From Bdellovibrionota bacterium (lineage in GTDB: Bacteria > Bdellovibrionota > Bdellovibrionia > Bdellovibrionales > JAMPXM01), in NCBI GenBank assembly GCA_963170185.1, contig CAUJGS010000051.1, positions 19,754-83,753 of the forward strand: 64,000 nucleotides of DNA. Direction: 5' to 3'. Positions 1 through 64,000 of the stretch are shown piece by piece (position 1 is the stretch's first letter; each line of letters begins with the position of its first letter). The translations under genes were made by a program, and so were the position numbers. The notes under the pieces are model-generated. The model was given only the letters and a program-made list of their open reading frames with translations, did no database searches and was not told the DNA's origin.

Positions 1-1880
1 CGACATTCGATGAAAAAGACATCGAAAAAGATGTATTGGATGAGGTGAGTTGGCTAGCGCCACAATCGCCAAGGGAGCAACTTGTTTTTGGTGATCTGGT
101 TTTGGGGTTCGATCAGTTTACCCTTGATGGATTCTGTCATCGAGTCATCACTCTCAAAACACTGCCAGAGATCACTTATGCCGGAATGATTGCGGACTTC
201 CTACATCTGCCGTTCCACTACGATTTGATCTTGTCTTTTGATGTGCCTCCTCAGGCCTCTGAGATGGCAAGGCTTCAGCAGAAACGAAAGATGGCCCATT
301 CTATGGCGGTCACGAGCGGCAATAAAGCCAGTGATCTTGAGAGCGAGACGAAACTTTCTTCGACTGAGGATCTGATTCGGGAGCTTTTGAATACGGGCCA
401 GCGTATTTACGCCGTTCAATTGAGCGTCGTTCTGAAAGCCCCCGCGACCCCCGAAGGTGCTAAGCGTTTGAATCGTAATGTGCGTGAGGCTCTGGCGCGG
501 TTTCGCGCATTGCAGGGAGCCGAAGGGTTGGAAGAAAGCGTTGGCGCATGGAAAGTGCTAAAGGGCAATCTTCCCGCAGCTCCGCTTTCGCTGGAGCGAG
601 CGCGGAAGATGAAAACCAACAACCTTGCGGATTTCCTTCCGGTTTATGGGCCGCGTGAGGGCGACCGTGATCCGGTGGTACTATTTCGCAATCGCTTGAA
701 TGGACTGGTGAGTTTTGACTCCTTTGATCCTTCTTTGCCGAATTACAATTCACTTGTAACGGGGGCATCTGGAGCGGGTAAGTCGTTCTTGAATAACTGC
801 ATACTTCTTCAAGAACTGGCTCGCGGTCGACGTGTGTTCATCATCGACATTGGAGGATCGTATAAGAAGCTCACGGAGGCTTTGGGCGGTCAATATCTTG
901 AGATCAATCTCTCAGAGCAATACCGGATCAATCCGTTCGATCTTCGCGATCCTACTCAAGAGCCTGGCAGTCAGAAGATCAAGTCATTACTTGCCTGTGT
1001 GGAAAGCATGGTAGGTGAGGACGACAAAGCAAAAATACCAAAACTTGATCGTGCCCTATTAGAACGGGCGATTATTGAACTTTACAAAATTCGCAGATCA
1101 AAGGGCGAGGTTCCAACGCTCAGTGACCTCGCCCGCTATCTTGCGGATTTTGAGGAAGACTCTATGAGGGCTATCTCCAAGATGCTTTATCTCTGGACGG
1201 GAGAACGTCCTTATGGCCGCCTTCTTGATGGGATGGGAAGCATTCGGACGGATGCTTCGATCTGCACTTTCGATTTGAAGGGTCTGTCGGCCTATCCCGA
1301 TCTTCAGAGCGTGATGATCCTCATTCTAACGGATTTCATTCTGACTCAGATTGAGGAAGATCGAACGACAAAGAAGCGAATCATTCTTGATGAAGCATGG
1401 GAGCTTTTAAAATCCAATGCAGCCGCTTCTTTCATGGAGTATTGCGCCCGTACCTTGAGGAAAACAGGATCAGGAATCACCTTTATCACTCAAGGTGTTG
1501 AGGAGATCGGGGCAAGTCCTGTCGGTCCTGCTATTCTCAACAACACCGCGACAAAGTTCATCATGCTTCAACGTGGGGACTCTGAAACCTTGCGAGAGAT
1601 ACTGCAACTAAACAGACAAGAGCTGAGCTTGATTCATTCTTTAGGACAAAAGAAGGGTGAGTTTTCAGAAGGCTTCATGCTTGAGGGAGATCATAGCCAA
1701 GTCGTGCGAATTTATCCGAGTCCTTTTGAATATTGGCTATCGACTTCAGATGCTCAAGACAATGCGTATCTGACAAAGATTCAGGAATCTGGATTTAGTT
1801 TGATTCAAGCTATCGAGAAAGCGGCCGCCGTCTATCCCAACGGCGTGACTCAAGGGACTGTAAAAGGAAGTGCGGCATGA
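1..1880 (+). CDS. VirB4/TraC-family conjugation ATPase, 5' end missing
   Basis: ATPase that energises pilus assembly and substrate transfer at the inner membrane of a type IV secretion system. The Walker A motif GASGAGKS lies near nt 762-785 and Walker B RIILDEAW near nt 1378-1401; a late TFITQGVEE stretch matches the VirB4 C-terminal RecA-like domain. The frame is open to base 3, upstream of the TTG at 36, so the gene begins outside the window. About 625 residues are visible against roughly 800 for the family, so the missing part is an N-terminal segment. The stop overlaps the next start by four bases (ATGA), so the genes are translationally coupled. Confidence 0.93.
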   Translation, partial: TFDEKDIEKDVLDEVSWLAPQSPREQLVFGDLVLGFDQFTLDGFCHRVITLKTLPEITYAGMIADFLHLPFHYDLILSFDVPPQASEMARLQQKRKMAHSMAVTSGNKASDLESETKLSSTEDLIRELLNTGQRIYAVQLSVVLKAPATPEGAKRLNRNVREALARFRALQGAEGLEESVGAWKVLKGNLPAAPLSLERARKMKTNNLADFLPVYGPREGDRDPVVLFRNRLNGLVSFDSFDPSLPNYNSLVTGASGAGKSFLNNCILLQELARGRRVFIIDIGGSYKKLTEALGGQYLEINLSEQYRINPFDLRDPTQEPGSQKIKSLLACVESMVGEDDKAKIPKLDRALLERAIIELYKIRRSKGEVPTLSDLARYLADFEEDSMRAISKMLYLWTGERPYGRLLDGMGSIRTDASICTFDLKGLSAYPDLQSVMILILTDFILTQIEEDRTTKKRIILDEAWELLKSNAAASFMEYCARTLRKTGSGITFITQGVEEIGASPVGPAILNNTATKFIMLQRGDSETLREILQLNRQELSLIHSLGQKKGEFSEGFMLEGDHSQVVRIYPSPFEYWLSTSDAQDNAYLTKIQESGFSLIQAIEKAAAVYPNGVTQGTVKGSAA

Positions 1881-2581
1881 AAAAACTGAAGCGTTTTTTT
1901 GTCATTGGAATGTTGAGTTTGACGATTGTTATTCCAAAACAGGCCAATGCATTCTCATTCGGTGCTGATGTGGCTGTGTTGGCACAGATTCTTGCGAATG
2001 CCATCCAACAACTCGTGCAACTGAAGCAGATTTTGTCCACTGGTAGCGACACTCTGGGCTTAATGAGAGACATCAACCGAGGTATTAGGGATGGAATTAC
2101 GGTCCTGCGGATCATCAATCCCAAATTCAACCCAGGAATTTACGGGAATCTTGAGACAGCCGATCAGGTCTTACGGATCATTGACGATCTGTATGGGAAG
2201 ATCCCGCAGACCGCAGAGCTTCGTCTGCAACAGGCGCAAGACCAATCTGCATCTGAGAGTATTTCCATGAATGGAACTCTTTTTAGGTTCGCAGACCAAG
2301 CAGACGAGGAGAGTAAAAGAATCTTTGCTCACTCGCAAAACGTCAGTCCCCAGGGAGCAGCTAAACTCACGGCGCAGAGCCTTGCCGTTTTAATTGGGGT
2401 CACAACCCAAGTGCTTCGCACTAACTCGATGATGCTAAAGGCTATGGGGGAAAACATGGCCTTGCAGAATCGGAAGGAGAAGCTGCAATCGTCGCAGTTT
2501 AGGGCACAGTACGATGGGTTGTCTGATGGCTTTGACAAACTTCCGAGGAATACCAAGCTCAGTCCTCTAAAGGGAGACTAG
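1877..2581 (+). CDS. VirB5/TrbJ-like T4SS protein, exported
   Basis: A 234-residue protein with a clear Sec signal peptide (Lys-rich start, hydrophobic stretch, cleavage after QANA near residue 26) followed by mostly helical sequence rich in Gln and Leu. VirB5/TrbJ proteins are helical periplasmic proteins found at the pilus tip or base, and the gene sits exactly where they occur, between virB4 and the polytopic virB6/trbL gene. The assignment rests mainly on position, signal peptide and helical character, because this family is poorly conserved. It overlaps virB4 by four bases. Confidence 0.7.
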   Translation: MKKLKRFFVIGMLSLTIVIPKQANAFSFGADVAVLAQILANAIQQLVQLKQILSTGSDTLGLMRDINRGIRDGITVLRIINPKFNPGIYGNLETADQVLRIIDDLYGKIPQTAELRLQQAQDQSASESISMNGTLFRFADQADEESKRIFAHSQNVSPQGAAKLTAQSLAVLIGVTTQVLRTNSMMLKAMGENMALQNRKEKLQSSQFRAQYDGLSDGFDKLPRNTKLSPLKGD

Positions 2582-2584
2582 ATT

Positions 2585-3475
2585 ATGCCAGACTTTAATT
2601 TGATGGGGGCATTGATGCGTGAACTCCATCAAGAGTTTGTGCGGATGTACTACCTGATGCTGCCTGTATTCTTCTGTCTTTCCATTGCGATCACATGGAT
2701 GCGATCTTCCGGTGGAAGTTTGGAATTTGTTGATATTCTGAGACGTGCAGTCATTTCCACTCTGCTCTTGGCGGCGTTTCCTGAGATCAGTCGCGCCATA
2801 ATCTTTATTGCGGATGGAGTCGCTGAGAAGATCGACTCCATGAACACGCTTGATGCTGTGATCCAGATGGCAAAGGAAAAAAGCGATAGCTATCCGGCAG
2901 GAACCTCAGGCATCTTGCTCGGGTTTAACGATCTGCTCATGGCGACACTTTCATTTTTGAGTTTTTTGATTCTCTATGTAGCCCGCTACTTGATGATTGC
3001 GATGTATCACTTCTTCTGGGTGTTCTACATCGTCTCAGCTCCTCTTTTGTTACTTTTCAACTTGTTCCCTTCCACGGGAAATATCACGGCGAATCTCTTT
3101 AGAGGAATGATCGAGGTCGCCTGTTGGAAGATCGTCTGGGCGATACTGGGCGCTATGCTGGCGTCACTAGCCTTCGGGGATTCCTATAAGGCCGAAGGCA
3201 GCTATGTGACCATCATCGTGATGAACTTCGTTATTGCTATTGCTATGTTGGCAACGCCTCTCTTTGTTAAGTCATTGGGAAGTCAAGGGGTGCAGGCCAT
3301 GTCGTCAGGTCTTGCTCAACAAGCTACTGCCGCCATGACGGCGGTTCCAACCAAAGGGATGTCGCTTGCGGCAAAGGGGAGAGCGGCGTATTCGGGAGCA
3401 TCCTCCTACGTCGGTAAGAAATATGCGAACTACCAAGCTGAGAAGAAAAGGAAACTCGACATGTACCGTTATTAA
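2585..3475 (+). CDS. VirB6/TrbL-like polytopic membrane protein
   Basis: A 296-residue inner-membrane protein with at least five hydrophobic segments, at about residues 20-36, 50-70, 110-135, 140-160 and 205-225, and a basic, Ala/Lys-rich C-terminal tail. VirB6/TrbL forms part of the inner-membrane channel of T4SS. The size, topology and a position directly after the VirB5-like gene and before the VirB8-like gene all fit. No signal peptide is present. The start ATG at 2585 is four bases after the preceding stop and lacks a strong separate ribosome site, which suggests coupling. Confidence 0.78.
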   Translation: MPDFNLMGALMRELHQEFVRMYYLMLPVFFCLSIAITWMRSSGGSLEFVDILRRAVISTLLLAAFPEISRAIIFIADGVAEKIDSMNTLDAVIQMAKEKSDSYPAGTSGILLGFNDLLMATLSFLSFLILYVARYLMIAMYHFFWVFYIVSAPLLLLFNLFPSTGNITANLFRGMIEVACWKIVWAILGAMLASLAFGDSYKAEGSYVTIIVMNFVIAIAMLATPLFVKSLGSQGVQAMSSGLAQQATAAMTAVPTKGMSLAAKGRAAYSGASSYVGKKYANYQAEKKRKLDMYRY

Positions 3476-3485
3476 AAGGACCTCT

Positions 3486-4073
3486 ATGGAAGAAACCGTA
3501 AAACTAAAAATCAGAAAGCTGCCCAATGCCCTGGCTGAGCTTTCTCACTCAAACCAATTCTTGAAGATTTCAGCCTTTTCGTTGTTTTGTCTGACTGGGG
3601 TGATGCTGATGATTCTCTTATATCAGGCAACTAAGGCGCCAGTCGTTTTGCCGATGACCCAAGATGCTTCTGTCTACATGAGCGCCCCCATGCCTGATCC
3701 AAAGGTCGAGATTGAAAGGGCTGTGCGCGAATACTTGAAGCATCGCTACAACTGGACATCAAAGACAGTGACGACCCAGGTTGAAAAGGCTGGAGATTTT
3801 ATTCTCCCTTCAACGAAACGAGCCTTTAACAGCTCTATGCAAAACGTCATTCGATTTTCCGTGGATAAAGTCGTCGCACAGCGGGTTTACCCTATTGAAA
3901 TACGAGTGGACATGAAGAAAGGCGCCGTCGTTATTGAGGGAGATCGAATCACATCAATTCAAGGCTTGAAGGCCGCAGGCGATCTTCGTTTGGAACTCGG
4001 CTTTGAGTCAGGCCCACGCACAGAACGGAACCCGTGGGGCGTGTATATATCGAAAGAAAAAGAGTTCCAGTAG
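3486..4073 (+). CDS. VirB8/TraE-like T4SS inner-membrane protein
   Basis: A 195-residue bitopic protein: about 27 cytoplasmic residues, one membrane span (about 28-47), then a periplasmic domain. TraE/VirB8 proteins have this layout and bridge the inner-membrane channel to the VirB9/VirB10 core. The ATG at 3486 is chosen because AAAGGA precedes it and translation then begins just ahead of the membrane span; a longer frame from 3366 overlaps the upstream gene and adds only basic, non-family sequence. The periplasmic part (EREYLKHRYNW-like region, residues about 75-95) resembles TraE. It is followed by a 67-base gap and then the inserted cyclase-fold gene. Confidence 0.75.
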   Translation: MEETVKLKIRKLPNALAELSHSNQFLKISAFSLFCLTGVMLMILLYQATKAPVVLPMTQDASVYMSAPMPDPKVEIERAVREYLKHRYNWTSKTVTTQVEKAGDFILPSTKRAFNSSMQNVIRFSVDKVVAQRVYPIEIRVDMKKGAVVIEGDRITSIQGLKAAGDLRLELGFESGPRTERNPWGVYISKEKEFQ

Positions 4074-4140
4074 GCATCGTTGGCAAGTTGATGCCAGAAT
4101 AAGAGTATGGAATCATCCTGTTTAATGGAGAATAGCCGAC

Positions 4141-4908
4141 ATGCCAAATTTTGAGCTTAACTACGACGAATACTATGTGGCTTTTCTGGATGTTTTAGGA
4201 TTCAAAGAGCTTGTGATGTCGGAGAACAAGAAATCCGAACTTGATAAGTACTTCAATCTAGTGAGTGGAAGCATCCTAGCCATCAAGAATAGGAAGAAGC
4301 CGCTAGAGAGCGTTTTGATTAGCGACTCCGTTGTCTTAGCTTACCCGAAGCGAAGTGGGGTTATGGATGATCTCCGAGAGCTTTGTTTTGCTGTCGCGCG
4401 CATTCAGTATGCACTTGCCGTTAATGGGTTTTGGCTTCGAGGTGGGATAAGTTCCGGCAAGCTGTCTATCGAGCAATCAAAGAATATTGTCGCAGGTCCG
4501 GCGCTCGTAAAGGCATATCGGCTTGAGAATATAGCTGTTTATCCACGCGTGATCGTTGACCCGTCTTTGATTCTTGATTTCAGTACGATAAAAAGAGAGT
4601 TCACTACTGCTTTGAATACGCATCAGACGCCGGATTGGGATGGCAATTTAATTTGGCGCGATTCGGGAGGGCACGTCCTTCTCAACCTGGATGACGATGT
4701 GATGTTTATTGACTACTTTGCTCCATTGAAAACTAACTTTAGTATTGCCAGAGATGATGTCTTTTGGAAAATTCGAGATCAGATTTATCGAAAGCAAGAG
4801 AACTATGCGAAGTACAGATGGCTCGCACAATACCTACTGCTTTCGATTGATGAAGCTCAGTTGAAGGCCGACCCCGCTTTTGAAAAACAGATCACTGGAA
4901 TTTTCTAG
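4141..4908 (+). CDS. Class III nucleotidyl-cyclase-fold protein (possible defence or signalling cargo)
   Basis: A 255-residue soluble protein. Residues 11-21 (YYVAFLDVLGF), 59-66 (LISDSVVL), 99-107 (LRGGISSGK) and 117-129 (VAGPALVKAYRLE) line up in order with the metal-binding, second-Asp, GINxG and N-x-x-x-R regions of class III adenylate/guanylate cyclases. Both metal Asp (D17, D62) and the late Arg are present, but the transition-state Asn position reads Val, so the base or even the activity may differ. It lies between virB8 and virB9 but is not a known transfer gene, and it has its own flanking gaps, so it is probably cargo. Class III cyclases are also used in Pycsar anti-phage systems; no effector is adjacent, so that link is only a hypothesis. 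Confidence 0.55.
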   Translation: MPNFELNYDEYYVAFLDVLGFKELVMSENKKSELDKYFNLVSGSILAIKNRKKPLESVLISDSVVLAYPKRSGVMDDLRELCFAVARIQYALAVNGFWLRGGISSGKLSIEQSKNIVAGPALVKAYRLENIAVYPRVIVDPSLILDFSTIKREFTTALNTHQTPDWDGNLIWRDSGGHVLLNLDDDVMFIDYFAPLKTNFSIARDDVFWKIRDQIYRKQENYAKYRWLAQYLLLSIDEAQLKADPAFEKQITGIF

Positions 4909-4977
4909 TTCCTGCGGATATTTAGTCTAATCGAAAAACGATTTGAGACATAAGACACCTCTTTATCGGAGGCTTTT

Positions 4978-5694
4978 GTGTTTTCACGAATTGTCTTTGC
5001 GATTCTGATGTTCTTGTTGCCGTCAGGTACCTGGGCCAATACCAGAGTGCGAACGGTCGAAGTTAAAAAGGATCAGATCGTCACGGTTAGGACGGCACTT
5101 GGAGTCGCAACGATCATTCAAGTGCCGGATCGACCGAACAGCCTTGTGGTTGGCGATCAATCTGCGTTCAAAGTTGAGTATCTGGACCAGGCCATTACGA
5201 TCAAACCCCTTCACCGAAACGCGCGGAGCAATCTCTACATCTACACCGAGTACAGACGCTTCAACGTACAGCTCGTGAGTGGGCCTGAAGTGGCTTCCGA
5301 TTATGTCGTCAATCTTGAAAACCCAAAAGAGAAAGCGAAAAGTTCCGCGATTGGTTGGCGAAACTTTCGCAATCACCTAAAAAATGAGTCCCTGGTTTTT
5401 GAAACCAAGAGACTCGCAAATACGGTTGACGGTGTTCTCTTGATCGAGTTTGAGGTGCATTCTGAAATCCGTGAACGTTTTCGTCCCGATTGGTTGTGGC
5501 TCACTCAAAACGGAGTTACGCGACCCATTCATAGCATTGCGCTTTCTGGTCAAGACTTGGGTGCTGGTCGCTCTATCAAAGGCGTGATGCAAGTTCTAAA
5601 GAGTGACGCATCCACAGCGGAACCATTGCGAATCGAATTGAGGAGAAAGAAAACCTCGTATCTCACGATCCCCAAGGGGGTTGCATGGAAGTAG
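4978..5694 (+). CDS. VirB9/TrbG-like T4SS outer-core protein
   Basis: A 238-residue exported protein, signal peptide to about residue 20 (cleavage after TWA). The order of beta-rich segments, a VVGD motif near residue 57 and then a stretch like IKPLHRNARSNLYIYTEYR, matches the N-terminal domain of VirB9/TrbG, which builds the outer-membrane core ring with VirB10. The start is GTG at 4978, with CGGAGG seven bases upstream. The 3' end overlaps virB10 by ten bases. The C-terminal part is more divergent than the N-terminal part. Confidence 0.85.
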   Translation: MFSRIVFAILMFLLPSGTWANTRVRTVEVKKDQIVTVRTALGVATIIQVPDRPNSLVVGDQSAFKVEYLDQAITIKPLHRNARSNLYIYTEYRRFNVQLVSGPEVASDYVVNLENPKEKAKSSAIGWRNFRNHLKNESLVFETKRLANTVDGVLLIEFEVHSEIRERFRPDWLWLTQNGVTRPIHSIALSGQDLGAGRSIKGVMQVLKSDASTAEPLRIELRRKKTSYLTIPKGVAWK

Positions 5695-6668
5695 CGGTGA
5701 AATCGTCCCTCATGGAGCGTGTTAAAAACTTCGCTTTCAAAGAGAAAGTCTATTTTTTGAAACGAAGAGAGATCAACTGGGCCTCACTTGCAAAGTGCGG
5801 AGCTATGGCACTCGTGATCGGAGTTGTGGGGATTTTGATGATTCCCGCACCCCAGGACACAGTCGGGGAGTTTCACGAACATGCCGCATTGGGAGAACGT
5901 CCCTCATTGGCTTCAGGCAGCGATCCCACTCACGATGCCGTAAGCCAGATCGGAGCGGGCCAGGGCTATGCGAGATCAGCCCCATCAAACTTGAGCCATC
6001 TCTATGCGCCAGCCTACGGAAGCGGTGGCGGCGCTACCTCTTTTGGTGACGAACGCAACAGCTCGATGATCCTTGCCCGTGGCGGCTTGGATAGCAAAAC
6101 CCAACTTCCCCCGGGAAGTCGGATTTCTGTCAGGCTCTACGAGCGAGCCATCGTTGCGAATCATGGGATGCCTGTTATCGGTGTAGTCATACGCGATTAC
6201 ATTCACGAGGACACGCTTGCGATCCCTCAAGGATCAAAGCTCTTTGGGGATGTGACCTTTGGTGATGGTGGGGACCGAGCCAATGTGAGCTGGAAGTCTG
6301 TTCAATTCCCCGACGGAAGAGAGAGGGAATTCGCGGCCATAGGTGTTGGTTCAGATGGACAGGTCGGAGTTTCTGGTCGCGTTCATTCTGAAGCCTTAAA
6401 GAACACGGTGGGGCAAACGCTCACGCGCTTTATCGGAGCCTATGCGGAAGGCTCCATGCAGCGTGGGGCTTTAGGTGAGAACCCGGGGGGCGACGACAAT
6501 GGATGGAAGAACGCCATTGCCGAAACCGCTAAGGACCGAGCCGAGAGCTGGGCGAGTGATCTCAAGAAGGAGAAGCGATGGATTGAGATTTCAAATCAAA
6601 CGGAATTTTATGCCGTTCTAACGGCAAATTTCGCTTTCCGCGACCCCGGAACCACTTATGGCAGATAA
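5685..6668 (+). CDS. VirB10/TrbI-like T4SS core protein
   Basis: A 327-residue protein with a cytoplasmic N-terminus, one membrane span (about residues 36-54), a linker rich in Gly and Ser rather than Pro, and a C-terminal VirB10 domain. The domain begins near LPPGSRISVRLYERAIV and continues through the IPQGSKLFGDV and PDGREREF segments that are typical of TrbI/VirB10. VirB10 spans the envelope and senses ATP use by VirB4 and VirD4. AAGGGGG precedes the ATG. It overlaps virB9 upstream and virD4 downstream, so the three genes are coupled. Confidence 0.9.
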   Translation: MEVAVKSSLMERVKNFAFKEKVYFLKRREINWASLAKCGAMALVIGVVGILMIPAPQDTVGEFHEHAALGERPSLASGSDPTHDAVSQIGAGQGYARSAPSNLSHLYAPAYGSGGGATSFGDERNSSMILARGGLDSKTQLPPGSRISVRLYERAIVANHGMPVIGVVIRDYIHEDTLAIPQGSKLFGDVTFGDGGDRANVSWKSVQFPDGREREFAAIGVGSDGQVGVSGRVHSEALKNTVGQTLTRFIGAYAEGSMQRGALGENPGGDDNGWKNAIAETAKDRAESWASDLKKEKRWIEISNQTEFYAVLTANFAFRDPGTTYGR

Positions 6669-8268
6669 AAAAGAAAGTTCCCAAGTTGGCGATCAAACGC
6701 TGCTTTGGGGTGCCGGAATTGTTTTCGGCCTGATGGCTTTGAACAAGGTCTTTAACTTTTTGAACGTCTGGATCAGAGAGCCACAAAACCAGATCATTCT
6801 CCTTGGTCTTTGCGTATTGCTCTTAACGCCGCTTTTTTATTGGTTGGTAAGAAAGCACGAATCCAATTTGAAGAAGCAAACTCAAGAGAAAGCAGTCATC
6901 GGTAAAGCCGAAGGCTCTGTTTTCTGTGGGGTCACGGATAGGCAAGAGGAAGTTCATATCAAAACCCGCCAGCGAGCGATGCATACTCAAGTGATCGGCA
7001 CGACCAACGCCGGAAAAACTGAGAGCGTGATCCTTCCCTGGGCAATTCAAGATATTGAACAAGGGCGCGGTCTGATTCTCATTGATGGGAAATCAGACCG
7101 AAGCCTTCTGGATAAACTTTGGGCGTATGCGGTGAAACACAAGCGGCAAAAGGATTTTCGCTTGTTTTCACTGAGTAGCCCCGATGAGTCACACCAGTTC
7201 AACCCTCTTCTTGGTGGCAGCCCCGAAGAAGTGGCTGAGCGCGTGTTCAATTCTTTTGAATTTGAAAACGAGTATTACCGAAGTGTGCAATTTGAAATCT
7301 TCGCTCAGGTGATGCGGATTTTTTCGGAGAGTCAGGAGCTTCCGACCTTCCTAAAGGTCTTTGAGGCCATCTCGACACCGAACAAGCTAAAGGCTCTGGC
7401 TGAGAAATCTGGAAACCAAGGACTGAAGAACTGGGCGAAGCACTACGCCGGTCTTCCTGCAACGGAAGTTGCGCAAAGGACAAGTGGCCTCACGGCGGCT
7501 CTTAGTCATTTTGCTTTTGGAAAGACTTCGGCGTTGTTCAATACGGATAAGCCAAGCATCGACCTGGATTGTGCCTTGAGGGAAAATCAGATCGTGTATT
7601 TCCAGCTTCCCGTGATGCTTTCGCCTTTCCTGGGGAAAGCATCTGGGAAGATGATTCTGCAATGCCTTCAAAGTGCGGTCGCAAACCGTCACCGTGGGGA
7701 AAATCGGAATCACAAGTTTTACTCGGTCTTCCTCGATGACTTTTCTGAGTACCTATACCCAGGCTTTGTCACGATCTTGAACAAATCGAGAAGTGCTAAC
7801 GTTGGGATCGTGTTTGCGCATCAGGCCTTGGGTGATATCAAGACAATGGGTGACGCGATTGCCAATTCGATTCTGACTAATGCGAATCTCAAGGTGTTCA
7901 TGCGCGGCAATGACCCCGAATCGGCGGAATACTTCTCGAAGGTAATCGGAACCGTCACGAGCATGAAATACACCTCACGCACGAAACGTGGCGTGTTCAG
8001 CCAAGAGGACACAGGCGACGCTTCGGCCCGTGAGGTGGATGAGTTTATCATTCATCCCAACCGTTTCAAAAGCGAACTTGGTGTGGGACAAGCCGTTATG
8101 GTCATTCCACACGAGGCTGGAAGTCGAACCATCAACATCAAGTTCCAGAAGTTTGATGACCTACCACCTGAGCCATTTTTGAAAGTTGAGAAGACGGCAT
8201 CAGCCGGACTTACGGATTTACCTGAGACTGAAACGCCTCGATTTCATGGAGGTAAAAATGCAGCGTAA
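6658..8268 (+). CDS. VirD4/TraD-like type IV coupling protein
   Basis: A 536-residue hexameric ATPase that brings the relaxase-DNA complex to the secretion channel. It has two N-terminal membrane spans (about residues 16-36 and 45-62), Walker A GTTNAGKTE near residue 119 and a Walker B-like VFLDDFSEY near residue 357. LIDGKSD and the region around QTSGLTAALSHF fit TraD/TraG family sequences. Its start lies inside the end of virB10 and its end overlaps a lipoprotein gene. Its presence argues that the system transfers DNA rather than only effectors. Confidence 0.92.
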   Translation: MADKKESSQVGDQTLLWGAGIVFGLMALNKVFNFLNVWIREPQNQIILLGLCVLLLTPLFYWLVRKHESNLKKQTQEKAVIGKAEGSVFCGVTDRQEEVHIKTRQRAMHTQVIGTTNAGKTESVILPWAIQDIEQGRGLILIDGKSDRSLLDKLWAYAVKHKRQKDFRLFSLSSPDESHQFNPLLGGSPEEVAERVFNSFEFENEYYRSVQFEIFAQVMRIFSESQELPTFLKVFEAISTPNKLKALAEKSGNQGLKNWAKHYAGLPATEVAQRTSGLTAALSHFAFGKTSALFNTDKPSIDLDCALRENQIVYFQLPVMLSPFLGKASGKMILQCLQSAVANRHRGENRNHKFYSVFLDDFSEYLYPGFVTILNKSRSANVGIVFAHQALGDIKTMGDAIANSILTNANLKVFMRGNDPESAEYFSKVIGTVTSMKYTSRTKRGVFSQEDTGDASAREVDEFIIHPNRFKSELGVGQAVMVIPHEAGSRTINIKFQKFDDLPPEPFLKVEKTASAGLTDLPETETPRFHGGKNAA

Positions 8269-8692
8269 AATGTATGTGATCGCTTGTGCCTTGGTTTCCG
8301 TGCTCAGCCTTAATGGATGTGCGACTCAAGGAAAGAGTGCCGGACTTGGTGGACTTATTGGAGCAACTGGCGGAGCTGCACTAGGCGGTATCGCCGACCC
8401 TGGCAAAAAGGGTGAATATCGAACCCGTAATGTGGTAGTTGGCGCGACGATTGGTGGAATGGCGGGCCTGATTGCTGGCTCCACTCTCTTTGATGAAATC
8501 AAAGCAAGAGAGAGCAAGGCTTACGCGAATGGACGCGGATCGGCTCCTCGTCAAGTGACGGGAGCGATGCCGTCTTTGCGAGAAGCCAAGATCGAGTCGA
8601 GATGGATCGAAGGGCGTGTGGTAGGAAACCGCTACATCGAGGGACATTTCGAGCACATCATCACGGAACCAACTCGCTGGGACAGCCAGTAA
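8258..8692 (+). CDS. Glycine-zipper lipoprotein at the end of the T4SS operon
   Basis: A 144-residue lipoprotein: signal sequence with lipobox SLNGC (Cys about residue 19), then two glycine-zipper stretches (about 27-42 and 57-75) separated by a basic segment, then a soluble tail. The ATG at 8258 is chosen because GGAGGT precedes it by four bases and because it gives a normal lipoprotein signal; a longer frame from 8186 has none of this. Glycine zippers insert in membranes, and a small lipoprotein in a T4SS operon often acts as VirB7, stabilising VirB9. That role is inferred from position. Confidence 0.7.
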   Translation: MQRKMYVIACALVSVLSLNGCATQGKSAGLGGLIGATGGAALGGIADPGKKGEYRTRNVVVGATIGGMAGLIAGSTLFDEIKARESKAYANGRGSAPRQVTGAMPSLREAKIESRWIEGRVVGNRYIEGHFEHIITEPTRWDSQ

Positions 8693-8767
8693 CCAAATGC
8701 GGTAAGTTTAAGCCAATTCAGAGCGTAACTTACTGACTTCACGCATTGCTTGTATTAAGAGACGCGG

Positions 8768-10159
8768 ATGGAAAACGGGACAAATCTCATATCAAATCAG
8801 ACTTGGGTTATTGCGGACACCAACTACTTTCTGCATTTTCAGTACCCCGATCAAATTGACTGGAACGCTTTAGTTTCATCAAAGCAAATTATTTTGGTTG
8901 TTCCAGTGACCGTAATTGATGAACTCGACAAACATAAAAATGCATCTTCGGCAAAGCTGCGCTCAAGAGCAAAGTCGACAATTGCGAAACTAAGAGACGT
9001 TAGCCGAACTGATACAAAAATGTGGGGTCAGGATATTCGGGTGGAAATTGCTCCGAATATCCCCCTGGTTGATATGAAAGATCTTGGGTTAGATGAAGGC
9101 CGCGCAGACGACAGAATTATCGCATTTGCGATTTCCTTTGCTAAAAATAGAGAAACTGAGTCATCACGAGTTTTTGTTGTCTCAAATGACTTCGGTATGG
9201 AGCTAAAGTCTAAAGGGCGCGGTATTCGCTTGTTAGCACTACCCGACGATCTTGCTCTTGCTGGCGAGTTAGATCCACTCGAAAAAGAGTTAAGGGATTT
9301 GAAGAAGCAAAATGCAGCCCTTACCAGTCGGATACCTAATCTTTCTGTTACAATGAATGAGTCTGGAAGCCGATTTGACACAACATTATCTCCAGTTCCA
9401 AATCTTACCGATGACGAAATTGAGTTAAGAGTTGCTGAAGTTAAGAAACTTAATCCGCTTCATGTTGAAGCTCCAATTACTGTTGACGTAAAAGATAAAG
9501 AGGTCAGTTCACAGTACAATATAGATCTACAAAAGATTTCCGCTGCGGTATCCGCGCTCCAGGGGCTGGGACGTCCATCAAAGGAACAGTGGGAACAATA
9601 TAATTCTAAACTTGAACATTTCTATAGAGAATATCGAGACTATCTTCGTCAAGAACAAGCCCACAAAGAGCTTGTGGGGCGGTCGATATTTCTAAATCTA
9701 GATATCGAAAACGCCGGAACAACTCCAGCCAGCGATGTTCGAGTGATTTTGCATTTTCCAGACGGATTTCAGCTGATCGAATATGAAGACTTCCCCGAAG
9801 CACCAAACGCGCCTTTAGCTCCCCGAGAGCCTCGTCTGCACAGCCTAGCCGAAATGATATCCATGAATCATTTGATGCAGTCCGGGCTGTCCAGGCCCAT
9901 ACCGGGGCTAAGCTCACTTGAGATAAATAGGGAGCCACCAAATGTTAGTGGTTTTTCAATCAAACCCACTAATAGCTTCGAAGTTAAGTTCAATGTTCGA
10001 AAGGTGATGCATGGAGACCCTATTTTCTTGAGGTGTTTGGTTGTAATTTTTGATTCTGCGGCCGAAGCTCACTCTTTTGCTATAGACAGTAAGATTATCT
10101 GTGATGAGTTGCCCGAACCATCACACAGCCAACTTCATGTCATCGTAAATCGGCAATAA
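8768..10159 (+). CDS. PIN-domain ribonuclease-like protein with C-terminal extension
   Basis: A 463-residue protein. The first about 160 residues form a PIN domain: ADTNYFLHF (first acidic residue near 17), VIDELDKHK, DEGRADDRIIAFA and VVSNDFGM supply the usual four acidic positions of this metal-dependent RNase fold. A coiled-coil-like stretch (about 170-195) and a longer beta-rich C-terminal region with no family I recognise follow. The base composition is visibly more AT-rich than the transfer genes. It is a lone gene between the T4SS operon and the relaxase candidate, and no small antitoxin partner is adjacent, so it looks like cargo, possibly a defence or toxin nuclease. Confidence 0.65.
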   Translation: MENGTNLISNQTWVIADTNYFLHFQYPDQIDWNALVSSKQIILVVPVTVIDELDKHKNASSAKLRSRAKSTIAKLRDVSRTDTKMWGQDIRVEIAPNIPLVDMKDLGLDEGRADDRIIAFAISFAKNRETESSRVFVVSNDFGMELKSKGRGIRLLALPDDLALAGELDPLEKELRDLKKQNAALTSRIPNLSVTMNESGSRFDTTLSPVPNLTDDEIELRVAEVKKLNPLHVEAPITVDVKDKEVSSQYNIDLQKISAAVSALQGLGRPSKEQWEQYNSKLEHFYREYRDYLRQEQAHKELVGRSIFLNLDIENAGTTPASDVRVILHFPDGFQLIEYEDFPEAPNAPLAPREPRLHSLAEMISMNHLMQSGLSRPIPGLSSLEINREPPNVSGFSIKPTNSFEVKFNVRKVMHGDPIFLRCLVVIFDSAAEAHSFAIDSKIICDELPEPSHSQLHVIVNRQ

Positions 10160-10277
10160 ATTAGCTCATTTATGTTGAGAGAAAAGTTACGTCTAAAAAA
10201 AATGAGTTCTCCAATTGAGTAATCTCATCTCGAAAAAAGGATGATGATGCATACTCCTTCACAGAACGCTTTTTAAA

Positions 10278-11042
10278 ATGAGCGGAAAATACATTCCGCA
10301 CCAAGAAATCATATTTGCGGCTAAAACCGGATTTTTGAGTAAGGATTTGTGGCTAAAGTATTTCACTGCTCGTTCTCCAAGTCGAAACTCTCGCATATGG
10401 AATCGATTCTTAGCGGACGGTTACTTCAAGAAACACGAATCCAAGATGTTGCCAGACGTCTTGGTTTTGGATCGCGCTGCTCGTGAAGAGCTTGAAAGGC
10501 GAGGAGCCAACGTCGTTACTAGTCCCCATCTGAGCCAGTTCGATCACGATGAAAAAGCTGCGAGAATTGCCTTAGCATTACAGAGAACAGAGTTGATCGA
10601 GGATTTTACTACAGAAGCAGAACTCAAACGACAGCATTGGTTGTGGCTCAAAAGCACAAAGGCTGGAGTCGAGGCGAAGTTTCCTGATCTGACACTTAAG
10701 CTACCTGTTGGTGCGAAGTTTTTGAAAGTTGCAGTCGAGATCGAGCAATCAAAGAAAAATTTTGATCGTTACAAGAAAGTGATGAGCAGCTACGCCAGCT
10801 CAAAAGATATCGACCTTGTGGTTTTCATTTCAAACAACCAAGCGATTTTCAATTCGATCTCTCGGGCAATGAAAGAAGTGAATTATCCTACATGGGAACG
10901 ACCCGTTGGTTTCGGCAAGATGAATTTGTGGCTCAAGAACCCCGAGTCAGCGTCCATATACTTGAGTAGATCCGTGACCTCGATATGCGAAATCGTCGCA
11001 GATGTGACTAGCAACACAACTAGCAAATCGTTTGCTAGTTGA
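10278..11042 (+). CDS. Candidate MOBC-type relaxase (restriction-endonuclease fold, Replic_Relax-like)
   Basis: A 254-residue protein with a winged-helix-like N-terminal region (about 1-85) and a PD-(D/E)XK-like core. PDLTL supplies D137, VEIEQSKK supplies E154 and E156 with K159/K160, and Y165 lies in FDRYKKVMSSY. MOBC relaxases such as TraX of pAD1 and MobC of CloDF13 use this nuclease fold rather than the HUH Tyr fold, with a D...ExE...K arrangement. It lies directly beside the large inverted repeat at 11094-11219 and no other relaxase is visible. A 10-bp inverted repeat closes the gene (11018-11040). The function is an inference; it could instead be a replication protein. Confidence 0.5.
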   Translation: MSGKYIPHQEIIFAAKTGFLSKDLWLKYFTARSPSRNSRIWNRFLADGYFKKHESKMLPDVLVLDRAAREELERRGANVVTSPHLSQFDHDEKAARIALALQRTELIEDFTTEAELKRQHWLWLKSTKAGVEAKFPDLTLKLPVGAKFLKVAVEIEQSKKNFDRYKKVMSSYASSKDIDLVVFISNNQAIFNSISRAMKEVNYPTWERPVGFGKMNLWLKNPESASIYLSRSVTSICEIVADVTSNTTSKSFAS

Positions 11043-11093
11043 GGGACAGATCCTCGCACGAAAAATTGAGCAGATTTATATTTAAAAACAATA

Positions 11094-11219
11094 ACTTACC
11101 CTCCGTCTCACTTTATGGGGACTGCCCCTGATCGACTCAAGACCCCTCCCACCCAACGAGTACATTGGTTGAGAGGGGTCTTGAGTCTAGGGGCAGATAA
11201 ATTTCGGTGGAGGGTAAGT
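11094..11219 (+). other. Putative origin of transfer (nested inverted repeats)
   Basis: The non-coding gap between the relaxase candidate and the accessory gene contains nested exact inverted repeats. The outer arms ACTTACCCTCC are at 11094-11104 and 11209-11219, the middle arms CTGCCCCT at 11122-11129 and 11189-11196, and the inner arms GACTCAAGACCCCTC at 11134-11148 and 11173-11187. The stem continues imperfectly to a short loop at 11157-11164. There is no poly-T tract, so a terminator is unlikely. A large hairpin next to a relaxase gene is the usual sign of oriT. The nick site cannot be placed by eye. Confidence 0.6.
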
Positions 11220-11236
11220 CTGAAAGGATTAAAAAA

Positions 11237-11872
11237 ATGGATAATTTAGAGAAGAAGAGAGAAATGCAGGCGGCCTGTGATGTCATAGGAAGTGAGGTGT
11301 CAAAAACAAGTGAAGTGCTAAACGAAGTGGTTTCGGTTTCCAATCGGAGTGGCCGCGGTGTTCAATCGGCACACGGCCTCGACGCTCAGTCGGCGCTCGC
11401 CTCGGACAAGACGGCCTTGGGTGTCCACGATTGTGTGGTGGAGGAATCTGGTGAGGTCATTGATGAAGCGACTTCGATTTCCAATCGGAGGGGCCGTAAG
11501 GGACGCTCAAGCGCCGCGCGGCTTGGAGCCGATCAGTTCGATAGCGCGGCTGATAACACGCAATATCGCGTTCTGATTTCGCCCGAAGCGAATCTCGCAG
11601 TTGACGATCTGATCGGCCATGTCAATTCGGGGTTCGATGGCGGGAAGGTCACACGGCCTCAGTTGGTGAGCTGGATTCTTTGTAAGTTCGCACGGACCAT
11701 CGCAGAGCCAGATTTGCAGGAGATTCGTGCCGTCCACTTCGACCGCATTGCTTATTTTGAAGCCTTGCTGAAGCGGGCTAAGGAGACGGGCGAAGTACCG
11801 CCAGAGCTAGCGGCTTTGCTTCCCGCATCCAATGTTACAATGAACAATGGCAGGAAAAAACGATCTGTTTGA
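11237..11872 (+). CDS. Putative relaxosome accessory protein
   Basis: A 211-residue soluble protein with no family I can name confidently. The first 100 residues are low-complexity and contain an internal duplication: VSVSNRSGRG near residue 32 and TSISNRRGRKG near residue 79 arise from near-identical DNA at 11332-11355 and 11473-11496. The C-terminal part (about 110-190) is helical, and includes a segment of LISPEANLAVDDLIGHVN type that resembles a ribbon-helix-helix or dimerisation domain. ATG 11237 is preceded by GAAAGGA. Lying immediately after the oriT-like repeat, it probably assists DNA processing or regulates the gene downstream. Confidence 0.5.
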   Translation: MDNLEKKREMQAACDVIGSEVSKTSEVLNEVVSVSNRSGRGVQSAHGLDAQSALASDKTALGVHDCVVEESGEVIDEATSISNRRGRKGRSSAARLGADQFDSAADNTQYRVLISPEANLAVDDLIGHVNSGFDGGKVTRPQLVSWILCKFARTIAEPDLQEIRAVHFDRIAYFEALLKRAKETGEVPPELAALLPASNVTMNNGRKKRSV

Positions 11873-11908
11873 CATAATATCACCATTGATTTTATCATCA
11901 ATGGTGAT
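11869..11908 (+). promoter_or_regulatory. Promoter with palindromic operator ahead of the XRE gene
   Basis: A TTGACA -35 box (11869-11874) and a TATCAT -10-like box (11893-11898) are separated by 18 bases. A perfect 12-bp inverted repeat ATCACCATTGAT, with a 6-base spacer, spans 11879-11890 and 11897-11908, overlapping the -10 box and the spacer. This is the classic placement of a repressor operator, and the XRE protein encoded 35 bases downstream is the obvious ligand. The hairpin also lies just after the preceding stop, so it might act partly as a terminator, but no T-tract follows. Confidence 0.6.
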
Positions 11909-11942
11909 GTAAGATGCTCTATAAGGGCTAACGAATGGAATA

Positions 11943-12170
11943 ATGATGAAAAATGGAGAAATCCTAAAGCTCAGAGAGCGGCTTGGTCTTGATCGCCATC
12001 AGTTCGCGGAGTTTTTGGGACTGACCAGTTACCAAAGCATGATGAACATTGAAAATGGTGTCAGGAATCCAAGTCGCTTGGCAATGAAGGTGTTGCGCTA
12101 CATCGACTCGCTTTCAAAGGCGAAAGCTCTGGCTTTCATTGAGGAGTTAAATCGCCATGAGCCTAGATAA
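11943..12170 (+). CDS. XRE-family helix-turn-helix regulator
   Basis: A 75-residue DNA-binding protein, almost entirely one lambda-Cro-like HTH domain: LRERLGLDRHQFAEFLGL, then an SYQSMMNIENGVRNPS recognition segment. The ATG at 11946 is an alternative start. It probably represses its own promoter through the palindrome at 11879-11908 and so controls the recombinase operon. The gene precedes two small ORFs and the recombinase with overlaps or short gaps, so integration and excision are likely co-transcribed with it. XRE-controlled recombinase modules are common in ICEs and phages. Confidence 0.85.
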   Translation: MMKNGEILKLRERLGLDRHQFAEFLGLTSYQSMMNIENGVRNPSRLAMKVLRYIDSLSKAKALAFIEELNRHEPR

Positions 12171-12273
12171 GTTCTGGCAAAACTGTAAGGAAGCTAATGA
12201 CACACTCTTCGGGCAACGTTGGCAAGAGGGCCAGCTCCGATCAGTTGAGTGTCCACTTGATTCCGGTCAATAA
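12157..12273 (+). CDS. Possible 38-residue ORF coupled to the XRE gene
   Basis: An ORF of 38 codons starts at an ATG inside the last codons of the XRE gene and ends at TAA 12271-12273. The product begins MSLDKFWQNCKEANDTLFG and has a Trp-rich helical look. It overlaps another small ORF (12197-12397) in a different frame, so at most one is likely to be a stable product. The overlap with the XRE stop would allow coupled translation. No family is recognised. Confidence 0.25.
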   Translation: MSLDKFWQNCKEANDTLFGQRWQEGQLRSVECPLDSGQ

Positions 12274-12397
12274 ACAAGTTGCAGATGATCCAATACGACG
12301 GGCAGAGATCGTCAGTCTTATCGCGCAGATCGTGCTGTTGGGGAAATCGCGTAAGCGTGTGAGCCGAAAGAAAAAGGAAGAGAAGTATGCCGTATAA
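12197..12397 (+). CDS. Small basic protein preceding the recombinase
   Basis: A 66-residue protein with a Lys/Arg-rich C-terminus (near residues 51-63). An AAGGAAG ribosome site precedes the ATG, and its end overlaps the recombinase start by eleven bases, a layout seen for small accessory ORFs in front of serine recombinases in mobile elements. The central helical segment (VSLIAQIVLLGKSRK) and the basic tail suggest nucleic-acid binding. No recognised domain; a directionality factor is conceivable but unsupported by similarity. Confidence 0.5.
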   Translation: MTHSSGNVGKRASSDQLSVHLIPVNKQVADDPIRRAEIVSLIAQIVLLGKSRKRVSRKKKEEKYAV

Positions 12398-14267
12398 AAT
12401 TGGTGCTTACGTTCGAGTGTCCACGGAAGAGCAAGCTCAGGTCATGGACGGATCACTAGATAGCCAGCAGCATCGCCTAAAGAACTTCGTGCAGTCGAAG
12501 ATCATACAAGAGAAAAACTGGGGAAAGATCGTTGAAACTTATATTGATGACGGGTTTTCCGCAAAAGACACCCGCCGTCCCGCGTATCAACGGATGCTTC
12601 GTGATATTCGCTCTGGAAAAATCGACTTGATCTTGGTGACTGATTTATCGCGCCTTTCGCGCAATATCTCTGACTTCTGTGGCCTGCTTGAGGATTTAGA
12701 ATCGCACAGAGCCAAGTTTCTCTCCGTCAAAGAGCAGTTTGATACGAGCACGCCCGTTGGCGAAATGATGATCTACAACATGATTAACTTAGCTCAGTTT
12801 GAGCGTAAGCAAACGTCAGAGCGTGTTTCCATGAATTTCAATTCTCGCGCCCTGCGTGGGCTGTTGAATGGTGGAACCGCTATTCTTGGGTATGATAAAG
12901 ACCCAGAAAATTCAGGCAAACTCGTAGTGAATAAAGCTGAGGCACCTGGTGTGAGGAAAGTCTTTTCGTTGTATCTGGAAACCGGAAGTTTCCAGGCGAC
13001 AGCCGTAAAGCTAAATGCCACGAGTATTCGACCGAAGGTCGGCAAAAGCCGAAAAGCTCGACACGCCATCGAGGGCCGCTGGACAGTCGATTCTGTAAGA
13101 AGCCTCCTCACGAATCTTGCTTACATTGGAAAGCGCGAGGTTAATAAGAAGAACAAAGATGAGCCTCAGGAGACTTTGAAACCTTGGCATCGCTACCAAG
13201 TCGTAAAGGCTTCGTGGCCTGGGATCGTCGAAGAAAAGGATTTTTTAGCGGCGCAGAGATTGATTGAGGAAAACTGGAGAAGAGAAAGAAGTCGCATTGC
13301 CAAGGGCGAGCGTCGCTTCTTCCCATTGTCCGGTGTTCTACGTTGCGGCGACTGCGACAGGGCTTTGATCGGCCAAACTTCGCACGGAAGAAATGAAGCG
13401 CATCGGTATTACGGTCATAAACTTGTGGTCGGAGAAACCATCAACTGCAAAACCAAACGCCTCCGCGCTGATGAAGTAGAGGCAGCCACCATCGCGCATC
13501 TGACAGAGATTCTTTTCCGTAGTGGTCATTTTGATCTTGTGGAAGAAAATTTGAAAAAATCCATTAGTGCAGAGGGAAACGATCTCGTGTCCGAGCGTGA
13601 CCGCGTTCAGCGTGAGATCGTGGGAGTCGAAGGTGAAATCGAAGGGGCCATGAAGCTCATGGAGCAGGTTTCCCAAAACCAAGACGTTATTAATCTCGTT
13701 CAAGAGCGCCTTGAGAAATTAGCCGCAAAAAAGAAGCTCTTGGTCTCCGACCGTGAGAGTTTGATATTGAAAATTGACGAAATCAACGACGCGAAGGCTA
13801 GTCGTTCTGTCATTGAGGCCAATGCCCATGAGTTTAAAAAAGGCTGGTCAAAAGCCAGCCAAGCCATGAAACGCCGTCTTATTCGTCGCCTTGTAGATAG
13901 CCTCGTATACACCCGTGAAGGGCTTTACGCCTACTATGTGACTACCAAGGAACAGGTCGCTGTCCAGCCAATCCCATCCAAAAAAGTGGCCTCGGAGGAA
14001 AACTCCGAGGCCATGCCTAACAATGTCCATTCCATAAAAAAGAACCCCAAGTGTCCGCCCCGCACCTTTGCGGACGGCGGTGTACTTAGGGTTGGTATTG
14101 GTGGACCTGATCGGGATCGAACCGACGACCTCTACCGTGCCACGGTAGCGCTCTCCCAGCTGAGCTACAGGCCCCTTGCGAATGGAACCCCGATCTTAGC
14201 GACTTCACCGGGATTTGAGCAATCAAAATACCTGCTTGCGCCGTCGCGCCCTCTCGAGTCACGATAG
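12387..14267 (+). CDS. Large serine recombinase (integrase/excisionase of the element)
   Basis: Site-specific recombinase of the resolvase/invertase superfamily. The catalytic Ser is in YVRVSTEEQ (S12), with the arginines of LSRLSRNISDF near residue 88. The recombinase domain (about 165-290), the zinc ribbon CGDCDRAL with the C...C pair that follows (about 320-365) and a coiled-coil (about 400-470) are in the normal order, and the family sequence ends near residue 530. Beyond that the frame has no stop and continues 96 codons through two terminators and the antisense strand of the tRNA-Ala gene, giving a spurious-looking tail (GPDRDRTDDLYR). The true C-terminus would differ in the excised circle. 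Confidence 0.88.
   Translation: MPYKIGAYVRVSTEEQAQVMDGSLDSQQHRLKNFVQSKIIQEKNWGKIVETYIDDGFSAKDTRRPAYQRMLRDIRSGKIDLILVTDLSRLSRNISDFCGLLEDLESHRAKFLSVKEQFDTSTPVGEMMIYNMINLAQFERKQTSERVSMNFNSRALRGLLNGGTAILGYDKDPENSGKLVVNKAEAPGVRKVFSLYLETGSFQATAVKLNATSIRPKVGKSRKARHAIEGRWTVDSVRSLLTNLAYIGKREVNKKNKDEPQETLKPWHRYQVVKASWPGIVEEKDFLAAQRLIEENWRRERSRIAKGERRFFPLSGVLRCGDCDRALIGQTSHGRNEAHRYYGHKLVVGETINCKTKRLRADEVEAATIAHLTEILFRSGHFDLVEENLKKSISAEGNDLVSERDRVQREIVGVEGEIEGAMKLMEQVSQNQDVINLVQERLEKLAAKKKLLVSDRESLILKIDEINDAKASRSVIEANAHEFKKGWSKASQAMKRRLIRRLVDSLVYTREGLYAYYVTTKEQVAVQPIPSKKVASEENSEAMPNNVHSIKKNPKCPPRTFADGGVLRVGIGGPDRDRTDDLYRATVALSQLSYRPLANGTPILATSPGFEQSKYLLAPSRPLESR
13980..14013 (-). terminator. Second minus-strand terminator downstream of tRNA-Ala
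   Basis: A perfect 11-bp stem (TGGCCTCGGAG, 13987-13997, with its complement at 14003-14013) with a 5-base loop is followed on the minus strand by a T6 tract (13980-13985). It lies inside the recombinase reading frame, on the side towards which the tRNA gene is transcribed. It backs up the terminator at 14035-14091 and would prevent tRNA transcription running into the recombinase gene antisense. Confidence 0.7.
14035..14091 (-). terminator. Intrinsic terminator of the tRNA-Ala gene
   Basis: On the minus strand, eight bases after the tRNA 3' end, CCCTAAGT pairs with ACTTGGGG (14084-14091 with 14045-14052) and an inner GTCCGC/GCGGAC stem (14053-14058 with 14070-14075) extends the hairpin; TTCTTTTTT follows. 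The closeness to the tRNA shows it is the gene's terminator. Whether it is native or brought in by the element depends on where the crossover lies. Confidence 0.7.
14099..14174 (-). tRNA. tRNA-Ala (anticodon GGC)
   Basis: 76 bases including an encoded CCA (14099-14101). The acceptor stem is GGGCCTG/CAGGTCC (one G-U pair), the D arm is GCTCAGCTGGGAGAGC, the anticodon stem CTACC/GGTAG encloses GTGGCAC with anticodon GGC, and the T arm carries TTCGATC. The cloverleaf closes fully, and the sequence is close to typical bacterial tRNA-Ala(GGC). Its 3' end faces the recombinase gene and is the probable integration target of the element. Confidence 0.95.
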
Positions 14268-14280
14268 TTGCGGAGGTCAT

Positions 14281-14841
14281 ATGGACAAAGCTCGCCACGT
14301 TTCTTTCACCTTGATCCCGTCGTTGGTTGCCAATCTGGCAAGCGCGGCAAAGGCCCTCGTTCTCACGTCTGCCATAATTCTCAGCACAGGCATGTTCGCG
14401 CCTGAGGCGCAGGCCAAAGATCTTTCCAATCGCCTTGGAATCGGATTTAAGAATCAATCCAGCGTCGAGCTTCCGGGCGTGGCGGTTCAATATTGGCCAG
14501 GTGCCGAGCTGGGACTATCTGCCGCCCTTGGACTCGACACACAAACCAACAACTCGAAGTTCAGCGCAATGCTGAAGCTCTACCGAGTGATTTTCCCCGA
14601 GGATAATTTGAACTTTTACCTAGGGGCTGGTGCTGGAATTCTGAGCATCGAAGCAGGTGGTGCGAATGAATCTGGATTTGAATTGCTCGGCTTTGCCGGT
14701 GTTGAACTGTTTTTGGCAGGGCTAGAAAACGTTGGCTTCAGTTTCGAAATGGGGACCGCCATCACGTCGATCTCCTCAGGAACACGGTTCCGTACGATGG
14801 GTGATTCTCCGGTTCGCGCCGGCATAACCTTTTATTTCTGA
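14281..14841 (+). CDS. Small outer-membrane beta-barrel protein
   Basis: A 186-residue exported protein: signal peptide with an internal hydrophobic run and cleavage after PEAQA (about residue 46), then alternating beta strands ending in an aromatic C-terminus, AGITFYF, typical of barrels inserted by the BAM machinery. The ATG at 14281 is chosen for CGGAGG directly upstream; the frame is open further 5' but the extra residues carry no family signal. It is a lone gene between the tRNA and the gliding operon. Its function is not recognised; small 8-stranded barrels of this type are common in this group. Confidence 0.75.
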   Translation: MDKARHVSFTLIPSLVANLASAAKALVLTSAIILSTGMFAPEAQAKDLSNRLGIGFKNQSSVELPGVAVQYWPGAELGLSAALGLDTQTNNSKFSAMLKLYRVIFPEDNLNFYLGAGAGILSIEAGGANESGFELLGFAGVELFLAGLENVGFSFEMGTAITSISSGTRFRTMGDSPVRAGITFYF

Positions 14842-15060
14842 GTCGCGCATTTCGCATTTTTTCCAACAAATGTTTTAATGCCTCCCATAACATTCGATTC
14901 TTCGACTAACGTTTGAAGGCCGAGCCCCATTCTGTTTCCACTTGAGCCCACTTCCAGGGTTTCCGCTACCAGAGCGCCTTTTGGGTAAGAAGGTCTCTCT
15001 GGCAATGCGCTTTCTGAAATGACTTCCAAAAAATCGTGAGAAGTTGACACTGTCCGTCAC

Positions 15061-15104
15061 CATTTTGATACTCCCTTACGTTCAAATGGACCCATTTTGA
15101 AACT
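15061..15104 (+). promoter_or_regulatory. Paired direct repeats upstream of the gliding operon
   Basis: CATTTTGATACT (15061-15072) and CATTTTGAAACT (15093-15104) are 12-base direct repeats with one mismatch. Their starts are 32 bases apart, about three helical turns, and they lie roughly 110-150 bases before the ExbB start. Such phased repeats usually bind a dimeric activator. The surrounding 14842-15212 stretch holds nothing else I can support: no confident gene and no clear sigma-70 promoter. Confidence 0.4.
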
Positions 15105-15212
15105 ACTTGTAGATTCTGGGCCCGCGAGAACGCCCTCTTGGGCAAATCGTTTGATTATAAACAGGAATTCTCGTGGGGACGAGAGAACCGGAAAAGGAAA
15201 AGGGGAGCAGCA

Positions 15213-15914
15213 ATGCAAATGTTGGCAGAACTCGCAAAGGCATTTACAGACGGTGGATTTTGGATGTGGCCAATCCTTGGCTTCCAGATCGTATCATTGG
15301 CGATCATCATCGAGCGCTCTGTCGCTCTGTTTGGAAAGCGTCAAGCTGACCAAATGAGCTTCGTCGCAGGCTTTGAAGACAACATCCGCCGCGGCGAGAT
15401 GGAAACCGTCTTTCAAAAAGCGGAAGCGGCAAAAGCAGCTGTTCCGGTAGCACGAGCTGTAGCGGCTGGCGCTGCGGTCGCGAAAAACTTTGGTGGCAAG
15501 GAAGAGATCCAAGGGAAGATGGACGAAGTTCTTCTCAATGAGAACGCTCTTCTCGACCGTCGTGTCGGGTTCCTTGCGATGCTTGGAAACGTCGCGACTC
15601 TGACAGGTCTTCTCGGAACCATCACAGGTATGATTCAGGCCTTCGCGGCCGTCAGTATGGCGAATCCGGCGGACAAGGCGACGATCCTTTCGCAAGGTAT
15701 CTCGGTTGCCATGAACACCACGGCTTACGGACTAATCGTGGCGATTCCGGCTCTTGTTGCATTCGCAATCTTGCAGAACCGCGCCAATGCGTTGGCGGAA
15801 GATCTGAACCAGGCGGCGCTCAAGGCGTTCAACTGGCTCAGCTACTCGTACGACGTCGTCACGGACCGCAAAGCTGCCACTAAGCCAGCTCGCGCTCCTG
15901 AGGCGAACGCCTAA
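15213..15914 (+). CDS. MotA/TolQ/ExbB proton-channel protein of the gliding motor (AglR-like)
   Basis: A 233-residue inner-membrane protein with three spans: about 18-36, 120-140 and 160-185. The segment with LTGLLGTITGMIQAF and then MNTTAYGLIVAIPAL is the conserved MotA/TolQ/ExbB signature. It forms the proton-conducting pentamer that drives ExbD. AAGGGGAG precedes the ATG at 15213. It heads an operon in which two ExbD-like genes and the AgmX/PglI-type protein follow, as in the AglR-AglQ-AglS motor of Myxococcus, so gliding or surface-motility force generation is the likely role. Confidence 0.92.
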   Translation: MQMLAELAKAFTDGGFWMWPILGFQIVSLAIIIERSVALFGKRQADQMSFVAGFEDNIRRGEMETVFQKAEAAKAAVPVARAVAAGAAVAKNFGGKEEIQGKMDEVLLNENALLDRRVGFLAMLGNVATLTGLLGTITGMIQAFAAVSMANPADKATILSQGISVAMNTTAYGLIVAIPALVAFAILQNRANALAEDLNQAALKAFNWLSYSYDVVTDRKAATKPARAPEANA

Positions 15915-15968
15915 GCGCAGACATTCGTTGTGTCCAGGTAAGTGCTCGTAAGAGATTTGGAGAATTGA

Positions 15969-16424
15969 ATGGCAAAGGGCAAAAAGAAGGGGTTGGACTT
16001 TACGATCGAATTGATCCCGGTGATCTCACTCATGTCAGTTTGTATCTGCTTCCTCCTTTTGACCGCAGTTTGGATTCGGATCGGTTCGGTCAATGTTAAG
16101 CAGGCTGTCGGTGGACAGGCTGCAAGTGAGACGCAAAAGAAGCCAACAGTTTGGGTGGCTCTTGATGGAAAAGGGTCAGCTTCGTTTGAAGTTCGTGATT
16201 CGCGCGTCCCCGCACGACTTCAGCGTCTCAAGGTTCAGGGTGTCGACGGCAAGCCTGATCTGGAAAAGATCAAGACTTTGATTGGCGATCTTAGAACTGC
16301 CGAACCAGCTCTCATTACGGCACTTATTCAACCGGATGGGCAAGCCGTTTACGAGCACATTATTGATGTCATGGATTCGTTCAAAAAGAACGGAGTCATC
16401 GACCTTGGTGTAACGCCTCTTTGA
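15969..16424 (+). CDS. ExbD/TolR-like protein 1, lacking the membrane Asp
   Basis: A 151-residue bitopic protein: short basic cytoplasmic start, one membrane span (about 14-36) and a periplasmic ExbD domain. ExbD/TolR/AglQ normally carry an Asp in the span (pattern PLLDVLLVLLLIF). Here the matching stretch reads IPVISLMSVCICFLLL, with Ser at the Asp position, so this copy cannot carry the proton in the usual way. The second ExbD-like gene does keep an Asp, so the two probably form an unequal pair in the stator. It follows exbB by 54 bases. Confidence 0.85.
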   Translation: MAKGKKKGLDFTIELIPVISLMSVCICFLLLTAVWIRIGSVNVKQAVGGQAASETQKKPTVWVALDGKGSASFEVRDSRVPARLQRLKVQGVDGKPDLEKIKTLIGDLRTAEPALITALIQPDGQAVYEHIIDVMDSFKKNGVIDLGVTPL

Positions 16425-16440
16425 TCTAGGTAGGTTTGAG

Positions 16441-16935
16441 ATGTTGAATTCAAGTATTGTAAAGGGACAGGCGATGTCCAGCGTGATCGGAGAATCTTCG
16501 ATCCTGGCGCCGACTGGTACAGATAGAAAGCGGGGGATCACTTCGGATCTCTTGCTCACGGCCCTTATCGACGCGTTTTCGATTCTGATCGTTTTCTTGC
16601 TCTTAAGCTTTTCTTCGACTGGAGATCTGCTTTCGCTTTCAAAGGACACGGAGCTTCCCAGCGCTGCTGGGGAAGACTTGGAAAGACATCCGGTCGTGAA
16701 GTTCGAATCCGGAAAGTACTTCATCGAGAACAAAGAAGTGACCACGAACGATCTGGTTCAGGCTCTTCTCGACCTGAGAAAATCGCATCAAGAGATGCGA
16801 GCAGGTGAGGAGTTCCCGGGAATTCTGACCGTTCAGGCGGATCGTCGGGTGAAGTTTGAACAGCTTAGCGCGATCGTGCAGGCCTCGGCTCAGGCAGGGT
16901 TTGGAGACATTAAGTTTGCTGTTCTGATGAAGTAG
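16441..16935 (+). CDS. ExbD/TolR-like protein 2, retaining the membrane Asp
   Basis: A 164-residue bitopic protein with span SDLLLTALIDAFSILIVFLLL (about residues 37-57), containing Asp in LIDAF, the proton-carrying position of ExbD/TolR. The periplasmic domain follows. An alternative start at ATG 16474, preceded by AAGGGACA, would shorten it by eleven residues and is equally plausible. Together with the previous gene it supplies the two non-identical ExbD subunits for the gliding motor. Confidence 0.87.
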   Translation: MLNSSIVKGQAMSSVIGESSILAPTGTDRKRGITSDLLLTALIDAFSILIVFLLLSFSSTGDLLSLSKDTELPSAAGEDLERHPVVKFESGKYFIENKEVTTNDLVQALLDLRKSHQEMRAGEEFPGILTVQADRRVKFEQLSAIVQASAQAGFGDIKFAVLMK

Positions 16936-16957
16936 GACTGCATAAGGGGGGCGGCAG

Positions 16958-19900
16958 ATGTCGCGAAATTTGGATAAGCATTCTCTCAAAAATCGTCCTT
17001 ACAAATTCGCTCCTGGCGTGTGCGCGGGAATCGTTCTTGTTTCGATAGCATTCTTTTCTCTGATCGGAGAAAACAACGCTCAAGCTCAGTTGGCGGACAA
17101 AGCGACCCGCGACTTACTGATTCAAAAGCTGACGCAAGTCTACGCGACTCTCGCGCCGGCCGATTCGGCTCGAACAGCTCTTACTCTTCGTCTAGCGGAT
17201 TTGCATGCTGAGCGAGCCCGCCAAGATGCGATGGTCGAACTGCAAAGCGGTTGCACGGTTTGCAATGCCGGTAAGGATGACCGTCAAAAGGCGCTTCGTT
17301 ATTACCAGGAAGTTCTTCCTAAGCTGAATGATCAACAAATGGCGAAGGTGCTTCCGCAGGTTGGTCACCTCTATCAGATGACGGGACAAGAAAAGCTTGC
17401 GGTTGAGACCTATGAGAAGGTTATCCGCGACGGGAAGCAACCGGAGGCGGTTGCTGAGGCTCATCTATCGTTGGCGGAGATGGCGTTTAAAAAACGTGAC
17501 TATGCCTCCGCGAAAGCCAATTACCTCAAGGTTCTTTCGATTCCTCAGGCAAGCTCCAAGGGGTTGGCCGCTTATCGTGTGGCTTGGTCGGACTTCAACC
17601 AGGGAAATCTTGGACCGGCAATCGACGGACTAAAAAAGGTTCTGACGACTCCCGAGCTCTCGTCGCGTTCTACGACGGGCGGAGTTGTTCAGGTCGATAA
17701 GCAATTTCAAGAGGAGGTTTCTCGCGACTTGGCGACCTTCCTCGCACGCCGTCCTGTTTCAACGGACGACGCAAAACTTCTTTATGACCTGAGCCCTGAC
17801 ACGGTGAAGCTACCGAATCTTGTCTACCTCGCTGGCGAGGTAGAGCGTCTTGGCCAGGTGAAAGCCGCGGTCGACCTCTGGCGCTTCTCGCAAGAGCGTC
17901 AGACTACGCCACGCTCAAAAGTCGAAGGACATCTTCGCATTGCTCAATTGGAAATGGAGCTCAAAAACCCAAAAGCTGCTGGGCAAGAATTCGACTTGGC
18001 GATGAATCTTTGGGGTGGGGCAGTTGGACAGGCCGAGGACGATCAAGCCAAAGAAATGAAGGCTCGTCTTCGTAAGCTCGTCTTGGACTGGAACCGTCAG
18101 GAGAAAAAGTCTCCGTCTGACGAGCTCGTAGCGGCCTACCGTGTATATCTGAAAACCTTCCCACAGGAAGCAGATATGGCTCTTTGGTCGGCGCAGGTCA
18201 GTCGCGAACGCAAAGAGTATGCGGACGCCGTCGCTCTTTATAATCAGGCGGCAGGGCTGTTTTCTCAACAAAGCAAAGTGGCATCAAAGGCCGAAGACAA
18301 AAAGGTTGCAGCCGAAGGTGTCGAGAACTCGCTCCTCGGTGCGATCGAAACGGCCGAGATCTCGAAAGATTCAAATCTTTTGACGTCGGCTTACGACACG
18401 TACCTCACTCTTTCGTTGGATAAAAAACGAGAGATCGAAGTTCTCTATCAAAAAGCCAATATCTCTTATCAAAAACAAGACTACCCAGTCGCTGCAGAAA
18501 AGATGCGTGAGATTGCGTTCCTAACGAACGCAAAGTCTCCAGACGCTCTTAAGATTCGTATGCAGGCGGCAGACTTGGCGCTGGATTCCCTCGTGATCAT
18601 GAAGGATGACGAGAAGATCGAAAAATGGGCGAAAGATTTTGCGGGTCTCTTTCCCAAAGAGGCGACGGAGTATGCAAAGGTCGCTCGTAAATCGGTTCTC
18701 ACGCAGTCGGCGGCATTGGCTTCCTCTACGGAGCAAGCGGTGTCTCCAGACTATGAGCGTGCGTGGCAGGTCTTGGCTCGCTTCGATCTGGCGACTTCGA
18801 CTCCAGAAGACAAAGTCGCTTACTTTAAAAACCGTCTCGTACTTGCGGAAAAGACCAAGCGCTTTTCGGAAGCTCGCGATTCGGCGGATCAGTTGCTGAA
18901 ACTTCAAGGCGTGTCGGCTGAAGATCGCCAGTTTGCGCTTTCTCGCAAAGCATGGCTTGCCGAGCTGATCTTGGATTTCGACTCTGCACTTTCAGCGACC
19001 GAGCAGATTCAGGCCACAAAAGAAGTCCCTGAGGATCAGCGTCTTCTTAAGCTGGCGATGTATGCGGACCTCGCAAACCGCGATACCAAGCCTTACCTTG
19101 CTAAGTATTTGGGAGTTTCTCGTGACGAGGACCGAGCGATTACGATCGCCAGTCAGCTTGTTCGTGAAGCGAAAGAGCCATTGAAGGAGCTTGAAAGGCA
19201 AAAGGCGACGCTGCTTAAAAAGCCAGAAGTCTATGCTCGACTGGCTTTGGAGATCGCTGCCAAGCTAGGCAAGGCAGATATCGCTAAGTCGGCTTTGGCG
19301 CAAAAGGGCGTGGTTGGAACCGATGCAGGCCGTTTGTTGGCTCGCATGGTAATTTTGGATGAAACTCAAGGCATCAAAGCGAAGTTCGCAGCACATGTCG
19401 TAGATGGTTCAAATCAGAAGAAGCTGGCTCAAACTCTGAAGACCCGTATCGCAATGATCGAAGGTCTCGAGAAGGTCGCGTCTCGCGCGGTAGAAAGCGG
19501 TGATTGGACGGCTCAGCTCGCGACGTTGGATTTACTTGGTAAAGAGTCTGAGCGATTCTATTCGGAGATCCTGTCGCTTCCAGTTCCAACTGGCCTAAGT
19601 GCCGAGGATGAGCAGCAATACCTTGCGCTTCTTTCTCAGCAAGCAGCGCCTTATCAGATCAAATCGCAAGATGTGAAGAAGAAGGTCGAAGAGTTCTGGG
19701 CGAACAAGTCGGCGGTTGCGGCTCTAGAGACCTCTTTGGTTTCGTCGACGGGAGCGCTTCGCGCACTTGTTGTGAAAGAGGTAGGTCTTTTGTCGGCAAT
19801 TGCGCCGGAAGCGATCAAACCACAACTGGAAGCGCTAGCTGCGCGACCTGAGGCGAACGTCGATGTGAAACCTAACTTGGCGGAAATCGAAAAGGCTCGC

Positions 19901-20056
19901 CAGGCGGTTCGCGAGAGCCCGCTAAGTGTCGAGAAACTGAACGCCCTTCTTCAGCTTGAGCGTCAGGCAGGTCGGGTCTCGATGGTTTCTTATCTTGAAG
20001 GACGTATTCAAACGGCAGGTTCGAATGATGCCGGCATGAAGGAAGGTGCAAAATGA
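16958..20056 (+). CDS. Large tetratricopeptide-repeat protein of the gliding complex (GltE/AglT-like)
   Basis: A 1032-residue exported protein with an N-terminal signal or anchor segment (about residues 20-42, cleavage probably after NAQAQ) and many TPR-like helix pairs. Examples are ALRYYQEVLPKL (about 108) and LAVETYEKVIRDG (about 147), with more repeats near 400-550. TPR proteins in Myxococcus (AglT, GltE family) form periplasmic scaffolds of the gliding complex. Its position between the ExbD pair and the GltG/GltJ-like gene supports the same role; the exact homologue cannot be named by eye. Confidence 0.8.
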   Translation: MSRNLDKHSLKNRPYKFAPGVCAGIVLVSIAFFSLIGENNAQAQLADKATRDLLIQKLTQVYATLAPADSARTALTLRLADLHAERARQDAMVELQSGCTVCNAGKDDRQKALRYYQEVLPKLNDQQMAKVLPQVGHLYQMTGQEKLAVETYEKVIRDGKQPEAVAEAHLSLAEMAFKKRDYASAKANYLKVLSIPQASSKGLAAYRVAWSDFNQGNLGPAIDGLKKVLTTPELSSRSTTGGVVQVDKQFQEEVSRDLATFLARRPVSTDDAKLLYDLSPDTVKLPNLVYLAGEVERLGQVKAAVDLWRFSQERQTTPRSKVEGHLRIAQLEMELKNPKAAGQEFDLAMNLWGGAVGQAEDDQAKEMKARLRKLVLDWNRQEKKSPSDELVAAYRVYLKTFPQEADMALWSAQVSRERKEYADAVALYNQAAGLFSQQSKVASKAEDKKVAAEGVENSLLGAIETAEISKDSNLLTSAYDTYLTLSLDKKREIEVLYQKANISYQKQDYPVAAEKMREIAFLTNAKSPDALKIRMQAADLALDSLVIMKDDEKIEKWAKDFAGLFPKEATEYAKVARKSVLTQSAALASSTEQAVSPDYERAWQVLARFDLATSTPEDKVAYFKNRLVLAEKTKRFSEARDSADQLLKLQGVSAEDRQFALSRKAWLAELILDFDSALSATEQIQATKEVPEDQRLLKLAMYADLANRDTKPYLAKYLGVSRDEDRAITIASQLVREAKEPLKELERQKATLLKKPEVYARLALEIAAKLGKADIAKSALAQKGVVGTDAGRLLARMVILDETQGIKAKFAAHVVDGSNQKKLAQTLKTRIAMIEGLEKVASRAVESGDWTAQLATLDLLGKESERFYSEILSLPVPTGLSAEDEQQYLALLSQQAAPYQIKSQDVKKKVEEFWANKSAVAALETSLVSSTGALRALVVKEVGLLSAIAPEAIKPQLEALAARPEANVDVKPNLAEIEKARQAVRESPLSVEKLNALLQLERQAGRVSMVSYLEGRIQTAGSNDAGMKEGAK

Positions 20057-20322
20057 GATCTGTAACACGTAATGTCCTTACGGTCTTGGCGTTGCTACTA
20101 GCGGTTGGGACCGCGGTTGAGGTAGCACGCGCACAGGAACAGGCTCCCGCTAAGAAAAAGAAGTCGACGGAACTCAGTTTCGACGACGTCTTGGTTCAAG
20201 GTAAGTACCACTTTTCGGACGAGGCCGTCACAACGGTTGAAGACGATAAGATTTTGGACGCTCTTTTGGGAGTTCGCACGGACTTCAAAGACCGTATTAA
20301 GAAATCAACAGCACGCCAGTAA
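20053..20322 (+). CDS. Small exported protein of the gliding operon
   Basis: An 89-residue protein with a signal peptide (about 1-28, cleavage after ARA) and a short acidic/basic mature part with a KKKK stretch. It overlaps the TPR gene by four bases (ATGA), so it is translated with it. No conserved domain is recognised. It may be a small linker or regulatory subunit of the motor complex, which is inferred from operon position alone. Confidence 0.75.
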   Translation: MRSVTRNVLTVLALLLAVGTAVEVARAQEQAPAKKKKSTELSFDDVLVQGKYHFSDEAVTTVEDDKILDALLGVRTDFKDRIKKSTARQ

Positions 20323-20349
20323 GTTCGGAACCTTTAAGAGGATTTAATT

Positions 20350-21516
20350 ATGGAAGCACAGCGATCACAAACAAGGTACTCGTTGGAGAATCTCGAAGGG
20401 GTTCATGTCCGGACACTTGCGTTGCCCGAAACCGATTCGGAAACGTTGAGCGTGGTTCGCCGTCTCGACACCAAGCGTATCGAATTGGTGACCTCGACGG
20501 AAGCACTCGAGTCGAAGAAAATTCGTTTCGATCTTTTGGGTACGTTTGGTCGCGACACCTTGGCGAAAGGTCCGGCTCAGATTGAGGGCGTAGGCCGTTT
20601 GATAGAACTCCCAACTGGTTCCGCAGTTCCTGTGATTCGTAACGAATCTGTTCGTCAAGACTCGGGACGCGATTGGAAGCGTGCTTTTGCTGGAGTGTTT
20701 GTTGCGATGGCGATTCTCATGGGAGGACTTCTTAGCATTCCTCAACCTGAGAAGATCCTTGAGGAAGAAATCAAGCAGCAGGTCGTTCAGATCGTTAAGA
20801 CCGTCAAGGTGAAGCCAGTTCAGGTCCAAGCAAACGTCGTAGACAGCCGTGTCTCCGCGGTTCGCGAGAATGTTCCGTCTACAAATAAAACGGCTTCGAT
20901 CAAACGAATGGGCGCTCTGGCGGTCTTCGGTTCGATGAAGTCCGGTTCGCAAAAAGGTGGAGTCAACCTTGGCGCGGTCAACACGACAGCTGGCCCCGGT
21001 CTTGGTGGCACGGCTGGTTCGGGCGGCGTTCAAACCTCCATCTACGGTAAAGGCCTCGTTGCAGCTCCGCTTGGTGCAGGTGGAAACATGCAAGGCGGTG
21101 GCGGCTACGGAACCAAAGGAAAAGGCGGCGGTCAGGCTGGGTATGGTCAGATCTCGCTTGTTGGTTCGGCAGGCACTGCGCCAATTCCACTTGGTCGTGA
21201 AGCGATCATCGGTGGTGGTTTGGATCGCGATCTGATCGCGGATGTGATCAATCGCAATCTTGGTCAGGTTCGTTTTTGCTACGAGCAAGGGCTCCAAGGC
21301 GATCCGGCATTGGCTGGTCGTGTTGCGGTCGACTTTGTTATCGGTGGAAACGGTCAGGTCAAAACAGCTGCGGTTGGATCGACGACTTTGAACTCGAAAA
21401 TCGTGGAAGACTGCATTCTTCTTCGTTTGAAAACTTGGAAGTTCCCCCTCCCAGAGGGCGGAGCCGACGTAAAGGTCTCTTATCCGTTCGCGTTGCGCCG
21501 AACTGGGCAAGGCTAA
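20350..21516 (+). CDS. GltG/GltJ-like protein with AgmX/PglI C-terminal domain
   Basis: A 388-residue protein with a cytoplasmic domain (about 1-112), one membrane span (about 116-136), a periplasmic linker and a Gly-rich stretch (about 205-280). The C-terminal domain (about 295-385) carries the AgmX/PglI signature: VINRNLGQVRFCYEQGL with conserved Cys, the INGxGxV-like motif, VEDCILLRLKTWKFP and a terminal YPF. In Myxococcus such proteins span the envelope and couple the AglRQS motor to the outer membrane. RBS AAGAGG lies eight bases upstream. Confidence 0.88.
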   Translation: MEAQRSQTRYSLENLEGVHVRTLALPETDSETLSVVRRLDTKRIELVTSTEALESKKIRFDLLGTFGRDTLAKGPAQIEGVGRLIELPTGSAVPVIRNESVRQDSGRDWKRAFAGVFVAMAILMGGLLSIPQPEKILEEEIKQQVVQIVKTVKVKPVQVQANVVDSRVSAVRENVPSTNKTASIKRMGALAVFGSMKSGSQKGGVNLGAVNTTAGPGLGGTAGSGGVQTSIYGKGLVAAPLGAGGNMQGGGGYGTKGKGGGQAGYGQISLVGSAGTAPIPLGREAIIGGGLDRDLIADVINRNLGQVRFCYEQGLQGDPALAGRVAVDFVIGGNGQVKTAAVGSTTLNSKIVEDCILLRLKTWKFPLPEGGADVKVSYPFALRRTGQG

Positions 21517-21528
21517 GGGGAGATCGAG

Positions 21529-22881
21529 ATGAAACTAGGAATTGGGCAAAAGGGGACTCTGATGACAGTCAAAGCAAACACGAAGCTCGGTCTTATGGGT
21601 CGGATCGCGATGGTCGCAATGTCGGCTGTCTTGATGTCGGCGTGTTCCTTCAATCAAGATCCGTTCGAAGAAAAGTCCGAACAGATCAAGAATGGTATCC
21701 CGCCAGAGCTCGACAAGGAACCACCTCTTCCCAAGCCACTTGCGAGCGATGCTCTTCGCATCGACACTTTGGACTTCTACACTTTCAAAGAAGAAGTGGA
21801 AGGCGAGATTCAAATCTCTGGTCGCGTTTTGACGGCGAATCCGCAGTTCGATCTCTCGATCGACTCGAACAGCCTGAAGGACTTCCCGGGCGCCGTGTTT
21901 GATCCTAAGACAGGTGTCTTTAAGTGGACTCCACCTCGCGAATCGACGGGTGCCGAGTATGGTCTACCTAAGCGTCTTGTTGTTCGATTGACAGCTCCTT
22001 CGCCAGTTGGTGGCGCAATCATTGGTACGACGAAGGCGATCTTGGTTTATGTGACTCGTTCGGAAGTCGATCCTGAGATCGTTTCGATGGATGACCTGGT
22101 GAAACTGCCAGTTCGCGAAGGCGAACTTCGCAAGTTCAATGTGGTTGTTCGCGATCCGGACTCGATTGATGCTGACGGACTCCGTCCACGTTTGGTCGCG
22201 GTTCCTTCGGCTCGTGGACCAGCTGACATCTCGGGTTTGATCTACATGCAAGAGCCTTCGTTCTCGGAGCCGAACCCTGTTCAGGACCCGATGGACAAGA
22301 AGAAGTGGACCTTTAAAATGGTTCTCGATTTGCGTGCACCGGCTGCCGATATGCGCGGTCGCGATTTCACGCGCATTCAAGATCGGTTCAAGTTTGGCCT
22401 CCAGGTCGTGTCGCGTTTTGGTCGTATGGGCATGAAGAGCGACGGCGAGGCACAAATTTGGACGGAAGTGATGAAACCGGAAGTTAGCTGGTTTGATCCG
22501 ATGACGGTGGTTGCTGGCCAGGAGAACCTGATTCAGTTTACGGTGTACGATCCGTACGCGGAAGGCACACTCTCCATCAACTTGCTCTCGCGTATCGATC
22601 TTGAGCTTCCCGGTCCTGCGGTTTGGAAGTGTATCCCATCTTCTCGTGAAGGGAACCTTCTCTGTAAGTTGAACTGGAAACCGGTTGGCGCGACGAAAGC
22701 GGAATACGCGGTTGAGTTTGAAGTCATCAACAAGAGCAAAATTCCTGGCGACATCAAGGTTCAGAAAGAAACATTCCGCCGTGTTCTTCGCGTGATTCAA
22801 CCGAGCACTCCGCCGGCTCCACCTGTCGTGGAACCAGCTCCTGCTCCTTCGACACCGGCGTCTGCGCCGGCGGTTAATTAA
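21529..22881 (+). CDS. Large lipoprotein with Ig-like domain in the gliding operon
   Basis: A 450-residue protein with a signal sequence ending in a lipobox, VLMSAC (Cys about residue 39), so it is anchored in a membrane. The sequence FDPKTGVFKWTPP (about 122-134) is the signature of a cadherin-like or putative-Ig fold; further beta-rich modules follow, and the C-terminus is a Pro/Ala/Val tail. GGGGAGATCGAG precedes ATG 21529. It may act as a periplasmic or outer-membrane adapter in the complex; Bdellovibrio and Myxococcus operons carry comparable lipoproteins. Confidence 0.75.
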   Translation: MKLGIGQKGTLMTVKANTKLGLMGRIAMVAMSAVLMSACSFNQDPFEEKSEQIKNGIPPELDKEPPLPKPLASDALRIDTLDFYTFKEEVEGEIQISGRVLTANPQFDLSIDSNSLKDFPGAVFDPKTGVFKWTPPRESTGAEYGLPKRLVVRLTAPSPVGGAIIGTTKAILVYVTRSEVDPEIVSMDDLVKLPVREGELRKFNVVVRDPDSIDADGLRPRLVAVPSARGPADISGLIYMQEPSFSEPNPVQDPMDKKKWTFKMVLDLRAPAADMRGRDFTRIQDRFKFGLQVVSRFGRMGMKSDGEAQIWTEVMKPEVSWFDPMTVVAGQENLIQFTVYDPYAEGTLSINLLSRIDLELPGPAVWKCIPSSREGNLLCKLNWKPVGATKAEYAVEFEVINKSKIPGDIKVQKETFRRVLRVIQPSTPPAPPVVEPAPAPSTPASAPAVN

Positions 22882-22905
22882 AGTTTAGAGAGAATGGGGA
22901 TTGAT

Positions 22906-23622
22906 ATGAAGAACATGAATATCGGAAAAGTTCTCTTGGGCTTGGTGCTTGCGACGGGTTTGTTTTCTGTAGAGACAGCGATGTCTGCTGACTTGATGAA
23001 AGACTTCGATACGCTCGGTGGAAACGATGTCCTTCTTGAAAAAGCGAAAGCTTTGAACCCGGAAGCACAGATTCGCATCGTTCAAGACCGTGTGGTGAGC
23101 CGTCGCCGTCGTGTCGAGCTTGCGCCGGAGTTCTCTTCGGTTCTCGGTGGTGACGCTTATAATATGACGTCAAATATCGGGATCAATGCTCACTATCACT
23201 TCACTCCGCAGTGGAGCGTGGGCCTTAAGTACAGCTACTCGTTCAACCAGCTCCGCCAAGAAGGCGAGTACCTGATCAACGACGTGTCGGTCAGCGGCAA
23301 GGCGCAGATTCCTCAGATCGACTTCCCGAAACAGCAAGCGCAGCTTGTTTTGAACTGGTACCCGATCTACGGGAAAATGAACCTCTACGATCTCGGTGTC
23401 GTGCACTTTGATGTCTACGCACTCGCGGGTGGCGGACAGATTGAGCTGAAATCGGGAATGACGACATCGTACACAGCGGGTGGCGGTATCGGTCTTTGGG
23501 TTTCTCAGCATCTTTCGACGCGTCTTGAGCTTCGCTATGAAGGTTACACAGCAAAGCGCTACACGGGCGATACGAATATGAATACGACGGTTGCCGGTAT
23601 TCAGGTTGGGTACATGTTATGA
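22906..23622 (+). CDS. Outer-membrane beta-barrel protein of the gliding complex
   Basis: A 238-residue exported barrel: signal peptide to about residue 25 (cleavage after MSA), then alternating strands ending with QVGYML. The middle (NIGINAHYHFTPQWSVGLKYSYSF) is typical of the myxobacterial-type outer-membrane barrel family (OMP_myx_plus) that includes GltA, GltB and GltH. ATG 22906 gives a normal signal peptide; an ATG at 22894 is in frame. It overlaps the following repeat-protein gene by four bases. Confidence 0.8.
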   Translation: MKNMNIGKVLLGLVLATGLFSVETAMSADLMKDFDTLGGNDVLLEKAKALNPEAQIRIVQDRVVSRRRRVELAPEFSSVLGGDAYNMTSNIGINAHYHFTPQWSVGLKYSYSFNQLRQEGEYLINDVSVSGKAQIPQIDFPKQQAQLVLNWYPIYGKMNLYDLGVVHFDVYALAGGGQIELKSGMTTSYTAGGGIGLWVSQHLSTRLELRYEGYTAKRYTGDTNMNTTVAGIQVGYML

Positions 23623-25277
23623 TGAAAGCCTTGATGAAACATAATGCCTTGTTTCTCGTTGCGGCAGCGCTGTTCGTCGGAGCAGCTGTTCCGGCTGCGT
23701 GGGCGGAAGGTGAGGATGAACTCCTCAGTATCCTTGGAGCCAAGGGACCGGAGAAAACGAAAGACGGCGAGAGCCTATTGGCTAACGCTGTGAAGTCGGC
23801 TCAAGGTGGGAAACTCACTGCTGAACAAAACATCTTCCTTCAGTTTTTTGACGCGGGAGATTTTGAGAAGTCGCTTTACCAGTGGCCTGCGGCTTTTGAT
23901 GGCTCGGCATTTGCGAAAACGGCCTCGGGGCAAGCTTTGAATGCGTTGGTTCTTTTTAAGAATGGCATTCAGGTGACGTCTCTTGAGATGTTGCTCTCGA
24001 TCTCGCAACCCAAGCAAATCGACCAGTTTATCGTTCAAAAGTGGCGCGAGGCTGCTCCGGACAATGCACCGGTTTGGGCTTCGATCAACACGGCGACTTG
24101 GAACTCAGAGTGGACGACGGTTTTTGGAATCGGCGCTGAGGTTCGTGTTCGTGGTCGTCAAGTCTACTCGGCGGACCAAGTTGAAACGGTAAAAGAACTG
24201 ATTAAGAAAACGCAGATCGACACACGCGAGCGTGCATGGCTTTCGTGGCAGCTTGTGATCGCCTTGGCTCAAGGCGAGGATCCTGGAGTTGCGGGTAAAG
24301 CGTTGGCGGTTTTGATGAAGGCGCCGAACAACCCTGTTAGCCAAGACCTTATGACCATGACGGCGGCGCGCCTCCTGTTCCAAAACGGTTTTTTGGATGC
24401 CGCAAGCAAGTACTACGAGAAGGTTCCTAAGAGCTCAGACTATTGGTTTGACGCTCAAGAGGAGATGGCGTGGGCGCAAGTTCGTAAAGGTGAGCCGCAA
24501 AACGCGATCGCTATTACAAAGACCCTGGTTGCTCCGGCCTTCCAGTCGCAAGTCGGTCCGGAACCATTCTTCTTGCGTTCGCTTTCGCAATTGAAAGTGT
24601 GTGACTACCCGTCGGTTGTTGGCACTCTCAACACGTATCGCGAGCGCTTTAAACCTCGTGCAGCGGAATTGGCGAAGTTGACCGAATCGGCGAACACACC
24701 AGCGGTTTCTCGTTTGGTTGAGCGTATGAAAAAGGGTCCCGCGAAGTTGACGGATCTTGGCGCGGATGCGGCGGCACTTCCTCGCTTTGTGACACGTGAT
24801 GCAGCTCTTGTTCAGAATGTTCAAACCGAAAAAGCTCTTGAGGCAGAAGCGAAGCTTGCTGGTGAGCTCTATGCACGCTCACTGACTGGTGGAACGGCTC
24901 AGGTCGGCTTCCAGGCGCGTTTGGAAAGCTTTAAGAAGGCGGTTGATACACGCACTCAGGCGGCGCGTTCGGCGACATATGGCCGTGTAAAAGCCTTGGC
25001 GCAAGAAGAGACGGAAGAGATCGGCGCGATGTTGCAGAAGCTGCACATTGTAGAGGCCGAGCTTCTTCAGCAGATCTCGCTTGCGGATCGCGTGATCTCG
25101 GCGACTCAAGGGAAGTCGTCGTTGAAGGTTGGAACAACAGGTAGCCAAGCAAAAGACAAGGTTTGGTTCCCGGCTGAGGGTGAGACTTGGTTCGACGAGT
25201 ACGCGAACTACAAAGTCGACATCAAAAAAGGTTGCGCAGCGGCTGGCACGAATAAGCCGGCTACAGCACGGCCATAA
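23619..25277 (+). CDS. Exported helical-repeat (TPR-like) protein of the gliding operon
   Basis: A 552-residue protein with a signal peptide (about 1-29, cleavage after AWA) and helix-pair repeats such as the one ending ASKYYEKVPKSSDYWFDAQEEMAWAQVRKGEPQ (nt 24405-24500), read as TPR-like. A second helical region (about 400-480) looks coiled. In Myxococcus GltC/GltD are TPR-like periplasmic proteins of the gliding complex. It overlaps the barrel gene by four bases and precedes the VWA lipoprotein, so it is in the same transcript. Confidence 0.75.
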   Translation: MMKALMKHNALFLVAAALFVGAAVPAAWAEGEDELLSILGAKGPEKTKDGESLLANAVKSAQGGKLTAEQNIFLQFFDAGDFEKSLYQWPAAFDGSAFAKTASGQALNALVLFKNGIQVTSLEMLLSISQPKQIDQFIVQKWREAAPDNAPVWASINTATWNSEWTTVFGIGAEVRVRGRQVYSADQVETVKELIKKTQIDTRERAWLSWQLVIALAQGEDPGVAGKALAVLMKAPNNPVSQDLMTMTAARLLFQNGFLDAASKYYEKVPKSSDYWFDAQEEMAWAQVRKGEPQNAIAITKTLVAPAFQSQVGPEPFFLRSLSQLKVCDYPSVVGTLNTYRERFKPRAAELAKLTESANTPAVSRLVERMKKGPAKLTDLGADAAALPRFVTRDAALVQNVQTEKALEAEAKLAGELYARSLTGGTAQVGFQARLESFKKAVDTRTQAARSATYGRVKALAQEETEEIGAMLQKLHIVEAELLQQISLADRVISATQGKSSLKVGTTGSQAKDKVWFPAEGETWFDEYANYKVDIKKGCAAAGTNKPATARP

Positions 25278-25289
25278 GAGGGGTTTGAA

Positions 25290-26315
25290 ATGAAACGACT
25301 GAAAAGTCTTTCTGTTCTCTTGGTAGCGGCGGCAATGGGCGCATCAGCTTGTGCGCCAGCTTCTCCGAAGCTTGTTCCGCTCCCAATGGTTAAAAAAGAG
25401 AGAGTTCGCAACACAGGTGGTTCGAAGGTTTCCTTTAACCGTGCCGTAGACATTCTTTTTGTTGTCGACGACTCGGGTTCGATGATGGATCACCAGTCGA
25501 ACTTGGCGAAGAATATCCAGCTCTTCACACAAGGTATCATGTCGAACCAGATTCTCGATTATCATATCGGGGTCACGTCTTCGAATATGGACTCAGACCC
25601 GTATCAGCCAAAGCCAGGCTATGGTTGGAAGGGTGAACTCAACGGCGTAACGAAGTTCGTTTCGCGAGCAACGCCAAATGGTCAGGCGGAACTTGAGCGC
25701 AATCTCTTGATCGGTACCGATGGATCAGGGTCAGAAGAGTTTTTCTCGCCGGTGCAGACGGCTCTTAGTCAGCCGATGGTCGCCGGCGCGAACCGCGGAT
25801 TTTATCGCCCGGACGCTTATTTGGCGGTGATCTTCCTCACGGATACGGATGATCAGTCGGGAATCGCGGCTTCGGATTTCTACCGCTTCTTGTTGAATCT
25901 TAAGGGCGGCGACGCTTCGAAGATCATCACGTACGGCGTTTATATTCCGACGATCGATCGCGCTTGTAACCGTTCGGGAGAAGAGCCACCTAAGAAGCTG
26001 GAGGAGTTCTTCCATCTTTCCAAGGCGCAAACGCTTGGACTGTGTGATGCGGATTACGGGATGAAACTTGCTGAACTTGGTGCGGATCTTGTTCGCCGAG
26101 TTGGAAGCGTGCTTTATCTTTCGCGTCCTCCGCAGCCGGATACGATTTATGTGACGTTCGGGTCGCAGGTGATTCCGAATGATCCGGTTAAGGGTTGGGT
26201 TTACGACCCAGTTCGTAACGCCCTTGTTTTTGGTGATGACATCAATCTTTTGCCGGAACCGACTGGCACACAGGTGGACGTCGACTTTACGGCAGCAGCT
26301 GAGTACGAGGAATAG
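25290..26315 (+). CDS. VWA-domain lipoprotein of the gliding operon
   Basis: A 341-residue protein: lipobox ASAC (Cys about residue 21) and a von Willebrand factor A domain. The MIDAS motif DDSGSMMD (about 57-64) follows the first beta strand ILFVV; later segments FLTDTDDQSG and YLAVIFL fit the VWA fold. Metal-dependent adhesion domains bind protein ligands, so it may contact a substrate or partner at the cell surface. It lies in the operon twelve bases after the repeat protein, and its stop abuts the RidA start. Confidence 0.8.
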   Translation: MKRLKSLSVLLVAAAMGASACAPASPKLVPLPMVKKERVRNTGGSKVSFNRAVDILFVVDDSGSMMDHQSNLAKNIQLFTQGIMSNQILDYHIGVTSSNMDSDPYQPKPGYGWKGELNGVTKFVSRATPNGQAELERNLLIGTDGSGSEEFFSPVQTALSQPMVAGANRGFYRPDAYLAVIFLTDTDDQSGIAASDFYRFLLNLKGGDASKIITYGVYIPTIDRACNRSGEEPPKKLEEFFHLSKAQTLGLCDADYGMKLAELGADLVRRVGSVLYLSRPPQPDTIYVTFGSQVIPNDPVKGWVYDPVRNALVFGDDINLLPEPTGTQVDVDFTAAAEYEE

Positions 26316-26702
26316 ATGATGGCGACAACGAAGATTCATGTTTCGAAAGATGCACCGGCTCCGATTGGGCCATACTCCCAAGCCGTGGAAGTGAACGGGT
26401 TTGTTTACTGTTCGGGACAGATTCCTTTGGATCCAGCAACGGGTGCGATGGTTGGAACGACAGTTGGTGAACAGTCGCATCAGGTGATGAAGAACATCCA
26501 AGCGGTTTTGGCGAGTGCTGATCTGACGTTGAAGAATGTTGTTAAGACGACGATCTTCTTGGTCGATATGGCGGACTTCCAGGCTGTAAACGAGGTTTAT
26601 GCTTCGTATATGGGTGAGACGAAACCAGCTCGTTCGACGATCGCTGTTCAGGGCCTTCCGAAGGGTTCTCGAGTTGAAATCGAAGTTCTAGCGGCTCGTT
26701 AA
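26316..26702 (+). CDS. ridA: RidA-family enamine/imine deaminase
   Basis: A 128-residue enzyme of the YjgF/YER057c/UK114 family, which hydrolyses reactive 2-aminoacrylate and other enamines made by PLP enzymes. The signatures GPYSQAV (about 18-24), the YCSGQIPLDPATG segment (about 33-45) and the RSTIAVQGLP motif with its conserved Arg near residue 108 are all present. ATGATG gives two possible starts, at 26316 and 26319. It is the last gene of the gliding run, but its function is metabolic, so the grouping is probably only shared transcription. Confidence 0.93.
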   Translation: MMATTKIHVSKDAPAPIGPYSQAVEVNGFVYCSGQIPLDPATGAMVGTTVGEQSHQVMKNIQAVLASADLTLKNVVKTTIFLVDMADFQAVNEVYASYMGETKPARSTIAVQGLPKGSRVEIEVLAAR

Positions 26703-26712
26703 GTTCTGTCTT

Positions 26713-27327
26713 GTGCGATCACCCTTTGACTCCGGTAACATTCTAAAAGAGTTTTCCGAGCCGAAACGTCGCCGCCGATACACATTGGCGGCGATTTTGT
26801 TTTTGACGGCGTTGATTTTCGGCATTCGCTTTTACCACGAGTTTGAATCTGTTCAGTCGACTCCGATTCATGCCTGGGTTTTGGATCAGAGTGCCGATTG
26901 CGCGGTTGTGCTGACTGGCGGATCGGGGAGAGTGAAAGAGGGTATGGATCTGCTGGCTCGCCGGTCGATCCGAAAACTCATTATTTCGGGTGTGAATCCA
27001 CAGGCCGAGTGGCGCGAGATCTTTCCGAACTGGCCATTTTACCAGGACGTCCAGGAGTCTGACATTGTGCTCGAGAGGCGTTCTCGCACGACGTTTGGCA
27101 ATGCTCAGCAGACACTGGCTGTCGCGGAAGCGTTGGGGTGCAGGGACCTTTTGGTGATCACATCGCAGATCCACCTTCCGCGGGCGATTAGGACGTTTCG
27201 AGCGGAATTTGAGGGCCGCATGCATGTCGAAGGGCGGGCTGTGCAAAGCGGTCCAGTGGACTCTGGCAGCTTCGAGGTTGCAGTCGAGGTCCTGAAATCG
27301 TTCTTCTATGGCCTATGGGCCTACTAG
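26713..27327 (+). CDS. DUF218 / YdcF-SanA-like membrane protein
   Basis: A 204-residue protein with one N-terminal membrane span (about 25-43) and a DUF218 domain: CAVVLTGGSGRVKEG (about 63-77), LLARRSIRKLIISG, RTTFGNAQQT and LLVITSQIHLPRA are the order expected of the ElyC/SanA/YdcF family. These proteins affect envelope integrity and carrier-lipid handling in enterobacteria. The start is GTG 26713, eleven bases after the RidA stop. The function is otherwise unknown; a role with the following lipid-transport genes is possible. Confidence 0.8.
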   Translation: MRSPFDSGNILKEFSEPKRRRRYTLAAILFLTALIFGIRFYHEFESVQSTPIHAWVLDQSADCAVVLTGGSGRVKEGMDLLARRSIRKLIISGVNPQAEWREIFPNWPFYQDVQESDIVLERRSRTTFGNAQQTLAVAEALGCRDLLVITSQIHLPRAIRTFRAEFEGRMHVEGRAVQSGPVDSGSFEVAVEVLKSFFYGLWAY

Positions 27328-27387
27328 TGAAAACCGGGTGGGGTTCTAGACTCTAACCCTGCGTGATTTCTGGCGATACGATTTTGT

Positions 27388-28245
27388 ATGAACACGTGGA
27401 CTCGCCAAGCAGATGCCATCGGCGCCGGAATTTTTGATTTCGTGAGATACCTTCGGTCTCTCGCGCTCTTGGCATATTTGAGTTTCCGTTCGACGGTGTT
27501 CACGAGCTGGCTTGCTTCGAAAGACAGCGGTCTTTCGGCCTTTCATGGATTCCGCCAAGTTTTCTCGGTCGTTTCGTCGCAGATTTATTTTACGGGTTGG
27601 CAGGCCATGCCGCTGATTACGGTGTTGGCGTTGGCGGCTGGCGGGGTTTCGATCATGCAAAGCTCGGCTCAGCTTTCGATCTTGGGCGGAACCTCGATGC
27701 TCGGAAACGTGATGGTCATGATCATCGTGCGTGAGCTGGCACCTTTGATCACCGCACTGATTGTGATCGCGCGTTCGGGAACCGCGGTCGCAAGTGAAAT
27801 CGGAAACATGAAAGTGAATAGGGAAATTGAAGCCCTTCAGATTATGGGGATCAATCCGCTTTCCTACATTGTATTCCCTAGAATTGCCGGTGGGGTGTTG
27901 AGCGTTATTTCGCTCGCGTTTTATTTCAATGCGATTGCTCTGCTCGGCGGATTTCTTGTGAGTCGCGCGATTCATAACCTGCCGTTTGCCTTCTACTTTG
28001 AGTCGCTCTCAAACGCCTTTTCCGGCGTCGACGTGTTTTTGTTTTTTGTGAAGAACGGTTTCTCGGGACTGATCATCTTCGTTTTGGCCTGTCATCAGGG
28101 GTTGAGTGTCGGCACGAGTTCGCACGAAGTTCCGCAAGTCACGACCAAGGCAGTTGTTCACTCGATCATCGCCGTTACGTCGTTCAATGTTTTGACTTCG
28201 ATTTTGTTTTACCTCAAAGAGCTCGCGCGATTGGGGATCATATGA
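27388..28245 (+). CDS. MlaE-family ABC transporter permease
   Basis: A 285-residue inner-membrane permease of the MlaE/YrbE family, which moves phospholipids between membranes with MlaF (ATPase) and MlaD (MCE protein). Recognisable segments are MIIVRELAPLITALIVIARSG with the following EIGNMKVNREIEALQIMGINP loop, and spans at about 65-90, 145-170, 195-225 and 245-270. It heads an operon with the ATPase-like and MCE genes. It overlaps the next gene by four bases. Confidence 0.93.
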   Translation: MNTWTRQADAIGAGIFDFVRYLRSLALLAYLSFRSTVFTSWLASKDSGLSAFHGFRQVFSVVSSQIYFTGWQAMPLITVLALAAGGVSIMQSSAQLSILGGTSMLGNVMVMIIVRELAPLITALIVIARSGTAVASEIGNMKVNREIEALQIMGINPLSYIVFPRIAGGVLSVISLAFYFNAIALLGGFLVSRAIHNLPFAFYFESLSNAFSGVDVFLFFVKNGFSGLIIFVLACHQGLSVGTSSHEVPQVTTKAVVHSIIAVTSFNVLTSILFYLKELARLGII

Positions 28246-28973
28246 GTCAGATCGTGCGCCTTGGGAAAAATCGGATTACGCGATTTGAACTAAACGAGTT
28301 CACGTTTCAGTACTCGGCAGGAAACACTGTCTTTGAAAACGTTAGCTTAGATCTTCCCTTGAACGAAATCCGTCATGTGACGGGGCCTTCGGGCCAAGGG
28401 CAGTCGACGCTTTTGAAGCTTCTGGCGCTTTTGACTCCGCCCTCTGGTGGGGAAATTCGTGTGAACGAGCGCGTGGTCAGCGAGATGAGTTTTGAGGAGT
28501 TTCTCCCTTGGCGAATCGAAATTGGTTACACGTTTGAAGGCGGGGGACTTTTAGCGAATCGCACGTTGGAGGAAAACCTCGCGCTGCCGCATCTGTATCA
28601 TAATCTCTCCGATCCGGAAGTGATTCTGGGGGAGATTCGAGAGATCGCGGCGAGGTTTAAATTTGAGTCGTTCCTCAACCGTCGCCCGGCGTTGGTTTCG
28701 GGGGGCTTAAGGAAGTTGATCACGATTCTTCGTCCGGTGCTTTTGCGTCCGAGCTTTCTTTTGATGGACGATCCGTTTTCGGGTCTTGATCCGCAAACGG
28801 CAAAAGAGCTTGAGCGATTGATCAAAGAGCTTCGCGCGAAAGAAGAGATTCAGACGATTTACTTTACTTCGCGAGACGAAGTATGGCCGCAGCGGCTGGG
28901 TGCAAAGCAGCTATGGGTAGATAGTGGTCGGGTGGAATTGGGTGAAGAACGTGATGAACGGGCTGCTGGTTGA
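28242..28973 (+). CDS. MlaF-like ABC ATPase with degenerate catalytic motifs
   Basis: A 243-residue ABC domain in the MlaF position. All nucleotide motifs are altered: Walker A reads GPSGQGQST, with Gln54 where the essential Lys should be; the Q-loop residue is Glu99; the signature is VSGGL instead of LSGGQ; Walker B ends MDDP, with Asp177 instead of the catalytic Glu; and the switch His is Ser210 (FTSRDE). The fold is intact (IGYTFEGGGLL, the D-loop GLDP), so it is not simply decaying. It may be a non-hydrolysing partner or regulator of the permease; an active paralogue would then be elsewhere. Confidence 0.85.
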   Translation: MSQIVRLGKNRITRFELNEFTFQYSAGNTVFENVSLDLPLNEIRHVTGPSGQGQSTLLKLLALLTPPSGGEIRVNERVVSEMSFEEFLPWRIEIGYTFEGGGLLANRTLEENLALPHLYHNLSDPEVILGEIREIAARFKFESFLNRRPALVSGGLRKLITILRPVLLRPSFLLMDDPFSGLDPQTAKELERLIKELRAKEEIQTIYFTSRDEVWPQRLGAKQLWVDSGRVELGEERDERAAG

Positions 28974-29003
28974 TTCGGTATTTGGGCTTCTGAGGAGTCG
29001 GGA

Positions 29004-30029
29004 ATGATGAAGGTGAAATTCAATCATTTTGAAAGGGTCGCAGGCCTCTTTGTGATGGTTGCGTTCGTCGGGCTTTTGGCTTTTGCGCTGGCGGTTGCGA
29101 TTCAGCGCGGATTTTTTGAGCCGAAGGTGCGACTTCAAACCACACTGCAAAGTGCCGACGGCGTTCGTGAAGGCACTTTGGTAGCGATGCAAGGTCTTCG
29201 CATCGGTCAGGTCGATGAAGTCGAGCTTGTTTCGGCGGATGAAGTTTATGTGAGTTTTCGTATCGGTAGAAAGTATTTGGACAAAGTTCGCAGCGACAGT
29301 GTCGTTCGCGCGGTCCGACCATTTGTGATTGGTGAAAAGACTCTTGAAATTACCATCGGGAGTTTTGCGGCGCCACCTGTTGCGGAACATGCCATGCTGC
29401 TTTCGATGCCATCGGCCGACATTATGGACATTCTCAGCGGTCGTGCGGTCGGACCATACGTCGAGATCTTGGGGAAGATGACCGAGAACCTGAAGTTTGT
29501 TGCCGAAGCTTTCATGGACCCGAAGCGCTCGCGCTCGCTGGTCAAGATGTTTGATGAAATGGGACCTCTTGTGCGAAACGCGTCGGCTTTGACGGGTGAG
29601 GCGCACACGTTGTTGAAGGCGGCCAATAAAGACCAACAGCTGGTGAAGGTGATTGGAAACTTGGTTGCTATTACAAATGAGCTTCATAAGGCTATGCCGG
29701 AGATCTCGAAACATTCTCCGGAAATGCTGGGGCATCTTTCGAAGATCGCGCGGAACATGGCGGTTTTGACGGATGAACTGCAAAAGACTCTACCGGCGAT
29801 GCAAAAGCTTGCGCCTGAAATTCCTCGAGCAAGTGAAAGAGCCATAGAGGCTCTGGACGAAACAGTGGTGACGCTTAAGGCTTTGCAGAAGTCTTTCTTG
29901 CTAAGAGGCAACGCTCGCGAGGTTCGAGAGGAAGAGGCCATTGCTAAGAAGGTGAAAGAGGACGGCGAGAAGGCTCGTGTTCCGGCAAGTGGTGAGCAAC
30001 CGGCTTCTGGCGGAGAAAATCCGAAATGA
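29004..30029 (+). CDS. MCE/MlaD-family periplasmic lipid-binding protein
   Basis: A 341-residue protein with one N-terminal membrane span (about 13-36) and an MCE domain: LQTTLQSADGVREGTLVAMQGLRIGQVDEVEL (nt 29132-29230) is the MlaD-type beta barrel. A long helical region (about 160-310), followed by an acidic/basic tail, fits the coiled tunnels formed by larger MCE proteins. It completes the MlaE-ATPase-MlaD set. The start may be ATG 29004 or 29007. It overlaps the next gene by four bases. Confidence 0.9.
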   Translation: MMKVKFNHFERVAGLFVMVAFVGLLAFALAVAIQRGFFEPKVRLQTTLQSADGVREGTLVAMQGLRIGQVDEVELVSADEVYVSFRIGRKYLDKVRSDSVVRAVRPFVIGEKTLEITIGSFAAPPVAEHAMLLSMPSADIMDILSGRAVGPYVEILGKMTENLKFVAEAFMDPKRSRSLVKMFDEMGPLVRNASALTGEAHTLLKAANKDQQLVKVIGNLVAITNELHKAMPEISKHSPEMLGHLSKIARNMAVLTDELQKTLPAMQKLAPEIPRASERAIEALDETVVTLKALQKSFLLRGNAREVREEEAIAKKVKEDGEKARVPASGEQPASGGENPK

Positions 30030-30514
30030 TAACGACGGAATATCAGTTGGAAGAGATCGGTCGAACGCTGACGGAGCGAGCTGTGGACGTCTATCAAATG
30101 GACGGCATCGAGATTGTTTCCCGTTGGTATCACTCGAGCAACGATTGCGATCTCATGGTTTGGCTTGATGGCGACAATCTTTTGGTGCGCTTCCAGTTTA
30201 ATATTTCTGGGCAGATCGTGGATTGGAACAAGCATTCAGGGTTTCGAACGGGGTTGATCGTTGAAACCGAGTATTCAAATACCGGCGCCAGCGAGGCTTT
30301 GACCTCTGAGACGATTAGCTATGACAAACTGGTTTCCGGCGGTGCGATTCGCGCGGCCGCCCAGGTGCTCTTGGCGGCTCGTGAAATCCGAGCGCCATGG
30401 CGCGAAAAGATGGTTCGGCTATTGTCTTCTGGCGGCGGAAATCGCGTGACGACCGTTAGTCGGGAATCGCGTACTCGGTTTTGGAGCCGATTGAAGCATT
30501 GGATGGCCGGCTAA
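30026..30514 (+). CDS. Uncharacterised protein downstream of the MCE gene
   Basis: A 162-residue soluble protein with no signal peptide and no membrane span; the middle (about 28-75) is beta-rich, with DCDLMVWLDGDNLLVRFQF, and the end is basic with aromatic residues. I do not recognise a family. It overlaps the MCE gene by four bases, so it is translationally coupled to lipid transport and may be a cytoplasmic cofactor of the system. A real gene is supported by the coupling and by the clean frame. Confidence 0.65.
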   Translation: MITTEYQLEEIGRTLTERAVDVYQMDGIEIVSRWYHSSNDCDLMVWLDGDNLLVRFQFNISGQIVDWNKHSGFRTGLIVETEYSNTGASEALTSETISYDKLVSGGAIRAAAQVLLAAREIRAPWREKMVRLLSSGGGNRVTTVSRESRTRFWSRLKHWMAG

Positions 30515-30588
30515 TTTCGGTCGCCTGAGTAATCAAGGTCGTTCTTTCTTGCTGGATAACTGGAAGTACGGTTAATTCAAAGGCAGCT

Positions 30589-31884
30589 ATGCTCGAGCTG
30601 CAGTTTCTAAAACGATTTCTTTTAAGCCCGCGTGCGGGTTCACTTGTGCGTACGATTGCATGGCTGTCGATCATAAGCGTGGCGATGGGCGTGATGTCGC
30701 TCGTTGTCGTTGTCAGTGTGATGAATGGCTTTCATGAGTCGATTCGAAAGCGTCTGTTGGCGGCGGAACCGCACCTTGTTATCAGCCTCGACAAACGCCC
30801 GACAGAAGGTCTTGGGCTTTCGCAAGCATTAGAGAGCCGACTGGTTTCTCTTGGCGCGGAAATGGATCTTATTGATCGGCAAGACGTTGTGATTCGAACA
30901 GCGGAAGGTGTTTTTTCGGGTGCTGAGGCGCGCGGTGTGGAATCCGTCGCTTTAAAGCGATTGCTGCGCGCCGTGGATGACGCGAGTGCCTTTCATGGAA
31001 GGGCGCAGAGCTCGACGGTTGAACTTCCATTGAGTTCGATTGTTGCCGCGAACCTGATGCCCGGAGAGATCATGATGGGAGCGGAGCTTGCGCGAGGGCT
31101 TGGCCTGTTTGAGGGTGACAAGGTTACGGTGATTGCACCGGAGGCGCTTTTGTTACCACCCGGTGAGGTGCCGCGTTTTGAGCGGCTTACGATTAAGCGG
31201 CTGCTTACGACGAATGTGGCGGACCTTGATGGGAAGCTTTTCATGTATGGACGAGGTCGTACGCTGAATGGCTTGGGGGCGACGGCCTCTCGGCGGACAG
31301 AGGTTGAAGTGTGGCTTCCGCGTACGGAGATGGCACGAGGTCTTAAAGAAGAGATCTTGGCGGCCGATCACGGTGTGAAACCGAGTTCGATACAGACTTG
31401 GGAAGAGAGAAACTCGGCGTTGTTTCAGGCGCTGCATTTGGAGATATTCTCGATCGGCCTGTTTTTGAGTTTGTCGACGATGATCGCCGGTTTTTCGATC
31501 GTGACGGTTTTGCTGATTTTGATCACGCAGAAGAGAAAAGAGATCGGCCTATTGATGAGCATCGGTCTTTCCCGGGCAAAGACGAGGTCGCTTTTTACGA
31601 GGCTCGGTATTCTCTTGAGTTCGATTGGTATTTTTTCGGGGACGATTTTGGGTGTGGTGATCTGTCTCACGATCGACTCAGTGGATACGTCGATCCTGCC
31701 GGAATTCTATTACGACACGACGATTCCTGCGAAACTCAATCTGTGGTTTGTCGCCGCGGTTGTGGGTTTGGCGATGTTTTTGGCTTTTTTGGCGAGCTAC
31801 ATACCATCCAAGCGCATTACGGAACTCGAGCCCGCGGATGCGCTTCGCTCGCGCCTTACCTATGGTGCGGAAGGCGCGCGCTAG
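30589..31884 (+). CDS. LolC/LolE-family ABC transporter permease
   Basis: A 431-residue inner-membrane protein with the FtsX/LolCE layout: a span at about 22-45, a large periplasmic domain, and three spans at the C-terminus (about 290-320, 340-365 and 375-400). The N-terminal FLLSPRAGSLVRTIAWLSI and the C-terminal FILITQKRKEIGLLMSIG (mechanotransmission loop) are typical. LolCDE extracts lipoproteins from the inner membrane; the ATPase LolD is not adjacent. The gene ends close to dapD, which runs convergently, with a T7 tract directly after the stop. Confidence 0.9.
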   Translation: MLELQFLKRFLLSPRAGSLVRTIAWLSIISVAMGVMSLVVVVSVMNGFHESIRKRLLAAEPHLVISLDKRPTEGLGLSQALESRLVSLGAEMDLIDRQDVVIRTAEGVFSGAEARGVESVALKRLLRAVDDASAFHGRAQSSTVELPLSSIVAANLMPGEIMMGAELARGLGLFEGDKVTVIAPEALLLPPGEVPRFERLTIKRLLTTNVADLDGKLFMYGRGRTLNGLGATASRRTEVEVWLPRTEMARGLKEEILAADHGVKPSSIQTWEERNSALFQALHLEIFSIGLFLSLSTMIAGFSIVTVLLILITQKRKEIGLLMSIGLSRAKTRSLFTRLGILLSSIGIFSGTILGVVICLTIDSVDTSILPEFYYDTTIPAKLNLWFVAAVVGLAMFLAFLASYIPSKRITELEPADALRSRLTYGAEGAR

Positions 31885-31889
31885 TTTTT

Positions 31890-32717
31890 TTACGTCGCGA
31901 CATCGAAGTCACGAAGGGCGTCGGTTAGCGACGTCTTGAGGTTGGTTGATTCTTTTCTCTGACCGATGATCAAAGCGCAGGGAACTCCGAAGCGTCCGGC
32001 GGGGAAGATTTTTTCCGTTGTTCCGGGGATAACGACCGAGTTTTTGGGGACACGGCCTTTTAGGACGAGCGGGTCTTTACCGGTGACATCGATGATCTTC
32101 GTACTGCCGGTGATGGTCACGCCAGCGCCAATTACGGCTCCTTCTTCGATGTGCACGCCTTCGACCAAGATGGCGCGAGAGCCGACGAAGACATTGTCCT
32201 CGACGATCACAGGCGAGGCTTGAACGGGCTCAAGCACTCCGCCGATTCCGACTCCGCCTGAAAGGTGAACGTTTTTTCCGATGAATGCACACGAGCCGAC
32301 TGTCGCCCAGGTATCGACCATGGTTCCTGATCCAACGCGCGCGCCGATGTTCACGTAAGATGGCATCAAGATCGCGCCGGATTCGACGAAAGCGCCCTCG
32401 CGGACGAGGGCATGAGGAACGACTCGGACCCCTTCTTTGCCGTTCCATTTTTTAAGGGGAATTTTGTCGACGAAATGAAATGGTCCGACCTCGATGAGCT
32501 CCATCTTTTGTAAGCGGAAGTGAAGCAAGATCGCTTTTTTTGCTCGCGTGTTGACCTGAAAGCCACCTGCTGATTTTTCGACGACGGACTGTGTGCCGTG
32601 ATCGAGTTCCCGAATGACGTCCGAAACGTCTTTTGCCAGCTGCGCTTTTTCCGTGTCGGTGAGCGAGGCGAAGCGATCGGGAGTGTCGAATACGTGAGAG
32701 ATGAAATCTTGTGACAT
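31890..32717 (-). CDS. dapD: Tetrahydrodipicolinate N-succinyltransferase (DapD)
   Basis: A 275-residue enzyme transferring a succinyl group from succinyl-CoA to tetrahydrodipicolinate in lysine/diaminopimelate synthesis. Left-handed beta-helix hexapeptides appear in the middle (ALVREGAFVESGAILMPSYVNIG, nt 32330-32400), then the GSRAILVEGVHIEEGAVIGAG repeat; the N-terminal helical domain (about 1-90) is also typical. The ATG at 32717 has AAGGAGA in front of it, so the five extra codons upstream are not used. It sits with a peptidase and murI, consistent with diaminopimelate and peptidoglycan supply. Confidence 0.95.
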   Translation of the reverse strand: MSQDFISHVFDTPDRFASLTDTEKAQLAKDVSDVIRELDHGTQSVVEKSAGGFQVNTRAKKAILLHFRLQKMELIEVGPFHFVDKIPLKKWNGKEGVRVVPHALVREGAFVESGAILMPSYVNIGARVGSGTMVDTWATVGSCAFIGKNVHLSGGVGIGGVLEPVQASPVIVEDNVFVGSRAILVEGVHIEEGAVIGAGVTITGSTKIIDVTGKDPLVLKGRVPKNSVVIPGTTEKIFPAGRFGVPCALIIGQRKESTNLKTSLTDALRDFDVAT

Positions 32718-32746
32718 GAGGGTCTCCTTCAAGGTCGGTCGCGATA

Positions 32747-33451
32747 CTAGGTCGTGAGGTTGGAGTAGGACATTAGTCCGTCGAATAATGCCGGTAGATG
32801 GCGCGCGACGACTTGCTCCGCAGAGAGTCCTCGCTCGATTTCGTAAGTGATCGTCGGAATCGCACGCTCATAGCCGGCATAGGTGCCAAGGCAGCCCGGC
32901 GTCGAGTAGCCGATGGTCGGTTCGATAACGTCACCGGTTTTGCCGGCGATGGCTTCCGCGACGGTTTGGCAGCGAGTTGAGCCAGGCGGCTCATTCACGT
33001 TCAGCATGGGCTTCCAAGAGTGAAGACTGATGATGAAGTCAGGCTTTTCGTTTCCGATAAAACTCATGAGAGCTTGGTTTTCTGGTTCGCTTCCGGGAGA
33101 TGGGCCCGGTTGGTAGCGTGGAGTCGTGGCTTCTGGCGACCAATCTTTCGTAGGAAGGTTGCGATTGAGGTCGACGCCGCTTGAGTTGCCGCGAGTTTTT
33201 GCGAGAACGCCATCGAGATTGAAGGCGGGGACGAGAGTCAGGCGAAAATCAAATACTTTTAGAAGGTGTTTCGGATTTGCACTCAAGAGCTCGTTCAGAA
33301 CAGCATTCGCTAGGACGACACCTTCGGATTCGTCTCCGTGTACACCGCCCAAAAGCAAAAGATGTTTTGTGGAAGTCGGTACATTTGGGAAGCCGAAACG
33401 ATGTCCGACAATGGCAAGCCCGTTTCGCGTAGTTCCGAATAGAAAACTCAT
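32747..33451 (-). CDS. M14-family peptidase, murein peptide amidase-like (MpaA type)
   Basis: A 234-residue zinc carboxypeptidase-fold enzyme. The zinc and catalytic residues are visible in order: GGVHGDESEG (His and Glu, about 35-44), GVDLNRNLP (Arg), ISLHSW (second His) and TYEIERG (catalytic Glu). MpaA cleaves the gamma-D-Glu-diaminopimelate bond in recycled murein tripeptide, and the company of dapD and murI fits. The ATG at 33451 is used; a TTG 21 bases upstream overlaps murI and is less likely. An AstE-like or other M14 role cannot be excluded. Confidence 0.8.
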   Translation of the reverse strand: MSFLFGTTRNGLAIVGHRFGFPNVPTSTKHLLLLGGVHGDESEGVVLANAVLNELLSANPKHLLKVFDFRLTLVPAFNLDGVLAKTRGNSSGVDLNRNLPTKDWSPEATTPRYQPGPSPGSEPENQALMSFIGNEKPDFIISLHSWKPMLNVNEPPGSTRCQTVAEAIAGKTGDVIEPTIGYSTPGCLGTYAGYERAIPTITYEIERGLSAEQVVARHLPALFDGLMSYSNLTT

Positions 33452-33458
33452 CTCTTGG

Positions 33459-34310
33459 TCATACGATATCAAACGGCTTGAAGTCGAGGGAATCGGGAGC
33501 TCCCATCAGTCTTTGTGCCGTGACATTCATGCTAGAGGACGTGTCGGTTGCAAAGAGATCAAGCGCTCCATCTCGATCGGAATCGTGAGGCTGAAGCAGT
33601 CCACTTTTGAAATCGCGCTCTAAGAGCTTGGCAATGGCGAGGCTTGAGTCGACAAGTTGGACGCCAAAGCCCGTGACCCGCCGAATGGATTCATGAAGTG
33701 CTGGGTAATGCGTGCATCCGAGAATGAGTGTGTCGACTTGATTTGAAAGAAGCGGGCCCAGGTAGCGATAGACGATGAGGTTTGTCAGCGGGTCGCCCTC
33801 CCAGCCTTCTTCGACAAGGGGTACGAGAAGCGGTGCCGCAGCCTGAAATACGACTGCGCTCTGATCGCGAGTTTCAATGGCATGCACGTAGGCTTTGGAG
33901 TCGACGGTTGCACGCGTTCCGAGCACGGCGATCCGTTTGCTAGCCGATGCTTCGAGCGCGGCGTCGGCACCGGGCTCGATCACATTGTAGAGAGGAACCG
34001 TTTTTCCGTTTTGTGTAAGAGCGTCGCTTAGTATCTTGGTGGCCTCTTTCGAATCTCGACTGCGTAAGATCGATGTCGAGGCCGAGTTGCAAGCGACGAC
34101 GATGGCTTTTACGCCCATTTTGCAAAGGGCGCGGATGTTTTGAATGGTGTAGCGAAAAATCGTGTCGGGGCTCTTTGTGCCGTAGGGAAGTCTGGCTGTG
34201 TCGCCAAGGTAGACGAAGTTCTCATGAGGAAATTGACGCCGCGCTGCTGTTAAAACCGTGAGGCCCCCGAGTCCGGAATCGAAAAAACCAATGGGCCGTG
34301 CGTCGCTCAT
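33459..34310 (-). CDS. murI: Glutamate racemase (MurI)
   Basis: A 283-residue racemase making D-Glu for peptidoglycan. GFFDSGLGGLTVL (about 8-20), VACNSAS with the first catalytic Cys and LGCTHYPAL with the second Cys are the family motifs. The longer frame extending to 34640 adds about 110 residues with no family match; ATG 34310 also overlaps the upstream gene by four bases, typical of coupling. It lies in a minus-strand run of cell-wall precursor genes. Confidence 0.95.
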   Translation of the reverse strand: MSDARPIGFFDSGLGGLTVLTAARRQFPHENFVYLGDTARLPYGTKSPDTIFRYTIQNIRALCKMGVKAIVVACNSASTSILRSRDSKEATKILSDALTQNGKTVPLYNVIEPGADAALEASASKRIAVLGTRATVDSKAYVHAIETRDQSAVVFQAAAPLLVPLVEEGWEGDPLTNLIVYRYLGPLLSNQVDTLILGCTHYPALHESIRRVTGFGVQLVDSSLAIAKLLERDFKSGLLQPHDSDRDGALDLFATDTSSSMNVTAQRLMGAPDSLDFKPFDIV

Positions 34311-35023
34311 GACTCTATTCGACAGGTGTCTTGAGGAGGGGTCAACTTTCGGCTGACGAGTTTTAGAACGAAAACGTCGAAAGCGAATTTGATGGCCGAC
34401 ATGCCGACGATTGACCCGATGTGTTGAAGAGGATCGGTGAGAAGCGTTGAGTGTGCCGAGGCTTCTGTGGCGAAGAAGTACTCTGGTATGAGTGTAACGA
34501 TGGGAAGTGTCGCGATGAAAAGTGTCAGCAATCTTCTTTGTGAGGCGAATTGCGAGGAAAGTTTGTGCGCATCGATCTTGCCTCGTTCGTAATCGGGACT
34601 GAGGAGGATCAAATACGGTAACGGAGCGAGGCGGACCCACTGCAAGAGGGCCGGGAGTACGAGAAGTGGAATACGAAACATCACGCTCGCCATAGCGCGC
34701 GTGGACTCAATCATGAGGAGGTTCATACGCCTCACGCGAGAAAGTGGGCTCCGCGGAAGCGCCAGTGTCTCTCGGGCCGCCAGAAGCCTTAGTGCGCCCG
34801 AAAATAGCGCCCAGACGGTGGAAACTGCGACAAAGATGGCGAGGAGGAGCATGGAGTCTTCGCTACCGCCCGACGGATTGCCGAAACGAGCGGCAGCTGG
34901 TTCGAAAGTGGCTTCGATGAGGCGGCCGATGGTCTCTAGCGCAAGGTAAATAGGCAGGCAGCGAAGGGCCTGTCCCAAAATCTCTTGGAGTCGACTTCTG
35001 CGTTGGGAGTTCAGTTGAATCAC
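34307..35023 (-). CDS. Multi-pass membrane protein, unknown function
   Basis: A 238-residue protein with at least four hydrophobic segments (about 25-45, 58-80, 117-145, 165-185), and charged loops between them. It overlaps murI by four bases and is the first gene of this minus-strand operon (followed by murI, the M14 peptidase and dapD). I do not recognise a family. An inner-membrane role linked to cell-wall metabolism is inferred from the operon only. Confidence 0.75.
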   Translation of the reverse strand: MIQLNSQRRSRLQEILGQALRCLPIYLALETIGRLIEATFEPAAARFGNPSGGSEDSMLLLAIFVAVSTVWALFSGALRLLAARETLALPRSPLSRVRRMNLLMIESTRAMASVMFRIPLLVLPALLQWVRLAPLPYLILLSPDYERGKIDAHKLSSQFASQRRLLTLFIATLPIVTLIPEYFFATEASAHSTLLTDPLQHIGSIVGMSAIKFAFDVFVLKLVSRKLTPPQDTCRIES

Positions 35024-35027
35024 CGCC

Positions 35028-35055
35028 TTGACTCATTTATTGTAGTCGCTAACTT
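35028..35055 (+). promoter_or_regulatory. Promoter of tRNA-Leu
   Basis: TTGACT (35028-35033) and TAACTT (35050-35055) are separated by 16 bases, about 48 bases ahead of the tRNA. Both boxes match sigma-70 consensus at most positions and the distance suits a short 5' leader. It lies just before the divergent gene start at 35023 on the minus strand. Confidence 0.45.
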
Positions 35056-35102
35056 CCGTTGGAATCCAGCAAGATTCGGTTGGATCGATGTGGGTTGCAA
35101 AT

Positions 35103-35194
35103 GCCCCGGTGGCGAAATTGGTAGACGCACAGGACTTAAAATCCTGGGTCTCGAGCAATCGGACGTGCCGGTTCAAGTCCGGCCCGGGGCACCA
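35103..35194 (+). tRNA. tRNA-Leu (anticodon TAA)
   Basis: 92 bases with encoded CCA. The acceptor stem is GCCCCGG/CCGGGGC, the D arm is GGTAGACGCACAGG-like, the anticodon stem CAGGA/TCCTG encloses CTTAAAA with anticodon TAA, and a long variable arm (class II) and GTTCAAGTCC T arm follow. All stems pair, which together with the long variable arm identifies tRNA-Leu. Its 3' end is flanked by the remnant of a serine recombinase gene, so it is a likely old integration site. Confidence 0.96.
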
Positions 35195-35739
35195 ATCGTA
35201 ACAGTGGTCGAACCGCCACGGGTTGCGAGGGATAGATTTCGAGGTTCACAATCACTAAATTTTGAGTTTTTGGGGTTTCCGGTACTGGAATCAGTTCCGG
35301 TCGCCTTGTATTGGGTTGGAGGCAGGGTGGGCGCTTTTAAGCCCACTCTGATCTTGGTTGGATGGATTTCGGCGAACTCGATGAGATTCGAGTAAAGAGG
35401 CCGACGGTTTTCCGTTGGCGTTTCCTCAAGCCGAGAAATCGTGGATCTCAGTTTTTCAATCAACCCCATTTTATCAATGGCCTGACCTTTAAGGCTTGTC
35501 GATTTCGACAAAAGATCCTTTCGCAAATTTTCAAACTCAATGACCTTTTTATTTAACTCCTGAATTTGGCTGTAGAAACCATCCGCAGGAACTTCCGGTG
35601 GTAGTTCTGAAACCCTTGTCACCAAATTCTGCGAACGTCTTTTCTTCTGCTCAATTTCACTTTCAATCGTTTTGATCCTTCCCTCTAGGGCCGGGATTTC
35701 CGAATGATTTGATGTCGCATAGACCTCAAGCCACCTGAC
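35195..35739 (-). pseudogene. 3' remnant of a large serine recombinase
   Basis: On the minus strand, an open frame begins after a TGA at 35740-35742 and ends within the tRNA-Leu gene. It encodes a coiled-coil (EGRIKTIESEIEQKKRR..., nt about 35650-35690) and then a stretch like IEKLRSTISRLEETPTENRRPLYSNLIEFAEIHPTKIRV that matches the C-terminal region of large serine recombinases. No catalytic domain, zinc ribbon or good start is present, so only the C-terminal part survives. As with the intact recombinase at 12.4 kb, its 3' end runs into the 3' end of a tRNA gene. Confidence 0.7.
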
Positions 35740-35875
35740 TCAAGATCGATGACTCACAGAATCTTGGGAGAACCGCCTCACCTCGAAGACAGTATGATTT
35801 GTCGCTGTGGCAGGTGGGGACACAGGGACTAATGAATTTACAGACCGGTTTAGGTCGCAGAGCTCCTGCAACCAT

Positions 35876-36472
35876 TTACCCAAATCCCAATTTCCCTTTC
35901 CACGGCCGGCATAGCTTATGAGCTTGCTCAGGAGTGGTGTCGGGCGAGAGCCATTCTTCGATGTCTTCTGGATGTAGAATTACGGGCATGCGGTCGTGGT
36001 ATTTGCTGATCCACTTGTTGGGCTCGCTTGTAAGCATGGTGCAGGCTTGGACTTTCTTTTCTTTATAAGTTTGTTCGCCCCAAATGCCTGCGATCGCCAT
36101 GATTGAGTGATCGGGATCTTTGATACCTTTAAACTCTCCATCAATGGGCTCAAAGAACCTTGATGCCGGAAGAATGCATCGCTGGCTATCGCGCCATGCT
36201 CTTGAAAACGTGCGTTTTTCGGGAACGGTTTCGCTTACGGCATTTTGAAGGATCTTAGAAACGATTTTGGAAGGATCTTTCTTTCCAGGCATGTTTAATA
36301 CAAACCCCCAAAACCGTGACTCGATTTCTGCTTTATCGCCTCTAGCGTTTATGATGACGGGAGTTTGATAGCCGGGGTAGATGGTAGCTTTGATGTTTCG
36401 AAGATCTGGTTTATCGGTGCGAAAGACTCTCGCCATCTCCGCAGCTTCGGGTGTTTGGTATCTTGAACACAT
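35876..36472 (-). CDS. SOS-response-associated peptidase, YedK/HMCES family
   Basis: A 198-residue protein that covalently protects abasic sites in single-stranded DNA. The catalytic Cys is residue 2 (MCSRYQ), as required after Met removal; the later RFWGFV, SRAWRDSQRCILPASRFFEP (nt about 36180-36205) and YHDRMPVIL segments carry the family's Asn/Glu/His positions. Length is close to the family norm. It stands alone in the decayed stretch after tRNA-Leu, so it may be cargo left from an element, or native. Confidence 0.9.
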   Translation of the reverse strand: MCSRYQTPEAAEMARVFRTDKPDLRNIKATIYPGYQTPVIINARGDKAEIESRFWGFVLNMPGKKDPSKIVSKILQNAVSETVPEKRTFSRAWRDSQRCILPASRFFEPIDGEFKGIKDPDHSIMAIAGIWGEQTYKEKKVQACTMLTSEPNKWISKYHDRMPVILHPEDIEEWLSPDTTPEQAHKLCRPWKGKLGFG

Positions 36473-36562
36473 AGGATGCCTCTGTTGATTTAGAATTACC
36501 GAACTTAGATCATTTTATCGATGATCAGGTATAGTAATAGAATCAAACAAGACAGACCATCT

Positions 36563-36590
36563 GGTCCGAGATTAACATTGAATCTGGACC
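36563..36590. repeat. Hairpin upstream of small ORF
   Basis: GGTCCGAGATT (36563-36573) and AATCTGGACC (36581-36590) pair as a stem of 10 base pairs with one bulged G, loop of seven bases. No T-tract follows, and an earlier GACC/GGTC pair overlaps it. It could structure the 5' end of the downstream small transcript or mark a former element edge. Confidence 0.35.
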
Positions 36591-36623
36591 GGGTTAAGCC
36601 GGCCAGGTCAAGAGTATGGCGAT

Positions 36624-36788
36624 ATGTCGCTCGGCGAGCTTCTCGAAGACATTGTGCTGCATTCATTCGAAGGTGGATCTGCTCAAACCTTTGGCTCTGA
36701 AGACCTGAAGGTCATTGCCGACTTCAAGAAGGTCTATGGTATGAATTACGATGTTCATTCAAACTATCGTTTTGTTGAAAAAGCGTGA
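36624..36788 (+). CDS. Small protein of 54 residues, unknown
   Basis: ORF of 54 codons beginning MSLGELLEDIVLHSFEG and ending VEKA, too short for usual prediction. The amino-acid composition is protein-like (acidic with scattered aromatic residues) and the frame stays open back to a TGA before 36600, which would also fit the 3' end of a longer, decayed gene. There is no good ribosome site, so its reality is uncertain. Confidence 0.3.
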   Translation: MSLGELLEDIVLHSFEGGSAQTFGSEDLKVIADFKKVYGMNYDVHSNYRFVEKA

Positions 36789-36845
36789 TTGCCTCCTGCA
36801 GGCACAATACGCCTGCGGGATTGTGATGCTGTTAGACTCTGGATC

Positions 36846-37268
36846 TCATTTCGTAACTTGAAGTTTCAGACAAGTGACGCTGGTAACTACTTGAAGCGTG
36901 CAATTGGCGCCGTGACACATGATTTTCCCACGATATTGATCTTCACCGCTCGCAGTTTGAGCTGTTTTAGAATAGAATCGTGCACCGAAACCCATGTATT
37001 GAACAGTCGTTTGGATAGTATCGTACTGATTGATCAACATTGGCTTCGTTGTCATCCCGATACTCCCGCCTAGGTAGCCAAGGGCTGAACAGGTTGCGGT
37101 ACGATCATCAGAGTAAATGTAGGAACCGTTCAATTTGTCGATCTGAATTGTGACCGAATTATCCTTCAAATGATCTTCAAGGGTGATTGTCGTAGCCAAG
37201 GCTAAAGGTGATGCAGTGGCTGCGGTAAATAGAGCTGCGATAGTATAGGCAGTAAAATATCGAATCAT
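36846..37268 (-). CDS. Small secreted protein, unknown
   Basis: A 140-residue protein with a signal peptide (cleavage after PLALA, about residue 24) and a mature part of mixed beta character with several Cys (TATCSALG, IMCHGANC, VTCLKL), which may form disulphides. GGGAGA precedes ATG 37268; a longer frame to 37346 lacks such a site. No family is recognised. It lies in the low-gene-density stretch after tRNA-Leu. Confidence 0.65.
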   Translation of the reverse strand: MIRYFTAYTIAALFTAATASPLALATTITLEDHLKDNSVTIQIDKLNGSYIYSDDRTATCSALGYLGGSIGMTTKPMLINQYDTIQTTVQYMGFGARFYSKTAQTASGEDQYRGKIMCHGANCTLQVVTSVTCLKLQVTK

Positions 37269-37538
37269 CGGTGTTCTCCCGTCAATGTTCAAAGAAGTAC
37301 GAAGCTGTTGATAGCGTAACGAGATCACATTTCTAAGAAAGTTCAAACTTTAACGCGCGCCTAAGGTGAGTTCTGCACATTCAGAAACTAACGCGATTCA
37401 CCGATGGGATTTCGCACTGAGGACTCGATGCGAACAAAAATGCTTCAGCTACGCGGCAGCCGAGGAGCGAGGATGGAGGCGTCCTATATGGGACGTCGAT
37501 CTGATCGAGCGACGACGGGAACAAAGTAGATGAACATT

Positions 37539-37775
37539 TTAGAACCGCCCTGAGGCCATTAGCCAGTTTCCCCACAAGAAGGTGCGAGGAATAGCGATCA
37601 GAATTCCACTTAAGAGGGTTGTGATTCCGAGAACAGTGACGAGTGGCCTTGGAAATCCCCAGCCGCCGAAAAGTTCGAGCATTTGCGGAGCGCCTTGGAT
37701 CATTGCCAAGCCCTGTTTGATGCCCATGAAGGTTGCTGCGCAAATAAGTAGGCCACTGAATATTTTCAAGATCAT
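37539..37775 (-). CDS. Truncated DoxX-like membrane protein
   Basis: A 78-residue protein with two hydrophobic segments (about 1-18 and 46-62), resembling the first half of DoxX-like proteins: ILKIFSGLLICAATFMGIKQG and then VTVLGITTLLSGILI. The usual length is about 120 residues; here the frame stops after MASGRF, and the continuation is not found in another frame. It is probably a C-terminally truncated gene or a decaying copy. Low confidence in function. Confidence 0.45.
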   Translation of the reverse strand: MILKIFSGLLICAATFMGIKQGLAMIQGAPQMLELFGGWGFPRPLVTVLGITTLLSGILIAIPRTFLWGNWLMASGRF

Positions 37776-37975
37776 ACTTGGATTTCACCAAGAAACGGCA
37801 TCTCTGCCAAGGCAATTTGCGCAAGTCGTGACGTCTTATCGCGGATGTACCAGCTTCGAAACAGTTAGCCGATTGTTTGAACCGGAGAGGCTCGACGGTC
37901 AGTTTCTTTTTCAAGTAATTAAAGCCTATCGGAATTTTGGAGGCGGCTTCGGTCTCTGGAGAGGTGTTGGAGCGT

Positions 37976-38539
37976 ATGAAAAAAACGGTTGTTGGCCTGA
38001 GCGTGTTTTTGAGTCTGGTGTTTTCGTTTTTGATAGGTTTTTTGCCGAGAGCGTTTGCTCAAGATGTGACGAGTTCGACGATTGAACCGAAGGTCAATAG
38101 GGGTGATGTTATGGTGGGTGGAAGCCTTGGGTTTTCCTATTCCACTTATTCCAAACTCACTTTTGAGTTGAACCCGACGGTCGAGTACTTCGTTGCGGAC
38201 CGCCTTTCACTAGGTGGGACCGTGGGGCTTATGTTCTCTGAATCGTATAACTCGTACCTTGTGGGGCCGTCGGCGACTTACTACTTTTGGAAAGAGGATC
38301 GTTTGACTGCAAATGTGGGCGCGGAGATTCGTTTCGGATATTTCGAGTACGATAACGGAGCGGGGCGGGTGACAGAGAACGCAACGACAGGCCGTTTTCG
38401 TATGGGACTCAATTACTTTCTTACCCCGGAGGTTTCTCTCGGGCCGGTGTTTACACTGGATAAAGCTTTTGGAAGCGGGCAATCGTCGACCGCGATCGAT
38501 AACAGCACGTTGAAGGTGCAGTTTCAGATTCATCTTTGA
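37976..38539 (+). CDS. Outer-membrane beta-barrel protein
   Basis: A 187-residue exported protein: signal peptide to about residue 28 (cleavage after AFA), then repeated aromatic/Gly beta strands ending VQFQIHL. The ATG at 37976 follows GGAG by four bases. It is a lone gene, closed by the bidirectional terminator at 38574-38607. Small 8-stranded barrels of this shape have varied roles and the function is not known. Confidence 0.75.
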   Translation: MKKTVVGLSVFLSLVFSFLIGFLPRAFAQDVTSSTIEPKVNRGDVMVGGSLGFSYSTYSKLTFELNPTVEYFVADRLSLGGTVGLMFSESYNSYLVGPSATYYFWKEDRLTANVGAEIRFGYFEYDNGAGRVTENATTGRFRMGLNYFLTPEVSLGPVFTLDKAFGSGQSSTAIDNSTLKVQFQIHL

Positions 38540-38573
38540 ATTTTGTCGTTGGGCTTTCGGCAGCGATGAAACG

Positions 38574-38607
38574 AAAAAAGCCTCATGAGTTCTCATGAGG
38601 CTTTTTT
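38574..38607. terminator. Bidirectional intrinsic terminator
   Basis: A stem of 16 base pairs, AAAAAAGCCTCATGAG and its complement, with a two-base loop, ends in six Ts on the + strand and in six Ts on the - strand. It lies between two convergent genes (38539 + and 38629 -), serving both. Confidence 0.9.
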
Positions 38608-38628
38608 ACTGTTGATCGGCGGTCAGGA

Positions 38629-39132
38629 TCAGTGTGTGAGGCGGAAAGAGCCCCACTGAGTGTTGGAAACGTCGATCACGGTACCATCGACAACGACTGT
38701 TTGTTCCGCGACGATCGCAAAATCGACGAACTCGGTGCCTAGATCGAGATCACGGATCGTGAGTGTTGTCGTTGGGTTTGTCTCAAAGCCTTTTAGTTCG
38801 ATGAATTTGTGTTTGGCCCAGTTTTCTGTTGCGACGAATAGGCGGAAGTTTGCGTAACGAAGTTCGACGGCCTGACCGTTTGGTGCGGTATAGCGGTGAA
38901 CTGGCATAGATGTGTCTAGTTTCCATTGGCTACCATCGCAGATGTTGATCGCGACTGTGAGATCTTGGCCGTCGAGAGTCGCTGTCATTGCAGTTTGAGG
39001 TGCGATCGGCTTTACGGCGTTGACTGGTGGACAGTAGGCGGCGGCTCCGTCGAAAACTTTGCCGACTTCGGCGGCCTGTGTGTTTTGAGAAACGAATAAG
39101 AAAACGAGAAGTGCTGAGAGACGCATCAACAT
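38629..39132 (-). CDS. Small exported protein, unknown
   Basis: A 167-residue protein with a signal peptide (cleavage after TQA, about residue 20) and a beta-rich mature part of unknown family; two Cys (AYCPP and NICDG) are present. AAGGAGC precedes the ATG at 39132. It lies before the convergent terminator, as a lone gene. Nothing in the sequence suggests a catalytic role. Confidence 0.65.
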   Translation of the reverse strand: MLMRLSALLVFLFVSQNTQAAEVGKVFDGAAAYCPPVNAVKPIAPQTAMTATLDGQDLTVAINICDGSQWKLDTSMPVHRYTAPNGQAVELRYANFRLFVATENWAKHKFIELKGFETNPTTTLTIRDLDLGTEFVDFAIVAEQTVVVDGTVIDVSNTQWGSFRLTH

Positions 39133-39332
39133 TGAAGCTCCTTGGGTTTTTGGTCAAAACGGGTGGGCTCAAATGGCCAACTGGCGCAGGCTAGACTGCG
39201 CCTCACGGCAAACGCAAGACCATGTTGCAAGAGCTAGTGAATCAGAAGAGTGCAGCGCGTTACTTGCCGCGGCACTTGGTTGTAGCAGCAGGTTGCAGCG
39301 CCGCGAGTTCGATCGTGGCGCTTAATTGCCTC

Positions 39333-39809
39333 TTAAAAGAAGACCGCGAATGGATCGGTTTCTGGATTGTCCGACGCTTTTACGATGAGGGTTTTGAACT
39401 CATCTTGCGTGAGGCCATTTCCGACTTTGGTGGGTTCGGCAACAAAGAGTGCGTCAAAGGCGCGATTGGCATCCTCGGCCGTCGGACGGCGTTTTGATTT
39501 GCGCTTAGTCGTCTTGGATTCACGACTACCTGGTTTGGCCGCCAGGATCTCGGTTTTTTGCGGACGATCGTATGAGGCGATGATGTATTGAAAGCCACCG
39601 CGAGCCTCTTCGGGGGTTACGATTCCATCGCCATTGACGTCGAGAACTTCAAAGAGACGGTCGGCACTGCTTTCGGGGGTTTCAACCTCACCATTGGCGA
39701 CCGACTTCGGGGCGACCGCACAACCTACGCCGGTGAACAAAGCGAGCGTGAGTAGGGAGATCAGCATTGCGAGACTTAAACGGAGCGGGCGTTTAGATGA
39801 CGTAGACAT
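39333..39809 (-). CDS. EF-hand lipoprotein
   Basis: A 158-residue protein with lipobox GVGC (Cys about residue 30) and an EF-hand calcium loop, DVNGDGIVTPEE (about 57-68); a second, weaker helix-loop segment lies near the end. A Lys/Arg-rich linker (about 95-110) separates them. ATG 39809 follows AGGGGAA; five codons upstream are open but less likely. EF-hand lipoproteins bind calcium at the envelope; no further function can be given. Confidence 0.75.
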   Translation of the reverse strand: MSTSSKRPLRLSLAMLISLLTLALFTGVGCAVAPKSVANGEVETPESSADRLFEVLDVNGDGIVTPEEARGGFQYIIASYDRPQKTEILAAKPGSRESKTTKRKSKRRPTAEDANRAFDALFVAEPTKVGNGLTQDEFKTLIVKASDNPETDPFAVFF

Positions 39810-39880
39810 TGTTTCCCCTGACAAACGAGAGTTTGAGGTCCGTACTGTCTCAATAATTTAGGAAGTGAGACGGTAATTGT

Positions 39881-40258
39881 CTACGAGCTTGAACGCTGCG
39901 CTTCGAGAATTTTCTGTTCGAGCTCTTCGGGGTCGATACGAAAGAGGCAGAGCAAGTGGCCGTCTTCTTGTTTGGCGTATTTGCGTGTGCGGGATTTGGA
40001 ACAGTATTCGTGATGCGTGAAGAGAATTGTCTTTTCACGGCTGGCTAGTCGGCCAGACGAGGTGAAACGGCGGTAGTTTTCAATGACGTCGATTTCTACG
40101 CCACCCCGATGGTCAATGGCGGTGATGATACCAAACGATTCTTGTTCGCGGGGGAGAAACCAGCCGCGCATCACAAAGCCGACGCGATCACCAACGTGTA
40201 GTTCGTTGCCGTCGCGATCGAGGTTTTTTACTTCAAAAATTCCTTGAGCAGAACGCAC
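39881..40258 (-). CDS. Uncharacterised soluble protein of 125 residues
   Basis: The start is GTG 40258 preceded by AAAGAAAGG. The sequence looks like a small beta domain (NELHVGDRVGFVMRGWFLPREQESFGIITAIDHRGGVEIDVI, nt 40100-40220) similar in shape to KOW/SH3-like nucleic-acid-binding folds, then a Cys-rich tail that ends in a helix. The family is not recognised. It is a stand-alone gene. Confidence 0.55.
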   Translation of the reverse strand: MRSAQGIFEVKNLDRDGNELHVGDRVGFVMRGWFLPREQESFGIITAIDHRGGVEIDVIENYRRFTSSGRLASREKTILFTHHEYCSKSRTRKYAKQEDGHLLCLFRIDPEELEQKILEAQRSSS

Positions 40259-40350
40259 CTTTCTTTATCGGTCTAGCTCAACGCCGACTTCAGTCGAGCG
40301 ATTCAAAGTCTCTCTTTGAGACAGAGAGCCTCCATGGGCGACAATAGGGC

Positions 40351-41406
40351 ATGACGCGAATCGAGACCGAGACTCAGGGTAACCGCACAGATGGTGTTAG
40401 GCGAGTGAATTTGGCGCTACAGGGCGGCGGCTCGCATGGTGCCTTCACATGGGGTGTGTTAGACCGGCTGCTGCAAGAGGAGCGACTGGAGTTTGAGGGC
40501 GTTTCAGGAACCTCCGCGGGTGCGGTAAACGCCCTGGTTATGGCAACAGGCCTTGCTCGTGGCGGTCGCGAAGAGGCTCGTCGTGCCCTCGGGCAGTTTT
40601 GGATGGCGATTGCTGAGATGCATCCGCTTGCTCCAGTGAAACGACACCCACTGGATGTCGTCTTTGGACGATTTGGGTTTGATCTGTCTTGGTCGTATCA
40701 TTGGTTTGCTTCGTTTACGCACTTGGTGTCGCCGTATCAATGGAACCCGCTCAATATCAATCCGCTTCGCGATCTGATTAATAAGCACGTGGACTTTGAG
40801 AAGGTTCGCAGTTTTGAGAAGATGAAGTTCTTTGTTTCGGCGACCTCAGTTGAAACTGGAAGAATTAAGGTTTTTCAACGCCACGAAATGACGGAGTCGG
40901 CTTTGCTTGCGAGCACGGCGCTTCCGATGATGTTTCATGCGGTCGAGGTTGAGGGCGAGCACTTTTGGGACGGCGGATTTGTCGGAAACCCCGCGCTCTT
41001 TCCGTTGTTTTATGAGTGCCAATCGCAAGACATTGTGATCGTTCAGATCAATCCACTAAAGCGTGAGGCCGTGCCAAAGTCGATTTTCGAAATTCAAGAT
41101 CGCATGTCGGAGATCTCATTCAATGCGAGTCTCGCTAGCGAACTGCGAGCGGTTCACTTTGTGAATCGCCTGATTCAAAAAGGGGCTCTTAGTGATGGAC
41201 GTTATCACCCCGTCTTGGTTCATATGATCGAAAGTGAAACGGAGATGCGGGGCTTGGGGTCTGCGACCAAGCTTCTGATTGAGCCAAGTTTCATCAAACA
41301 TCTTTATGAGCTGGGGCATCAAGCAGCCGAATCTTGGCTGAAAGAGAACTTTGAGGCGCTAGGCTCGCGCTCGACCGTCGACATTCGCTCGCGGTTTCTT
41401 GAATAG
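40351..41406 (+). CDS. Patatin-like phospholipase
   Basis: A 351-residue lipase of the patatin family. The oxyanion motif GGGSHGAF (about 25-32), the nucleophile elbow GTSAG (about 53-57; Ser nucleophile) and the DGGF dyad Asp (about 211) are all visible. It acts on phospholipids as a soluble or secreted enzyme; there is no signal peptide. It stands alone, ended by the terminator at 41414-41441. Bdellovibrio encodes several such enzymes. The size is normal for bacterial members. Confidence 0.92.
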   Translation: MTRIETETQGNRTDGVRRVNLALQGGGSHGAFTWGVLDRLLQEERLEFEGVSGTSAGAVNALVMATGLARGGREEARRALGQFWMAIAEMHPLAPVKRHPLDVVFGRFGFDLSWSYHWFASFTHLVSPYQWNPLNINPLRDLINKHVDFEKVRSFEKMKFFVSATSVETGRIKVFQRHEMTESALLASTALPMMFHAVEVEGEHFWDGGFVGNPALFPLFYECQSQDIVIVQINPLKREAVPKSIFEIQDRMSEISFNASLASELRAVHFVNRLIQKGALSDGRYHPVLVHMIESETEMRGLGSATKLLIEPSFIKHLYELGHQAAESWLKENFEALGSRSTVDIRSRFLE

Positions 41407-41413
41407 AAATGAA

Positions 41414-41441
41414 AAAGCCGACCTCGGGAGAGGTCGGCTTT
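41414..41441. terminator. Intrinsic terminator between patatin and L,D-transpeptidase genes
   Basis: AAAGCCGACCTC pairs with GAGGTCGGCTTT across the loop GGGA. The + strand continues GGTTTTCC and the minus strand CTTTTTCATTTC, so it can serve both convergent genes (41406 + and 41470 -). Confidence 0.8.
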
Positions 41442-41469
41442 GGTTTTCCGGCAAGCTACGGTGCGGGGA

Positions 41470-42963
41470 TTAGTTTCCGCCGTAGTTGTTTTGCCAGTCG
41501 TAGTGGTTGTTATTGTTATTGTTCCAACGACGGCGTGCTTCGCCTTTTACGTCGGTGTTTGTTGAAACCATGTACTCGGGAACCGGACGATCGCTGTATC
41601 CGCCGCGCTTAAGCTGCGATGGGTGGCGATAATTCACGACAGTCCCTTCGTCGACAACGAAGTGACCTTGGAAAGCGCCATTGCCGAGGCGGTAGAGGTC
41701 GCCTTCTGCGACGTCAGGAGTTTGATCGATTTCAAGTACGCCTTGTTCGATCCACTCTGACTGCGGAGTGCCTTGGCGAAGAACCACGTCGCGGTCTGCA
41801 AGTTGGTGGTTGTTCTTTTGCTGATGGCCATTTTTCGTCATGATGTATTCCCAACGACCAGCGTTTTTTGGATACATCGCACGCGATGGATCGCGGTACG
41901 CTTCGCGAGCGTAGATCTTAACCAGCGGAGTGCCGACTGGAACAAGGCTACGGAGGTATGCGATGGACTCGTTGTCGACGCGTGTGCAGCCGTGGCTACG
42001 GATGCTTGTGAAGAGGTTTACGAGTTTGCCCCAGAAACTCTCTTTGAAGAGAATGAGATCTTTTTTATCTTTACCCCATCCGCCAGTACCGTGAGTCCAT
42101 TGACCATCGGCATTTGGTCCGACGAAGGACGTGTACCAACCAAAGGCTCCACGCATGTCGCCCTCGCCGTTTGGCATATACTGTTTGTCAAACCAAGCGG
42201 TGCGGTTTCCTGGCGCTGGAACGTCTGGATAACCCGGCTTGTACCAAGCGGGATAGGTTTTGCGGCTTCCGCTGTAAACCTCGTAGAACTTCACCCAGTA
42301 TTGAACTTGGAAGAAGCCAACGTGCGTGCGAGTGCCGTCTTCGTCTTCACCGTTGACAACATCAGTTTCGAAGATCATGCGGTTGACGCAGCCTTCGTTT
42401 GGCAAACAGCGCTCGTAAACACGAATTTTTTCTGTCGCGATGTTCGTAACGACGAAGAGACGGTTGGCGCGAGGTTGAACGGCTTGGCCTTTGAGTTTTG
42501 GCTCGACGGCGCGATCGGGAGCTTGAAGCGACGTCGCAACGGGGTCGATCTTCATTGGTTCGGCGTTGAAGTATTTCGACGAGACATAGAGGTCTTGTGA
42601 AGAAGAAAGGCTAGCCGTTGTCGAGACAACGCGAACTTTCACGAACTGGTCTTTGCCAATTGGAGTTGCGTCGAGAACTTCGACCTTGTCGTTCACGCTG
42701 AGGCGTCCGGCGATGTTGTCATTGGTCGAAGTATCGGGTGATGTGCGCACACGAATCGATTCCGCCGAGATGTAGAACTGCTGAGCGGGTTTAACTTGTT
42801 CTGGCGGTACGGCACCGACTTGTTCTTCGGTGACCTCATACCCAGTGTGAGGTGCTGCCATATCCGAAGGTGTAAGTTCGTTCTTCGTACATGCAGAAGC
42901 CAATGTCGCGACTGTCAGCATAAGGACAGCGAGCTGGTTCCGTTTGAAAACACTCGATTTCAT
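41470..42963 (-). CDS. L,D-transpeptidase lipoprotein with SH3-type domain
   Basis: A 497-residue protein: lipobox ASAC (Cys about residue 22), an SH3-like domain (about 75-140, AESIRVRTSPD), then an L,D-transpeptidase catalytic domain. SIRSHGCTRVDN (about residue 325) carries the active-site Cys in the SHGCxR motif. These enzymes form 3-3 crosslinks in peptidoglycan or attach proteins. The C-terminal tail is Asn-rich, with poly-Asn near the end. ATG 42963 follows TAGGAG. Confidence 0.88.
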   Translation of the reverse strand: MKSSVFKRNQLAVLMLTVATLASACTKNELTPSDMAAPHTGYEVTEEQVGAVPPEQVKPAQQFYISAESIRVRTSPDTSTNDNIAGRLSVNDKVEVLDATPIGKDQFVKVRVVSTTASLSSSQDLYVSSKYFNAEPMKIDPVATSLQAPDRAVEPKLKGQAVQPRANRLFVVTNIATEKIRVYERCLPNEGCVNRMIFETDVVNGEDEDGTRTHVGFFQVQYWVKFYEVYSGSRKTYPAWYKPGYPDVPAPGNRTAWFDKQYMPNGEGDMRGAFGWYTSFVGPNADGQWTHGTGGWGKDKKDLILFKESFWGKLVNLFTSIRSHGCTRVDNESIAYLRSLVPVGTPLVKIYAREAYRDPSRAMYPKNAGRWEYIMTKNGHQQKNNHQLADRDVVLRQGTPQSEWIEQGVLEIDQTPDVAEGDLYRLGNGAFQGHFVVDEGTVVNYRHPSQLKRGGYSDRPVPEYMVSTNTDVKGEARRRWNNNNNNHYDWQNNYGGN

Positions 42964-43151
42964 GGATGGCGCTCCTAAAAGTTTAGATCTGATTCGATTC
43001 GTTTTTGACGTTCGTTCGGGACTCGGACTCGCAAACCTTGGGCCGGACTTCGAAGCGCTCAGATCGAAATGGGTGTCTAATGAGTCGACCATTCTGAACG
43101 CTTTTCAAATGCCACGAGTAAAATCGCGCGAACATCTTGTTTGCGTGAGCC

Positions 43152-43988
43152 TTATTTCATTCCGGTTTCTTCGAGCGGTAGAATCACGATTCGTTTGGCT
43201 TTGTTCGTGGTCACGAAGCTAGCGATCTCGTCGATCTGATTGTCGCTCATTACGGCAAGACAGCCATTTGTCCAATTGAAGGTGGCATTTAAGAAGCCGA
43301 GACAGCGACCCCAGCGCGAAGGGCCGTGGATTCCGACTGCGGAGCCTGTATAGCCCTTTTCTTTTTGTTGAGCGGTTGGATAACCCACGCCAACGAATTT
43401 ATAAAATCCGTCGCCTGAGCGGCGAGGGCTTGCGAGGCTGTAGACGCCGAGTGGAGTTTTTTCGTCGCCTTCTTTACGTTTTCCGGTACCGCTCCAGCCC
43501 ATAGCGAAGTCGAAATCTTTAACGGTTTTTCCGTCTTTGCAGAGAAAAAGGATCTGCGAGCCCGTGTCGGCAACGACGGAAGTTCCCTGGTCGATACAGG
43601 GGTCTTGCGCGGGTAGTTTTTTGAAGACACGAAAGCGGTCTGGAACGCTAAAGAAGCAGCCGTTGTCGTCGTCCTCGGAATTGGCGTTATTTGATTTTTC
43701 GGATTTCTTGCCGTTTACGGAGTTCATGAGCTGGGTTGAGATCTTCATGGCGCCCGGCACGTCGGGACCGTAGGCGGCGGTTCGAAGGAATCCCATAAGT
43801 CGTGTGCGCTCGCCATCGCTAAAGCCTTCGAGGCGAATTGAAGACCCGCTGGAGTCTGTGACGGCAAGCCGTGCTCCGAACGCGGTGGGGCTAAGGGCGA
43901 TTGAAGTAATAGCCACGACTGTCAAATGACCAGACAATCTTGAGGCCAGTTTTAAAGTGATCTGCGTGAGAGAAGATTGAACAGTCAT
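43152..43988 (-). CDS. L,D-transpeptidase-type exported enzyme
   Basis: A 278-residue exported protein, signal peptide to about residue 38 (after FG), with a murein L,D-transpeptidase catalytic domain at the end: GIHGPSRWGRC (nt about 43300-43332) and the NWTNGCLAV nucleophile segment (Cys; HxxxxxxxxSNGCL-type) around nt 43255-43280. It lies next to a second such gene (41470-42963), so the pair may act on the same wall. AGGAGA precedes ATG 43988. Several Cys may form disulphides. Confidence 0.83.
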   Translation of the reverse strand: MTVQSSLTQITLKLASRLSGHLTVVAITSIALSPTAFGARLAVTDSSGSSIRLEGFSDGERTRLMGFLRTAAYGPDVPGAMKISTQLMNSVNGKKSEKSNNANSEDDDNGCFFSVPDRFRVFKKLPAQDPCIDQGTSVVADTGSQILFLCKDGKTVKDFDFAMGWSGTGKRKEGDEKTPLGVYSLASPRRSGDGFYKFVGVGYPTAQQKEKGYTGSAVGIHGPSRWGRCLGFLNATFNWTNGCLAVMSDNQIDEIASFVTTNKAKRIVILPLEETGMK

Positions 43989-44147
43989 GAGGCTCTCCTG
44001 GAAAGATAGTCGTACAAAGTGGGATTTTAAGGGCATTTTTCGGGCCAGATGCGCCGAGTTTGTACCGGCTTATAGACGCGACTCAGACGAAGTGTAGGTC
44101 GCTCGAACGGAACTGTCGTGAAAATGGGTTTTTAAATCCTTCAAAAT

Positions 44148-44169
44148 GAGAGCCCAAATTCGGGCTCTC
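44148..44169 (-). terminator. Hairpin terminator after the OmpA-type gene
   Basis: GAGAGCCC and GGGCTCTC pair with a six-base loop; the minus strand then continues with ATTTTG. The T-tract is short, so termination may be partial. It lies 47 bases beyond the stop at 44216. Confidence 0.55.
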
Positions 44170-44215
44170 GTTATGAAGGATTCGTTTGGTGGATTCGTTT
44201 GGATCGGAGAGAAAA

Positions 44216-45628
44216 TTATCTGTCGACCTCGAACTCCACACGCCGGTTGGCTTGACGGCCTTGGTAATTGGAGTTGTCAGCAATAGGTCTTATTTCACCG
44301 TAGCCGATAGCTTGAATCTTTTCGGCTGGGAGACGGAACTTTTCGATCAGACGCCGGCGAATGGCGTTTGCTCGCTTAAGTGAGAGCGACTCGTTGTAAG
44401 CAGCCGGGCCAACGGAATCAGTATGGCCTTCGACGCGAACAAGTTTGAAGCCGCGAGAGAGGTTTTCGACAAGTTCAGAGAGAACCTCGTCGTATGCGCC
44501 GATCATGCGGTCGGAATCAAATTCGAACTGGATAGAGCGTGTTCGAAACCGTTCTTGAATGCTGGCTTTCCCTATGACTGGAACGACCTCGAGGTAGGAT
44601 TCAACTTGAGGCGCTGATTGGCGTGTGGTGCGAGCCGGTTTGGGATCGCGGGCAATTGGTCCAAACGCATAGTTGAGGCCGGCGTAGAGGCGCCAATCCG
44701 GCGAAGCCATTCCTTGCAGAAGCTCCGTGCCTCCGCCCACATGGAGCGCGAGATTGGTGGTGTAGTCGTGTTTTATTCCCACAAGCCACTCAAGTGATGT
44801 CAGTGTGCGTTCGTTGAATCCATTGGAAGAGTTTTCGGCGGGGAGCGAGCCGTAAACCTCGGTGATGAGTTTCGTGCTGACCTGTGGAAAGTGGTAGCTG
44901 GCGGCGGCCGAGGCGATCCACTGATTGCCTAGGGGATCGGCGATCGAGCCGGCGATCTTGGAGCCTTTCGAGCGCGCGCGATAGCCGAAGTTGCCACCGA
45001 TGGCCCAGCGGCGAACCGTGGTGTCGGCGGCGAGTTCGACGTTGAACGTGGGGCCAGCGTCTTTTCCGGCGAATGGGTTGTTTTCGATCAAGTTGAAATT
45101 CGCTGAGGCGACAAACGCGAGGCCACCTGTCGAGTCGCCCAGAAAACGAATTTTCGTGTTGGCGCGAAACTCTGTGATGCCGGTGGACGCGAATTCACCA
45201 CGAGAGCCGGAGCTATCGCTGACTTGCTGTTTAAGAACTTGGGGCAAGCTAAAGCCGATGTCCCAGTTCTTCGTGAGTCCGACGCCGGCGTTGAAATCAA
45301 AAGACGTGAGTTCGTCGGTGAAGTTGAGTCGATTGCCCGGCGTGGTTTCGAAGTAGGGAAGTGAATTCACCGCGTGATTGAGAAAGAGTCCGATATTGAA
45401 TACGCCCGGCTCGAGAGTTTCGGAGCTTTGTACGGTGACAAAATCGAGTCCGTTTGAGGTCGGATTGAAATTCTGAGCATCCGCCCCGACGACATTCGCC
45501 ATCGCGAGACTCGTATAAGAAAGCGCGAGTGCGGTAAGGGTTGTTAGAACAACTGTTCGCGAAAATCTGTTTGAAGGCAGGAACAGTTTTGCGGCTGTCA
45601 ACACGATGCAGAACTGGTGTCTGTTCAT
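44216..45628 (-). CDS. Outer-membrane protein with C-terminal OmpA domain
   Basis: A 470-residue protein: signal peptide (about 1-43, cleavage after AMA), a beta-rich central part typical of barrels (about 45-330) and an OmpA C-terminal domain that binds peptidoglycan. IQFEFDSDRM, VRVEGHTDSVGPAAYNESLSLKRA, and the final ADNSNYQGRQANRRVEFEVDR (nt 44216-44280) are the family's core. ATG 45628 is used though its ribosome site is weak. It diverges from the barrel gene at 45691. Confidence 0.85.
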   Translation of the reverse strand: MNRHQFCIVLTAAKLFLPSNRFSRTVVLTTLTALALSYTSLAMANVVGADAQNFNPTSNGLDFVTVQSSETLEPGVFNIGLFLNHAVNSLPYFETTPGNRLNFTDELTSFDFNAGVGLTKNWDIGFSLPQVLKQQVSDSSGSRGEFASTGITEFRANTKIRFLGDSTGGLAFVASANFNLIENNPFAGKDAGPTFNVELAADTTVRRWAIGGNFGYRARSKGSKIAGSIADPLGNQWIASAAASYHFPQVSTKLITEVYGSLPAENSSNGFNERTLTSLEWLVGIKHDYTTNLALHVGGGTELLQGMASPDWRLYAGLNYAFGPIARDPKPARTTRQSAPQVESYLEVVPVIGKASIQERFRTRSIQFEFDSDRMIGAYDEVLSELVENLSRGFKLVRVEGHTDSVGPAAYNESLSLKRANAIRRRLIEKFRLPAEKIQAIGYGEIRPIADNSNYQGRQANRRVEFEVDR

Positions 45629-45690
45629 AAGAAGATGAGAACATAATGCCAATGGTTCAGCAAGAAACCGATAAGGGAAATGGAGATCAA

Positions 45691-46314
45691 ATGGAATTTA
45701 TGAAGAACCTGACGCTTGTGAGCGTGGCACTTCGTTCGCTCGTTACGACGGGGCTGCTTCTTGGAGGACTTGGTGTTGGCCTGGTGGCCGGCGGGATTTC
45801 TCGCGCAGAGGCGGCGGCTGATGGCGAGAAGGCGCTTTGGGTTGGCGGTGCTGGCGGCTTGATGGTTCCGAATAAGAGTGGAACGACAGCGCGAACGATG
45901 CTTGGGATCACGGCGGGAGCCAAGATCGGAACCGAGCTTGGTTTGGGTGCTTACTACTTCACCTCGCAGAAGGACGAGGGTGGTGTCGTTGGGAAGTTTG
46001 ACAACGACTACTACGGCGTTGAAGGAACTTATCACTTTGAAGGCGAAGCCAAAGGGGCTTACTTCGGCGTGCGCCTTGGGATCACGAAAATGGATTTCGG
46101 CGCGACACCCAATCAGGTTTCAGCTTCGCCGTTTCATGCGGGTTTTATCGCGGGATACAATCACTGGGTGACAGACTTTCTTTCTGTCGGCGGTGATATC
46201 GGGTTTTATTCCGTATCCAAGGGCGAGGCGACATCGCAAGCAACGGGAACGACTGTAACGGTTGATAGCTATTCGGCGCTGAACTTCTTGGCGACGCTGA
46301 AGCTTTGGCTTTGA
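45691..46314 (+). CDS. Outer-membrane beta-barrel protein
   Basis: A 207-residue exported barrel: signal peptide to about residue 36 (after AEA), alternating strands from AKIGTELGLGAYYF to the end ATLKLWL. GGAGA precedes ATG 45691; an upstream ATG is in frame but has no site. It shares a short intergenic region with the OmpA gene on the other strand. Its function is unknown. Confidence 0.78.
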   Translation: MEFMKNLTLVSVALRSLVTTGLLLGGLGVGLVAGGISRAEAAADGEKALWVGGAGGLMVPNKSGTTARTMLGITAGAKIGTELGLGAYYFTSQKDEGGVVGKFDNDYYGVEGTYHFEGEAKGAYFGVRLGITKMDFGATPNQVSASPFHAGFIAGYNHWVTDFLSVGGDIGFYSVSKGEATSQATGTTVTVDSYSALNFLATLKLWL

Positions 46315-46457
46315 TTGGACGACGGCGCTTGATTGAACACGAGCGCCGTGTACATAGCGAATACCGCTAGCAGGCTTAAAAAACTTGGGAAAAATGGGAG
46401 TAGGTTGGAAGCCAGGGATGGCTTTTTCGCGGTGCTGCTCTCAGTGGTCTCGGTCAT
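46269..46457 (-). CDS. Possible small membrane protein (62 residues)
   Basis: An ORF with one membrane-spanning segment (SLLAVFAMYTALVF near residues 28-41) and no recognisable ribosome site; its 3' end overlaps the barrel gene on the other strand by 46 bases. Composition is plausible but not compelling. It may be a chance frame. Confidence 0.3.
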   Translation of the reverse strand: MTETTESSTAKKPSLASNLLPFFPSFLSLLAVFAMYTALVFNQAPSSNQSQSFSVAKKFSAE

Positions 46458-46480
46458 CGTCTATAGTTGACGCGGCATGA

Positions 46481-46580
46481 TGGCTAGTCGTCAAGTCGAA
46501 ACAAAAACGCTGGCCAATTCAATGGCAGACAATTGACCCAGATATTTGGCCAGATAATTGACCAGACAATTGGCTAGTCG
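46481..46580. repeat. Cluster of short repeats bounded by TGGCTAGTCG
   Basis: TGGCTAGTCG occurs exactly at 46481-46490 and 46571-46580. Between them, short elements such as TGGCCAATTC, GACAATTGACC, CAGATATTTGGC, CAGATAATTGACC and CAGACAATTGGC recur at about 12-13 base steps. It lies downstream of the methyltransferase gene and upstream of a doubtful small ORF. It resembles iterons or a protein-binding array, but no gene nearby explains it. Confidence 0.6.
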
Positions 46581-46584
46581 GTTG

Positions 46585-47709
46585 TTAGTCCGAGTTCGTT
46601 AGATTGGTTTTTTGAATCTCTTGGATCGCTGGCAGATCGAGACGATATTCACGCGAGCGATCGGCCCCGCGTGGGTCTTTGAAGATATCCAAGCTACTTT
46701 TAAACAGGTCTCCTCGAGCGAGGTCGAAATCTTCCGGCTTGATTCCCAATCGGCTCGGAAACCAGCTCATGAACTCGCGATGCGGCCCTCGGCAGATCAT
46801 TTGGCGAACCTTGGTTTTTTCAAAGAGAGGGTCGCCGATGACGCGAACACTTGGTTCGCGAAGCGGCTTGAGTTTTCGCGCGAAGAGATACGAAACAGTG
46901 AGACTCGCGTTTTTGATGGGAAGTTCACTTTCGAGTTTGTCCCACCAGTCAGGTTTGAAATGAGGTGTTCGGTCGTGACACCAGTCGCGATCGCTCTCGG
47001 CGAGAAGGGGGCATGCCTCGGCGTGTGGGCAGGGAGCCCAGATCGAGTAGCCATGATCTTGGAGCACGGAGCGAAGGCTTTGTAGGCGTCGTCCATCTTC
47101 TTGCGTGGCGGGTTCGAAAATCGCGAGAGCTTCGAGATCTGGATTGGACTTTAAAAAGTGGCCAAGCTTTTCAATGGCTCGGCCTTCCGTGAGCACGTAG
47201 GAAAAGACCGCCAGAGTTTTGGGAGAGTCGCTTGAGGAAAGCTTAAGAGACTGTAGTTCGGATTGTCTCACGGCGACAGTTTGCTTTTCGGAAATGCTGT
47301 GTTTTACGATGTCGCGGGCGAGATCGAGAATCTCTTTTGAGATGTCTGTGAGTTCGATGGCTTCAAAGCCTGAGTGGGCGGCCAAAAGGCCGATTGTCGC
47401 CGCTCCCGAACCGGCGCCGATTTCGGTGAGTTTGGTGAGGCCTGTGAAAAAACCAAGCTGAGCCGCGCGCTGGCTGACGCCATAGACACGCGATTGATTG
47501 AGGGGATGGAAGTAAAGCAGCAGGGCCTCTCGGGCTTCAGGCTCCGTCCAGGGGGATTTGGCGTCGGGTTTTGCAACATAATGATTCGAGAGTTTCATCA
47601 CGTTCGCGGCCGTCTGTTTGGACAAAGTTCCGTGCGACACGAGCGCTTGAAAAGTGCGTTCGAAGATGGGGGGCGTTTTGAGAGTTCCCTGATTTTTGAC
47701 CTGAGCCAT
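46585..47709 (-). CDS. Rsm22-like ribosomal methyltransferase
   Basis: A 374-residue S-adenosylmethionine-dependent methyltransferase of the mitochondrial Rsm22 type. LTEIGAGSGAATIGLLAA (about 82-99) is the cofactor motif; CPHAEACPL with DWCH (about 228-245) is the cysteine cluster of this family, which can bind an iron-sulphur cluster. It acts on the small ribosomal subunit or its assembly. The start ATG 47709 has a weak purine-rich site. It diverges from the peroxiredoxin gene. Confidence 0.75.
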   Translation of the reverse strand: MAQVKNQGTLKTPPIFERTFQALVSHGTLSKQTAANVMKLSNHYVAKPDAKSPWTEPEAREALLLYFHPLNQSRVYGVSQRAAQLGFFTGLTKLTEIGAGSGAATIGLLAAHSGFEAIELTDISKEILDLARDIVKHSISEKQTVAVRQSELQSLKLSSSDSPKTLAVFSYVLTEGRAIEKLGHFLKSNPDLEALAIFEPATQEDGRRLQSLRSVLQDHGYSIWAPCPHAEACPLLAESDRDWCHDRTPHFKPDWWDKLESELPIKNASLTVSYLFARKLKPLREPSVRVIGDPLFEKTKVRQMICRGPHREFMSWFPSRLGIKPEDFDLARGDLFKSSLDIFKDPRGADRSREYRLDLPAIQEIQKTNLTNSD

Positions 47710-47768
47710 GATTTCTTCTACCAGAAAACAGAGGTTTCGGAGGAGCATAAAACCACGGAGGTGTGTCC

Positions 47769-48425
47769 ATGGCGAAAACCAAGAAAAATGTCGTGCGTAA
47801 AAAACCGGCGCTTAAGAAAGCGAAAGCCAAGGCCAAGCGAGCCAAGCCAAAGACTGTCGTGAAGAAGACAGCCAAACGCGCGGCGGTCGTGAAACGTACC
47901 TCCGCTCAAAAGTCGCCCGCGCTGAAATCACCAGGCGCTAAGGGTGGTGAGAGTGCAGCTCCGTCATTGGTTGGAACTCACGCGAGCCACCTCATTCGTC
48001 CAGCGACTGGCCAGAAGAATCTCTCGTTGAGGGATTTTGAAGGCCGCCGCGTCGTGCTTTATTTTTACCCGAAAGACAACACTCCGGGATGCACCGTTGA
48101 AGGTCAGGATTTCCGGCGTTTGGCTGACGAGTTCGCCGAACTAAATACCGTGATCCTTGGAGTTTCAAAGGATAGCGTAAAGTCGCATGAGTCCTTTAAA
48201 GCGAAGTTCGAATTCCCCTTTGATTTGATTTCGGACGAAGATGAAGGGTTTTGCCATTCGTTTCATGTCATTCAGAAAAAGAAGCTTTATGGCCGTGAGT
48301 ACATGGGGATTGAGCGTTCGACGTTTGTGATCGGTGAAGATGGCTCTGTCCTTCGCGAGTGGCGCAAAGTGAAAGTCGATGGGCACGCGGAAGAGGTTCT
48401 CGAATTTGTTAAGACTCTGGATTGA
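47769..48425 (+). CDS. Bcp/PrxQ-type peroxiredoxin with Lys/Ala-rich N-terminal tail
   Basis: A 218-residue protein. Residues 1-58 are rich in Lys, Ala and Pro (KKPALKKAKAKAKRAKPK and further repeats), like histone H1 tails; from about 65 a normal Bcp/PrxQ domain follows, with DNTPGCTVEGQDF (peroxidatic Cys about 107). The resolving Cys five residues later in Bcp proteins is Gln here, so it may work as a one-Cys enzyme. ATG 47769 is chosen because GGAGG lies eight bases upstream; an in-frame GTG at 47763 is too close. Confidence 0.88.
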   Translation: MAKTKKNVVRKKPALKKAKAKAKRAKPKTVVKKTAKRAAVVKRTSAQKSPALKSPGAKGGESAAPSLVGTHASHLIRPATGQKNLSLRDFEGRRVVLYFYPKDNTPGCTVEGQDFRRLADEFAELNTVILGVSKDSVKSHESFKAKFEFPFDLISDEDEGFCHSFHVIQKKKLYGREYMGIERSTFVIGEDGSVLREWRKVKVDGHAEEVLEFVKTLD

Positions 48426-48440
48426 TGTTGGAGCCCGCTC

Positions 48441-49163
48441 ATGCGCATCTATGATCTAAGTCCTACGGTGAGTCCCACGACGGCGGTTTTTCCTGGCGAC
48501 GTGGCGTTTCGACGAAATGTGGCCATGAGTTTCGAGGCTGGGCATCATCTAACTTTAAGTTCGATTGAAACAACGTTGCATATTGGCACTCATGCGGATG
48601 CTCCCAATCATTATTCTTCGGAAGGTGTTGGGATTGATCGTCGCGACCCCTCGCTTTATATCGGTCCTGCGCGCGTTGTGCGAGCCAAGGTCGAGCGGGG
48701 TGAACGGGTCGGTGTTAGACACTTGCCAGAGTCTTTGCGAGCCGTATTGGAAAGCTCCATTGAAAACTCAAAAGAACTTCCTATGCGAGTTTTGATCTGG
48801 ACCGGCACGTTTCCTGATCCGCAAAATTGGAATTCGGATTTCGCAAGTCTTGAGCCGGATCTTGTTGAGGCCTTGTTTCGTGTCGGGGTTCGTCTTGTGG
48901 GAATAGATACGCCGTCTATTGATCCGGAGACATCCAAGGCTCTTGAGGCGCACAACACAGTGGCGCGCCTGGGTATGGCGATTCTAGAGGGAATCTGTTT
49001 GGATGGCGTTCCGGAAGGCGAGTTCACTTTGTTGGCGGCTCCGCTGAAACTGAAAGATGGCGATGCCTCTCCTTTGCGGGCTCTGCTTTTGGAAGGTCGG
49101 ATTGTGGACACGAGCAGCCAAGAACCCTTAGGTTTTACTTGGGTTGAGTGCGAGAAAAAATGA
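48441..49163 (+). CDS. kynB: Kynurenine formamidase, cyclase family (KynB)
   Basis: A 240-residue metal-dependent hydrolase converting N-formylkynurenine to kynurenine and formate. HIGTHADAPNHY (about 47-58) is the family's metal site; VRLVGIDTPSIDPETSKALEAHN (nt 48890-48960) is the second conserved block. Tryptophan 2,3-dioxygenase, which makes its substrate, is encoded nearby on the other strand (49819-50910), supporting the assignment. The gene starts 15 bases after the peroxiredoxin. Confidence 0.88.
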   Translation: MRIYDLSPTVSPTTAVFPGDVAFRRNVAMSFEAGHHLTLSSIETTLHIGTHADAPNHYSSEGVGIDRRDPSLYIGPARVVRAKVERGERVGVRHLPESLRAVLESSIENSKELPMRVLIWTGTFPDPQNWNSDFASLEPDLVEALFRVGVRLVGIDTPSIDPETSKALEAHNTVARLGMAILEGICLDGVPEGEFTLLAAPLKLKDGDASPLRALLLEGRIVDTSSQEPLGFTWVECEKK

Positions 49164-49176
49164 GAGCTTGGTGTAA

Positions 49177-49839
49177 ATGAGCCGTTACCTGGGTAAAGCG
49201 CTTGAGGCGATCGACGAGCATGGCTGGCTTTTGGTTTTCCCGATTCCAGAAAAAGCGAATATGAGAACTAAGCCACCTAAGTCTTTGTGGAAGTGCTTGT
49301 TTCCTCGAAGTCAGATGCGGTGGGAGTGGACGGACGATGCGGACGACAAAGTTGTGCAACTCTGGCATCTGCGTCGAGAAATCGCGGAGTCTCGGCAAGT
49401 GATCTATTCGAAATGGTATCGCGGCCGTGCAACGGTGTTTAGCTTTGATGTTTTTAAAAGGCTTTGGGTGCTTTCAAAAGACCGTCGCAAAGAGATCGGC
49501 ACAGAGGCGCGCGAGGTGTTGGATCTCTTGGAAATGGAATCACCGCTTTCGACCAAAGATATTCGAAGAGGGTCGGACCTAACTGGTAGGGACAACGAGC
49601 GTCGATACCTAAGCGCGATGAAAGAGCTTTGGACATCCTTTGCGATCGTCGGAATCGGTGAAATCGACGACGGTGCTTTTCCGAGTCTCGCTCATGCCGC
49701 GACAGAGAGTGTTTTTGAAGACCTCGTTCGCGAGGCTGAGCGGGAAATCAGCTATGAAGAAGCGGATGTTTGGGTCCGCTCCCGCATTCAAGATGCAACA
49801 TTTCTCAGACAGCTTGGACTAGGGGCTGTGAAAGCCTAG
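49177..49839 (+). CDS. AlkZ-related (YcaQ-like) winged-helix protein
   Basis: A 220-residue protein with no signal peptide. It begins with a region like LWKCLFPRSQMRWEWTDDADDKVVQLWHLRREIAES (nt 49280-49390) that resembles the short AlkZ-related proteins of the DNA-glycosylase YcaQ group; the middle DIRRGSDLTGRDNERRYLSAMKELW could be a winged-helix. The usual AlkZ catalytic domain is not complete, so repair activity is uncertain. It lies between kynB and kynA, and overlaps the end of kynA by 21 bases. Confidence 0.5.
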   Translation: MSRYLGKALEAIDEHGWLLVFPIPEKANMRTKPPKSLWKCLFPRSQMRWEWTDDADDKVVQLWHLRREIAESRQVIYSKWYRGRATVFSFDVFKRLWVLSKDRRKEIGTEAREVLDLLEMESPLSTKDIRRGSDLTGRDNERRYLSAMKELWTSFAIVGIGEIDDGAFPSLAHAATESVFEDLVREAEREISYEEADVWVRSRIQDATFLRQLGLGAVKA

Positions 49840-50910
49840 TCGTTTTGAAACTGAGTCCGGCAATTTCGGTAGCCGAGATCTTGGAATCAAGAACGTCGTC
49901 AGATTGAAAAAGTCTCCGAAAACGCGATGCTGATCTGTTGCGGCTTTTAAGTACTGGTGACCGCTGGAGCCGCCAGTTCCGATTTTGGTTCCCAACATAC
50001 GGTGGACCATCAGGGCATGACGATAGCGCCATGTCGTCATCAGTTCGTCCACGTCTTGAAGACGTGTGAGAAGTTGGAACGGTAGACCAAATATCGGTTG
50101 ATCGCGATAAAGCAGGATGAAAAGAGCTGCTTGTATGGAACGGTGTTGAAGACGGAATGTTCCGGCCTCGACGAGTGTTTTGTATTTTTCTTCGGAAAGA
50201 AGACTGGAAAAGACGGCGCGAGTGTCTTCGATAGACTTCAAGTTGCGTTGAAGGTCTTCGTCGCCTTTTGCGAACCGTCGAACATTGGCTTCATCTGCGT
50301 CGAGCATGTCTTTTACCGCCGTGGCATATTCGGAAGCGAAGTTGAAGTCCTTGGCTCCGAGAAACGGCATGCGAGACAGCCAGGCATCGACTTGATCGAA
50401 AAGTGACGGAGCGTTTTCGCTTTCAAGAAGAAGCTTTTGTTCTTCGGGGTTTACGTGCGCGTGATAGGGTTGGGCATTGTACTTGAGGCGTGACTTCGGG
50501 CGAAGACCGAGCTTATTTTCGATCAATCTCCATTGCACGCTCTGAAAGCCGCTTGCTGGATAAAGCATGTCTCGGAACTCGAGGAAGTCGAGCGGGGTCA
50601 TCGTCTCGAGGACGGAAACTTGGTCGACGAGCAAGCGTTGAATTTCGACGATTCGCGACAGTCGGCTAACAACAGTGATCATCTCTTCTTCGCGGACGAC
50701 GCTTTGATTGAAGATCCCTAGAATCGAATTGATCTCGTGGAGAATTTGGCGAAACCAAAGCTCGTAGGTTTGGTGGACGATGATAAACAGCAACTCCTCG
50801 TGGGCTTCTTTGCCGAACTCGAGACTGCGAGGGGATTGCAGCTCGAGCAATTTGCCGGTTTTGAGATAGTCGGAATAAGAGACTGGGGGATAGTTTTTGG
50901 TCTGACTCAT
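49819..50910 (-). CDS. kynA: Tryptophan 2,3-dioxygenase
   Basis: A 363-residue haem enzyme opening the indole ring of Trp. IIVHQTYELWFRQIL (about 47-61), the haem-ligand region MVHRMLGTKIGTGGSSGHQYL (nt 49935-50010) and YRHAL match the family. Its length is greater than most bacterial forms (about 280) because of a C-terminal extension. It is the last gene of the minus-strand run led by the secreted protein at 56790, and its stop overlaps the gene on the other strand by 21 bases. Confidence 0.93.
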   Translation of the reverse strand: MSQTKNYPPVSYSDYLKTGKLLELQSPRSLEFGKEAHEELLFIIVHQTYELWFRQILHEINSILGIFNQSVVREEEMITVVSRLSRIVEIQRLLVDQVSVLETMTPLDFLEFRDMLYPASGFQSVQWRLIENKLGLRPKSRLKYNAQPYHAHVNPEEQKLLLESENAPSLFDQVDAWLSRMPFLGAKDFNFASEYATAVKDMLDADEANVRRFAKGDEDLQRNLKSIEDTRAVFSSLLSEEKYKTLVEAGTFRLQHRSIQAALFILLYRDQPIFGLPFQLLTRLQDVDELMTTWRYRHALMVHRMLGTKIGTGGSSGHQYLKAATDQHRVFGDFFNLTTFLIPRSRLPKLPDSVSKRLGFHSP

Positions 50911-50919
50911 GATGCACCT

Positions 50920-53900
50920 TTAAAATGGAAGTCCTCGTTTTTTGAGTTCTTCTTTGAGTTTGTCGACAGCTTCGTTTTTCTTTTGATCGATAACTTTTTC
51001 CGCTTCGGATTTCAGGCGAGTTTTTGCCTTGTCGGCTTCGTGATTGACGGTTTTTTGCACCATCGCGCTGATAGTCGACTCCGCAATTTCGAGACTTGGT
51101 GATTTTAGCGAGCCGCCAACTTTGATCGGGACAACGAGGCGGCCCTGAGGGTCGGAGTTTGCCTCTTTAAAACTGCCGCCGATGGCCGTGTCCGCTAGGA
51201 AAGCTGTGCCGATGAGTTCGGTCGTGAAGTCTTTCTGAATCCACCCGGCGAGATGAATGGCGTTTTTTTCTGGCGAGGTCATCTTGAGGTCTTTAAGAGT
51301 CATGCGACTTTTGCCATAGGTATAGCCAGCCGTCATATCAAACGAAGCGCCTTTGGTGGAGACAGTCGGTTGTACTTTTAGGAGCTTCGCGATTTGCGGA
51401 TTTTCGACGATCTTCTTGTTGACCAGATCGTCGAGCTTCACGCTAGAGAGGAAACCATTTTTAACGGCAATTGTCCCCGATGCTGTCGTCGTGTCGACGA
51501 TGCTTTCGTTGGAAAATGGAAGTAAGGCGGCGTCGAATTTTCCGGCCGAGATTCCGCCGACCAAGGTTTTAAATCCGGGGTCGAAGTATTCGCCTAGGCT
51601 TGAGAGATTGAGCCCGGAAAAGAGTCCGCTGACTTGCGCTTTGAGATCTTTTGCGGGGAGCGTACTAAGTTTGGCAACACGGATGGCTTTGATATCGATA
51701 CTGCCGCCGAACCCTTGAGCGACTTTTGCGACGCCTGTTAGTTCGCCCTTGGTGAGACTCATCACACTTTGCACGGACTTCATTTCGCCAGACTTGTGCT
51801 TGAGAGTTGCGATCTGCGTATCCAGTGTGATTTGCGAGTTGGTTACGACAGGCCATCGCAAGAATGGAAAGTCAGGGGGCGGAGCGGGTTGTGCCGTGCC
51901 ACTGGCTGTCGTTGTTTGGGTCGGTTTACTTTCGAGATACACCATCTGTGGGGTGCGTAAGACAGTTTTGCCATTTAGCACGAGAGGGGACTTCTCGATG
52001 CCCAGTTTGCTAGAGAACGAGCCTTTAACCTTGTACGAGTTGTAGAGCGAACCTGTTGGGACTTTGGCGCGCACCGATCGCAACACTGGAGCGATTTCGT
52101 AGAGCTGACTCAGAGCGAGCTGAGATTCGATATTCTGATCGAGGCGGAATTCGGGCTCGGCCTCGCTGCCGCCAATGGTGACAAGGCCTTTGGCGGAAAG
52201 CGAGCTAATGTCTGTTTTAATATCGAAACGATCGAGTTTAAGCCTCGTTCCATCCGATGCCGCGTCGAAACGCACATTCAAGTCGCGACCGGCCTTCTTG
52301 GCGAGGAGGTCATCCCATTCGACAGCGACTTCTTTGAGATCGAAAAAGCCGTTGGCCCTTCGGATATTCCAACGTTTAGGAGAGAAGTTCCCGACGGCTT
52401 GTACTTGACCTTGAATGAGGCCGCTGGCGGTCCGTTTTAACGGTGACGTATTGTCGGATTGTTTGGTCGCGAAGTTCAAGCCAAGTGGAAAGGAGAAATC
52501 GCGGACATCTAGGGTATCAAGATCGAGCTTGAACTCGTTTTTTGCCTTCTCCGGGTCCATTAGCGGAGCTTCAAGCCGCGCTAGGACGGAAATCGATCCG
52601 TTGGTTTGGGAGAGCTGCTGAGTGGTGATCGGACTTCCTTCGATTTTGCTGATCACGGGAAGGATAAGAGGCCATCCTCGAACATCAGGTAGAGTTGCCT
52701 TGAGTTCTAGTTTGGAAGCTCGCTGTTTGTTGATCGATAGCTGGCCTTTCATGCTTAAGAGAAAGTTCGCAAGGCGGAATTCCAGGCTAGAGAGTTCCGC
52801 ATTTTCGCCGGCGGCTGTGAGTTGGGTGTTGAGGCCAAGCATGACGTTGGCTTGCTTGTTGAGCAGTCCATCGACAAGGACTTCGGCGGCGGTGAGGTCG
52901 GTTCTGATGGTGGCTAGCTGTAGGTCGATCGACTCGGGTTTGTTTTGTGCAAGATCGTAGAGAATGGAAAATGGAATATCGAGGTCGACGTCGACGGGGC
53001 CTTTTAATGAGAAAGGACGGGGCGTTTCGCGTACAATCGCAAACGGGAACTGGCCACGCTTGAGTTTCAACTGTCCACTTGCTCGAATTTGTTTTTTTAA
53101 GGAGCCGGTTAGGTTGACTGCGAAATCGGCCTCTCCTCGGAGGCGTCCTGACAAGCCAAGGGCTTTGCTCTCTTCGGGCTCAAGAGGAATCACGCCGAGA
53201 TCAGCCGAGAAACCGGAGGACTTAAATTCCAGATCTTGGCTTGGCCACTGAAACTTACCGGAGCTTTTTAAGTTCAGGCCAAGAGTGGAAATCAACATCT
53301 CTTGAATGTCGACGGGAGCGAGAATGTCTTGGCCTTCAAACTTCGGTCTTGCTGTGAGTTTCCATTCGGTTCGAATCGGGAGTTCCCCACGGTCGCTGAG
53401 TTTGAACTTCAGCGCGACTTGGCCACTGGAACGCGCGATAAACTCGCTCGGTTTTGCCGAAGGCTCAAGTTCCATGCGCGTAATGCCGGTGATCTCTCGA
53501 ATCGCGAGAGGTTGCGAGCCGGCCTCGCCAAGACTCATCTCGAGTGTGGCGTCGCGAAGGTCGAGTTCAAGATTGATGGGAAATGGGAGCTCGGGAGTGC
53601 TTGCGATCGCAGAATGCGGCGGTGGAGTGGAAGGTTGTGTCTCGGACGATTTGCCGACGTTGATCACGAGTCCCTCAAGTTTAACGTTCAGGGCTAGAGG
53701 AGATCTCGCGTGCCAAAGCTGGTAGAGGCCTAGCAGACTGTTCGGGGTGCTGATGAGCGCCTTTTCCGCGCGAATCGTTGGCGAGTTGGGTGATGTCTTT
53801 AGAACTAAGCCGCCGACCTCGACAGAGAACGGTCCAAGTGGTCTTGTAATGAGCGAGTTGATGGCCAAGGCCTCGACGCCGAATTTCTTTGGGCCTTGCT

Positions 53901-54036
53901 CGCGAATGAACTCGAGCGCCAATCGATCGCGGACGGTGTAGATACCGATGATCGCCAAGACAACGAGGATTGATAGAAAAAAGAGAAAGAAAGTGAGCGC
54001 TCCAAAGAAGCTCCCGCCGTTTCTTTTTTTACTCAT
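50920..54036 (-). CDS. AsmA-family envelope protein
   Basis: A 1038-residue protein with one N-terminal membrane span (about 13-32) and a very long periplasmic part of repeated beta strands; AsmA-like proteins are thought to form bridges that move lipids to the outer membrane. The N-terminal RLALEFIREQ region and later GLNLSSLGEYFDPGFKTLVGGISAGKFD (nt about 51530-51615) fit the AsmA C-terminal domain. It overlaps the threonine aldolase gene by four bases. The role is assigned by family. Confidence 0.85.
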   Translation of the reverse strand: MSKKRNGGSFFGALTFFLFFLSILVVLAIIGIYTVRDRLALEFIREQGPKKFGVEALAINSLITRPLGPFSVEVGGLVLKTSPNSPTIRAEKALISTPNSLLGLYQLWHARSPLALNVKLEGLVINVGKSSETQPSTPPPHSAIASTPELPFPINLELDLRDATLEMSLGEAGSQPLAIREITGITRMELEPSAKPSEFIARSSGQVALKFKLSDRGELPIRTEWKLTARPKFEGQDILAPVDIQEMLISTLGLNLKSSGKFQWPSQDLEFKSSGFSADLGVIPLEPEESKALGLSGRLRGEADFAVNLTGSLKKQIRASGQLKLKRGQFPFAIVRETPRPFSLKGPVDVDLDIPFSILYDLAQNKPESIDLQLATIRTDLTAAEVLVDGLLNKQANVMLGLNTQLTAAGENAELSSLEFRLANFLLSMKGQLSINKQRASKLELKATLPDVRGWPLILPVISKIEGSPITTQQLSQTNGSISVLARLEAPLMDPEKAKNEFKLDLDTLDVRDFSFPLGLNFATKQSDNTSPLKRTASGLIQGQVQAVGNFSPKRWNIRRANGFFDLKEVAVEWDDLLAKKAGRDLNVRFDAASDGTRLKLDRFDIKTDISSLSAKGLVTIGGSEAEPEFRLDQNIESQLALSQLYEIAPVLRSVRAKVPTGSLYNSYKVKGSFSSKLGIEKSPLVLNGKTVLRTPQMVYLESKPTQTTTASGTAQPAPPPDFPFLRWPVVTNSQITLDTQIATLKHKSGEMKSVQSVMSLTKGELTGVAKVAQGFGGSIDIKAIRVAKLSTLPAKDLKAQVSGLFSGLNLSSLGEYFDPGFKTLVGGISAGKFDAALLPFSNESIVDTTTASGTIAVKNGFLSSVKLDDLVNKKIVENPQIAKLLKVQPTVSTKGASFDMTAGYTYGKSRMTLKDLKMTSPEKNAIHLAGWIQKDFTTELIGTAFLADTAIGGSFKEANSDPQGRLVVPIKVGGSLKSPSLEIAESTISAMVQKTVNHEADKAKTRLKSEAEKVIDQKKNEAVDKLKEELKKRGLPF

Positions 54037-55094
54037 GCCGGCCTCCCTGCCTGTTTGGCTCTTAGGATCACGCGCTCGATGTCCGAGTCTTTCGTGCTCC
54101 AGGAGGTCATCAAACGTGCCTCTCTTGTGTGTTCATCCCAGATGTAGAAAAAAGCCTCATCCTTGAGTGCTTTCTCCAGCTGTTCACCGAAGATCGCAAA
54201 AACGGCATTGCTCTGGGTTTCTTGTGTGAATTGAATCGGCGCTCCGAGTTTGGCGGCTTCTTCGAGTCCGTCTCGGAGTTTTTTCGCCATTTTAAGGCTG
54301 TGTTGCGAAAGCTCCTGCCAGAAACGGTTTTCTAAAAAACATTGAAATTGAGCAGAGAGAAAACGTGTTTTGCTGGGAAGTTGCATCAGTTGTTTGCGAA
54401 AGTAGGGAAAGTTTTTTGCTCGCTCACGGGCTCGTGAACTTAGGAACAAGACGGCTTCACCAAAAAGAAGTCCGTTTTTTGTGCCACCGAAAGAAACCGC
54501 GTCGGCTCCGAGGCATGCTTGTTTAAGCCCGCCGAGTTGGGCTGCTGCGTGAACCAATCGTGCGCCGTCGACGTGGAGCCAGAGCCCATGCCGATCGCAA
54601 AAAGCGCGGAGCGTGGCGAGTTCGGAGGATGAATAAAGGGTTCCGAGCTCAGTTGGCTGCGTGATTGAGACAAGACGTGGCTGTGCAAAGTGCTGATCGC
54701 CTCGGCGGATCAACAGAGGTTGGATCATTTCGGGTGTGAGCTTGGCGTCGGGTGATGCGACGGTGATGAGTTTACATCCGAGCAGGCTTTCCGGTGCGGC
54801 ACATTCGTCGACGGCAATGTGCGCGTGTTGCGAACAGATAACGGCCTCATGGCGCTCGATGAGGGTGCCGATGGCGAGCACGTTCGCAGCTGTTCCGTTG
54901 AAACAAAAAAAGACCGAACTTAGACCAAACTCGGTTTGAAAGAGCTTATCGGCTTCACGCGTGACAAGATCGGTGCCGTAGCTCGGCGCAAATCCAAAGT
55001 TGACGTCGCTAATCGCTTGAAGAATCCGGGGATGGACTGCGGAGTGATTGTCACTCCCCAGGCCAAACGGAAAATCCGTTTCAGTCCACTGCAT
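54033..55094 (-). CDS. Low-specificity L-threonine aldolase (PLP beta-eliminating lyase family)
   Basis: A 353-residue PLP enzyme that cleaves L-threonine or related beta-hydroxy amino acids to glycine and an aldehyde. FGSDNHS-like start, HVDGARLVHAAAQL (about 177-190) and SFGGTKNGLL with the PLP Lys (about 205-214) are the family motifs. The fold I threonine aldolases differ in few residues from other lyases, so the precise substrate is uncertain. It overlaps the AsmA gene by four bases and follows the arginase-type gene by two. Confidence 0.85.
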   Translation of the reverse strand: MQWTETDFPFGLGSDNHSAVHPRILQAISDVNFGFAPSYGTDLVTREADKLFQTEFGLSSVFFCFNGTAANVLAIGTLIERHEAVICSQHAHIAVDECAAPESLLGCKLITVASPDAKLTPEMIQPLLIRRGDQHFAQPRLVSITQPTELGTLYSSSELATLRAFCDRHGLWLHVDGARLVHAAAQLGGLKQACLGADAVSFGGTKNGLLFGEAVLFLSSRARERAKNFPYFRKQLMQLPSKTRFLSAQFQCFLENRFWQELSQHSLKMAKKLRDGLEEAAKLGAPIQFTQETQSNAVFAIFGEQLEKALKDEAFFYIWDEHTREARLMTSWSTKDSDIERVILRAKQAGRPA

Positions 55095-55096
55095 GT

Positions 55097-56083
55097 TTAC
55101 AATTGAAACATAAAACGATGCGCAATCAAAGCGGCCAAACGCGATGTGCGATCATCTACGTCAAATTTTGGCGAAACCTCATATATGCCGACGCCGCGGA
55201 CGTCGAGTCGACGCATACACCACGAGAAAGCGTCAAAAAAGTCATCAGCAGAGAAGCCAGTTGGCCACACCTGGCTTGCGCCGGGTGCGATCGACGAGGA
55301 GAACCCGTCGATATCGATGGAAAGAAATGTTGGACGGGCGCGAAGCGCCGATTCTCCAAGGAATCGATGCAGCACTTGCGTGAGAGATTCGCCGGCGGCT
55401 AGGCGATCTTCTTGAAAGGAAGCCAAGACGCCGCGTTCATGTGCCCAGGCGAGATGGGCGGCGGAGTTGCACTGCGATTGTAAGCCAAGCTCGAGAAAGT
55501 CGATTTCAGGAAACGCCGTGAGGAGGCGGTGAAAGGGTGTTCCGCTATGGAAGCCTTTGTCGGGCGGTCTGACATCGAGATGGGCGTCAAAGTTGATGAC
55601 AAGAGGCCTTACACCGGGTCGGCAAGACTCACAAAACGCAGCCGCGTCTGGAAAGCCGTAATCATGACCGCCACCTAATGTGAGAGTCTTAAAGCCATTC
55701 TTGAGGAGTTTAAGAACGGCTTCGCGAGCGGTCTCGTGGCGTGAGGCGAGCTCAGCAGGAGAAGTCTTGCTTGAACAGTCGAGATCGCCGAAGTCGCAAA
55801 GCTCGAGTTTCTGACTTTCAGCATGTGTCGCCAAAATCGCCGGTGGCGTCATTTTGTAGAGATACTGCCGAATGCGAGCCGGGGCCTCCTTGGCTCCTGG
55901 GCGTCCGCCGTTGAGGGCGATCCCGTCGTCGTCTGGATATCCCAAGATCGCAAGCTTTGTGCTGCCGGCGGTGGGAGCACCGAGTTTGGAGAGTGTCGCC
56001 GGTTTGACGAGTTCTCCGAGGCGTGGGTCGTTTTTATCGCCACGTCCAAAAAACAAACTGTCGGACGTAGGAACAAACGTCAT
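55097..56083 (-). CDS. Formimidoylglutamase-like arginase-family hydrolase
   Basis: A 328-residue enzyme of the arginase/agmatinase family. The manganese ligands lie in GGGHDYG (about 137-143), FDAHLDVR (about 164-171) and SIDIDGF (about 252-258), in the usual order. The start FFGRGDKNDPRLGE resembles HutG, formimidoylglutamase of histidine breakdown, which releases formamide from N-formimidoyl-Glu. No other hut gene is in the window, so arginase or agmatinase activity is the alternative. It overlaps the secreted-protein gene by four bases. Confidence 0.75.
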   Translation of the reverse strand: MTFVPTSDSLFFGRGDKNDPRLGELVKPATLSKLGAPTAGSTKLAILGYPDDDGIALNGGRPGAKEAPARIRQYLYKMTPPAILATHAESQKLELCDFGDLDCSSKTSPAELASRHETAREAVLKLLKNGFKTLTLGGGHDYGFPDAAAFCESCRPGVRPLVINFDAHLDVRPPDKGFHSGTPFHRLLTAFPEIDFLELGLQSQCNSAAHLAWAHERGVLASFQEDRLAAGESLTQVLHRFLGESALRARPTFLSIDIDGFSSSIAPGASQVWPTGFSADDFFDAFSWCMRRLDVRGVGIYEVSPKFDVDDRTSRLAALIAHRFMFQL

Positions 56084-56790
56084 TTCGTGGTCTCAAGCTG
56101 CGTGAGCGAGTGAGATTCGACGGTTTTCCCAGTCGTCGGATCAAACACATCGAGCTGCACCGCTGAGGGTGACGTGAGCTCAATACGTCCGGCGAAGACG
56201 GGTTGAGCTTTGCCGTTTGCCGTGAGCGAACTATTGATGGTTTCCACCATCAATAGTGAAAAGCTACCGCGAGCTTCGGGTGCCAGCGTGTAGTTGAGCA
56301 CCTTGAGTTTGCGTAAGTGCAGAGTCGCGGAGCGCACCGCATTTGCGGAAGGGCGATAGAGTTCGAGGCGATTATAGTCTTGAAAGCGGAAAATATCCCA
56401 GGCCGCGTTTCGCCAAGTTCCCAAAAGCTTTTGTAAGCCGACGGATTCGATCCCACTGACAGCAAGAGTGTCCATGCGGCCATCGTAGTCCATGTCCAAG
56501 TACTGACCCGTGATGACGACGTAGTCGCCATTGCTGAGACTTGAAAGAGCCGAGCGAATCGCGATTGAGGTGTGCAGCGGATAAGACGCGTTGGCAAGTC
56601 CGCCAGCCTCTAGCGGACGAATGCGGACTTCAGAGACCCAGTTGTGTGGCGCTGTCAGGCTCAAGGAAAGAGAGAGAGGTGAAGGTATGTTGCCGTGTTC
56701 GATCAGGCCCTGAATCGAGCGGGCCTCAGCGGCCGCTGTGACAAACAGTCCAGATATGAGTCCAAAAAAAATGGAGATCGCGATTCTCAT
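56080..56790 (-). CDS. Exported protein, first gene of the minus-strand operon
   Basis: A 236-residue protein with a signal peptide (cleavage after AEA, about residue 22) and a mature part of mixed structure; YVVITGQYLDMDYDGRMDTLAVSG suggests a small calcium-binding or beta segment. No family is recognised. ATG 56790 is selected because a normal signal peptide follows, though its ribosome site is weak. It heads the run secreted protein, formimidoylglutamase-like, threonine aldolase, AsmA, TDO. Confidence 0.65.
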   Translation of the reverse strand: MRIAISIFFGLISGLFVTAAAEARSIQGLIEHGNIPSPLSLSLSLTAPHNWVSEVRIRPLEAGGLANASYPLHTSIAIRSALSSLSNGDYVVITGQYLDMDYDGRMDTLAVSGIESVGLQKLLGTWRNAAWDIFRFQDYNRLELYRPSANAVRSATLHLRKLKVLNYTLAPEARGSFSLLMVETINSSLTANGKAQPVFAGRIELTSPSAVQLDVFDPTTGKTVESHSLTQLETTK

Positions 56791-56910
56791 ATTCACTTCA
56801 AGACCCCTCTTAAGTGGCGAGACGGACCGCGGAGTCTTAGCGAGGGAGAGGGGGAGCGTCAAACCTCGAATCTCCTACGCGCAAGGCGTCGAATTTCGTA
56901 TGCTGGAGAA

Positions 56911-57831
56911 GTGAGCAATGAGCTTGAGATTCTTCGGGAATTCCCATTTTCTAGCCGACAAAACTGGTCGCAGGTTTTGCGGGAATGGCATTTTGACGGA
57001 CCGCAACTACGATTGGATTGGCTGGTGCACTTCGGTGGACCGCTAAGAGCCCGACTGGAAGAGGTCATTTCAGAGAACTCAGAGCTTCGCATGACGATCG
57101 CAATGCGGCCTGATCCTGTGGCCGAGTTTGAGATCCGACATTGGCTGGAGAGTTTTAATCGACGCGTCTTCGGCGGCAGGCCCAGCACGATTTATATCAG
57201 CTCGGAAAGCTCGAGTGACTGGTTTCAGCAGTGGAACATAAGCCTTCGTGATGTCGCTATAGTTGTGCGTGATACGAATCACCATGAGAAGAGCGTTCCG
57301 CTAGAGGCGTTTTTAAGAAAAGTTCTTACTGCGGATGGAAAGCTTGGCGACGAAGACACAGCGCTCGCTATTTTTCGCCGGATTTGGCGTGAACAAGGCC
57401 ATCGCGAGACGCCCTGGATGGCACTTCGGCACTGGCTTCGTGAGCCAGAGGCGAAGCCTTATTCGATTTTTCCTGTTCAGCGCGAAATCGAGCGTTTGAT
57501 TTCTTATCTGAGCCCGCAAGACGAGATCGCGGAATTGGAGTCGCTTGCGAATGGTCAGGTGATGATCAATCCGACGCTTGAGATTTTGACCAAGCCACAG
57601 GATCGCTTGGCGCCGCTATGTGCGATCGCGAGGTTTCGGGGCAGTCTTGTCGAGCGCGATCTCGGTTTGGCGGAAGCTGCCTTGATCGAGGCGATACGTG
57701 AGGAGTTTCGTGCCGACGTGCAAACCGCGATGAATACAGCAAGTCGTGAGGCTCGCGTATCGGGTGAAGAAATCTCTCGGGCCCTTCAGCGTCTCAAGCT
57801 GGAGGGGTTTGTGCTTTCTTCGGTGGATTAA
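56911..57831 (+). CDS. Uncharacterised soluble protein of 306 residues
   Basis: The start is GTG 56911, preceded by GGAG at 56904; a longer frame from 56695 lies antisense to the neighbouring gene and looks non-coding. The protein is helical and acidic/basic without signal or spans, with several Trp (FSSRQNWSQVLREWHFDG). No family is recognised. It ends two bases before the convergent queG gene. Confidence 0.6.
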   Translation: MSNELEILREFPFSSRQNWSQVLREWHFDGPQLRLDWLVHFGGPLRARLEEVISENSELRMTIAMRPDPVAEFEIRHWLESFNRRVFGGRPSTIYISSESSSDWFQQWNISLRDVAIVVRDTNHHEKSVPLEAFLRKVLTADGKLGDEDTALAIFRRIWREQGHRETPWMALRHWLREPEAKPYSIFPVQREIERLISYLSPQDEIAELESLANGQVMINPTLEILTKPQDRLAPLCAIARFRGSLVERDLGLAEAALIEAIREEFRADVQTAMNTASREARVSGEEISRALQRLKLEGFVLSSVD

Positions 57832-57833
57832 GC

Positions 57834-58949
57834 TTAAGCCTGTTTGAATCCGTCTTGAGAGTCTTTCAGGATTTCTTTTGCCAATGTTCCCAGTTTAGGG
57901 TCGCCCAAGAGGGCTGAGACTTCGTTCGTGAGTTCGTGGAGTTTGAGATTGCCCACGACGTAGAGGGCGTTTCGCTTAAGTCCTGATCCGCGAGCGCGCT
58001 TCAGTGGCGAGAGCGTGAACCGTCTTTCGAGTTCACGATTGGACAAAGTCAGAATCTCTCGAAGTTCGTCGACAAGTGCCGTTCGTGCAGCGGGATCTCG
58101 AGGAAGAACGGCTTGCGCTTGTGCCTGCATTTCGTCTCGTCCGAAAACCTTGCCGTTCCATGGACAGACCGTTTGACAGAGATCGCAGCCGAAAAACCAG
58201 TCGCCGAACTTGCTTCGAAGTTCGCGTGGGGCAACGGACTTCGATTCGATTGTCCAATACGAAATGCAGAGACGGGGATCAAGTTTGCGCGGTTCTAACA
58301 GGGCACCCGTCGGGCAGACGTCCAGGCAGCGCGTGCAGGTGCCGCAGTGATCCCGACTCTGTATTGTCGCGGTTCTCGTCTCGTCGGCGAGTTCGAGAGA
58401 AGTAAGGATTTCCGCTATGAAGAAAAGGCTTCCGCGGTCGCGGTCGATCAAGCAGGTGTTTTTTCCGATCCACCCGAGGCCTGCTCGATAGGCGAGGTCG
58501 CGTTCTAACACGGGTTCGGCGTCAAGCCCGAGTCGAAAGCTTGCTTCGGGATATTGCGTGTTGAGTTCTTGGAGAATCGGAGCGAGTCTGCGGCGGATTT
58601 CGTGGTGATAGTCTTCTTGATTTTCGGTGTACGTCGCGTACAGCGCGACACGTTTGCCTGCGTGAGGCGTGATGTTTTCTTTTGTTACATAATGGAACGT
58701 GAGCACGATCGCCGAATGAGCAAACGAAATCCATTGGCGAGGATCGGCTTTTTGGTCGCGGTGGCGGGCGAGGTATTCGAGTTCGCCGTGCATCCCTTCC
58801 TTAAGGAAGGCGTCGTAGAAGTCAATGGAGAGCGGACGGTCTAGGCGCGCAAAGCCAACTTGAACATCTGGTAGATGTCGTTCGATGAGGGACTTTGCTT
58901 CGGTACAGTTCAGGAGATTTTTGATAGACACAGGCCTCGTTCTCACCAT
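57834..58949 (-). CDS. queG: Epoxyqueuosine reductase (QueG)
   Basis: A 371-residue cobalamin and iron-sulphur enzyme performing the last step of queuosine synthesis in tRNA. Two 4Fe-4S clusters are clear: CGTCTRCLDVCPTGAL (about 200-215) and GCDLCQTVCPWN (about 258-269). The start is uncertain among ATG 58949, GTG 58946 and GTG 58931; the last has an AACGAGG site. It faces a divergent tRNA-maturation gene (58993). Confidence 0.93.
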   Translation of the reverse strand: MVRTRPVSIKNLLNCTEAKSLIERHLPDVQVGFARLDRPLSIDFYDAFLKEGMHGELEYLARHRDQKADPRQWISFAHSAIVLTFHYVTKENITPHAGKRVALYATYTENQEDYHHEIRRRLAPILQELNTQYPEASFRLGLDAEPVLERDLAYRAGLGWIGKNTCLIDRDRGSLFFIAEILTSLELADETRTATIQSRDHCGTCTRCLDVCPTGALLEPRKLDPRLCISYWTIESKSVAPRELRSKFGDWFFGCDLCQTVCPWNGKVFGRDEMQAQAQAVLPRDPAARTALVDELREILTLSNRELERRFTLSPLKRARGSGLKRNALYVVGNLKLHELTNEVSALLGDPKLGTLAKEILKDSQDGFKQA

Positions 58950-58992
58950 ACCGTAATTTGTAGGGGCTAAGAAGCGAAAGGGAAAACCTGTC

Positions 58993-60339
58993 GTGAAATC
59001 ACTCGTCTCGCCCCAGTTTCTACAGCATATCCATGCTCATCCCCAGTGGGCGTTTGCACAAAAAATCTGTGACACCCTGACGGACAAAGGCTTTGAGGCC
59101 GTTTTGGCCGGTGGCTGCGTGCGCGATGCGATTATGGATCGGGTCGCGAAAGATCTGGATATCGCGACGGATGCGACTCCTGATCAGGTTGAATCACTCT
59201 TTCAGGCATGGAATCCGGTATTGGTGGGAAAGGCCTTTGGCGTGATCGTACTGCCGACGGCGGCAGGGCCAATTGAGATCGCGACATTTCGTAAAGATGG
59301 CGAGTATCTTGACGGTCGTCGCCCGAGTTCCGTGGAGTTTTCGAGTTTGGAAGAAGATGCGATTCGGCGCGACTTCACGGTGAACGCTCTTTTTTATCGG
59401 CCCAAGACTCTTGAGGTTCTCGATTTCGTCAATGGTCAGGAGGATATCCGGTCTGGAACCCTGCGCGCTGTCGGCGAACCGCAAAAAAGATTTCAAGAAG
59501 ACGAACTTCGCATCCTACGCGCGATCCGGTTTTCCGGGCAGCTTGGGTTTCGCATCGAGCCGGCAACGTTTGCCGCGATAACGGAAATGGCGACGGAGAT
59601 TTCCAAACGCCCTCTTGAGCGTCGGGGCGAATGGGTTTCGCGGGAACGTGTTCGGGATGAGGTCGACAAGATGCTCATGGTGAAAAACCCGAAGCTGGCC
59701 TTCGACAATCTCAATCATGCGGGATTGGGAGAGTTGGTTTTCGAAAATTGGGCGAGTGCGATTTTGCCGGTGCGCGACCATGTGTTTCAGCCGGTCACGC
59801 TTGAGGCACGGCGATTGGCGTTGTTTTACCGCTTGCTTCAGCGTTTTAGCATCGAGCAAGTGCAAGAGAAGCTTTCCAACTGGAAGTATGGCCGTCCGTT
59901 TATCGATACGGCGGTCTGGTTCATGCGCTACGAAAAAGAACTGCGAACATCGGCGCCGGACCCGGCAAAAGATTTGGTTTCACGCGAGACGATTGTTCAG
60001 GAGTTTCGTGAAAAATTTGAAGCCGATCGACGCGCAAAGGAAAGTAAACGCGATGAGTGCCGACACTTTACCGCTATCGAGCGCGATTGGATGACGGCTT
60101 TGGAACATTGGACGGACGGGCGTGCGCCAGTCGCTTTAGAAGTTTTAGATGCGATCTATGATCCCGACACGCGAAGAGCTGGCGCGCTTAAGCGGCGAGG
60201 GCTCTTGCTTGGTAAGGAAGACGAAGTTCGCGCTCGAGCACATGACTTGGAAGGTTTAGAACTTCAAGGCCCTAACCTGGGTCGCGAACTTCGACGTCTC
60301 ACGCGTGAGATCTTGCTTAAGGCTGCTCGCTCGTCGTGA
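58993..60339 (+). CDS. CCA-adding / poly(A) polymerase family nucleotidyltransferase
   Basis: A 448-residue class II nucleotidyltransferase. VLAGGCVRDAIMDRVAKDLDIATDA (nt 59100-59175) holds the GGxVRD motif and the two catalytic Asp (KDLDI); RRDFTVNALFY and RFVEDELRILRAIRF follow. It either adds CCA to tRNA or polyadenylates RNA; these cannot be separated by eye. The start is GTG 58993. It diverges from queG, also tRNA-related. Confidence 0.9.
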   Translation: MKSLVSPQFLQHIHAHPQWAFAQKICDTLTDKGFEAVLAGGCVRDAIMDRVAKDLDIATDATPDQVESLFQAWNPVLVGKAFGVIVLPTAAGPIEIATFRKDGEYLDGRRPSSVEFSSLEEDAIRRDFTVNALFYRPKTLEVLDFVNGQEDIRSGTLRAVGEPQKRFQEDELRILRAIRFSGQLGFRIEPATFAAITEMATEISKRPLERRGEWVSRERVRDEVDKMLMVKNPKLAFDNLNHAGLGELVFENWASAILPVRDHVFQPVTLEARRLALFYRLLQRFSIEQVQEKLSNWKYGRPFIDTAVWFMRYEKELRTSAPDPAKDLVSRETIVQEFREKFEADRRAKESKRDECRHFTAIERDWMTALEHWTDGRAPVALEVLDAIYDPDTRRAGALKRRGLLLGKEDEVRARAHDLEGLELQGPNLGRELRRLTREILLKAARSS

Positions 60340-61390
60340 CCGGCTGTTCGGCCGGATGATCGGCCGAGTACGTTGCCGTTCGTGGTGACGGAAGTGGAAG
60401 GCGTACGGCTGGGCGGATTGGGTCGGCCGCCGCTTCGAGGTTTTCAAGACACTTTACATTCATGCGGTTGGTAGCCGCGCGTTTGGCATTGAGCTCCACC
60501 GAGGTCATTTGTCCATGCGAGGCATCGCAGCGGTAAGCCGTTAGCGCGCCGTGGACCGCATTTGCTTCGACATCGGTAAAGCCCAGTGACCAGACCGCTT
60601 TGATTTGCATCCAGTTTCTTAGGTACGAACAGACGTAGGCGTCATTTGGTGGAAGATAAGAATTTGGACCCGAATCTCCCTTGGACATGTTCTCGCGACC
60701 GCTGACGGTGAGAAGGTGCACGGGATCTAGGAGAAAGTTCGAGTAATGGCAGCGACGTTCTTTGGTCCACTGGTGGGCGCCAGAGCGGTAGGCGTTTTTC
60801 AGTGGAACCACATGATCAATCTGCACGGCCTTGGCGAGTTTGAAGCGATCACCGGTGTAGGGATCGAGCCAGTCGCCTTTAGTGACCTGGCAGGGGTTTC
60901 CGGAACTGAACGTGATTTTCGAAGCGTCCGTGGCGTCGCGAATTAGGACTTCAGCCCGCGTGTTGTAGCAGTTTGCCGGTGAGTCTTCGTTAACCCAACC
61001 GCCGAACATCTCGATGCGATTGTAGCGCGGAATCGTGACGTCGATCTCGGCGTCGTTGGCGGCGATTTGGTGGAGTCGCATGTAGCGGACCAGATCAAAG
61101 ACGGCCGATGCCAAAGGCGAGGTGAGTGAGTTTGTCGTGTAGGCGGAGTTCGTACCTTCTTCGATCTGTTCGACCAGAGCTTGGGGGTCGAGCGCTTGAA
61201 GGCCTGAAAATGGGTTGAGAAGATTTTTGTCGGTATGAGCTTCAGCCGGGTTTTGCGCAAGTAGGCTTACGAAGAGCGTGACCAGAGAGAGGACGGTGCC
61301 GAAGGAGACTGACCATGAAAAAACGGACCGTTTTGATTGCGATCCGTTTTCGAGAGTGTGTCGGCTTTTCATTGTTTGAGAGTTCGTCAT
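60317..61390 (-). CDS. Secreted HNH/DUF1524-type nuclease
   Basis: A 357-residue exported protein: signal or anchor near residues 22-45 (cleavage probably after AEA), then a domain with QIDHVVPLKNAY (about 190), HYSNFLLDPVHLLTVSGRENMSKGD (about 212-236), matching the His-Asn-His DUF1524 nuclease motif. Such secreted DNases are thought to degrade DNA outside the cytoplasm; in a predatory bacterium they could digest prey DNA, which is inference. Its 3' end overlaps the CCA gene on the other strand by 23 bases. Confidence 0.78.
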   Translation of the reverse strand: MTNSQTMKSRHTLENGSQSKRSVFSWSVSFGTVLSLVTLFVSLLAQNPAEAHTDKNLLNPFSGLQALDPQALVEQIEEGTNSAYTTNSLTSPLASAVFDLVRYMRLHQIAANDAEIDVTIPRYNRIEMFGGWVNEDSPANCYNTRAEVLIRDATDASKITFSSGNPCQVTKGDWLDPYTGDRFKLAKAVQIDHVVPLKNAYRSGAHQWTKERRCHYSNFLLDPVHLLTVSGRENMSKGDSGPNSYLPPNDAYVCSYLRNWMQIKAVWSLGFTDVEANAVHGALTAYRCDASHGQMTSVELNAKRAATNRMNVKCLENLEAAADPIRPAVRLPLPSPRTATYSADHPAEQPVTTSEQP

Positions 61391-61462
61391 GAGTCCTCTG
61401 GTTCCGATATGGAACTGTACTCATGTCGAACGCCGCTTCCGCAACGAAAAAACTGTCAGAAC

Positions 61463-62140
61463 TTAGTTTGGAGGCAGTTGCCGCCGGGCGTCTGTCGCCT
61501 TGCGCCGCTTCAATGCCCAAAACGCGAGCCGAAATCCATAAGGAAGCGCCGTGGCGATGCCGAGTGTTGCAAAGTGCGGAATGTCGGCTTTTTCGATCAT
61601 AAGAGTGTGCGCGACCGCGAGGAAAAACGCGAGATAGACCAGGCGATGAAGCTGAGTCCATTTTCGACCAAGTTTTCTCTGCGAGAAATTGTTGGACGTG
61701 ACAGCGAGGCTCGAAAGAAACACGGCGGCCGCTGCGCCAACCCAGAGGTAGCGAGCGTGCAAGATCGCATCGAAGCCCTCGGCGAGTCCCGCTTCTATCA
61801 GGAAATGAAAAACGACGTGCACAACAAGATAGAGCCAGCCGGCGACGCCTAGGTTTCGTCGAAACTTCTTGAGCGTAAGCAGGAGGCGGGCGGACGATGG
61901 GTAACGAGACGTGAGAAACCGATTCGTCGCCAGCAGATGGCCGAGCATGAGGTTTGCGGCGACTGCGTAAATGGCGACTTGCCCAAAGAGATGGTTAAGT
62001 TCTTGAGCGGGATTGGCGCTCGGGCCGCTGTCGGCGCCGATCCCGAAAAAGCGAATGGCGATCCACGCAAGCGGGAGAACGAGTGAAACCCAGAGCGTGA
62101 ACTTCAACATGGTGTTTAGAATAGAAAGTGAGACAGGCAT
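61463..62140 (-). CDS. msrQ: Haem-binding subunit of periplasmic methionine sulfoxide reductase (MsrQ)
   Basis: A 225-residue membrane protein with about six spans; HLFGQVAIYAVAANLMLGHLLA and YLVVHVVFHFLIE carry the haem-ligand His, and RRNLGVAGWLYL is typical. MsrQ passes electrons to MsrP in the periplasm. The starts ATG 62140 and ATG 62110 are both possible; the former shares its first base pairs with the msrP start on the other strand. The usual arrangement is an msrPQ operon; here the genes are divergent. Confidence 0.9.
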   Translation of the reverse strand: MPVSLSILNTMLKFTLWVSLVLPLAWIAIRFFGIGADSGPSANPAQELNHLFGQVAIYAVAANLMLGHLLATNRFLTSRYPSSARLLLTLKKFRRNLGVAGWLYLVVHVVFHFLIEAGLAEGFDAILHARYLWVGAAAAVFLSSLAVTSNNFSQRKLGRKWTQLHRLVYLAFFLAVAHTLMIEKADIPHFATLGIATALPYGFRLAFWALKRRKATDARRQLPPN

Positions 62141-63065
62141 GGACAAGAACGAATTAAAAAGTCCAGGTTCCGAGTTGGTGACTCCGGAGGAGATTTATCT
62201 CAGTCGTCGAACCGTGCTTCACGGACTCGGCTTTCTGGGGGCTCAGACACTGCTAAGTCGAGCGCATGCCGAGAAGTATCTGGTTCAAGACCCCGAGCGC
62301 CCTATCACCAAGGAAGAACTCGCGACCGGGTACAACAACTTCTACGAATTCAGTCTCGACAAAAAAGAAGTCAAAGAGATCGCCAGTCGTTGGAAGCGAC
62401 CGGCAAAGTGGAAGATCAAGATCAGCGGGCTTGTGAAAAAACCGATGGAGATCGATCTTGAATCGTTTCTTAAGACGGTGACTCTTGAAGAACGTGTTTA
62501 TCGCTTCCGCTGCGTGGAGGCTTGGTCGATGGTTTTACCGTGGACGGGTTTCCCTCTGGCAAAACTTGTCGAGCACGCCGAGCCTTTGGCTGGAGCCAAG
62601 TATGTGAAGTTTCTGACCCATGTTGACGACAAACAGATGCCGAATATCAAAAAGATGGGCTACTACCCGTGGCCCTACACGGAGGGGCTGACGCTTGCCG
62701 AGGCCAAACATCCACTGAGTTTTTTGGCGACTGGGATTTATAAAAAGCCACTTCCCAATCAAAACGGGGCGCCGATTCGTCTTGTCGTCCCATGGAAGTA
62801 CGGCTTTAAAAGTATCAAATCGATCGATGCGATCGAGTTCACATCTGAACAACCGAAGTCTTTGTGGGAAAGCCTTGCCTCTGAGGAGTATGGTTTTTAC
62901 GCCAATGTGAATCCCGATGTCTCTCATCCGCGCTGGAGCCAGGCACGGGAGACACGAATTGACGGTTCGTTTTTTCCTAAGAAGATCGCGACACTCAAAT
63001 TCAATGGCTACGAAAAAGAAGTCCAATCCCTGTATCAGGGGTTGGACTTGAAAAAGAACTACTAG
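62139..63065 (+). CDS. msrP: Periplasmic methionine sulfoxide reductase, molybdenum subunit (MsrP)
   Basis: A 308-residue molybdopterin enzyme repairing oxidised Met residues in envelope proteins. A Tat signal with SRRTVLHG (about 20-27) shows export folded; YRFRCVEAWSMVLPW carries the Mo-ligand Cys, and GTPYYTEGL-type sequence near the end fits MsrP. ATG 62139 is used; a longer frame adds residues that lie in the divergent msrQ. It is divergent from msrQ, which is unusual. Confidence 0.9.
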   Translation: MDKNELKSPGSELVTPEEIYLSRRTVLHGLGFLGAQTLLSRAHAEKYLVQDPERPITKEELATGYNNFYEFSLDKKEVKEIASRWKRPAKWKIKISGLVKKPMEIDLESFLKTVTLEERVYRFRCVEAWSMVLPWTGFPLAKLVEHAEPLAGAKYVKFLTHVDDKQMPNIKKMGYYPWPYTEGLTLAEAKHPLSFLATGIYKKPLPNQNGAPIRLVVPWKYGFKSIKSIDAIEFTSEQPKSLWESLASEEYGFYANVNPDVSHPRWSQARETRIDGSFFPKKIATLKFNGYEKEVQSLYQGLDLKKNY

Positions 63066-63071
63066 AGCTGA

Positions 63072-63755
63072 TCAGCGAATCTTTACGCCGACGGTGAGAC
63101 CTTCGGCTGTCGGGAGAATGGTTCCGCGAAACGATGGGTGTGCGGCGAGCTGGCGATTGAATTCGTCTAGCGAGCCGACCATCAGTTTGTCGTTTCCGCT
63201 TTTCTCAGCTGCGCGATGCACTTCTCCCCAGGCAAAGGTGTTGTCGCCGATGACCACTCCACCAATGCGAAGATGTTTTGCAGCCCATTGGAAGTACGCG
63301 GGGTAGCTCGGTTTGTCGGCGTCGATGAAGACGAGGTCAAATGGACCCTCGGCTTCGATCTTGGCCAGGTTTTCGAGAGCCGGTCCGACGTGGATCTGAA
63401 ACTTCACGTCCAGTTTTTCGGCTTCAAGCGCTGAGCGAAGGTGTTCTTCGGCCACTTTGGCGTGTTTTTCGTTTTTCTCGAAACTGTGTAGTGAACCTCC
63501 TGGCTGAAGCCCGCGCGCGAGGCAGAGGCCGGAGTAGCCGCCAAGGGTGCCTATTTCAACGGCACGAGTCGGGCGAATGAGGCGCGTGAGAACCTCCAGA
63601 TGGCGACCATCCATTGGGCCGACTTGAATCGCCGGAAGCCCTTCTTTGAGCGACTGGTCGCGAATTTTCGCAAGCGCCGCGTCGACAGGCTGAAAGAGTG
63701 TTTCGACATATTCGCCGATCCCGGGCGTGCACTGGGCAAAGTTCTTTTGACTCAT
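63072..63755 (-). CDS. Class I O-methyltransferase (CCoAOMT-like)
   Basis: A 227-residue S-adenosylmethionine-dependent O-methyltransferase. VEIGTLGGYSGLCLARGL (about 65-82) is the cofactor motif, then FDLVFIDADKPSYPAYF (about 138-154) with the metal-binding Asp and a GDNTFAWGEV segment, all typical of caffeoyl-CoA type enzymes. The substrate in this organism is unknown. It is convergent with msrP, six bases apart. Confidence 0.9.
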   Translation of the reverse strand: MSQKNFAQCTPGIGEYVETLFQPVDAALAKIRDQSLKEGLPAIQVGPMDGRHLEVLTRLIRPTRAVEIGTLGGYSGLCLARGLQPGGSLHSFEKNEKHAKVAEEHLRSALEAEKLDVKFQIHVGPALENLAKIEAEGPFDLVFIDADKPSYPAYFQWAAKHLRIGGVVIGDNTFAWGEVHRAAEKSGNDKLMVGSLDEFNRQLAAHPSFRGTILPTAEGLTVGVKIR

Positions 63756-63814
63756 ATTTGATCCTTTGGAATGGTCGAGATACTATCGCGCTACACCGTC
63801 TACGGGGAAGTTTC

Positions 63815-64000
63815 ATGGCATCGAATCAAACTCCTGATCGCAATCACACGAATAAAGCGAAACCGGCTAAGAACTTTGGCGAGCCCGGTTGGGGTGACGG
63901 GGCGACGACGGCTGCCACGGCTGAGGGAGCTGAAAAGCTCACGGTGAAGGCGTTTAGCGCGGATACGAAAATCGGTTTCGCAGGTTCGATGAAACGTCGT
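63815..64000 (+). CDS. Partial gene, 3' end beyond window
   Basis: The frame opens at ATG 63815, preceded by a GGGGAAG site, and stays open to the last base, giving 62 codons. The visible part is rich in Ala, Lys and Gly, with no signal peptide, and the sequence NFGEPGWGDGA is not a family I recognise. It starts divergently from the O-methyltransferase. Confidence 0.55.
   Translation, partial: MASNQTPDRNHTNKAKPAKNFGEPGWGDGATTAATAEGAEKLTVKAFSADTKIGFAGSMKRR

Follow-up and report, generated by a model that had tools for sequence, protein, structure and literature searches.

A predicted MOBC-like relaxase and a nested inverted repeat as the putative DNA-processing module of an integrated element in Bdellovibrionota

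What is the role of a gene for a small nuclease-like protein that lies directly beside a nested inverted repeat, downstream of genes for a type IV secretion system (T4SS)? The question is raised by a stretch of 64 kb (hereafter the window; positions 19754-83753 of contig C51 of genome G000, CAUJGS010000051.1) from a Bdellovibrionota bacterium (assembly GCA_963170185.1), the genome of which is rated 95.7% complete and has mostly Bdellovibrio-group bacteria as its closest named relatives. Our answer is that the region 10278-11872 very probably represents the DNA-processing module of an integrative conjugative element, in which a predicted MOBC-type relaxase would nick within the nested repeat, the predicted oriT, together with a likely DNA-binding accessory protein. 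This reading draws on gene content and order, a PD-(D/E)XK model predicted with confidence, an aligned active site, the nested repeat, which regularly follows genes of this family, and counterparts on MOBC plasmids.

The predicted relaxase and its family

The ORF at 10278-11042 (plus strand, ATG start) encodes a protein of 254 residues that is predicted by fold model, alignments and profile comparison to be a MOBC-like relaxase. The AlphaFold model (pLDDT 90.8) combines a winged helix (residues ~1-78) with a PD-(D/E)XK nuclease fold (~88-237) that carries D137, E154, E156 and K160, and solved nickases are among the middling matches to it in a structure search. The first-pass annotation had described just such a PD-(D/E)XK-like protein with D137, E154/E156 and a nearby Lys. 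These features are present: D137, E154 and E156 do not vary in either of two alignments, one of 41 homologs and one of 31 divergent homologs, and H90, P136, A152, K160, R164 and Y165 are also invariant in the relaxase alignments.

Assignment to a family required more than curated models. A Pfam scan of the protein gave no match, PF13814 included, and the best curated family match, NF041423 (MobC_subf), reached 23.4 bits against a cut-off of 200. The 261-residue relaxases of pTEF1 (which we take to be pAD1-like) and pAM373, plasmids that MOB-suite types as MOBC, score 23.3 bits against NF041423, also below the cut-off, and both pass PF13814. The single protein thus lies below every curated cut-off, and because it passes neither PF13814 nor NF041423 we name it MOBC-like; passing these models is a diagnostic aid and no definition of MOBC. 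A MobC_subf match was found in 36 of the 41 near homologs and in all 31 broad homologs.

Profile comparison by hhalign provided the link to the TraX-type relaxases, represented by the pAM373 protein aligned with 35 of its 116 relatives. A first, narrow profile gave this register too but only a weak match (probability 8.8, E 0.0038); it was too shallow for this comparison and was therefore widened. The broad family (31 relatives) matched with probability 95.7 and E 9.3e-9 over 206 columns, placing D137, E154, E156, K160 and R164-Y165 in register with the enterococcal TraX-type relaxases. Leaving out two proteins of small elements gave probability 87.3 and E 3.8e-6, and the controls gave E 0.73 (reversed columns), 0.057 (best of 60 column shuffles) and 0.45 (accessory protein). 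An extract of PMC7117660 describes the relaxase of pAM373 as a relative of pAD1 TraX. Within the phylum, the relaxase profile matches 148 of 368 genomes. Searches elsewhere yielded nothing useful among PDB sequences, no confirmed relative on viral contigs, and four plasmid records, all at E 0.8 or worse.

The MOBC reading of the first-pass annotation is therefore largely supported, namely by the TraX-type alignment, the predicted fold, the gene-linked hairpin and the MOBC-plasmid counterparts. The structure and profile search proposed there as a check returned a TraX-type match with D-ExE-K aligned and a winged helix plus PD-(D/E)XK model, and a fold restricted to replication or restriction proteins, named there as the contrary outcome, did not emerge from the structure search. 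Nor did a HUH relaxase, which that annotation had not seen in the visible element and had regarded as fatal if present upstream: none was seen in a Pfam scan of 20 ORFs from the element and the flank upstream (VirB4 without its N-terminal end, and only part of the upstream ORFs, included). Genome-wide, PF03432, PF08751, PF03389 and PF07514 (the last being MOBH, not HUH) gave 0 matches each, whereas each model matched at least one control genome; these four models were the scope of the genome-wide search.

The nested repeat, its predicted nic and the accessory gene

The predicted oriT is a nested inverted repeat of 126 bp (11094-11219, unstranded), recognized by sequence, folding and comparison with relatives, that begins 51 bp behind the relaxase ORF. 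Its outer exact arms measure 11 bp (11094-11104/11209-11219) and its inner ones 15 bp (11134-11148/11173-11187), both found in the sequence and by script; middle arms of 8 bp (11122-11129/11189-11196) were read from the sequence. The nested arms of 8, 11 and 15 bp noted earlier are thus all present, and ORF calls, alignments, script and DNA folding together bear out the original observation of ORF, residues and repeat. The inner hairpin (11134-11187, unstranded) holds a conserved apical core, CCCTCCCACCCAACGAG. Folded as DNA, the repeat reaches -39 kcal/mol (z -7.5), a value equalled by none of 200 shuffles. It is the sole strict nested repeat in the window, and none arose in 100 resamples of 9000-13000.

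The association of gene and repeat extends to relatives throughout the phylum. We collected 40 distinct relaxase genes, one with too short a flank, leaving 39 flanks of 250 nt each. A fold with z<-4 was found in 36 of the 39 versus 6 of 120 flanks of other ORFs from the same loci; the three others are L031 (-3.8) and the small-element loci L091 (-3.6) and L004 (-2.9). A nested repeat was present in 35 flanks by the strict and in 38 by the relaxed test, the latter being passed by 14 of 987 random windows (1000 drawn, 13 skipped for holding the core). Of 17 loci of about 20 kb, 16 (all but L099) contain a strict nested repeat, and it always lies no more than ~130 bp from the relaxase gene end.

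The inner stem itself is informative. The core stem is present in 37 of the 39 flanks, and the six pairs beside the core, in 27 distinct stems, comprise 217 Watson-Crick pairs out of 222, 1 G-T and 4 others, versus a Watson-Crick mean of 103 (maximum 125) and a G-T mean of 29 with permuted arms; the stem sequences are related, so that these counts are non-independent. With hardly any wobble pairs, the constraint resembles one on pairing in DNA and not in RNA. A stem that varies in sequence yet keeps its Watson-Crick pairing argues, at the level of sequence, for a DNA role. In an alignment of eight near relatives, both partners differ in 8 of 39 pairs while the pairing is kept. The apical sequence is conserved, as CTCCCnCCCAACG in 25 of the 37 flanks and as ACGA in 34.

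A match to the core in L088 has no stem and was taken as chance. In L087 (G210:C63, ~1020-1200) a core-bearing nested hairpin, possibly an orphan oriT, stands on a 5.6-kb contig on which, as in the whole genome, a profile search found no relaxase; its neighbours look like what we take to be a BrnT/BrnA toxin-antitoxin pair. In L089 (near 790) and L090 (near 9980) a hairpin and a serine recombinase accompany a transposase-like gene in the expected relaxase place, and these elements are perhaps broken by insertion.

A nic can be predicted from known MOBC systems. The inner arms read TGACCA..TGGTCA on MOBC plasmids and mostly GACCCC..GGGGTC in the Bdellovibrionota set. The nic of CloDF13 is presumably GGGTG^GTCGG (caret marking the cut), a string that falls in the CloDF13 inner arm. 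For the MOBC element ICEKp1, an extract of PMC7755788 lists GGTTG^GTCGCG, and a nic of this type would fall in the GGTC of the plasmid repeats' inner arms. In pMET1 two nic sites lie within an inverted repeat (extract of PMC2262945), and for TraX the nic lies 70-120 bp away from the five direct repeats to which the protein binds (extract of PMC12857230); on pTEF1, five direct repeats with a 12-bp period (L107:2907-2984) start 68 bp from the inner-arm GGTC. On the basis of the inner-arm GGTC, the ICEKp1 and CloDF13 nics, the pMET1 nics and the pTEF1 spacing, we predict a nic at GAGGG^GTCTT between 11177 and 11178 on the plus strand, its sequence following the ICEKp1 nic (PMC7755788), with a mirror site between 11143 and 11144 on the minus strand. 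Candidate binding repeats, ACTAGCAA twice and the inverted TTGCTAGT, lie at the relaxase gene end (11007-11039, unstranded), some 105-170 bp from the two predicted nics; they are conserved, though non-coding, in near relatives, and such repeats are significant in 12 (inverted) and 6 (direct) of 34 intervals.

The accessory gene (11237-11872, plus strand) encodes a protein of 211 residues that is likely DNA-binding. Its start had wrongly been placed at GTG 11207, a codon inside the repeat; the most likely start is ATG 11237, behind AAAGGA and 17 bp after the repeat. The model has a pLDDT of 72 and found no Foldseek match at E<=0.001, and Pfam matches of the accessory set are scattered across unrelated families. 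A weak match to AvtR (E 0.14), a ribbon-helix-helix protein, prompts the guess that the accessory protein might be one too. It may well be part of the relaxosome. In L096, L099 and L100 a different kind of protein stands behind the hairpin.

The surrounding element and alternative explanations

The module adjoins T4SS and coupling-protein genes, as in integrative conjugative elements, all on the plus strand. The window opens with the main part of a VirB4/TraC ATPase gene (36-1880, profile matches), the start of which lies upstream; a split gene was rejected, the break being only the window edge. Then follow a weak VirB6/TrbL-like protein (2585-3475), VirB8/TraE-like (3480-4073), VirB9/CagX-like (4978-5694) and VirB10/TrbI-like (5685-6668, Pfam) proteins, and a TraD/VirD4-type coupling protein (6658-8268, profile matches). 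VirB11 and VirB2 were not identified among the scanned element ORFs. Within the T4SS run, 4141-4908 encodes a protein of 255 residues with no Pfam or PADLOC match, and at this place, between the genes for VirB8 and VirB9, other loci hold different insertions. A gene for a PIN-domain protein (8768-10159, Pfam), not found in the ten near-relative loci compared, is inserted behind the coupling-protein operon and ahead of the relaxase gene, with a gene for a small Gly-zipper protein before it. The contig upstream holds a weak TraL/VirB3-like gene and a gene for a protein with sigma-70 region 4. Also upstream of the window (L003:8014-13200), between the left flank and the T4SS genes, a 1728-residue protein with five PKD domain matches is encoded, perhaps as element cargo.

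Behind the module, a gene for an HTH protein (11943-12170, plus strand; HTH_3, sub-threshold) precedes one for a large serine recombinase (12387-14267, plus strand; Resolvase, Recombinase and zinc ribbon by Pfam), which ends at its likely attachment site: the ORF end overlaps a tRNA-Ala (ggc) gene (14099-14174, minus strand). The distance between the sequences that correspond to C51:215-2612 and C51:33850-35606 is ~4 kb in G210 and ~12.5 kb in G211, compared with 31 kb in this genome, and the element therefore occupies an interval next to tRNA-Ala that differs from relative to relative; no direct repeat marking the left end of the element was found. In 12 of 13 element loci the recombinase gene ends no more than ~230 bp from a tRNA or tmRNA gene (L054 has none). 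The targets are Ala, Met, Pro, Phe, Leu and tmRNA, and such genes are an unusual target for this class of serine recombinase. Upstream T4SS and coupling-protein genes accompany the relaxase gene in 10 of 12 divergent loci, and no match to them was obtained in L062 and L064. In near relatives, identity to the window is mostly 75-97% for T4SS proteins, 54-67% for the relaxase and 28-75% for the accessory protein. One record in the set (L011) is labelled Fimbriimonadaceae and is possibly misbinned.

The same genome holds a second element (L004, G000:C129:8435-11850), in which a relaxase that passes PF13814 and is 22% identical to that of the window stands with the same kind of hairpin (arms of 12 bp outside and 13 bp inside), a small ORF, a serine recombinase and tRNA-Leu. 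No T4SS match was found on its 13.7-kb contig; it is likely an integrative and mobilizable element (IME) and could borrow the T4SS of the window element. L091 is built alike, with a hairpin beside a divergent relaxase and no T4SS match.

Could the repeat instead be an RNA leader or operator that controls the accessory gene, the nuclease acting elsewhere? Its place directly before that gene, the likely ATG following 17 bp behind, would suit such a role, which we nevertheless hold to be improbable. The pairing is unlike that of an RNA helix, as the near-absence of G-T pairs indicates; no promoter-like site was found in 10900-11400, and a reading as terminator was dropped, none being found there either. 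No Rfam match exceeded its gathering score, and a known RNA family was likewise dropped, the microRNA-model matches staying under these scores. Moreover, the hairpin is kept where the following protein differs in kind (L096, L099, L100) and in elements that lack the accessory gene (L004, L091).

The other two alternatives concern the protein. Hairpins mark some replication origins, and the related Pfam family PF13814 is named Replication-relaxation; that the protein initiates replication of the excised element at a hairpin origin, and is no transfer relaxase, is still less probable, given the position of the gene behind coupling-protein and T4SS genes in most divergent loci, the lack of any other relaxase of the four searched families in the genome, the alignment of the protein family with TraX-type relaxases, and the classification of IME PF13814 proteins as MobC relaxases by CONJscan (extract of PMC5357655). 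The PD-(D/E)XK fold is common to many nucleases, and 1 of 41 homologs has a weak TnsA-like match (E 0.032). Yet a restriction-, defence- or transposase-type nuclease that is in the element by chance is scarcely credible, considering that PADLOC gave no match, that synteny with T4SS genes and hairpin holds across wide divergence, and that the TraX alignment covers winged helix and nuclease alike.

Proposed mechanism and relation to known MOBC systems

For the preferred reading, a DNA-processing module with a MOBC-like relaxase, we infer relaxase activity of 10278-11042, the nic position, oriT function and transfer. The relaxase would nick the inner arm at G(T/G)G^GTC (11177/11178), helped at the repeat by the accessory protein (11237-11872); the nicked strand would be handed to the coupling protein (6658-8268) and the T4SS, its ends would be rejoined in the recipient, and the serine recombinase would integrate the element at tRNA-Ala. 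MOBC is a less understood relaxase family, for which it is open how DNA is held and rejoined without an observed covalent link (extract of PMC12857230). A tentative and rather doubtful proposal is that MOBC relaxases act on a folded single strand: the transferred strand, refolded in the recipient into the nested hairpin, would recreate a duplex nick site, as a PD-(D/E)XK nuclease needs double-stranded DNA, and transfer would be ended and the ends rejoined without a covalent protein-DNA link. The features that this proposal needs are those described above: an inner stem that is strictly Watson-Crick and free in sequence, an apical core conserved on one strand, and two mirror-image GGTC sites. 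If true, it would span Bdellovibrionota to Enterococcus and Enterobacteriaceae.

In a wider sense, the large natural set of relaxase-hairpin pairs, partly invisible to Pfam, makes the recognition code and the predicted nic testable. Curated models would label such Bdellovibrionota elements relaxase-less. The set suggests that conjugation is common in this phylum of Bdellovibrio-like bacteria, and small hairpin-bearing elements may ride on larger ones. Judged from listings of openly available papers, we found none on MOBC elements of Bdellovibrionota.

A nested repeat near the gene is common to the relatives of 10278-11042 and to MOBC plasmids; as a MOBC trait it is a shared feature seen in this analysis and does not come from a published definition. 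Of 282 records with a TraX match, the six examined as TraX-type plasmids (L106, L107 and L123-L126) have one strict nested repeat each, with 0 of 100 resamples each; the six repeats are near-identical in sequence and amount to about one independent case. Two CloDF13-type records of 876 were examined. L127 has one strict nested repeat (0 of 100 resamples), before the coupling-protein gene, whereas CloDF13 itself (L086), in which the outer stem of 14 bp is perfect and the inner one imperfect, fails the strict test and folds at z -5.9. No nested repeat is present in L128, a plasmid of MOBP type that matches TraX in part.

Of known systems, those of the TraX type and the CloDF13 type and certain streptococcal IMEs come closest. 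The TraX-type systems (pTEF1 and pAM373; prototype pAD1 TraX) share the winged helix and PD-(D/E)XK fold, with D, E-x-E, K and R-Y in register, and a nested repeat of 139-142 bp (126 in the window) with GACC..GGTC in the inner arms. They differ in their low sequence identity, in passing PF13814, which the window protein does not, in the place of the repeat, which precedes the gene and has five direct repeats alongside, whereas that of the window lies behind the gene, and in residing on Bacillota plasmids and not in an integrated element. With the CloDF13-type MobC (L127, L086) the window protein shares MobC_subf as best curated match, although far under the cut-off, and the inner arm CTGACCACCC of L127 resembles GACCACTCCC of some relatives in the present set; the order there is repeat, coupling protein, mobC, without a T4SS, and the apical core is not in common. 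Finally, the streptococcal PF13814/MobC IMEs with serine integrase, as described in an extract of PMC5357655, combine VirD4 coupling protein, relaxase and serine integrase in one compact order as the window element does, but they are mobilizable, without a T4SS, belong to another phylum, and have no hairpin described in that extract.
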